Positions 1 to 27,945 of a DNA stretch of 27,945 nucleotides are shown here, in pieces; position 1 is the first letter of the stretch, and each line of letters begins with the position of its first letter. The translations under genes were made by a program, and so were the position numbers. This DNA is from a virus: IMG/VR virus record IMGVR_UViG_3300048587_000305, positions 1 to 27,945 of that record; one strand, written 5' to 3'. The notes under the pieces were generated by a model. The model was not told where the DNA came from. It worked only from the letters and a program-made list of their open reading frames with translations, and did no database searches.

Positions 1-3000
1 TTTGTCGTTCCGTCGCTGACGCGAGCATGCGATTGCCCTCACGCGTCGCCGACTCCAGTTTTTCAAGCCGACTCTCAAGTCGGCGCGTGTATTCGTCGGC
101 CTCTCGCCGTTCGCGGCGCAGTTCGCGGAGTTCGGCGACGAGCAGGTTGTCGGACGTGCCACCGGACACGCCGGCAGACCGCAGCGCCGCATTGACGCGC
201 GCCGGGATGACCGCCTCGCCGCGGTGCAGGTAGGCGAGGCCGTCGGCGGGCACGAACGGTGTGCCGACGGCGTAACCAGGCGGCTGAAGGCCGATCGGGC
301 CGGTGCCTGGCCCGCCGGTGCCGCCCAGTCCGGGGCCCGGTTGCAGGCCGCTCAGCGCGCCGATGCCGGCGAGGATGTCGCCGAGGATCGTGGTCTGTGT
401 CTGCAGTTCCGACAGGCTGGTGCCGAGCGTCGATTCGACGGACGTGAGCACGGCCAGTTGCGTCGCCGGGTCGGCTGGCGTGATGGCCAGAAAGTACGGG
501 GCCAGCATGTCGCGCAGTTCCGGCGACAGGTCCGCGATCGCATCTTCCATTGCGCCGATTCCTGCCTCGACGCCCGCGGTATCGCCCAGCGCCGCGGCCT
601 CTTCCACGTCGCGCAGCAGCGGCTCCAGCAGGTCGCGCTGGCCCTGCGGCAGCGCGGCAATCTCCGCCTCCAGTGCGTCGTTCAGCAGCGACTGGCGATC
701 GGCCAGCGACCCGAGGTCGACGCCAACCGACGCGGCCAGCGCGGTCAGTTCGGTGCCGGTCGCCTGGGCGATGTCGGCGAGCTGCGAGGCGGTGGCGACG
801 GTGAGGTCGTCGAGATTGACGCCGAGATCGGTGACCAGATCGGACATTTCAACGCCGAGCGTTGCGGCGATCTCGTCGAGCGGGCGGCCGGTGGCGATAA
901 CCAGGTCGCGGATGACGGCGGCCAGTTCGGTCGCCAGTGCGCGGCGCTCGGCGGTGGCCTGCTCTGCGGCCAGGGCATCGCGCTCGGCGATCAGTGCGGC
1001 AAGGTCAGGATTGACGCCGCCGAATCCGCCGCCATCGACGCCGACACCGGGACCGCCACCGCCGCCTACAGGCTCGGCAATCGCCAGCCCGGCAACCTGC
1101 GTCAGTGCGTCTCGGATGGTGTCGCGGAGGTCAAAGTACGGATCGCCGCTGGCGTACACGCGCTGACCCAGCCGCAGCAGCTGATCGGCGAGGCCTGGCA
1201 GCGCGGCCATTGCCTCGGCATCGCCGCCGAGTGCGCTGGCCAGCGTGCGATCAAACAGCGCCTGCGCCTCGACCAGGGCATCGCGCGGACGCAGCCCGCC
1301 GAGGTCGCCGATCATCAGGTTGTCGAGCCAGTCGCGGATGCGCTGCTGCGCGCCGATCTGCGCGGTCACGGCGTTGTCGACGGCCTGCGTCACCTCATTC
1401 ATTCCGCCCGCCCAGCTGGACGTGGCCGCGCCCGCGCTGGCCTGCATCTCGGCGACCTCGCGGTCGAGGCGCTCCAGCTGCGTGCCGTAGAGCTGCTGCA
1501 CGATGTCGCGGCCGCTCTGTTCCAGTCTTGCGATGGCCTCAGCGGCGCGGATGGCGGCCAGCTGGTGCGCGGCAGCCAGATCGGCCTCCGCTGCGCCCTG
1601 CATGCCGGCAGCGCGGGCCGCGGCGTTGAGACTGGCGATCATGCTTGCCAGGTCGCGGTCGATGTCGCGCATCGACTGGGCGAACTCTGACATGCCGCTT
1701 GCTGCGGCCAGCTCGTCGTTGATGCCGCGCACCAGGTCCGCGTACTGCCCGTAAGCGGCGGCCTGGTCGGCCAGCACCGCGCCGACTCGCGCCGCGCCGA
1801 GTTCGCGGATCTGCGCCAGCTGTTGCTCGGTGGCACCCAGCGCCGTTGCCCTGGCGATCAGCGCCTCGGTCTCGGTATTGATCGCGGCCAGCTGCTGCGC
1901 GAACGTGGCCGGCGGCGCGAACTCGGCGAGCTGGTCGGTGACATCGGCTATCAGATCGGACAGCGAGCCGCTGACCTGGTCGATGGCGTCGGTAGCCTCG
2001 CCGGTCATGTCGATCACGACGCCAAGCGCCTGCGCGAACTCAAGCCACTCGACCACGGCCTCAGCGGTGAGCGTCGGCAGCGCGGCCTCGAACAGCGCAC
2101 GGAACGCCTGCGCGCCCGCGGCGCCCTCGAAGTCGGTCGCATTCAGCCCGATATCCGCCGCCTGCGTGGCAGCGTTCGCACGCGCCTGCTGCAGCGCATA
2201 GGCCGCGCGCTCGTCGGCGGTGTAGAAGGTTTCGAAGTAGGCCGACCAGAGCGACGTGGCGCGTTCGAGGCCGCCGGCTGCGGCGGTGATGTCGGCGGCG
2301 AAGCGGATCATCTCTTCGCGCGTCAGGTCGATCGATGTGCCGGAGAGGTCGAGGGCCTCGTCGAGCAGCGTCACCGAGCCGAGCAAGCGCGCATAGGTGG
2401 CGCCGATTTCCTCGGTGCCGACGCGGTAGTCGGTCATCAGATCGGCGACGCCAGCGAAGGTGTCGCCGAGCGTGCCGAGGTCGACGATCTTTTCGATCTG
2501 GAGGGCTTCGGCCAGACGACCGACGCGCTCTTCGAGCTCGCCCGCCGTGCCCACGAACGCGACAACGTCGGCAGAGAACTCGCCGAGGATCGCTCCGAAG
2601 CGGGCATCGAGGGCCTCACCGACCGTCGCCGCGCCATCGCGGAAGGTGTCGTTGACGTTCGCCAGCCGATCGCGCACGGCGGCCAGCTGGTCGTCGTTCA
2701 ACAGGCCGGCGATCAGGTTGTCGAAGTCCTTGATGCGGCCGGCGATCTCGACAGCAGCGCCGTCGCCCAGGCTCTCGCCGCGGACGAAGATCGAGCCAAG
2801 ATCGGACTCGGCCACACCGCGCGCCTGGCGGTCGCCGTTGAACTGCGACGAACGCACGCGGAGGATCGTCTCCTGGTTGTCGCCGAACACTTGCGTCAGA
2901 GCCGCCACGGCGCCAACGATCAGGCCGACTGGCCCCAGCAACAGGCCGACGCCCTGCATGAAGGCGCCACCCGCGATCGAAGCGACACCGGCGCCGATGC

Positions 3001-5200
3001 TGCCGGTGATGCCGCCGATCAAGCCAGCGCCGCTGAAGATGCTCGCGGATGCCAGCATGCCGGTGCCAAGCCCGCCGCCAACCAGCGCGCCGGCACCGCC
3101 GAGCAGGGAGCCGAGGATGCTGCCGGCGCCGCCGCCGGTGGCGCCTGCGCCGCTGCTGGCCGCTGCAGACGCAGCTCCAGCCACGCCACCGCCACCCATG
3201 CCCACCGAAACCAGGATCTTGTTGCGCAGGAACATGGCGATGATGTCGGCCAGCGTCTGCCTGGCAATGTTCAACGCGGCGTCGCCGAAGTCCTTGAACG
3301 ACTTGATGCCGCCGACGGCGAAGTCAGCGACGGCGGTGGCCAGATTGCCGACGCCGCTGACCAGCGTCGACTGGCTTTCGGCAGCTGCATCCTGTGCGGC
3401 GATGATCTGGTTCTGCCCCTCGACCTGCGCCGCGGCGCCGGCGCGGATGGCGGCGATCTCGGCAGCGCTCAGCCCGATGGTCTCGCGCTTCTTGTCGATG
3501 TAGTCCTGCTGCGCCTGCGTGCTTGCGGCCAGCAGTGCCGCCTCGGTAACGCGCTCGACGTGGGTCAGTTGCAGCTGACGCGTTTCTTCGCGCAGGTCTG
3601 CGAGGCCGACGTCGGCCACCGACGCGAACTGCGTGCGGTTGGCCATCTCGACTTCAGCCGCCCGCGTCAGGCGCTTGTGCGCCTCTGCCGCCAGGTCCAG
3701 GGCGCGGGCTTCCTGCGCGTACACCTGCGACTGCGCCTCGACACCGGCCCCGAGCGCCTCGAGGGCTGCCAGTGCCTGGTCGGCGGCGGCGGCGATTTCC
3801 TGCTGCGCCGCCTGGTAATCCATCATCGCCTGCTCGACCGGTCCGGCCAGCTGGCGCTCGTAGTCCTGCGTGATTCCGGCGAGCCGATCCATTCCGGCCT
3901 GCAGGTCTTTCAGGGCTGCAATGCGATCCTTGTCGGCGTCTTTCGCCGCTTTGCTCGCGGCGGCTAGATCCTTGGTGGATGTGGTCGCTCGGTTGGTCGA
4001 CGTTACCAGGGAGGACGCCGCTTTCGCGCCCTCTTCGTACTTGCCGAACAGCGTGTCGATGGTGTTGGTGACGTCGCCGACGGACTCATCCCAGGCCGCG
4101 GCGACGGCGCCGCCGCTGGCAGCGATGCGGTTGCCGGCCTCCTGAAAGATCTCCTCGACTTTTGCCCCAACGCCACTGATCGCCGACTTGACGCCAGCAG
4201 CATCCAGATCGAACGCCGCGGCCAGAGCATCGCGGATGGACGTTGCCACGGTGCCGATGATTCGGCCGACTGCACCGAATGAAGTGGCGACGATGTCAAC
4301 CAGGCCGATGGTCGTGGTGACGAACGCATCGAGCGCGTTCTTGACCAGCACCACCGCAAGCAAAGCCACCTTTAGGCCGGTGGCCATCGCCTCCGCAGCG
4401 GTCTTGAATGCGCCAGATTCTTCTGCTCCCTTCACCAGCTGCTCGGCATAGTTCGCCATCTCTGGAGCCAGCTCCGTCAGGAGCGTATTGGCGAATCCTT
4501 GCGCTGTGCTGGTCAGGCCTGAAACAGCATCATTGAAGCGCTCACTGGCGACCGCAGTTTCGCCGCTGATCACCAGCCCAAGACGCTCGGCCTGGTCGCC
4601 CAGCGCTTCGATGCCGGCCCGGCCCTGGTTGAGCATCGGCAGCAGGTCCAGCCCTGACTTGCCGAACAGCTGCTGAGCGAGCGCCGCCTTCTCGGCTCCG
4701 TTCTGCATGCCGGCGAATCTGTCGGCCACGTCAAGCAGGACATCGTTCATCGGCCGCAATCCGCCGGCAGCGTTGGTCGATGCGATGCCCAGGCGCGCCA
4801 GTTGCTCGCCGCCGCCCTCCAGCTCGCTGGCCAGCTTTTTCATGCCGACCTCCAGCCCACCGAGGTCCGTGCCAGATTGCTTGGCCGCGAAGCCCAGGCG
4901 GCTGAGGTCCTCCACGGCAACCCCGGTGCGCGATGACATCTTGGCCATCTCGTCTGCAGCGTTCGCGGCGCGGCGCACCAGCTCGATGGTGCCGCCAACC
5001 GCCGCCGCAGCACCCGCCGCCAGCGCCGCAAACCCAGCCTTGCCGACGTTGCCGATCTGCCCCAGCTGGCGCTTCCAGGCATCGGTGGCGCTGCCGGCCT
5101 GCGCCAGCTTGGTCTTGACGCCGTCGACGGCGCCGCCGACGACCTTGACCATGCCGCTGGCGTCGGCCTTGAGGGTCAGCGTGATGGTCTGGTTGGTCAC
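1..5200 (-). CDS. Tail tape measure protein (3' end cut by window edge)
   Basis: This frame stays open from a GTG at 5200 to the window edge, about 1,733 codons. A tape measure protein sets siphovirus tail length, sits inside the tail tube and helps DNA entry. The N-terminal part is a helical Gly/Ala-rich domain ('VGKAGFAALAAGAAAAVGG', then 'GMQNGAEKAALAQQLFGKSG'), typical of this family. Two hydrophobic stretches occur, including a long Gly-rich one read from about 3,200 to 2,900. Near the end is the family's conserved C-terminal signature, 'GTPFVPADGLAYLHRGEAVI', followed by a charged helix ending near 'LESATREGNRMLASATERQ', so only a few residues are probably missing. The GTG overlaps the stop of the upstream gpGT reading frame (GTGA), implying coupled translation; an ATG at 5153 is a weaker alternative start. 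Position after the G/GT pair matches lambda gene H. Family call is secure; exact start less so. Confidence 0.93.
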   Translation of the reverse strand, partial: MTNQTITLTLKADASGMVKVVGGAVDGVKTKLAQAGSATDAWKRQLGQIGNVGKAGFAALAAGAAAAVGGTIELVRRAANAADEMAKMSSRTGVAVEDLSRLGFAAKQSGTDLGGLEVGMKKLASELEGGGEQLARLGIASTNAAGGLRPMNDVLLDVADRFAGMQNGAEKAALAQQLFGKSGLDLLPMLNQGRAGIEALGDQAERLGLVISGETAVASERFNDAVSGLTSTAQGFANTLLTELAPEMANYAEQLVKGAEESGAFKTAAEAMATGLKVALLAVVLVKNALDAFVTTTIGLVDIVATSFGAVGRIIGTVATSIRDALAAAFDLDAAGVKSAISGVGAKVEEIFQEAGNRIAASGGAVAAAWDESVGDVTNTIDTLFGKYEEGAKAASSLVTSTNRATTSTKDLAAASKAAKDADKDRIAALKDLQAGMDRLAGITQDYERQLAGPVEQAMMDYQAAQQEIAAAADQALAALEALGAGVEAQSQVYAQEARALDLAAEAHKRLTRAAEVEMANRTQFASVADVGLADLREETRQLQLTHVERVTEAALLAASTQAQQDYIDKKRETIGLSAAEIAAIRAGAAAQVEGQNQIIAAQDAAAESQSTLVSGVGNLATAVADFAVGGIKSFKDFGDAALNIARQTLADIIAMFLRNKILVSVGMGGGGVAGAASAAASSGAGATGGGAGSILGSLLGGAGALVGGGLGTGMLASASIFSGAGLIGGITGSIGAGVASIAGGAFMQGVGLLLGPVGLIVGAVAALTQVFGDNQETILRVRSSQFNGDRQARGVAESDLGSIFVRGESLGDGAAVEIAGRIKDFDNLIAGLLNDDQLAAVRDRLANVNDTFRDGAATVGEALDARFGAILGEFSADVVAFVGTAGELEERVGRLAEALQIEKIVDLGTLGDTFAGVADLMTDYRVGTEEIGATYARLLGSVTLLDEALDLSGTSIDLTREEMIRFAADITAAAGGLERATSLWSAYFETFYTADERAAYALQQARANAATQAADIGLNATDFEGAAGAQAFRALFEAALPTLTAEAVVEWLEFAQALGVVIDMTGEATDAIDQVSGSLSDLIADVTDQLAEFAPPATFAQQLAAINTETEALIARATALGATEQQLAQIRELGAARVGAVLADQAAAYGQYADLVRGINDELAAASGMSEFAQSMRDIDRDLASMIASLNAAARAAGMQGAAEADLAAAHQLAAIRAAEAIARLEQSGRDIVQQLYGTQLERLDREVAEMQASAGAATSSWAGGMNEVTQAVDNAVTAQIGAQQRIRDWLDNLMIGDLGGLRPRDALVEAQALFDRTLASALGGDAEAMAALPGLADQLLRLGQRVYASGDPYFDLRDTIRDALTQVAGLAIAEPVGGGGGPGVGVDGGGFGGVNPDLAALIAERDALAAEQATAERRALATELAAVIRDLVIATGRPLDEIAATLGVEMSDLVTDLGVNLDDLTVATASQLADIAQATGTELTALAASVGVDLGSLADRQSLLNDALEAEIAALPQGQRDLLEPLLRDVEEAAALGDTAGVEAGIGAMEDAIADLSPELRDMLAPYFLAITPADPATQLAVLTSVESTLGTSLSELQTQTTILGDILAGIGALSGLQPGPGLGGTGGPGTGPIGLQPPGYAVGTPFVPADGLAYLHRGEAVIPARVNAALRSAGVSGGTSDNLLVAELRELRRERREADEYTRRLESRLEKLESATREGNRMLASATERQ

Positions 5201-5879
5201 TTGGCTTTCGGCTCCGGTGCTTTCTTCTGGTACTCGGCGGCCTGCGTGCGGCCCATCAGCAGCAACCCGCTGAGCACATCACGGCGCCGGCTTCCCGGTA
5301 CCCGGTGGGCGCGCATGGCTGCGTCTGCCTCGGTGGCGCTCAAGCCGAGGCAGACGCCGGCCATACCGACGAATGACAACTGGCAGCTGAGGAACACATC
5401 CACGGTTTCCAGGTTGTCCTCCAGCACATCCACATCGATCGGCACCAGTCGATACCGCCCAGTCTCCGGGTCGACCTCGGTGGGCTGAGTCGTTACGTCA
5501 CGCGGCTGGATCAGCGACCGCGCGACGTCTTCGAGTTTTTTGCGCGGCCTTCGCTGAGCGCGGCCAAGTACTCCGAAAAGATCGCCGACTTGATCAGCGG
5601 GCCGTAGTCGTCGGTCTCCAGGAACTTGAAAACGGCGTCGCCCTCAAGGTCGGTGCCGTCGCTGCCGGGGATCCCATCGATCTTCGGAACCAGCTCACGG
5701 AACTGCTGCTGCGGGGTGATCTTGCCGTCGGCCACGTCTGCGCCAAGCTGGTCCAGCTTGGCCTGGCTGACGAAGCGGAAGTGCGGCTTGACCGTGCCCT
5801 TGAGGACGCTGCCGTCCTCCGGATAGCACAGGTTGACGGTGACCGGGATGGCGTCGACTCGGTTGATGCGCAGAGACAT
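5197..5879 (-). CDS. Tail assembly chaperone gpGT-like, made by -1 frameshift
   Basis: The reading frame ending at 5197 has no good start of its own: it is open well upstream of a GTG at 5445, back into the gpG-like gene. A -1 slip at the heptamer A AAA AAC (5541-5535) joins 115 residues of the gpG-like protein to 112 residues of this frame, giving a product of about 227 residues. In lambda, G and the frameshift product GT are made in a fixed ratio; G coats the tape measure and the T part recruits tail tube subunits, and neither is in the finished virion. Gene order (major tail protein, G, GT, tape measure) is exactly that of lambda. The T-like part contains 'VDVDVLEDNLETVDVFLSC' and a basic Lys-rich end. 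That slippage happens is inferred; the signal itself is visible. Confidence 0.85.
5495..5541 (-). promoter_or_regulatory. Programmed -1 ribosomal frameshift signal
   Basis: On the minus strand the slippery heptamer A AAA AAC (5541-5535) is in the correct zero-frame phase (GCA AAA AAC). After a 6-nt spacer (5534-5529) comes a stem of 11 bp with one G-U pair: arm 5528-5518 (ACGTCGCGCGG) pairs with arm 5505-5495 (CCGCGTGACGT) across a 12-nt loop. Heptamer class, spacer and stem all fit known -1 frameshift signals. The zero-frame stop (5513-5511) lies in the loop. Confidence 0.88.
5511..5879 (-). CDS. Tail assembly chaperone gpG-like (zero-frame product)
   Basis: This 122-residue protein starts at ATG 5879, preceded at good distance by AAGGA. 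It lies between the major tail protein and the tape measure gene, the place of lambda gene G. The sequence ('MSLRINRVDAIPVTVNL', then 'LKGTVKPHFRFVSQAKLDQL') resembles phage tail assembly chaperones with an N-terminal beta-rich part and an acidic helical C-terminal part. The last codons before the stop carry GCA AAA AAC, so most ribosomes should terminate at 5511 while a minority shift into the gpGT frame. The start could be further upstream in the same frame, but the upstream stretch runs through the terminator-like hairpin and reads as low-complexity shadow sequence. Confidence 0.85.
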   Translation of the reverse strand: MSLRINRVDAIPVTVNLCYPEDGSVLKGTVKPHFRFVSQAKLDQLGADVADGKITPQQQFRELVPKIDGIPGSDGTDLEGDAVFKFLETDDYGPLIKSAIFSEYLAALSEGRAKNSKTSRGR

Positions 5880-5910
5880 GGGTGAAGTCCTTGGGGTGGG
5901 GTGGATCAAA

Positions 5911-5936
5911 GCCGCCCGGCCGCGAAGCCGGGCGGC
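5911..5936 (-). terminator. Strong hairpin after major tail gene, terminator-like
   Basis: A perfect 10-bp G+C stem (GCCGCCCGGC) closes a 6-nt loop (TTCGCG on the minus strand). It is followed in the minus direction by TTTGAT, a short U run, then by the gpG Shine-Dalgarno. It lies in the 64-nt gap after the major tail protein stop. It could be a partial intrinsic terminator, or a 3' stabilising hairpin, that keeps major tail protein mRNA more abundant than the downstream tail mRNA. The U run is short, so termination is probably leaky. Confidence 0.6.
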
Positions 5937-5943
5937 GGGTGGA

Positions 5944-6873
5944 TCAGGCGAAGGTGATCGAGTACTCGTCGTCACCGGCATCCGGCAGCACGCGGCCGAT
6001 GACTTCCCAGGCGAAGTGGCCGTCGATCTCCACCGGCTTGGGCAGCAGCAGCTGCACGGCGGGAAGCTCCACCAGGATGTTCTTGCCGGCGCTGGTGGTG
6101 ATTTCGAACTCGATCGGGACCGGCGTCTCGGCATTGGCCAGCGCGTGAATGTTCTTGTCCGAGTACGCCGAGCGGAAGAAGCGAAGGGTGACCTCGGTCA
6201 CGCGGTCGGTGTGCCGGGCGACGCGGCCCTCGGTGTGATGGATGATGTCCATCGCCACGTTGGGGCGGATCTCCAGGCCCTTGCCGTCGACGTTGAAGCC
6301 GTCGATGGTCATCACCGAATTGTCGTGCACGATCACTGGCGGGATCTGGAACGCGCTGACGTCGCTGTCGGTCGGCATGGAAGCCTCCGCCATCGTCTGC
6401 GGGTTGCCGCGGATCTCGAACTGCGCCTTCGGGAAGTCGTCGATGTTGAACTGCAGATTGCTCAACATGCCGCGCGCACCGAGGAACTTGAACACCTCGG
6501 TGGAATGAAAGGCCTTGACCGTGGCCGACGGAATGCTCGCGCTCAGCGGGCGATAGCGGGCGCTGGTGACTGCCACCAGCGTCTCGGCGTGGCCGCATGC
6601 GCGCAGCAGGGCCGCGATCGGCGCCGCGGTGCCAGGCGTACCGTGGCCGACCAGTTCGATGATGCCGCTGGCAATGCCGCGCTTGCGCACCAGTGCCGTC
6701 GGCCGGCCGCCGAACACGCTGCGGTCCAGGTTGCGGTCCTGGTTGTCGGCCTCGACCATGACCGAGAGATCCATGCACTGGATCGTGTTCAGCGCTGCAG
6801 TCGGGACAGCGTCGGTGCCTTCGGTCGATTCAATCTTGACCTGCAGCGTCCGGTTCAAAAATGGCGTCAACAT
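5944..6873 (-). CDS. Major tail tube protein
   Basis: This 309-residue protein starts at ATG 6873 with AGGAG at ideal distance. Its N-terminus, 'MLTPFLNRTLQVKIESTEG', and the following 'TAALNTIQCMDLSVMVEADN' are typical of siphovirus tail tube subunits that polymerise around the tape measure. Later segments are beta-rich and end in 'GDDEYSITFA', a usual C-terminal style for this group. Position between the minor tail (Z-like) gene and the G/GT chaperone pair supports the role, which corresponds to lambda gpV. It stands apart from its neighbours by a 38-nt gap upstream and a hairpin downstream, consistent with separate, high expression. The length is somewhat above lambda gpV (246 residues). 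No frameshift or missing part is seen. Confidence 0.85.
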   Translation of the reverse strand: MLTPFLNRTLQVKIESTEGTDAVPTAALNTIQCMDLSVMVEADNQDRNLDRSVFGGRPTALVRKRGIASGIIELVGHGTPGTAAPIAALLRACGHAETLVAVTSARYRPLSASIPSATVKAFHSTEVFKFLGARGMLSNLQFNIDDFPKAQFEIRGNPQTMAEASMPTDSDVSAFQIPPVIVHDNSVMTIDGFNVDGKGLEIRPNVAMDIIHHTEGRVARHTDRVTEVTLRFFRSAYSDKNIHALANAETPVPIEFEITTSAGKNILVELPAVQLLLPKPVEIDGHFAWEVIGRVLPDAGDDEYSITFA

Positions 6874-6911
6874 GGCTTGCTCCTAGCGTTGAGGCAGCGG
6901 ATTGCTGCGGA

Positions 6912-7496
6912 TCAGGTGCTACCTCGCAGCGCGAACAGCAGCGCCGCCTGGTACTGTTTTCGATAAGCCGCAGCGGCATCGGGGGCGATGTCTTTGCGGA
7001 TGGTGTTGAACACTTGCGATGGGCTGGGCGCGTGGTGCACCTTGACCTTGCGGCCTTGCCCTGGAACCCGGTGCGCGATACCCACGATCGGGTCGCCGCT
7101 TTCCTTCTTGAACCCCAGCGGCATCAGGAAGCCGTGGCGGAAGGTTTCCTTGGCGCCAGGGGTGACGGTGACTTGCACGCCGGCGCGCTTTTGGACCTTT
7201 CCGCCGCGGCCGCTGGTCAGCAGCTGCTTGTGCGGGAACCGGGTCAGCAGCACGCCGCGGCGAGCAGCGCTGATCTTGGCTTCCGGCTTGGCCTTGGTCG
7301 CGCCAACAATCCGCAGCTTGTCGCGCACGTAGGCCGCAGTCAGCGCGACTTCCTTGCGGATCGCACGGACAGCCAGGGCACGCGTGGTCACGATGGCCCG
7401 ATTCAGCGCCTGCACGTTGGCGCGCTGCACCTTCTCGGGAACGGTTCCCAGTTCCTTCAGCGCCTTGTCCAGGCCTTTCCATTCAGCGGAGATCAT
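6912..7496 (-). CDS. Minor tail protein, gpZ-like
   Basis: This 194-residue protein resembles the prophage minor tail protein Z family, which acts at the tail completion step before joining to the head. Visible support: an amphipathic N-terminal helix ('WKGLDKALKELGTVPEKVQR'), a central segment rich in Arg/Lys and Ala ('TTRALAVRAIRKEVALTAAY'), and a later 'FRHGFLMPLGFKKESGDPIV' segment in which a phage-protein beta motif precedes a basic 'RVPGQGRKVKV' stretch. Lambda gpZ has 192 residues, close to this length. The start ATG overlaps the stop of the upstream tail terminator-like gene (ATGA). Its place between the U-like and V-like genes matches the Z-U-V neighbourhood in lambda. Confidence 0.78.
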   Translation of the reverse strand: MISAEWKGLDKALKELGTVPEKVQRANVQALNRAIVTTRALAVRAIRKEVALTAAYVRDKLRIVGATKAKPEAKISAARRGVLLTRFPHKQLLTSGRGGKVQKRAGVQVTVTPGAKETFRHGFLMPLGFKKESGDPIVGIAHRVPGQGRKVKVHHAPSPSQVFNTIRKDIAPDAAAAYRKQYQAALLFALRGST

Positions 7497-7969
7497 GGCG
7501 AGAGCACCTCTTGCATCACCACGTCGAGCACCAGCACGGCGGCCGTGACCGGCAGCCCCTCGGGACGGTTCAGGATGTTGGCCGCCGCAATCTTGACGTC
7601 GCTGCTGACGGTCGCCGACTGCACCAACTGCGTGCGCCGCGGGATCACGTCGAGCATGTCCTCGAGCGCGGCCAGCGCCTGCTCCTGGCCGTTGATGTCA
7701 TCGCCCCAGAAGGTGGCCTCGCACGCAACCTGGAACGCGCGGGTGCGGCGCTGCGTGGTCGCCAGATCCAGCGTGATCCGGTCGGCCAGGGCGACCACAA
7801 TACGCGGCGGTGGCTCGGCGTCCGGGTCGGTGGTGTCGACCTGCGTCAGCTCGCGCACGACGGTGTCGCCGAGGTCGGTGCGATAAGCGCCGCCCGTGGT
7901 CGTGATCGCCTCCATCAGGGTGACGATTTGACCGAGCAAGGTCCAGATCGGGGACTCAGGCGCGGACAC
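7493..7969 (-). CDS. Probable tail terminator, gpU-like
   Basis: This 158-residue protein starts at GTG 7969, inside the end of the upstream FII-like gene (14-nt overlap). It is small and mixed alpha/beta, with a long N-terminal helix ('SPIWTLLGQIVTLMEAITTT') and later 'AFQVACEATFWGDDINGQEQ', a pattern seen in minor tail or tail terminator proteins. Tail terminators such as lambda gpU (131 residues) cap the tube when the tape measure length is reached. The assignment rests mainly on position between the FII-like connector and gpZ-like genes and on size. Sequence resemblance alone does not prove it, and 'minor tail protein' is a safer family-level label. Confidence 0.62.
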   Translation of the reverse strand: MSAPESPIWTLLGQIVTLMEAITTTGGAYRTDLGDTVVRELTQVDTTDPDAEPPPRIVVALADRITLDLATTQRRTRAFQVACEATFWGDDINGQEQALAALEDMLDVIPRRTQLVQSATVSSDVKIAAANILNRPEGLPVTAAVLVLDVVMQEVLSP

Positions 7970-8288
7970 GGATCACCGTCCAGCGGCTGATGCTCGCGTC
8001 CTGTTGTTCCAGCGACTCCAGGCGCCAGGAGACTTCATCGATCTCGACCACGCCACCGCGCACCGGCGTGACCTGGGCGCGCTGGAAGGTGACCTCGCGG
8101 CGGGTGCCCACGGTGCGCGCAGACTCGCCGGTCGATTCGAGCACGATGTCATCCACCAGCACGTCGCAATCGACGGGCGTCGGGGTTGTACCGGGCGGCG
8201 TGTAGATAGCGGCATCGCCCATGCCGACCGAGACCAGTCCGGCGATCAGATCGGCATCGATGGCGCGGAGCATGGCGGACTGGGTCAT
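7956..8288 (-). CDS. Head-tail connector, FII-like
   Basis: This 110-residue protein starts at ATG 8288, which overlaps the Rz1 stop (ATGA). It has the features of head completion proteins related to lambda gpFII (117 residues), which attach to the portal/gpW end and accept the tail: an N-terminal helix ('MLRAIDADLIAGLVSVGMGD'), the loop 'YTPPGTTPTPVDCDVLVDD', then beta strands with 'REVTFQRAQVTPVRGGVVEI' and a C-terminal 'ISRWTVIRVRA'. The first tail genes follow directly. The lysis genes lie immediately upstream, so this gene is separated from the gpW-like and portal genes that its product should contact. Confidence 0.72.
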   Translation of the reverse strand: MTQSAMLRAIDADLIAGLVSVGMGDAAIYTPPGTTPTPVDCDVLVDDIVLESTGESARTVGTRREVTFQRAQVTPVRGGVVEIDEVSWRLESLEQQDASISRWTVIRVRA

Positions 8289-8578
8289 CGCGCACCTGCC
8301 TGGCTGTTGTGCCGGCGAACGCAGTCCTTCAGCGCATCGAGCTGCGTCGCACACGCATCGCGCGCGCGGCTTTCGGCGAGCGCCATCGCCGCGGCCACGT
8401 CGGCCGCGATGGCACCGTCGGGCAGCACGTAGATCGGCGCCGGGCAGCGGTCGGTCATGGCACTGTCAGGGCACACGACTGGCACCTGCGCTGGCGTCGC
8501 TTCGGGCACGCGCCAGAGCGCGCAACTGGTCAGCGAAATCAGCAGACACAGGACCGCGACCTGGCGGGCACTCCGCAG
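8285..8578 (-). CDS. Rz1-like outer-membrane spanin lipoprotein, nested in Rz
   Basis: A second frame overlapping the 3' part of Rz encodes a lipoprotein signal: basic 'KWLRSARQ', hydrophobic 'VAVLCLLISLTSC' with a lipobox ending L-T-S-C, then a mature part of about 79 residues with Pro-rich 'VPEATPAQVPVVCPD'. Rz1 is the outer-membrane half of the spanin complex that fuses inner and outer membranes at the end of lysis. The start is uncertain: no ATG or GTG sits at the right distance, so the given start is an in-frame CTG at 8578. The next in-frame ATG, at 8707, would put an unusually long basic leader before the signal. The out-of-frame nesting in Rz is the classical lambda arrangement. The stop overlaps the FII-like ATG. 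Confidence 0.68.
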   Translation of the reverse strand: MRSARQVAVLCLLISLTSCALWRVPEATPAQVPVVCPDSAMTDRCPAPIYVLPDGAIAADVAAAMALAESRARDACATQLDALKDCVRRHNSQAGAR

Positions 8579-8816
8579 CCACTTCGACCGTGCGCGTGAC
8601 GACGCGGACGCGCTCGACTGCGGTCTCGGTCTCGGTTCGCGCGGCCGTGATTTGGCGGTCTGCCTGCACACCGACGTCGACCGCTTGCTGGCTGCCGGTG
8701 GCGGCATCAGTCGCAGATACGACGGACCCGTCGACATAGCCGCGCGCGACCCAGCCGCCACCGCCGCCAAGGGCGAGCATGACCAGAGCCAGCACGACGA
8801 TTGCCCAGTTGGCCAC
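8466..8816 (-). CDS. Rz-like inner-membrane spanin
   Basis: This 116-residue protein starts at GTG 8816, one base after the endolysin stop. An N-terminal membrane anchor ('WAIVVLALVMLALGGGGGW') is followed by a periplasmic region likely to be helical ('QADRQITAARTETETAVERV'). This is the Rz topology: the anchor stays in the inner membrane and the soluble part reaches Rz1 in the outer membrane. The gene follows the endolysin directly and contains the start of Rz1 in another frame. A longer in-frame version beginning at 8894 would overlap the endolysin and lacks a clear advantage. Its sequence is Ala/Arg-rich and not conserved, as is normal for spanins, so the call depends on topology and context. 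Confidence 0.75.
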   Translation of the reverse strand: MANWAIVVLALVMLALGGGGGWVARGYVDGSVVSATDAATGSQQAVDVGVQADRQITAARTETETAVERVRVVTRTVEVAAECPPGRGPVSADFADQLRALARARSDASAGASRVP

Positions 8817-8817
8817 A

Positions 8818-9216
8818 TCAGGACCTTTCCGGCGGGTAGTGGATACGATCGAGCTCGAAGTGCACGCAGTCTCTAAAGGTTTTCCAGTCGCCACCCCAGA
8901 CGATCGGCACTTTCAGCTCGCGCGCGGCTTGCTTGAACGCCGACGCGATCGGGTCGTAATCGGACGCTGTCCACGTCACGGCGCCCTTGCGGTACGCCAC
9001 CACATCGACGGCGTGGCCAGTGAGGTGGCGGCTGTTCATCGTGCGCGACTTGCCATCGCGCACGTACTCGCGCTGCTGCTCGATCGTGCGCAGGCCCTGG
9101 GTGATGCCGAAGTCCATCGTCGTCAGCTCGATGGCGCGCATGACCACGCGCACCAGGTCGGGGTGCACGCCGGCCATGCGGTCAATGCTGCGCTGGCTGA
9201 GCTTGAATGCGCCCAT
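8818..9216 (-). CDS. Endolysin, M15-family L,D-/D,D-peptidase
   Basis: This 132-residue protein is a zinc peptidase of the VanY/T5 endolysin type that cuts peptide cross-links of peptidoglycan. The metal-binding signature S-x-H-x-x-G-x-A-x-D is complete (S62, H64, G67, A69, D71 in 'SRHLTGHAVDVV'), and the C-terminal 'DCVHFE' gives the third zinc ligand H119 and the likely catalytic acid D116. No signal peptide is visible, so export should need the holin next door. The ATG at 9216 overlaps the holin stop (TGATG); an in-frame extension to 9276 would run into the holin gene and adds unrelated sequence. Spanin genes follow immediately, completing a lysis cassette. Confidence 0.92.
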   Translation of the reverse strand: MGAFKLSQRSIDRMAGVHPDLVRVVMRAIELTTMDFGITQGLRTIEQQREYVRDGKSRTMNSRHLTGHAVDVVAYRKGAVTWTASDYDPIASAFKQAARELKVPIVWGGDWKTFRDCVHFELDRIHYPPERS

Positions 9217-9791
9217 CAGTGCACCGCCGTGGTCAGCATCAGCCACAACAGCACCCACACATCGCGCAGGATCCACACCAGCAACGCGACGCCAGCCAGC
9301 AGCACGACGACCGCCATGTTGACGCGGCCGCCTTCGCCCCGGTCGGAACGACGACGGCGCGGCTCAGGCGGAAGCGCCCCGTGCCCGCGCAGATAACCGC
9401 GCAGGAACCACGCCCAGGCGGCCTGCCCCATGCGCAGCGTCAACCAGGCGACAAAGGCGACGATGGTAGACATCGCCAGCATGGCCTCAGCGGTGTTCGG
9501 AAGGAACTGCACAAGAATGCCGGCGGCGTTCACTTCCGGATGCGACAGGCGCTGGAACAGAAACGGCGTGATGGTGATCGAGGTCAGCGAAGACACCGCC
9601 CACTTGAGGCCGATCGAGCGGCGAGTTTCGGCAGGTGCCTCGGGTACGATGGCCACACTGAGAAACCCTCCAATGATCCCGCCGATGGACGCAACACCCA
9701 GCGCGCCGTAGTCAGGCGGCATGATCGCGGTGGCCATCCCGGCAGAAGCCAGCGCGTAGGCCGCCAGGTCAGTGATGTGCTGATGCGACAT
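9216..9791 (-). CDS. Putative holin / multi-span membrane protein
   Basis: This 191-residue protein directly precedes the endolysin and has several hydrophobic spans: about residues 9-23, 30-49, 62-80, 103-120 and a strong C-terminal one at 159-187 ('VVVLLAGVALLVWILRDVWV'). The basic linker 'PEPRRRRSDRGEGGR' separates the last span. Holins permeabilise the inner membrane at a set time to release endolysins, and position makes this the best candidate. It is longer than most holins, and M159 could allow an internal short product of one span, perhaps an antiholin, but no good Shine-Dalgarno supports it. The start ATG lies 3 nt after the upstream stop. I do not recognise a named holin family. Confidence 0.62.
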   Translation of the reverse strand: MSHQHITDLAAYALASAGMATAIMPPDYGALGVASIGGIIGGFLSVAIVPEAPAETRRSIGLKWAVSSLTSITITPFLFQRLSHPEVNAAGILVQFLPNTAEAMLAMSTIVAFVAWLTLRMGQAAWAWFLRGYLRGHGALPPEPRRRRSDRGEGGRVNMAVVVLLAGVALLVWILRDVWVLLWLMLTTAVH

Positions 9792-9794
9792 CGA

Positions 9795-10313
9795 TCAGCC
9801 CTTCCGCCCGTTCAGGGCAGACCCGCACGAGTAGGGCGATGGGCTCGGCGCGTAGCCGATCCGATACCAGGCCTCGGCGGTGCCCAGCCCGTTTGCTACC
9901 TGGAGCGGATCGAAACCGCGCACGATGTGCAGCGTCTGGTCCTGGTGGACGTAGCTGCGCAGCGCGAGGTACTCATTCGGCGCCCACGGTCGCAAGCTGA
10001 TCGCGACGGTATTTGACCAGCACTGGCCCGGCGCGTAGAGCGTCGTCAGCGACACCGTGTAAGCGCCACCAAAGCCGAGGCACGAAACGTCGGCAGTGAT
10101 CCACAGCGATTGGTAGCGCGACAGCACGATGCGGCACACGCGGTCGCTGCCGAGGTAGACACCCGACGCCGTCGAATCGATCGGCACGGCCGCCGTGCTG
10201 GCCCTGACGCCAGTCACCAACATCAGCGCCAGGATGACAACCGCCATCACCGTGGCCACCTTCGCCATCATCGCGATGAACAACTGCGCGCGGAAGATCT
10301 TATCGACGTTCAT
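9795..10313 (-). CDS. Unknown exported or membrane-anchored protein by lysis genes
   Basis: I do not recognise this 172-residue protein. It starts with 'MNVDKIFRAQ' and a long hydrophobic segment (about residues 11-36) ending 'VTGVRASTAAVP', which could be a signal peptide cleaved near 'VRA-S' or a membrane anchor. The rest is hydrophilic, aromatic-rich and carries four cysteines (60, 78, 98, 163), compatible with two disulfides in the periplasm. It overlaps the upstream 133-residue gene by 14 nt and ends 3 nt before the holin. Its place suggests a lysis accessory, antiholin-like or envelope function; this is inference. It could equally be a cell-surface moron such as an exclusion factor expressed late. 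Confidence 0.6.
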   Translation of the reverse strand: MNVDKIFRAQLFIAMMAKVATVMAVVILALMLVTGVRASTAAVPIDSTASGVYLGSDRVCRIVLSRYQSLWITADVSCLGFGGAYTVSLTTLYAPGQCWSNTVAISLRPWAPNEYLALRSYVHQDQTLHIVRGFDPLQVANGLGTAEAWYRIGYAPSPSPYSCGSALNGRKG

Positions 10314-10701
10314 TGGTCACCCCGCTGGCGAAGATTCGCCACTGGTTGAACAGTTCGACAATCACGGCGCCGGCCTGGCTGACTTCGCTGGCAATCGCCA
10401 GCGTGCCGCTGGCGCCGGCCTCAGTCGCGGCGATCGCCTCGTCGGCGGTCACGAATGCGGCCTGCACCAGCTCGGCGAAGGCAGCGGCTTTCTCCGAACC
10501 ACGCCGGCGCGGCTTGCCATCGGCGCCGAGGTCGGTCGGATCCAGCGGGAACAGCGACTCGACGCGGGCGACCAGGTCGACCAGCGTGCGGATCATCGCC
10601 ACTGTGCCCATCCCGGTGGCTTTCACCAGCGTACGGATGTGCGGCAGCAGAGACAGGACCAGTCGGAACCACTGCGCCGGTGTCAATTTGGGTGCGTTCA
10701 T
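10300..10701 (-). CDS. Unknown phage protein between capsid and lysis genes
   Basis: I do not recognise this 133-residue protein by name. It starts 'MNAPKLTPAQWFRLVLSLLP' with a short hydrophobic stretch, then 'GTVAMIRTLVDLVARVESLF', a charged linker with 'GKPRRRGSEKAAAFAELVQA' and a moderately hydrophobic Ala-rich helix near the end. The pattern suggests a helical, perhaps membrane-associated, protein; holin-associated proteins with similar style occur in phage lysis regions. The ATG at 10701 lies 85 nt after the capsid stop, and the gene overlaps the next (exported) gene, so it heads the lysis group of the late operon. Function is open. Confidence 0.6.
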   Translation of the reverse strand: MNAPKLTPAQWFRLVLSLLPHIRTLVKATGMGTVAMIRTLVDLVARVESLFPLDPTDLGADGKPRRRGSEKAAAFAELVQAAFVTADEAIAATEAGASGTLAIASEVSQAGAVIVELFNQWRIFASGVTNERR

Positions 10702-10786
10702 CGTTTCGCCCGGGTCTGGAAGGTGCCGGTCTTTCCCGGCTGTCAGCTCATGCGAGCAGCTCCACCCCAGGAGGGGACGTGGTGGA

Positions 10787-12604
10787 TCAGGCGGTCAGCG
10801 CGTCCAACATGGCGCTGAACGACTCGGCGTGGCGCACGGCCACATCGACATCCTGGTGAGCGATCACGCGGACGGTACCGGCAGAGCCGCCGGTGTACGG
10901 GTCGACGAGAATGTCGAGGCCGCCCCACATGCCGATGATCAAGTCGGCCCAGTTGCCGAACACGATCGCCGAACACACGCCCGTGCTGGTGCCCTTGTCC
11001 AGGTTGCTGGGCACGGCGTTGGTGACGCCGACCTGGTAGCCGTTGATCGGCGTCGTGCCAGGCTCCCAGATGAAGCCGTTCTGACCGCTGACCTTCGACG
11101 TGGTCTTGAGCTTGCCGCGCACCTTGGCGTTGGTGAGGTAGCCCAGCGTGCCGATGTCGGCATTGGCGACCGACACATCGGTTTCCAGGTCGACCATGTG
11201 CTGCCAGGTCGGCGCCAGCCCGTTGGTGCCACCGGCCACATCGCCGATGCCAGCGGTGGCGAGGATGCCGGTCGGTTCGTTGGCACCGCCGCCATAGATG
11301 GCCGCGGCCTGGATGGCAAGACCAAGGACCTTTGCCAGGTCGCCCTGCACAAAGGCCTCGACGTCAATCGACGACTGCAGCAACAGCTTGCGGCTGATGT
11401 CGGTGAACGCGCCGACGGTCTTCGGCGACATGGTCACCTGGTCGAAGGCCTGCTGCGACTCGGTCGCCGCGCCGGATTCGGCCACCCAGTACGCCGTGGC
11501 CCCACCGGTCTGCCGCGGAATGGCGATGTTGCCGACCAGTCCGGTCAGCATCGTCGCACCCATGCGGTCGATCACCATGGCGTTGCGCAAAAGATCGATG
11601 AACGACCCGCTGAGCAGGTTGGTGGCGATGGTGTGGCCGCCTGCCGTGGCGGTGGTCTTGTTCAGGTCGCGCTTCAGCACGTCGAAAGGCACGATGATGC
11701 CGCGCGCCTTCTTGCCGGTCTTATCGGCAGCGGCGGCGGAGCATTCGAACTCGAACTCGGCAGCGCGTTGGGCAGCTGCATCGCGTGGGTTGGCGAGGGC
11801 GCCAATAACGCGCATCAGCGAGTAGCGCTTCTGCTCCTTGTCGGTCATGCCGATGTCGGCAGTCGCCTTGGGCGCGCTCGCCATGCGCTCCATCGCGGCA
11901 TTGCGGAACTCGTCGACGCTCTTGCCGTCGCGGATGAACGCGGTGGCGATGTCGTCGAGGCCGTGGCGCTTGTACTGCTCGGCGATGGCGATGATGTCGG
12001 CGGCGCGCTTGCGCTCGCTGTCGGCGCCGGCCTGACGGTCGGCGGCGGGGTCTTTGTCCATGGTGATGCTCTCCGGCTTGGGAGTGGGAATGGGGGAATC
12101 AGCACTGCGGCCGACACCGACGGATGGGTCGGCCGGCACGCTGACAAGGGACACCTCGAACGGCTCCCAGTCGGTGACGCGGTACACGTCTTTGCCGTTG
12201 TCCGAGCTTTCCAGCCGGACGCCGTGGACCATGTACCCGACGGACACGTTGCGGCGGATGCCATCGACCACGTCCTGCAGCACCTCACTGGCACGCGCGC
12301 CCCTCCCGAAGCGCACCACAGCGCGGGCCACCCGGTCCGCTCCGATCTGTACCGATTCGATGACGCCGACCTGGTCTCGCGTGTCGTGATCCATGAGCAA
12401 GGCGCCGCCGGCCTGCAGCCGGTCGAGGCGCATTGCGCTGCTGTTGTGGTCGAGAATCTCAGCGCCCCACCAGCGTTCGACCGGCGCTTCGGAGCTGAAG
12501 GCCAGCTCGACGGTGCGCGCGTCCATGTCGACCTTGCGCTCACTGATCGTGAGCTCGCGGGTGGCCTTGGTGCCGGGCTTCAGTTCTGGGATTTCTCGGT
12601 TCAT
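10787..12604 (-). CDS. Prohead protease-major capsid protein fusion (HK97 type)
   Basis: This 605-residue polypeptide joins two normally separate proteins. Residues 1 to about 170 form an HK97-type prohead protease: 'GGALLMDHD' carries the likely catalytic His73, 'RRNVSVGY' the likely Ser121, and 'WEPFEVSLVSVPADP' the likely acidic residue E150, with spacing like HK97 gp4. A charged linker and helical delta-like region ('DSERKRAADIIAIAEQYKRH') follow, then an HK97-fold capsid domain to the end, with 'PRQTGGATAYWVAESGA', 'KTVGAFTDISRKLL' and 'FGNWADLIIGMWGGLDILVD'. The fusion should provide protease in cis and release capsid subunits on maturation. The ATG at 12604 is preferred; a TTG at 12613 is a poorer alternative because its ribosome site would be too close. 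The portal is immediately upstream. Confidence 0.92.
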   Translation of the reverse strand: MNREIPELKPGTKATRELTISERKVDMDARTVELAFSSEAPVERWWGAEILDHNSSAMRLDRLQAGGALLMDHDTRDQVGVIESVQIGADRVARAVVRFGRGARASEVLQDVVDGIRRNVSVGYMVHGVRLESSDNGKDVYRVTDWEPFEVSLVSVPADPSVGVGRSADSPIPTPKPESITMDKDPAADRQAGADSERKRAADIIAIAEQYKRHGLDDIATAFIRDGKSVDEFRNAAMERMASAPKATADIGMTDKEQKRYSLMRVIGALANPRDAAAQRAAEFEFECSAAAADKTGKKARGIIVPFDVLKRDLNKTTATAGGHTIATNLLSGSFIDLLRNAMVIDRMGATMLTGLVGNIAIPRQTGGATAYWVAESGAATESQQAFDQVTMSPKTVGAFTDISRKLLLQSSIDVEAFVQGDLAKVLGLAIQAAAIYGGGANEPTGILATAGIGDVAGGTNGLAPTWQHMVDLETDVSVANADIGTLGYLTNAKVRGKLKTTSKVSGQNGFIWEPGTTPINGYQVGVTNAVPSNLDKGTSTGVCSAIVFGNWADLIIGMWGGLDILVDPYTGGSAGTVRVIAHQDVDVAVRHAESFSAMLDALTA

Positions 12605-12627
12605 GTTCGGCAATCTCTCGCGCGCTG

Positions 12628-12659
12628 CGGAAATCGGTAAGGCAAAGCGTTTCCGCTAC
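12628..12659 (-). repeat. Repeated stop-codon hairpin, copy B (after portal)
   Basis: The 22-nt stretch 12638-12659 is identical to 14758-14779. Here a 6-bp inverted repeat (CGGAAA / TTTCCG, 12628-12633 and 12650-12655) can form a stem. In the minus direction the repeat starts with GTAGC, whose TAG is the portal stop. There is no U run, so it is not an ordinary terminator. Confidence 0.8.
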
Positions 12660-14170
12660 GCCGGAGGCGCAGGCGGGTCAGGCTTCGGGGAATAGGCGGC
12701 GCCCGGCAGTTGCACGCCTTTGGCGGCGGCCAGTTTCTGGAACGTCGCCAGGTCGTCGAGGATGTCCTCGACGTCGCGGCCGGCACGCGCTGCGACTTGC
12801 TGCGGGCTTTCAAGGCCGTTCTGGATGGAGACCACCGCGGACTCGACGTCCTTCAGCGGGTCAACCCATGCCCAGCGCCGCGGCTGCCAGATGTGCTGGC
12901 GGAACTTCGAGAGCTTGGCGGCCGGCAGCGTCGAGCCGTTGGGCATGACCAGCATCCCGCCGAGCAGCGTCCACTCCAGCCATTCTTCGTAAATCGGCTG
13001 CACCACCGAGCTGATAAACCACTCCTGCAGCGCCATCCACTCGTCGCGCTCGTCGAGCACGCCGGCGCGGATCGAGGAATAGTTGACGCCCTCGAGGTCG
13101 TTGGCCATGGTGTTGTAGGACACGCCCAGCGCGCTGCTGATGCCGCGCAGCACGGCCTTGTTGAAGGCCTCGAACTGGTCGTGCGGATAGCTCGGATCGA
13201 ACGCCGTGAAGTCGTAGCCGTGCGGCAACACGCCGAACTCGCCAGGCGCCACGTTCTGCATGAACTCGCCGGTGTCCTTGTCCTGGTCGGCGATGCCGGA
13301 CGGGTCGCCATCCTTCGAGCTGAAGAACCCCATCTTTGACGCGCCGATGCGGGCAGCAATCACGGCCGCCTCGCGGTAGCCGTTGAGGTCATGCAGGCGC
13401 TTGATGGCGGCGTGTGCCCACGGATAGCCGCGCGTCTGCTCGGCATCTTCGGACAGGAATGCGTGACGGATCTCGGTTGTCGGGATGCGCTCCGAGCTGC
13501 GCGTCACGGTGCCGGCCAGCGTGCTGGCCATGTAACAGTGGATCGCCACCGGGCGGCCGTACTCGTCGACCTCCACGCCCATGGTGATGGCGTTGGACGA
13601 TCCGGTGCGCTCGCGGTTCATGCTGGTGGCGATGCGCGCAACGTCCAGCGGTTGAATCTGGAAGCCGAACTCGCCAAAGCCGGGGCCGCGCGCTACCCGA
13701 TACAGCAGCTCACCGTCACGCGCAGCGGCGGTGATCAGCACGGCGAGGGCATCGACGCCGCTAAGCTTGCCGGTCACCTCGAAGTTGCCGCGGCGCATCT
13801 GCCGATACCACGCGGCCTCGATCACTTGGTTGGCCAGCGTGTCCGGTGTGCCCCCCAGATCAGCCACCCTGCACTGCAGCACCGGACCGGACGGTCCGAC
13901 CACGTTTCGCCGGACCGCGCGCAGCCATGACTTGATGTATTCGTTGTTGCGGGCCAGATCACGCGAGCGGGCGCGCAGGCGGTCGAGATCGCCGCGCAGC
14001 TCCTGGTCGATCAGCGTGTTGGTCGCCATCCAGCTGGAGGTCAGGCGGTCCTGCGTCGCGGCGTCGAAGCGGCGGCGCCCCTGCTGGTGCACCGGCGGCA
14101 GCGCGCGGGCTGCTTCGATGCGCATCATCTCGGCTGCCAGGTCGCTGGCTGGCAGGCGTTCGCGCCTCAT
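12656..14170 (-). CDS. Portal protein, lambda family
   Basis: This 504-residue protein is a lambda gpB-type portal, the dodecameric ring at the capsid vertex through which DNA is packaged and the tail attached. Typical segments are present: 'RSRDLARNNEYIKSWLRAVR' near residues 70-90, then 'NVVGPSGPVLQ', 'GFGEFGFQIQPLDVARI', the clip-like 'DLEGVNYSSIRAGVLDERDE' and 'WVDPLKDVESAVVSIQNGLE' followed by a Pro-rich tail. Length is near that of lambda gpB (533). The ATG at 14170 overlaps the gpW-like stop (ATGA). Gene order gpW-like, portal, protease/capsid follows lambda W-B-C/D/E. The stop lies at the edge of a repeated hairpin. Confidence 0.93.
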   Translation of the reverse strand: MRRERLPASDLAAEMMRIEAARALPPVHQQGRRRFDAATQDRLTSSWMATNTLIDQELRGDLDRLRARSRDLARNNEYIKSWLRAVRRNVVGPSGPVLQCRVADLGGTPDTLANQVIEAAWYRQMRRGNFEVTGKLSGVDALAVLITAAARDGELLYRVARGPGFGEFGFQIQPLDVARIATSMNRERTGSSNAITMGVEVDEYGRPVAIHCYMASTLAGTVTRSSERIPTTEIRHAFLSEDAEQTRGYPWAHAAIKRLHDLNGYREAAVIAARIGASKMGFFSSKDGDPSGIADQDKDTGEFMQNVAPGEFGVLPHGYDFTAFDPSYPHDQFEAFNKAVLRGISSALGVSYNTMANDLEGVNYSSIRAGVLDERDEWMALQEWFISSVVQPIYEEWLEWTLLGGMLVMPNGSTLPAAKLSKFRQHIWQPRRWAWVDPLKDVESAVVSIQNGLESPQQVAARAGRDVEDILDDLATFQKLAAAKGVQLPGAAYSPKPDPPAPPA

Positions 14171-14736
14171 GCGAAGCGCACCAGCACGCGATTGCCGGAG
14201 GGCAGTCCCTGCGCGGCCCGCGCGGCCGACTCTTCACGGCGCACCTCGGCGCGGTAGGTGTCGCGCAGCGTCAGCAATTCAGGGATCGGGATGTGCTGCA
14301 CCGAACGCCCGGCGATCGAGAAGTTGGCCGCCCAGTTGGCGCGGCTTTCGAGCCACGCCTCGAGCACGTCCAGCACTTTGCGCGCATGCGTTCTGGCGTC
14401 GAGGCCGGTGGTCGCCGCGGCAAGGTTTGGCAGGATCTCGATGCGGCCGGTGGCAAGCGTGTACTTCTCGCCAGCCTTCTCTGCGCGCTCCTGGTACTGG
14501 TAGCCACCGGATGTCCAGCCCGTGGTTGTCGCAGCCGGCACCAGGATCAGGTGGTCGTCACCGTCCGCGGTCGATGTGAACGTGATCTGGCCTGCGCTGT
14601 TGACCAGGTAATAGACCAGCGACCACCCGGCACTGGCCGGGTAGTCGCCGTAAGAGCGCTTCCACGTGGCGGTATCGCCTGCGGTAAGTTGCGCCGGAAT
14701 CTGGGTGGGCGTTTCTGGCATGTCGCGAGGGAGCAT
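14167..14736 (-). CDS. gpW-like head-tail joining region, with N-terminal extension
   Basis: This 189-residue protein occupies the lambda W position, between terminase and portal. The C-terminal part ('IAGRSVQHIPIPELLTLRDT', then a charged helix) resembles gpW-like proteins, which join portal to tail connector. The N-terminal part ('LTAGDTATWKRSYGDYPASA', then 'LVYYLVNSAGQITFTSTADG') reads as a beta-sandwich-like domain that lambda gpW (68 residues) lacks. The ATG at 14736 is preceded by GGGGGTGA at good distance, better than the in-frame ATG at 14721. A repeated hairpin lies just upstream. The name is based on position and the C-terminal pattern; some annotations would call this a hypothetical protein. 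Confidence 0.6.
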   Translation of the reverse strand: MLPRDMPETPTQIPAQLTAGDTATWKRSYGDYPASAGWSLVYYLVNSAGQITFTSTADGDDHLILVPAATTTGWTSGGYQYQERAEKAGEKYTLATGRIEILPNLAAATTGLDARTHARKVLDVLEAWLESRANWAANFSIAGRSVQHIPIPELLTLRDTYRAEVRREESAARAAQGLPSGNRVLVRFA

Positions 14737-14747
14737 TCACCCCCACG

Positions 14748-14779
14748 CGGAAACGGATAAGGCAAAGCGTTTCCGCTAC
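14748..14779 (-). repeat. Repeated stop-codon hairpin, copy A (after Mor-like gene)
   Basis: A perfect 8-bp inverted repeat (CGGAAACG at 14748-14755, CGTTTCCG at 14768-14775) surrounds a 12-nt loop. The 22 nt at 14758-14779 match copy B at 12638-12659 exactly. Read on the minus strand it begins at the TAG stop of the Mor-like gene. The two copies bracket exactly the gpW-like and portal genes. Confidence 0.82.
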
Positions 14780-15060
14780 CCGGCGGAAAGGATCTGCCGG
14801 ATCCGTCGCTCGCTGAGCCGCCATCGGCGCGCCAGCAACGGCACATGCTCGCCCTGACGGGCCTGCTCGCGGATACGACGGTCACGCCGCACCAGCAACG
14901 CCCGTGCGTCCTCGCCTTCCTTCGCGATGTAGTGGCGCTCCCCGCCCCAGTCGCGCCGCACTTCGGCCTCGATCTTGCCAAGGTCGATCTTCTCCGCCGC
15001 CTTCGGCGAGCAGCAGGCGCGGATGCGGGCGAGGATGTCGGCGATCAGGTCGTCGTGCAT
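14776..15060 (-). CDS. Mor-family-like transcription regulator in packaging module
   Basis: This 94-residue protein has the plan of Mor/C activators known from phage Mu: an N-terminal helical part ('MHDDLIADILARIRACCSPK'), a middle 'DWGGERHYIAKEGEDAR' resembling the Mor dimerisation strand, and a C-terminal helix-turn-helix ('VPLLARRWRLSERRIRQILS'). Mor activates Mu middle genes; a role here in late transcription is inference. The ATG at 15060 lies six bases after the terminase stop; a GTG at 15069 overlapping that stop (GTGA) is an alternative start giving three extra residues. The gene sits between terminase large subunit and gpW-like genes on the same strand. The HTH is clear; the exact subfamily is less sure. 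Confidence 0.72.
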   Translation of the reverse strand: MHDDLIADILARIRACCSPKAAEKIDLGKIEAEVRRDWGGERHYIAKEGEDARALLVRRDRRIREQARQGEHVPLLARRWRLSERRIRQILSAG

Positions 15061-15065
15061 GGCGG

Positions 15066-16973
15066 TCACCAGGAGGTTGCGAAGTTGCCAGGGCGCTTCA
15101 CGGGCGGGCGCTTTGTCTGAGGCGGTGCAAGCGGGTGCGCGCTCTGGGCGACTACTGCTCCATCCGGGCCAGCAGATGACCCCATCACCCGCCCTTCCGC
15201 CACATCCCAATCCATCCTCGTCCGCCGATGCAACCGTAGCTCCGGGTGATGCGTGGCGGCGTAGGCGTAAACCCAGGTGTCGAGGGGTTCATTGCGGGCA
15301 CCGGTTCGTTTCTCGAAGCGGTTTTTTACTGGGTTGTAGGTCTCGCTGACCAGGCCGCGGAAGTACTCGGGCGGCAGGTCCTCGCTGAGGTGCACGTGGC
15401 GGTTTTCGGGCGGCTTGTCGGCGTCGGTGCCGAGCAGGCTGTAGAGCTTGTGCTTGATGTTGACGGTGCCCACCTGGTGGGTATGCACGCCGCGCTTGTC
15501 GAGGCGGCCGCGCCAGTTGATGTCCTGCAGCTTGCCGGGGCCAAGCACGGGGGCGTTGTTGGGGACGGCGCCGAAGATGACCATGGCGCGGCGCAGCATC
15601 TGCTTGCGCACGAAGGCCTTGACGGCTTCGGTGCGGTGGCCGCCGCCGTCGATGGCCACGGCGTCGACGCGCAGGGTGGTGCCCATGGCGTGCTCGATCG
15701 GTCGGTTGAGCAGATCGGTCAGCTTCACCCAGACCTCATCGTCTGCCGGATCGCCGGGGAGCTCGACGTAGTCCAGAACCCAGCACACCAGGCCGCGGCC
15801 CCAGCCGACGATCTGCACCGCCAGGCGGTTGTCCTGCGTGTCCACGCCGGCAGTGATGGCCAGCACGCCGGCAGGCGCCGTGCGCAGGCGGTAGGGCTCG
15901 GCGCGATCGGCGATGACGTTGTGCTTGACCGCGCGCATGGCCGGGTCTTCCCACGGCTCGGCCAGGCGGTCATTGACGAAGGTCTTGAGCTTGGCCGGAT
16001 CGTTCTGGGCGTCGCGCCACATGGCGACCAGGTCGAGCCAGCGCGGCCCCAGTCCGATCGGGTAGTACAAGCAGTTGATGTGGTAGCCGCGGATGCGGGC
16101 GCCGGGCGCTTCTGGCACCCAGCGGCCGGCCTCGATCATGGCCTTCTTGCTGTGCTCTTCGATCACCGCGCCGCACCTCTGGCAGGCGTACCAGCACTGC
16201 GAGCCGTCCGGCGTCCAGTGCAGGCCACCCCATTCAAGGTGCTGTTCGTGGCCGCAGTGCGGGCACGGCACGTAATAGCGGCGCTGGTCCGACTTGTTCC
16301 ACAATTGTTCGATGCGGCTGATCCCGCGGATCTGCGGCGAGCTGATGTAACAGCGCTTGCTGGTCGCCGGGAATGCCGAGGTGCGGCCATCCAACATGGC
16401 GACCGGATCATCGCCGCCCTGCAGCGCCGCGGCGAACTCGTCGAGCTCGTCGACCAGCAGCTTGCGCACGCTGGTCGACTTCAAGCGCTGCGGGCTGCCG
16501 GCGTGTTCCAGGTACAGCTGGCCGCCGGCAAAGTCCTTGAAGGTGCGCGTGTTGCTGGCGTTGCGGCTGCTGGTGCTGGTGAGCGACTTGCGCACGGCCG
16601 GCGTTTCGTCGAGCAGCGGGTTCAGCTTCTGCGCCACCCACTTGTTCATCGACACCTCGCCCGGCAGGCATACCATGAACGGACCCGGGTCGTGGTCCAT
16701 GGTGTAGCCCAGCCAGTTGATGCCGATCTCGGTCTTGCCGTACTGGATCGGGAACATCAGTGCCACGTCGCGCACCGAGCTGCGCGAGCTGAGCGCGTCC
16801 ATGGGCTCCCGCAGCGGCGGGTTGCGGTGCGTGCGCCAGCGGCCCGGCTCCGCGCTGCCCTTGCGGCTGAGGTAGCGCTCAGCGTCCGCCCACTGGCTGA
16901 CGGTCAGGTGACGCCGGGGAGCGAGGGCTCGGGCTATAGCTCGAAACAAGAACGGGGCGGCTGCAGGCGTCAT
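15066..16973 (-). CDS. Terminase large subunit, GpA family
   Basis: This 635-residue protein is the packaging motor and nuclease, of the lambda gpA family (lambda gpA 641). The N-terminal ATPase shows the Walker A-like 'FPIQYGKTEIG' (about residues 74-84) and a Walker B 'KLLVDELDEF' (171-180). A zinc-finger-like pair follows ('CPHCGHEQ' and 'CQRCG'). The nuclease part has 'ITAGVDTQDNRLAVQIVGWG' and 'VDAVAIDGGGH', with the expected acidic residues, and the family's 'NEPLDTWVYAYAATHHPELR' near the end. It translocates DNA into the prohead and, by analogy with lambda, cuts concatemers at cos. The ATG overlaps the terminase small subunit stop (ATGA), so the two are translationally coupled. Confidence 0.95.
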   Translation of the reverse strand: MTPAAAPFLFRAIARALAPRRHLTVSQWADAERYLSRKGSAEPGRWRTHRNPPLREPMDALSSRSSVRDVALMFPIQYGKTEIGINWLGYTMDHDPGPFMVCLPGEVSMNKWVAQKLNPLLDETPAVRKSLTSTSSRNASNTRTFKDFAGGQLYLEHAGSPQRLKSTSVRKLLVDELDEFAAALQGGDDPVAMLDGRTSAFPATSKRCYISSPQIRGISRIEQLWNKSDQRRYYVPCPHCGHEQHLEWGGLHWTPDGSQCWYACQRCGAVIEEHSKKAMIEAGRWVPEAPGARIRGYHINCLYYPIGLGPRWLDLVAMWRDAQNDPAKLKTFVNDRLAEPWEDPAMRAVKHNVIADRAEPYRLRTAPAGVLAITAGVDTQDNRLAVQIVGWGRGLVCWVLDYVELPGDPADDEVWVKLTDLLNRPIEHAMGTTLRVDAVAIDGGGHRTEAVKAFVRKQMLRRAMVIFGAVPNNAPVLGPGKLQDINWRGRLDKRGVHTHQVGTVNIKHKLYSLLGTDADKPPENRHVHLSEDLPPEYFRGLVSETYNPVKNRFEKRTGARNEPLDTWVYAYAATHHPELRLHRRTRMDWDVAEGRVMGSSAGPDGAVVAQSAHPLAPPQTKRPPVKRPGNFATSW

Positions 16974-17581
16974 TCGGCATCTGCCTGCTTGGCCAGCGCC
17001 AGAAACTTACGCGAAGTCTCAGCAAGCGCATATTCGATTGCTTCCGCCAGAATGGCCCGGACTTCGCCCTCATCAGAGCTTGCTGCGAGCTGCGGAGACA
17101 GGACATCAGGCAGCGACTCAAACCCAGTTCGCAAGATCGTAGTGGCGATTTCAGCCGCCGATAGAACATCACCTCGAACCAGCAGCTCCCCGCGAGCCAC
17201 CTGCACCTTGGTCTCGATCTCTTGCGCTAGAAAGTGTTCCTTCTTGGCTCTGGACAACTGATAACTTGGGAATCCGCCAATCTCAGCCTCGTCGGCGGCC
17301 TGCGTCGCGTCCTGCGACGGTTCCTCGCCGTCTGCCATGTCAGCGGTGGCGCTTGCCGCCTGCGCGGCGCTGCGGGCCGCTGCGTGGCGATCCACGACGC
17401 CCTGCTTGCTCTGGTCGGCGGTTTCAGCGATGCGTGCCAGCGAAGCCTGCAGCCAGCAGCGCCGGGCATCGTCGCTGAGCACCAGCCGGCCAGCCTGGCG
17501 CAGCTCGGTGACGTAGGGCTTGCCCTTGCCCAGGGCTTTGGCCAGATCAGCGAAGCGCACCAGGCGGTCAGGCTTTTCCAT
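16970..17581 (-). CDS. Terminase small subunit, Nu1-like
   Basis: This 203-residue protein starts at ATG 17581 (GGAG four bases before). The N-terminal 'RFADLAKALGKGKPYVTELR' is a winged-helix DNA-binding element of the lambda Nu1 type, which recognises the R sites of cosB. Further on an Ala/acidic linker ('EEPSQDATQAADEAEIG') precedes a helical region ('SRAKKEHFLAQEIETKVQVA') that matches the usual oligomerisation/large-subunit binding part. Immediately upstream (17582-17888) is a repeat-rich block that may be its binding site. An in-frame extension to 17707 would run through these repeats and reads as low-quality sequence, so the shorter start is chosen. Confidence 0.87.
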   Translation of the reverse strand: MEKPDRLVRFADLAKALGKGKPYVTELRQAGRLVLSDDARRCWLQASLARIAETADQSKQGVVDRHAAARSAAQAASATADMADGEEPSQDATQAADEAEIGGFPSYQLSRAKKEHFLAQEIETKVQVARGELLVRGDVLSAAEIATTILRTGFESLPDVLSPQLAASSDEGEVRAILAEAIEYALAETSRKFLALAKQADAE

Positions 17582-17641
17582 CACTCCACTACCCCATTCT
17601 TTTCGAGCGTCGCGAAGGTGAAAAGACCTGCGCACGCGCGA

Positions 17642-17878
17642 TGTGCGGGTGTGCGGGCTGCTGTGCGGGCTGTCTGTGCGGGCAAAACACATTGATCCGT
17701 AAGGCATTTGCGGGCTGTGCGGGGGTTACATGAATTACGGCGTGCGCAGGCACGTTCCGTATGAGAGTTGAAAATGTATCTCTCACGCGCACGTGTAGGC
17801 GCTGGGCCGCACAGCCCGCAAAAGCGATCAAAATCAATGGCTTTTGCCCGCACAGACAGCCCGCACAGACCCCGCACA
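17642..17878. repeat. Nested inverted repeats with TGTGCGGG iterons (candidate cos or origin)
   Basis: The non-coding gap 17582-17888 holds a dense symmetric structure. An exact 26-bp inverted repeat has arms 17662-17687 and 17842-17867; inside it an exact 16-bp inverted repeat has arms 17707-17722 and 17807-17822 (TTTGCGGGCTGTGCGG and its complement); further in, CGTGCGC/GCGCACG (17741-17747 and 17787-17793) and TGAGAG/CTCTCA also pair. TGTGCGGG occurs at 17642, 17650, 17662, 17675 and 17716, and its complement at 17847, 17860 and 17871, often 11-13 bp apart. The block lies directly upstream of terS, where lambda cos is found, and directly downstream of the primase-helicase gene, so either a packaging site (cosB-like R sites) or a replication origin is possible. 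Confidence 0.75.
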
Positions 17879-17888
17879 GCACGCACAT

Positions 17889-20204
17889 TCATGACTTCGT
17901 CGCCTCCTTGTAGTCGGCAACGGCCCATCGAAACTCGCTGATGTGGTCCCCAAGCCAGTTGACGCGGTCTGCACCGGGCGGCATATCGCAGTCACCGAGC
18001 ATCAACGTGCCGTGCGGCCCTTTGGTATTGGACCCCATGCGGTAGCGTTCCCGGCGATTCACCACCTTGTGATGCCGCTGCAGCGCGTTGATCAGCTTCT
18101 GCTGAGGCGCCGCCCGGTTACCAGTGCGCTTGCACCAGATGGTGTAGGCCTCATAAACGTCCTCGCTGAGCGCAGGCCGCGCCATCAGCCCGGGTATGTC
18201 GCCGTTGTTCAGCGCGTAGTAGAAGCGCGCCGTGCTGTCGAGAGACAGGCCGATCAGCTCCAGCTTGGCCGCCGTCATCGGCGGCTTGCTGCCGGCGCCG
18301 AACTCGCCCAGGTCGACCGTGAGCAGGTAGTCGTGAAGCGCTGCCACGCCGCCGTTGGCCAGCTCGTCAAGCACCGCCTGGTAGTACTCCGGCGACAGCT
18401 GCACCGGCGTCCAGATCACGGCATGGCGCCGGTCATCCTCTTCGAGCACCACCGGCATGGCCTCATTGCTGAGGAACACCATGTTCACGTGGTTGCGTTC
18501 GTCGTAGGCGGCGATGTTCTTCGGGTTGATGCGGATCCACTCGCCGGTGATGAACGCCTTGAGCTTGTTCTTGACGTGGTACAGGTCGGAGCGAGCCACG
18601 ACTTCGTCGGCGATCAGGAACAGCTTGCGCGACGCCCAGTCGTTAAAGCGGTCCTCGATGGCGCTTTGATCGATCACCCGGCCGTAGTGACCGTAGATCG
18701 ACATCAGCGCTTCAAAGAACAGGTTTTTCCCGGTGCCCTGCGGGCCGTGGATGACCAGCGTCGACTTCATCTTCGCGCCTGGCCGCTGGATCGGCAGCGC
18801 GATCCACTTCAGCACCCACTGGTAAAGCGCCTCGGGGTTGGAATCGTTGGCGCACATGTAGCGCAGCAGATCGAGCAGCCTGTCGCACTTGCCGGCCACC
18901 GGCGTGGTCGGCCAGCCGCCCCACAGGTTGCAAGTGATTTGCTGATCTTCGCCGCCCGGATCAAAGCCCACCTCACGCACCCGCACGATGCTGCGCTCCG
19001 GGTGTTCCGCCCATGCCCGGTGCAGATCGCGCGCCACGCAGGCGTCGCGCATGTCCGACAGCGCCAGCAGCGCGTGTTCCTGACGATCAAACACCGTCCC
19101 GCCCTGCCCGTAAACCAGCGCGTATCGTTCCAGCAGTTCGTCGAGAGTGTCGATCGGTCGCAGGCTTTCCGCCCCCGCTCCCCCTGGTGTGGTTGAGCGC
19201 GCCGCAGCTTTTGGGCTAGTGCGCCAGCCAAGCTCCGAGAGACGGGCCTCGACCTGGTTGCGCACCACGTGCAGGCCTTCGAGGGCGTGTAGGTCGTTAA
19301 AGTCGGTCAGCTTGGTGCCGCTGCGGTCGAACTTCTCGCGCCGCGCGACCTCGTCCGCAAACGATGGCTTCACCCAGGCTCCGCCGACCTCGACCGCGGC
19401 GGTGCTGGCGTAGCTCACGCCGGCGTTGCCCTCGCTGAAGGCGTCGTCGTCGGCGCAGATCAGAATCTTCACCGTCGGGTAGCGCTTGTGCAGCGCCGCG
19501 GCGACCGGTGCCAGGTTGCCGGCATCGTAGGCCACGGCGATCGGCAGGCCCGTCGCCTCGAACAGACTGGCGGCGGTGGCGTAGCCCTCGGCGATCAGCA
19601 GCACCGTGGTGGGAATCCCAACCAGGTGGAAGTGGCCCTTTTTGATCAGACCGCGTGGCCAGAATTCCTTTGCCGGCCGCCCCTTGGCTTTCGCTTCGGA
19701 TCCGGTGCGGATAACCTGCAGGCCCTGGATCGTCCCGGTCACGTCGAGCAGCGGCAGCACCATCGCGCCGGACGGCGAGAAGCGCACGCCGTGCGCACCG
19801 ACACCCTTGCGCTTCAAGTACTCGCATTCACCAGTCGGCGAACACGCGGCCCAGGTCTTCGCTGCAGCAGCTGCCGCGCGTGCGCCTTCGCGCTTGCGCT
19901 CCTGGTCGGCGCGCTTGCGGTCTTCGGCCATGCGCCGACGCATCGTCTCCAGCTGCTCGCGCGACACGTCGCTGCGGCGGATCTCGACCTTCTGCGCGTT
20001 GTTGTTCGCGCCGTGCCAGATGCCGAACGATCCGACCACCAGCGGATCGCCGCCCACGCTGATGAGCTCGTGGAGCATGTACCAGCCGCGCTTTTCCCGA
20101 TCACCCTCGACCCGACACCGCACCATGCGGCCGATCTCGATGTGATCGATCTGCAGGCCGGCGGCCTGCAACTGCGCCAGAACGTCGCCGTGGTTCGCGC
20201 CCAT
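17889..20204 (-). CDS. Phage primase-helicase (Toprim plus superfamily 3 helicase)
   Basis: This 771-residue protein probably primes and unwinds phage DNA at the origin. The N-terminal half has a Toprim-like domain: 'LLIAEGYATAASLFEATGLP' with the catalytic Glu (about residue 206) and 'ILICADDDAF' with the acidic cluster (251-254). The C-terminal half is a D5/P4-type helicase with Walker A 'GPQGTGKN' (487-494), Walker B 'KLFLIADEV' (527-535) and the downstream 'VFLSNEAMPVVLEEDDRRHA' segment. A basic coiled region (about 80-115) lies between start and Toprim. The ATG follows the upstream stop directly (TGAATG). No separate helicase loader or replication initiator is seen in this operon, so this protein may be the sole replication protein, as in P4-like modules. 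Confidence 0.92.
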   Translation of the reverse strand: MGANHGDVLAQLQAAGLQIDHIEIGRMVRCRVEGDREKRGWYMLHELISVGGDPLVVGSFGIWHGANNNAQKVEIRRSDVSREQLETMRRRMAEDRKRADQERKREGARAAAAAAKTWAACSPTGECEYLKRKGVGAHGVRFSPSGAMVLPLLDVTGTIQGLQVIRTGSEAKAKGRPAKEFWPRGLIKKGHFHLVGIPTTVLLIAEGYATAASLFEATGLPIAVAYDAGNLAPVAAALHKRYPTVKILICADDDAFSEGNAGVSYASTAAVEVGGAWVKPSFADEVARREKFDRSGTKLTDFNDLHALEGLHVVRNQVEARLSELGWRTSPKAAARSTTPGGAGAESLRPIDTLDELLERYALVYGQGGTVFDRQEHALLALSDMRDACVARDLHRAWAEHPERSIVRVREVGFDPGGEDQQITCNLWGGWPTTPVAGKCDRLLDLLRYMCANDSNPEALYQWVLKWIALPIQRPGAKMKSTLVIHGPQGTGKNLFFEALMSIYGHYGRVIDQSAIEDRFNDWASRKLFLIADEVVARSDLYHVKNKLKAFITGEWIRINPKNIAAYDERNHVNMVFLSNEAMPVVLEEDDRRHAVIWTPVQLSPEYYQAVLDELANGGVAALHDYLLTVDLGEFGAGSKPPMTAAKLELIGLSLDSTARFYYALNNGDIPGLMARPALSEDVYEAYTIWCKRTGNRAAPQQKLINALQRHHKVVNRRERYRMGSNTKGPHGTLMLGDCDMPPGADRVNWLGDHISEFRWAVADYKEATKS

Positions 20205-20399
20205 TCAGTAACTCAGCGCCTTGCTACCTACCCAAGAAACGCGCCTCCACGTACCCGCATAGGGAACCTCCAGGGAGGACCCGTGACCGGCACCCGTTGC
20301 TCCTGCAGTTACAGCCTGCGCAGGGCTCGCCTTACCAGTCACCCGGGGAGATGGGGCGCAGCATTGCCGCGTGAACGCGGCGGGCAGGCAGTCAGGCAC
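20205..20399 (-). CDS. Small unknown protein before primase
   Basis: This 64-residue frame starts at GTG 20399, one base after the preceding stop, with AAGGA seven bases upstream; it ends TGA directly next to the primase ATG. Its fit into the chain of touching genes is the main support. The sequence is Ala/Gly/Ser-rich in the middle and ends 'AGTWRRVSWVGSKALSY', an aromatic-basic tail. No family is recognised. A longer version from 20489 would overlap the upstream gene and is not preferred. Confidence 0.45.
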   Translation of the reverse strand: MPDCLPAAFTRQCCAPSPRVTGKASPAQAVTAGATGAGHGSSLEVPYAGTWRRVSWVGSKALSY

Positions 20400-20400
20400 G

Positions 20401-20598
20401 TCAGCTTCCTTGCTTGGAGGGTTCGAACAGGTCGCCCGTGGGGCGATCGTCGGAGCGTGGCTTGGCCAGCCCTGCGCACATGCGGGCAACGTCTGCGCGC
20501 GAAAGCTGCGGCGGCGAGGCGAGGGTTGTGTTGATCAAGTCCATGTACGCCTGCACGCTTGCTTTCGGCGGCTGACGCCTTCGGTATGCGTTACGCAT
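20401..20598 (-). CDS. Small unknown early protein
   Basis: This 65-residue protein starts at ATG 20598 within a perfect 17-bp palindrome. It begins with a basic patch ('MRNAYRRRQPPK') followed by a helix ('SVQAYMDLINTTLA') and a hydrophilic tail ending 'GDLFEPSKQGS'. It lies 30 nt after the HTH gene stop. A 13-codon frame (20632-20591) starts on that stop and ends over this gene's ATG; it may be a leader peptide, or mark a frameshift joining the two frames. No family is recognised. Confidence 0.5.
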   Translation of the reverse strand: MRNAYRRRQPPKASVQAYMDLINTTLASPPQLSRADVARMCAGLAKPRSDDRPTGDLFEPSKQGS

Positions 20599-20600
20599 AC
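20584..20600. promoter_or_regulatory. Perfect 17-bp palindrome over a start codon
   Basis: GTATGCGTTACGCATAC is an exact dyad with one central base, covering the ATG of the 65-residue early gene. Its sequence differs from the CTAG-type operators, so it could bind another regulator, or act in the mRNA as a hairpin that hides the start codon. No second copy was noticed. Confidence 0.55.
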
Positions 20601-20628
20601 ATCACCACCGCCCGCGTAGGCCGTTCGC

Positions 20629-21021
20629 TCATCGCGCACCTGCCATCAGCACGCGCCGCAGCGCGGTGACTTCTTCACGCAGCAGGCGGTTCTCTTTCTC
20701 TGTCGCGCTCTCGAACATGCGCAGGGAATGCGGATCGTAGTTGCGCTGCATCAGCAGCCACAGCAGCGGCGCTTCATTGCCGCACACCGTCATCAGGTCG
20801 TCGATGTGTTCCAGGCTCAGGCTGTTGGATCCGCTCTTGCAGCGGGACCACACCGCCTCCTGGATGCCGAGGTCATGCGCAATCACCTTGTCCAGCTTGC
20901 CTGACTTGGTTGCACACAGTGCAACCGCGGCATGCCCGGTCGGCTGCCGCTTGATCTCGTCAAGATCGACCGCAACCGGCGAGGCCGGCAGCCTCAGCGA
21001 CATCTGCTCGGCGTGCGTCAT
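20629..21021 (-). CDS. HTH regulator in the CII position
   Basis: This 130-residue protein starts at ATG 21021, which overlaps the preceding small gene's stop (ATGA). A central HTH-like region is visible: 'LDKVIAHDLGIQEAVWSRCK', then 'NSLSLEHIDDLMTVCGNEAP', a pattern of Cro/CI-type and CII-like phage regulators. The C-terminal 'ESATEKENRLLREEVTALRR' is a leucine-rich coiled coil likely to give dimers or tetramers. It is the third gene of the cro operon and precedes replication genes, as cII does in lambda. The role as an activator of repressor or other lysogeny promoters is inference from position. An in-frame extension to 21051 is possible but would break the tight coupling. Confidence 0.7.
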   Translation of the reverse strand: MTHAEQMSLRLPASPVAVDLDEIKRQPTGHAAVALCATKSGKLDKVIAHDLGIQEAVWSRCKSGSNSLSLEHIDDLMTVCGNEAPLLWLLMQRNYDPHSLRMFESATEKENRLLREEVTALRRVLMAGAR

Positions 21022-21227
21022 GACGCATGACTCGCGTTGACCAACGGCCACGAGTTACAAAGAGCCCCATGGACCAACGCATAAAAACGCCCCGCCAACC
21101 ACGCGAGGCCAAAGACCAGGCCGGACGACCTGGCGGAGTGACTGGCGACCGCCGGTGCGGTGGACACGCTGCGGGGGGAGCGCAGCGCGAGGGAGACACC
21201 GGCGGTCATGGAACTGGACGGGCGCAC
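21018..21227 (-). CDS. Small unknown protein in cro operon
   Basis: This 69-residue frame starts at GTG 21227, directly after the Cro-like stop, or at ATG 21209. It ends in an ATGA overlap with the next regulator gene, so it fills the gap in a fully coupled operon. The sequence is Ser/Ala-rich with a mildly hydrophobic centre ('SSGLVFGLAWLAGRFYALVH') that could be one membrane-associated helix. No family is recognised. The coupling on both sides is better evidence than the amino-acid sequence. Confidence 0.5.
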   Translation of the reverse strand: MRPSSSMTAGVSLALRSPRSVSTAPAVASHSARSSGLVFGLAWLAGRFYALVHGALCNSWPLVNASHAS

Positions 21228-21464
21228 TTAGGCAGCCCTTGCTTCGGTGGTTGCTGCCACTGGCGGCTCCCACAAGTCCGGCCGAAGCTCATACGTTGGA
21301 ACTTCTCCGTTGGTCGCGGCCTCGATGCGCTTTGCCATCTCAGCGCTACCCTTGCGGCCGCGCCAGCCTTCGGCCAGCTGCCACAGGTACTGCTTCGACG
21401 TACCAAGAGCGGCGGCGAGGGCATCGCGCCGGGCGGGATCTGTGAGGTATGTCTTGAGGTCCAT
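21228..21464 (-). CDS. Cro/YdaS-like repressor
   Basis: This 78-residue DNA-binding protein is divergent from the CI-like gene. Its N-terminal half, 'MDLKTYLTDPARRDALAAAL' then 'GTSKQYLWQLAEGWRGRKGS', has the helix-turn-helix of the YdaS/Cro family, and 'AEMAKRIEAATNGEVPTYEL' completes the fold. In lambda-like switches, Cro blocks repressor transcription and favours lytic growth. No Shine-Dalgarno precedes ATG 21464, and a CTAG-type operator ends only 10 bp upstream, so the message may be leaderless or nearly so. It leads the long leftward operon. YdaS relatives are sometimes described as antitoxins, but no toxin gene is next to it here. Confidence 0.83.
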   Translation of the reverse strand: MDLKTYLTDPARRDALAAALGTSKQYLWQLAEGWRGRKGSAEMAKRIEAATNGEVPTYELRPDLWEPPVAATTEARAA

Positions 21465-21474
21465 GCCGCGAACG

Positions 21475-21489
21475 CTAGCACGCTGCTAG
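21475..21489. promoter_or_regulatory. Operator dyad at cro promoter
   Basis: CTAGCACGCTGCTAG is a 15-bp dyad lying 11-25 bp before the Cro-like start. A weak minus-strand promoter (TTGCAT at 21501-21496, TAGCGT at 21477-21472) would be covered by it. It matches the dyads at 21548 and 23096. Confidence 0.68.
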
Positions 21490-21547
21490 CCGCACATGCA
21501 AGCACTGCGCTATCGCAAGCGCTAGGCGTCCGTGAACCCACTGGGGG

Positions 21548-21562
21548 ATAGCATCGCGCTAT
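21548..21562. promoter_or_regulatory. Operator dyad over repressor start codon
   Basis: ATAGCATCGCGCTAT is a 15-bp dyad whose last two bases are the first two of the repressor ATG. TAGCAT (21549-21554) is placed as a -10 that would start transcription at or near the A of that ATG. An imperfect related dyad, CTATCGCAAGCGCTAG, lies at 21510-21525, between this site and the cro-proximal site. Confidence 0.65.
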
Positions 21563-22292
21563 GCGACCCGTCCGAGAAATCAGAAAGACCAACCTGATCG
21601 CCTTGATGGAAAGGCGTGGCGAGAACCAGGCCTCATTTGCTCGGGCGCTTGGGAAAGACCGCAACCAGGTCTATCAGTGGCTCAAGTCGGAGGGCGAGTC
21701 GAGCGCCCGCGGGATCAGCGACACAACTGCCAGGGAGATAGAGCGCACGCTCGGTTTGCCGGTGAATTGGATGGACCAAGACCACGACGGCCGCGTCGTC
21801 ACTGTTCCAGCTTTCACCATCAGGGCTGTGGACGGTCGCGATGGCGTCAACTTTGAAACGGATGTGATGATTCCGGTCATGGACATTGAGGTGTCAGCCG
21901 GCAACGGGACGCCGGTGCCCGAGTTCCTGCCGACTCGCTACGAGCTCCCTTACCAGATCGCCTGGCTTCATTCTGTCGGAGCCCGACCCACGGACATTCT
22001 GATCATGCCCGTTCGCGGCAGAAGCATGGAGCCCGTCCTGTGGCACGGCGACAAGGTTGTGCTTCATCGTGGCCGGACCGACGTGCGAGACGGCTGCGTC
22101 TATGCGTTGCTGCATAACGGCGAGGCGCGCGTGAAGCGACTGTTCCGCAAAGGCGCTGGCCTTCGGGTAACAAGCGACAACCCGGATAAGCAGCGTTATC
22201 CAGATGAACTGGTAGAGCCTGAAGATATGCACCGCGTGCTGATCCTTGGGCAAGCAATCGACCGGATGGGCGCAGGAGGGCTTGGGCTATGA
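21561..22292 (+). CDS. CI-like repressor, LexA/S24 autoprotease type
   Basis: This 243-residue repressor keeps the phage in lysogeny. The N-terminal HTH is visible in 'ENQASFARALGKDRNQVYQW' (about residues 21-40), and the C-terminal S24 peptidase/dimer domain in 'RGRSMEPVLWHGDKVV' with nucleophile S155 and 'GEARVKRLF' with K192. The likely self-cleavage site is A113-G114 in 'EVSAGNGTP', so RecA-dependent (SOS) induction is expected. The ATG is not preceded by a well-spaced ribosome site; the dyad overlaps it and a -10-like TAGCAT is suitably placed for a leaderless mRNA, as in lambda cI. The stop overlaps the start of the WYL-TerB-like gene (ATGA), making that gene part of the lysogenic transcript. 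Confidence 0.92.
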   Translation: MRPVREIRKTNLIALMERRGENQASFARALGKDRNQVYQWLKSEGESSARGISDTTAREIERTLGLPVNWMDQDHDGRVVTVPAFTIRAVDGRDGVNFETDVMIPVMDIEVSAGNGTPVPEFLPTRYELPYQIAWLHSVGARPTDILIMPVRGRSMEPVLWHGDKVVLHRGRTDVRDGCVYALLHNGEARVKRLFRKGAGLRVTSDNPDKQRYPDELVEPEDMHRVLILGQAIDRMGAGGLGL

Positions 22293-23053
22293 GTCAAAGA
22301 GGCGATGGGTCGAGAGGTTTCTTTTTCTCACTTGGCCGCTGGTGGTCTAAGGTGTTTGGCAGCAGGCCAGCCGCCAAGTGGCAAGGCGCGGCGGATGAGG
22401 CGTGGTCCGATGCAAAGTCTGAAGGCAGCTTCTGGGATGTTGTCGACCCGATCGCTGTAGCTGCCAACCTGCGGATCGGCTACAGGGACTATCACGGCAA
22501 AGACACCACGCGCACCGTGTCCATCCGCCAGATGGGCGCTCTAAGTGGGAACTTCCTCGTGATTGGCCATTGCCACCTGCGGAACGAGTCACGCACGTTT
22601 CGCATTGACAGGGTCCGATCCTGCATCGATGTAGACACTGGCGAGGTGGTGACCGATGTCGCTAAGCATCTCCAGGGAAAGTTCGACGCCTCCCCAGATC
22701 GCGCTGCCGAGAAACTACGCGAAGCCGAGCTGGACACCCTGAAGATACTGTTCTTCCTTGGCAAAGCTGACGGCCAGCTGCGAGCAGCTGAGACATCGAT
22801 CATTCGCGAGACTGGGCATCTGCTGCTGAACGACTCGCGCCTGACCGACAAGATGATCGACGCGGTGCTTCGAGACTTTGGCGCCCCGTCACTACAGGCA
22901 TTCAAACTGGCTGTTGGCCGGCTTGCAAAGCGCTCCCCCGATGTTCGCGCAGCCATCGTTGACGCTGCCCGGCGCATGGTGGCTACACAAGCCGCGGTAG
23001 CGCCCGCAGAAGCCGATGCGCTCGCCTACATCGAGAAGCGCTTGGCCGTCTGA
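22289..23053 (+). CDS. WYL-like plus TerB-like two-domain protein, co-expressed with repressor
   Basis: This 254-residue protein begins with a basic, aromatic N-terminus ('GFFFSLGRWWSKVFG'). Residues about 58-118 look like a WYL domain: 'LRIGYRDYHGKDTTRTVSIR', 'GNFLVIGHCHLRNESRTFRI' and 'DRVRSCIDVDTGEVV' give the expected Tyr, the strand pattern and the closing R-x-F-R-x-D-R motif. Residues about 148-250 look like a TerB-type helical domain ('LKILFFLGKADGQLRAAETS', with the acidic loop). WYL domains sense nucleic acids or nucleotides in many defence regulators; TerB domains occur in stress and phage-exclusion systems. Its ATG overlaps the repressor stop, so it should be made in lysogens. A superinfection-exclusion or host-signalling role is inference. 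No DNA-binding HTH is seen. Confidence 0.72.
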   Translation: MSQRGDGSRGFFFSLGRWWSKVFGSRPAAKWQGAADEAWSDAKSEGSFWDVVDPIAVAANLRIGYRDYHGKDTTRTVSIRQMGALSGNFLVIGHCHLRNESRTFRIDRVRSCIDVDTGEVVTDVAKHLQGKFDASPDRAAEKLREAELDTLKILFFLGKADGQLRAAETSIIRETGHLLLNDSRLTDKMIDAVLRDFGAPSLQAFKLAVGRLAKRSPDVRAAIVDAARRMVATQAAVAPAEADALAYIEKRLAV

Positions 23054-23061
23054 CAAAGACC

Positions 23062-23077
23062 GCTATCAAGTGATAGC
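23062..23077. promoter_or_regulatory. 16-bp palindrome upstream of rightward operon
   Basis: GCTATCAAGTGATAGC is a perfect dyad nine bases after the WYL-TerB stop. It shares CTATC with the imperfect site at 21510, but not the CTAGC-N5-GCTAG pattern, so it may be a lower-affinity operator or serve a different regulator. Confidence 0.5.
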
Positions 23078-23084
23078 TTGCCGC

Positions 23085-23113
23085 TAGACATTGGGCTAGC
23101 GGTGCGCTAGCTT
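23085..23113 (+). promoter_or_regulatory. Candidate rightward early promoter with embedded operator
   Basis: TAGACA (23085-23090, one mismatch to TTGACA) lies 17 bp before TAGCTT (23108-23113), a weak -10. The perfect 15-bp dyad CTAGCGGTGCGCTAG (23096-23110) occupies the spacer and enters the -10, so repressor bound there would block polymerase. The -10 match is poor; the dyad is the firm part. Confidence 0.6.
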
Positions 23114-23145
23114 TAGCTCCATCGCCCACCGATGGAGCACCCGAC

Positions 23146-23397
23146 GTGCCAATCGCCACACCCACCAGAGGCACTGCCGCCGCCGAGCGCTGCAACGCGC
23201 ACCGCGACGCGATCCTTGTCCTGCTGAAGCGCTCCGGCATCCGCCTGACCGCCACTGAGATCGCCGACGCGATCGACGCGCCGATCAACGAGGCCGGCCA
23301 GGCACTCGAACGCCTGCGCCGCGCTCACCTGGTCAACGTCGAGCACACGCCCTACCAGCCGCTGAAGTTCGGCGTCAACGCCGCGGCGGTGCTGTGA
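23146..23397 (+). CDS. Small winged-helix-like protein, first gene of rightward operon
   Basis: This 83-residue protein starts at GTG 23146 with GGAG eight bases upstream. 'DAILVLLKRSGIRLTATEIA', followed by 'DAIDAPINEAGQALERLRRA' and 'HLVNVEHTPYQ', is the helix pattern of a winged helix-turn-helix. It could be an early regulator. It stands first after the operator-bearing gap and ends overlapping the next gene by one base (TGATG). Specific function is not recognised. Confidence 0.65.
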   Translation: MPIATPTRGTAAAERCNAHRDAILVLLKRSGIRLTATEIADAIDAPINEAGQALERLRRAHLVNVEHTPYQPLKFGVNAAAVL

Positions 23398-23639
23398 TGG
23401 CCGGCAGTACCAAGAAGATCGGGCGGCCTCGCAGAGTTACAGACGAGCTTTTGTGTCAACTCACCATTCGACTGAGCGCCGCGGACAAAGCCAAGCTCAG
23501 AGATATCGCCACGCTGCACAGTTGCTCATTGTCAGAAGCATGTTGCGTCGCAATAGAAAGGGCGCATCAGACAATCACCCAGCAGCAACACGACGCGATC
23601 CAGATCATTCGCAGCTGCGCGACGCAGGTGTCGCCATGA
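23397..23639 (+). CDS. Small RHH-like protein
   Basis: This 80-residue protein starts at ATG 23397 overlapping the previous stop; a GTG three bases earlier is possible. A basic N-terminus ('STKKIGRPRR') leads into a beta strand and two helices ('CQLTIRLSAADKAKLRDIAT', 'SCSLSEACCVAIERAHQ'), the plan of small ribbon-helix-helix DNA-binding proteins. Its last codons overlap the next start (ATGA). Codon use is less G+C-rich than in neighbours downstream. DNA binding is inferred from the pattern only. Confidence 0.6.
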   Translation: MAGSTKKIGRPRRVTDELLCQLTIRLSAADKAKLRDIATLHSCSLSEACCVAIERAHQTITQQQHDAIQIIRSCATQVSP

Positions 23640-23824
23640 TGCTCCCCGGCGACTGGCTCGCCCTGTTCATCATGGTCGTCATCATCGGCGCCCTGACCTT
23701 CAGCCACCTTCGCGCAGTGCGCAACGAGCGCCGCGCCCAGCGTGAGCTTGACCGCGTGCTCGGCCACCCGGCCCGGATCCAGCGCGCCACCCGCGATGCC
23801 CGCGTGATGGAGCAGCCGCGATGA
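23636..23824 (+). CDS. Small single-pass membrane protein
   Basis: This 62-residue protein starts at ATG 23636 (a second ATG follows at once). It has one strong membrane span ('WLALFIMVVIIGALTF') followed by a basic cytoplasmic-type tail ('RAVRNERRAQRELDRVLG'). The gene overlaps both neighbours (ATGA at each side), which supports it despite its size. Small early membrane proteins in prophages can act in exclusion or host inhibition; nothing here identifies which. Confidence 0.6.
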   Translation: MMLPGDWLALFIMVVIIGALTFSHLRAVRNERRAQRELDRVLGHPARIQRATRDARVMEQPR

Positions 23825-24432
23825 GCCGCCCGCTGGTACTGGCCGAACTGTCCACCGGCCCCAAGACCCACGCCCAGCTGCACGCCGCGTGCCGCCGCAT
23901 CGGCCAGGTCTCAAAATCGGTCAGCGGTCTGCACCTGATGCTGACCCAGCGCAACGAGATCACCTACACGACCGACGCCGACGGCACCCGTCACTACCAC
24001 CTGACCGACGCCGGCATCGAGGCCGCGCGCACCATGACCCCGCGCGGCGCAGTCGTGCCGCACACCAAGCGCAGCCGGATGAGCCCGCGCGACCACGGCC
24101 GCAACCTCGGCGTGATCTACGAAAACACCACCATCAACAGCGCCGCCCGCGCCTGCACGCAGTACGCCTTCACCCATGGCTCCGCCGTGGTCGTGCTCAC
24201 CCCGATGCTCGAGTGCGGCGTCTACCGCGAGCAATCCATCGCCGGCCGGCGCGCATGGGACATGCCCGAATGGATCGTCGGCGTCTGGCACCACTTCGGC
24301 GACCGCGCCGGCCTGTCCGCCATGGCGCGCGACATCAGCGACGCCATCCACCACCAGATCGACCTCCACGCCGCCAGCAAAGCGGCCCAATTCCAGCGCA
24401 CCAGCGCACCGATCGGAGTAATGCAGTCATGA
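23821..24432 (+). CDS. Unknown protein with N-terminal winged-helix-like part
   Basis: I do not recognise this 203-residue protein. Residues 1 to about 65 ('KTHAQLHAACRRIGQVSKSV', then a strand pair with 'NEITYTTDADGTRHYHLTDA') resemble a winged helix used in small regulators. A basic linker ('HTKRSRMSPRDHGRN') leads to an unassigned C-terminal part with several aromatic residues ('WDMPEWIVGVWHHFGDRAG') and a helical end. It overlaps both neighbours, so it belongs to the coupled early operon. A DNA-binding role is plausible but not shown. Confidence 0.6.
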   Translation: MSRPLVLAELSTGPKTHAQLHAACRRIGQVSKSVSGLHLMLTQRNEITYTTDADGTRHYHLTDAGIEAARTMTPRGAVVPHTKRSRMSPRDHGRNLGVIYENTTINSAARACTQYAFTHGSAVVVLTPMLECGVYREQSIAGRRAWDMPEWIVGVWHHFGDRAGLSAMARDISDAIHHQIDLHAASKAAQFQRTSAPIGVMQS

Positions 24433-24758
24433 GCGTCCGAAGCACCCTGACCCGCCTGTTCCGTAGCCTGACCTTCACCCGCCGCGCCGCCGCCGCACTC
24501 AGCACCGTCGACGTCGTCCGCGACGACCTGCAGCGCCGCGCCCGCGGCCGCCGCCACGCCCGCATCGACTTCCTGTGCCGCGGCAACAACCTGACCGACG
24601 CCTCGCGTGCCCGGCTGGAATCGTTCTATGACCAGGTCGAGTCCATCCACGGCCCGCACGAAGCGCTGGTTCAGACCCGCAATCTGGCCGCCAAGCTGCC
24701 CGCCCGCCGCACGCGCCTGAATCGGCCAAGCGATCCGTGGGAGCCGACAGCGGCTTAA
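24429..24758 (+). CDS. Unknown basic protein
   Basis: This 109-residue protein starts at ATG 24429 overlapping the preceding stop (ATGA). It is strongly basic: 'TRLFRSLTFTRRAAAALSTV', 'LQRRARGRRHARIDFLCRGN' and a C-terminal 'LPARRTRLNRP'. No fold is recognised; such composition suits a nucleic-acid-associated protein. Base composition is very G+C-rich, in sharp contrast with the next gene. It ends the first coupled block of the rightward operon. Confidence 0.55.
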   Translation: MSVRSTLTRLFRSLTFTRRAAAALSTVDVVRDDLQRRARGRRHARIDFLCRGNNLTDASRARLESFYDQVESIHGPHEALVQTRNLAAKLPARRTRLNRPSDPWEPTAA

Positions 24759-24793
24759 TCAGACTTTAGTTCATTTCAAATGGGGGAACCGCA

Positions 24794-25612
24794 ATGGTCG
24801 CAAGATTTACAAGGTCTCAGGAACAGGCAAGCATCGTTGAAATTACGCCGGATATTGCTGGCGATTTTCTGCGAACTAGCCAAGGAAATAGGCGTATTCG
24901 TAAGTGGTATGTGTCGCAGCTTGCTGCTGCGATGAGAAGGGGCGAGTGGCGAGTAACAAGCCAAGGCATTGGGATTGATCAAAACGGGAATTTGCGAGAT
25001 GCGCATCATCGGCTGCCTGCTGTTATCGAATCTGGCGTAACGATTCGATCAGTTTTGGTACTTGGCCTGCGCGAAGACGCATATCAAGTTATTGACACTG
25101 GTATGAAACGCACGCTGGCAGATTTGCTCAACGAGGATACGAGAGTCGCGGATGCGATCCGATTGGCGTCTAATCTTTACTGGGGGACGACATCCCCAAC
25201 AGTAGATCAAACAAAGCCTTTGTACGCGTGCGGCCTTCCGGACTCTTTGCATGCGCTTATTCAGTTCTGCGGGACTGTCCGCAAGTACTTCTCGTCTGCC
25301 CCAATGAAGCTGGCTGCATCGATAACAATAATGAACGGCGGCGATGCTAACTACGTCTATCAACAGTATCGGGCAATGTGTTTATCAATGTTCGACGAGA
25401 TGGCGCCAGCAACTCAGGCGCTTAAGCGTCAGGTGGATAACGGCGCCGCCGTCGCAAGCAATACTCGGGATACATTGACACGCGGCCTTCGTGTATTTGA
25501 CAAAAAGAAAATGAAGGTGACCAAGATTCAGGTCGGTGAAGACGACATCGCTGCAGCGGTGACGTTGGTGAAAAACACGCTCCGCTCCAAATCGACACAA
25601 CTATTCCAATAA
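24794..25612 (+). CDS. ParB/Srx-fold-like phage protein of lower G+C
   Basis: This 272-residue protein begins at ATG 24794 after GGGGGAA. Its N-terminal part ('RRIRKWYVSQLAAAMRRGEW', then 'GIGIDQNGNLRDAHHRLPAV') resembles the ParB-like/sulfiredoxin fold proteins common in phages, whose usual signature is D-G-Q-H-R-L; here it reads D-A-H-H-R-L at residues 69-74. 'YQVIDTGMKRTLADLL' continues the pattern. The C-terminal half is helical and unassigned. Base composition drops to about half G+C, and codons such as AGA, ATA and TTT appear that neighbours avoid. The gene is set off by a 35-nt AT-rich gap upstream. This looks like a recently gained module; its biochemical role in phages is not established. 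Confidence 0.68.
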   Translation: MVARFTRSQEQASIVEITPDIAGDFLRTSQGNRRIRKWYVSQLAAAMRRGEWRVTSQGIGIDQNGNLRDAHHRLPAVIESGVTIRSVLVLGLREDAYQVIDTGMKRTLADLLNEDTRVADAIRLASNLYWGTTSPTVDQTKPLYACGLPDSLHALIQFCGTVRKYFSSAPMKLAASITIMNGGDANYVYQQYRAMCLSMFDEMAPATQALKRQVDNGAAVASNTRDTLTRGLRVFDKKKMKVTKIQVGEDDIAAAVTLVKNTLRSKSTQLFQ

Positions 25613-25615
25613 CCA

Positions 25616-25999
25616 ATGGATATCACCATGCCCATAGATTCCGATCCCGCGCCCAAAGCGCGGTCATTCATCGACACCTTGGCCAAGCTCCGCTACGGCC
25701 AGTGCGTCGAGGACCTCACCACCGAGCTGCACCAGCTGCTGTGCGCGGTCAACCGCACCGGCCGCGGTGGCTCGCTCACGCTGACCATCAAGGTCAAGCC
25801 CGTCGACAAGGGCGCGAGCGTGGACAAGGTGCAGATCAGCGACGACATCACCATGAAGGCGCCCAAGCCGGAGCGCGGCAGCACCTTCATGTTCCTGGAC
25901 GCCCAGAACAACCCGACCCCCAACGACCCACGCCAGCCTCAGCTGCCGCTGCGCGTGGTCGCCGACGAAGCCAAGCCGCGTGAGGTGAGCAATGGATAA
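25616..25999 (+). CDS. Unknown phage protein before DUF2303 gene
   Basis: This 127-residue protein starts at ATG 25616, four bases after the preceding stop, or at ATG 25628. Its N-terminal helical part ('TLAKLRYGQCVEDLTTELHQ') is followed by beta-rich 'GGSLTLTIKVKPVDKG' and 'DKVQISDDITMKAPKPERGS'. No name is recognised. It overlaps the DUF2303 gene by 8 nt and shares its high G+C codon use, so the lower-G+C stretch ends just before it. Pairing with a DUF2303 gene is a common prophage arrangement, which supports its being real. Confidence 0.68.
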   Translation: MDITMPIDSDPAPKARSFIDTLAKLRYGQCVEDLTTELHQLLCAVNRTGRGGSLTLTIKVKPVDKGASVDKVQISDDITMKAPKPERGSTFMFLDAQNNPTPNDPRQPQLPLRVVADEAKPREVSNG

Positions 26000-26837
26000 G
26001 GATGATTGGGCAAACATCGATTCCGGCAATTTCGCCGACACCATCGCGCGCCTGGCGACGCTGTCGCTGGGCACGCGCACCATCGAACAGCCGCAGCTCG
26101 GCGACGAAAGCAAACCTTTCGTGGTGTTCGACGGCAAGGTCGTCGACCTCGAACACCTGCTGGCCACGCCGATCCGCAAGCGCGAGACTGCGCACCTGCA
26201 CACGGTCGACAGCTTCTGCGCCTACGTCAACCGGCACGCCCACGAGGGCGCCGCGGTGGTGTTCTTCGACGAGAACCACTCGACGTTCAACGCGGTGCTG
26301 AACTACCACCCGCTTAGCCACGACGGCTACGCCGACTGGTGCGACCACCGTGCCCTTTACACCATGCCGGCATCCACCGAGTGGAAGACGTGGATCGGCA
26401 GCAACGGCCGCGGTAAGAGCCAGGCCGACTTCGCCCAGTTCGTCGAAGACAACCTGCCCGACATCATCGAGCCCGAGGGCGCGAAGTTGCTGGACATGGT
26501 CAAGACCTTGCAGGCCAAGCGCTCCGTGAACTTCGAGAGCGCGGTACGCCTGGACAACGGAGCCACCGAATTCGTCTACCTCGAAGACATCCGGGGTACC
26601 GCCACCAAAGGGAAGATCGACATCCCGACCCAGTTCACCATCGGCATTCCGCCCTACCGCGGCGAGGCCCCCTTCAAGATCTTAGCCCGCCTGCGCTACC
26701 GCATCAGCGACGACAAGAAGCTGGTGCTGTGGTTTGACCTGGTGCGCCCCCACAAGGTCATCGAGCAGGTCCAGTACGAAGTCAGCACCCGCATCGCCGA
26801 TGCCACCAAGCTGCCGATGTTCGCCGGGACGCTGTAA
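25992..26837 (+). CDS. DUF2303 (YfdQ-like) phage protein
   Basis: This 281-residue protein matches the DUF2303/YfdQ group found in many prophages. Support: the N-terminal 'DDWANIDSGNFADTIARLAT', then 'RETAHLHTVDSFCAYVNRHA', 'DENHSTFNAVLNYHP', 'ADWCDHRALYTMPASTEWKT', and a beta-rich C-terminal half ending 'MFAGTL'. The biochemical role of the family is unknown; it is usually in early, recombination-associated operons. ATG 25992 overlaps the previous gene, and the next gene starts two bases after the stop, so translation is coupled. The sequence looks intact for this family. Confidence 0.85.
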   Translation: MDKDDWANIDSGNFADTIARLATLSLGTRTIEQPQLGDESKPFVVFDGKVVDLEHLLATPIRKRETAHLHTVDSFCAYVNRHAHEGAAVVFFDENHSTFNAVLNYHPLSHDGYADWCDHRALYTMPASTEWKTWIGSNGRGKSQADFAQFVEDNLPDIIEPEGAKLLDMVKTLQAKRSVNFESAVRLDNGATEFVYLEDIRGTATKGKIDIPTQFTIGIPPYRGEAPFKILARLRYRISDDKKLVLWFDLVRPHKVIEQVQYEVSTRIADATKLPMFAGTL

Positions 26838-26839
26838 TC

Positions 26840-27067
26840 ATGACCGACGCCATCGACCAAGCCCAGCAACACGAAGAAATGCACCGCGCCCACGCGCTGG
26901 CGGCGATCGAGCGCCGGCGCGCACGGCAGACGGGGTTGCCGCATTGCGTGGAGTGCGGCACCGACATCAGCCCGCTGCGCATGTCCATGGGCGCGCTGCT
27001 GTGCGTCGAGTGCCAGACCGAGGCGGAGACCCGCGCGACGCAGATGACCGGAAGGGGCCGCATGTGA
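26840..27067 (+). CDS. TraR/DksA-like zinc finger protein
   Basis: This 75-residue protein resembles TraR of F-like plasmids and short phage relatives, which bind the RNA polymerase secondary channel and change transcription without ppGpp. A helical N-terminus ('DAIDQAQQHEEMHRAHALAA') is followed by a zinc finger of pattern C-x2-C-x17-C-x2-C ('HCVECG' and 'LCVECQ'). TraR proteins are about this length and lack the long coiled coil of DksA. The acidic tip equivalent (D3/D6 region) seems present. It lies in the coupled early operon, a sensible place for a host transcription modulator. Stop overlaps next start (GTGA). Confidence 0.82.
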   Translation: MTDAIDQAQQHEEMHRAHALAAIERRRARQTGLPHCVECGTDISPLRMSMGALLCVECQTEAETRATQMTGRGRM

Positions 27068-27279
27068 ACGCACCGATGACCCTCGAACAAGCCCTCGACA
27101 TCGCCGACCAGGTGGCGCCCATGCCATACCTCGCCCGCCAGGCACTCGACGTGCTGCGCGTGCGTCTGTGCGCCCAGCAGCGCCTGCTCGAACAGATCCG
27201 CGACCACGCCGGCGCGACGTGCGACTACGCCGATTTGCCCGAAGTCGTCGCCGGCCTGCGTCGGAGCGCTCAGCCGTGA
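27064..27279 (+). CDS. Small unknown helical protein
   Basis: This 71-residue protein starts at GTG 27064 on the stop of the zinc finger gene and ends on the GTG of the HNH-like gene, so it is coupled on both sides. It is mostly helical ('LEQALDIADQVAPMPYLARQ', 'CAQQRLLEQIRDHAGATCDY'). No family is recognised. An ATG at 27076 is an alternative start. Confidence 0.58.
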   Translation: MNAPMTLEQALDIADQVAPMPYLARQALDVLRVRLCAQQRLLEQIRDHAGATCDYADLPEVVAGLRRSAQP

Positions 27280-27944
27280 AACGCATGCCCTGGCCACCAT
27301 CCGACTGCGAAGCCCTGCGCCTGCTGTATCCCGACTACAGCGGCGCCGAGTGCGCGGCCGCGCTTGGTCGCACCTATCGGTCGGTCATCGACCAGGCGCG
27401 CAAGATGGGTCTGCGCAAGTCCAAAGAGTGGATCTCCGACCGCGCCCGCCAGCGCTCACTCGACCCCAACCACGGCGGCCGCTCGAAGCAGTTCAAGCCC
27501 GGATTGGTCCCGTGGAACAAAGGCCAGAAGTTCGTGGCCGGCGGCCGCTCTCAGCATTCGCGCTTCAAGCCCGGCGAACGCCCGCACACCTGGCGCCCGG
27601 TCGGCCACGAAGTCGTCCGCGGTGGGCAGCTCTGGCGCAAGGTCAGCGACGACCATCGCGGAAAGAACTGTCGCCTGAATTTCATACCGGTTTCCGTGCT
27701 CGTCTGGGAAGAAGCACACGGCCCCGTCCCGCCCGGAATGATCGTCCGCTTCCGCGCCGGCAGGGCCACCACCATCGCCGCCGAGATCACCATCGACACG
27801 CTCGAGCTCGTCACCCGCGCAGAGAACATGCAGCGCAACAGCGTTCACAACTACCCACCCGAGATCGTCAGCGTGTGCCGCCTCATCGGCAAAGCCCGCC
27901 AGGCCATCCGCAAACTGGAGCAAACCCATGTCGCAAACGATTGA
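27276..27944 (+). CDS. HNH-like DNA-binding protein with degenerate active site
   Basis: This 222-residue protein starts at GTG 27276 (GTGA overlap) or ATG 27285. The N-terminal part is a homeodomain-like HTH ('PDYSGAECAAALGRTYRSVI'); a basic middle with repeated 'F-K-P-G' ('QFKPGLVPWNKGQ', 'RFKPGERPHTW') follows; the C-terminal part has the HNH-family frame 'VLVWEEAHGPVPPGMIVRFR' and 'ITIDTLELVTRAENMQRNSV'. In active HNH enzymes of this type the first His precedes V-L-V-W and a D-H (or similar) pair follows the P-P-G; here Ser and R-F occupy these places. It may bind DNA without cutting. Relatives with this same frame are common in prophages, so the loss may be old. Confidence 0.75.
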   Translation: MKRMPWPPSDCEALRLLYPDYSGAECAAALGRTYRSVIDQARKMGLRKSKEWISDRARQRSLDPNHGGRSKQFKPGLVPWNKGQKFVAGGRSQHSRFKPGERPHTWRPVGHEVVRGGQLWRKVSDDHRGKNCRLNFIPVSVLVWEEAHGPVPPGMIVRFRAGRATTIAAEITIDTLELVTRAENMQRNSVHNYPPEIVSVCRLIGKARQAIRKLEQTHVAND

Positions 27945-27945
27945 C
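27928..27945 (+). CDS. Start of a further gene, cut by window edge
   Basis: An ATG at 27928 in a different frame overlaps the end of the HNH-like gene, with CTGGAG about ten bases before it. Only six codons (M-S-Q-T-I-D) are inside the window, so nothing can be said of its function. Confidence 0.4.

Follow-up and report, generated by a model that had tools for sequence, protein, structure and literature searches.

A mirrored iteron block beside a phage primase-helicase gene as a probable replication origin read by the C-terminal winged helix of the neighbouring initiator

The stretch of DNA analysed, hereafter the window, is a virus record of 27,945 bp in which a non-coding gap of 307 bp (17582-17888) lies between the stop codon of a primase-helicase gene (17889-17891) and the start of terS (17581). 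Portal and capsid genes accompany terS and terL downstream of the repeat block contained in this gap, and the gene of a CI-like repressor lies at 21561-22292. The DUF5906 domain of the primase-helicase was recognised by Pfam with an E value of 1.4e-22, and its assignment as an SF3-type helicase was also backed by a sequence match to the NrS-1 polymerase and by the folds of the NrS-1 and SaPI5 proteins. The relevant features, in order of position, are as follows.

15066..16973, minus strand: terL, of the GpA type.
16970..17581, minus strand: terS, of the phrog_57 family, with a Nu1-like DNA-binding domain; not the protein that the repeats follow.
17582..17641: 60-bp leader separating terS from the block; it contains a motif (CGCGCGCG...TTTTTC...CGAAA...GTAGTGG) common to relatives in which terS directly follows.
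17642..17724, plus strand: terS-proximal iteron array, kept in relatives, of six 9-bp sites (17642, 17650, 17662, 17675, 17707 and 17716) with at most one mismatch to TGTGCGGGC.
17661..17687: left half of the 27-bp inverted repeat, the longest exact one.
17725..17804: centre of 80 bp between the arrays, rich in alternating purine-pyrimidine steps and the putative duplex-opening site.
17784..17797: alternating purine-pyrimidine tract CACGCGCACGTGTA of 14 bp, the longest such tract in the 27.9-kb window.
17805..17887, minus strand: primase-proximal mirror array of six sites (17805, 17814, 17846, 17859, 17870 and 17879).
17842..17868: right arm of the 27-bp inverted repeat.
17889..20204, minus strand: primase-helicase, the proposed initiator, with a Toprim primase part and a DUF5906 SF3-type helicase.
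18000..18167, minus strand: C-terminal winged-helix region of the primase-helicase (residues 680-735), the proposed iteron-binding domain on the basis of AlphaFold modelling and covariation.

Exact copies of TGTGCGGG occur eight times in the gap, on the plus strand at 17642, 17650, 17662, 17675 and 17716 and on the minus strand at 17847, 17860 and 17871, with just two more copies in the remaining 27.6 kb of the window. Allowing one mismatch to TGTGCGGGC raised the count to twelve 9-bp sites, six in each orientation, those on one side of the centre being all plus and those on the other all minus. The 27-bp repeat and an exact inner inverted repeat of 16 bp (17707-17722 and 17807-17822) together form arms of 62 nt that are 85% complementary and 84 nt apart. 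Neither property was approached by shuffled sequence: the commonest 8-mer of the gap was present in eight copies as against at most three in 1000 dinucleotide shuffles, and the longest exact inverted repeat measured 27 bp, whereas none in 60 shuffles exceeded 14. The mirrored inverted repeats and iterons that the initial annotation had placed in the 307-bp gap are thus borne out beyond shuffled-sequence expectation, with some adjustment of detail: of its nested exact repeats of 26 and 16 bp, the shorter was as described and the longer proved to be 27 bp; its eight half-sites correspond to the eight exact copies of TGTGCGGG within a set of twelve sites; and the block, given as 17642-17878, does start at 17642 and extends to about 17887.

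A search with the primase-helicase as query returned 61 viral and nine genomic loci, 66 of which carried enough sequence past the gene for inspection. Mirrored arrays directly followed the primase-helicase stop codon in 63 of these 66, the other three (L013, L058 and L067) being without a clear array. The usual layout comprised about six sites each way, with spacings between neighbouring sites clustered at 9, 12, 31-32, 43-44 and 55 bp; all within-array spacings were phased at about 10.8 bp, which puts the sites on the same side of the helix. The repeat word itself was far from constant, 16 distinct words (assigned by hand, partly by eye, from a computed consensus and in one register) being recorded among 44 non-redundant loci; these included TGTGCGGGCT, TGTGCGGCAT, TGTGCGGTAT, TGTGCAGGGT, TGTGCCGGGT, TGTGAAGGGT, TGTCGGCCAT, TGTTCCGCAT and TATACCGGGT. 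A nucleotide search of phages with the block as query gave no match, and a search of viral contigs with TerS as query found no relatives, since TerS diverges fast.

Several individual loci merit separate mention. The leader motif was present only where terS directly follows the block, namely in the window, L003, L008, L011, L012, L014, L015 and others. In Stenotrophomonas phage S1 the deposited gene gp2 (L073, 2454-2804) extends across the iterons and is unlikely to be genuine. Loci L052 and L063 were identical in the helicase part and 45% alike in residues 1-320 of the primase, a mismatch attributed to truncation rather than domain swapping because L052 starts inside the gene at a contig edge.

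The position of the block directly before terS and terL, together with the Nu1-like DNA-binding domain of the former (phrog_57) and the GpA type of the latter, favours its interpretation as a cosB element, in which TerS would occupy repeats flanking a central cosN and the GpA-type terminase would cut there. However, more than 20 relatives have intervening genes that put terS 0.5-3.7 kb downstream, and their block is still, unchanged, at the primase gene. Arrays were also present right after distant primase-helicase homologues in Pseudomonas phages SC_9, pAN, PG1 and LPPA56, Moraxella phages Mcat1 and Mcat4, and Halomonas phage H4907; where terminase genes are annotated in these distant phages they lie 1-3 kb from the arrays with other genes between, and the TerS of PG1 belongs to another family, the P27 type. 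The arrays thereby persist in the company of other terminases.

They persist likewise on small plasmids for which the PLSDB gene tables, themselves incomplete, list no terminase gene, and in which a related primase-helicase is followed by short iterons. These include pMP1 of V. vulnificus, pMNOD07 of M. nodulans, a Roseomonas plasmid and pW47-1 of P. mirabilis, among others; the plasmid homologues are only 23-31% identical to the window protein, over part of the helicase region, and pMP1 and the Roseomonas plasmid show the mirror layout most clearly, the plasmids of C. freundii and E. coli less so. Six such loci (L163-L168: pMP1, pMNOD07, the unnamed Roseomonas plasmid, pW47-1, pIsolateG_E and pRHB04-C06_4) combine a DUF5906 primase-helicase and iterons with an unassigned replicon type; two of them carry genes annotated as phage tail proteins, and the group may therefore consist of satellites of phages or of plasmids derived from them. 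A lambda-type cos should be present beside terminase genes and absent without them, and the distribution of the block is not of this kind.

The repeat words were also compared with the proteins encoded on either side. The correlation between iteron distance and protein distance peaked at 0.41 over primase-helicase residues 681-720, and was near zero along TerS. Mantel tests returned r = 0.40 for primase-helicase residues 660-735 and 0.31 when the contribution of residues 1-640 was removed (p = 0.0005 in each case, the lowest value that the permutation test could give), the corresponding values for the TerS DNA-binding domain being 0.14 and, in partial form, 0.06. When 20 non-overlapping pairs of nearest relatives were compared, with identity taken relative to that of the helicase, a difference in word was accompanied by a loss of identity in residues 680-735 (-0.30 versus -0.10, p = 0.0015) that was greatest in the wing, residues 715-735 (-0.42 versus -0.13, p = 0.0003). 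In the same 20 pairs, identity over TerS residues 9-60 was unaffected by a change of word (p = 0.52). The columns covarying with the word included 702, 706, 722, 729 and 731 on the recognition helix and wing, in an unadjusted list in which columns elsewhere also score. A parsimony count of the 16 words on trees of the primase parts and of TerS gave no separation, 18-19 changes being required on every tree.

Particular pairs illustrate the trend. The words of L024 and L029 are one base apart, and these loci share 97-99% of the rest of the primase-helicase (99% of the helicase) and 98-100% of the TerS DNA-binding domain, the wing being 50% identical. Conversely, the window and L003/L007 have the word TGTGCGGGCT in common, yet TerS residues 1-60 are just 38-42% identical, a finding difficult to accommodate were TerS the reader of the repeats. 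One Pseudomonas group mostly carries TGTGTTGGGT; its members L112 and L153 have TGTGCAGGGT sites and are conspicuously different in the recognition-helix region, with old-type sites remaining at the outer end in L153. The left array of L153 (7688-8100) contains an expanded tandem run of TGTGCAGGG beside leftover TGTGTTGGG sites, an arrangement that suggests a specificity switch in progress.

On these sequence comparisons, the repeat word appears to track the C-terminal winged helix of the primase-helicase, and not TerS. The initial annotation had proposed a new specificity matched to the winged helix of TerS: the idea of words matched to a winged helix holds, the matching domain being that at the C-terminus of the primase-helicase, and the attribution to TerS is contradicted, as changes of word are unrelated to divergence of the TerS DNA-binding domain. 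The comparison of related phages with alignment of the winged helix that it had put forward found that the arrays stay with the primase gene and that the word is not tied to the TerS domain. The repeats do not follow the TerS DNA-binding domain in evolution as would those of a lambda-type cos, and cosB, the packaging function suggested by the initial annotation, was rejected as the main function of the block on the combined grounds of the covariation results, the relatives with a distant terS, the phages with another terminase family and the plasmids; as an explanation it is now highly improbable.

Dual use, whereby an origin would also form part of a packaging site where terS adjoins, with cosN for example in the centre or in the leader (17582-17641), is a separate matter. 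In GpA-type phages cos usually lies near terS, and the restriction of the common leader motif to loci in which terS directly follows the block is in keeping with such an arrangement. Against this, the word shows no covariation with TerS, and the leader could equally be a translation leader for terS or part of the origin as a cosN candidate; dual use is accordingly rated as unlikely, though better placed than cosB alone.

Repeated short intergenic sites can also serve as operators, and the CI-like repressor encoded nearby would be one candidate ligand for an operator array. However, twelve phased and mirrored sites, kept with the primase-helicase in phages and plasmids alike and tracking its C-terminal domain, would be unexpected of sites bound by a phage repressor or regulator, and there is very little likelihood that this is what the block represents.

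AlphaFold models of the whole primase-helicase and of its C-terminal part alone both contained a winged helix, the domain having a mean pLDDT of 87.6 and consisting of a helix (680-694), a recognition helix (701-712) and wing strands (715-723 and 726-735). Structure searches with the isolated domain returned generic winged-helix matches alone (best Z 5.5; Foldseek E 0.04 to Cdc6/Orc1), and the likeness of the modelled fold is claimed no further than the winged-helix class. Beside the place of the block and the covariation of the word, the model is a third independent line of evidence, and it points to this domain as the predicted reader of the iterons.

Comparable systems have been described. 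The C-terminal domains of SaPI Rep and Cch2 bind iterons that lie shortly after their own genes or operon, possibly as two hexamers (PMC7581432). SaPI Rep and SaPI5 PriRep1 resemble the window system, as predicted here, in having a primase-helicase or helicase with such a C-terminal domain and short iterons immediately after the gene that encodes it (PMC7581432), and the SaPI5 primase-helicase (7ola) aligns with residues 312-766 of the window protein at Z 15.9; it differs in containing an archaeo-eukaryotic primase (PMC7581432), whereas that of the window protein is Toprim. The window family differs further from SaPI in its widely varying iteron words, its alternating purine-pyrimidine centre and its occurrence in complete phages beside terminase genes. 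In SCCmec, the C-terminal domain of the D5-type helicase Cch2 likewise binds short repeats just downstream of its operon, but with three iterons only, separate primase subunits and no mirrored 6+6 arrays described (PMC7581432).

The closest solved relative by sequence (E 1.1e-23) is the NrS-1 polymerase (6k9c, 6k9e, 6lrb), which is also alike in fold over the helicase and C-terminal domain (Z 23.8, rmsd 4.1, 360 residues), although it has a Prim/Pol domain where the window protein has Toprim. Its Tail domain has been termed a completely novel fold, with no link to iterons made (PMC7102993). This Tail falls within the aligned range (window residues 353-737) that holds the proposed iteron-binding winged helix; from that alignment it is predicted to be an origin-binding domain.

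The centre between the arrays was compared with its surroundings across loci. Purine-pyrimidine alternation exceeded the locus background in 43 of 44 loci, which are related to each other and hence not independent, the mean longest alternating run being 16.8 in the centre versus 6.9 in the background. Mean AT content was not raised (0.41 in the centre versus 0.39 in whole loci); in the window the centre stood at 0.47 versus 0.34 overall, and values among relatives extended from 83% AT in V. vulnificus pMP1 and Moraxella Mcat1 down to 0.19-0.30 in many GC-rich relatives. An AT-rich centre, expected from SaPI, was thus not general among the loci, and AT-rich spacers within the arms were only mildly enriched. 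A Z-prone opening element within the alternating centre is offered as a proposal only.

The block is very probably the replication origin of the phage, bound by its own neighbouring SF3-type primase-helicase through the C-terminal winged helix, an interpretation drawn from sequence covariation, modelling and analogy and supported by the anatomy of the block, its fixed place by the initiator gene in phages and plasmids, its helical phasing and the covariation of word and winged helix. Weighing the other way are a centre that in many GC-rich relatives lacks the AT-richness of the classical opening element, the undiscriminating parsimony count, the three relatives in which an array was not clear, and the low identity and partly blurred layout of the plasmid homologues. 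Of the functions that the initial annotation had entertained, the replication origin is thereby strongly supported by the fixed place at the primase gene and by a word that follows its C-terminal domain, while cosB is contradicted by a TerS domain that is not followed and by a block that stays where terS is not nearby, and on plasmids also. The primase-helicase would bind the twelve iterons through its winged helix, and two opposed rings, a double hexamer by analogy with SaPI Rep and Cch2, would probably assemble on the two mirrored arrays; the centre would then be opened between them, and two forks could be started by the helicase and primase activities of the same protein.

Origins in which an adjacent SF3-type primase-helicase acts on iterons are an already known kind, as in SaPI and SCCmec. 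Phage P4 and phage N15 provide further instances: the P4 alpha protein (with ori and crr) and N15 RepA are primase-helicase initiators with iterons in or near their own genes, in words and a layout that differ from those of the window. In the literature searched, neither the present repeat words as a phage origin nor this phage origin family was found. What is new is the combination of a frozen geometry with hypervariable words, together with the assignment of a probable domain that reads them, the alternating centre and the role predicted for the NrS-1 Tail. A tentative generalisation, held with rather less than even confidence, is of a family of phage and plasmid origins with near-frozen, mirrored and phased arrays of about 6+6 sites around a centre of about 70-90 bp, in which the word would diversify freely into more than 16 specificities together with the winged helix in the manner of incompatibility groups, and a Z-prone core rather than an AT-rich element would open.

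The findings correct a natural misreading of the block as cos, and provide a likely role for the unexplained Tail domain of the NrS-1 polymerase; an opening site that is GC-rich with alternating purines and pyrimidines would, if confirmed, be unusual. As the layout is kept and the word changes together with the domain, the relatives offer a large natural collection of initiators, each matched to its origin. With at least 16 words at constant geometry and a covarying domain, the recognition code of SF3-type initiators becomes directly testable, as does the question of whether diversification of the word avoids cross-talk between co-resident phages and plasmids.
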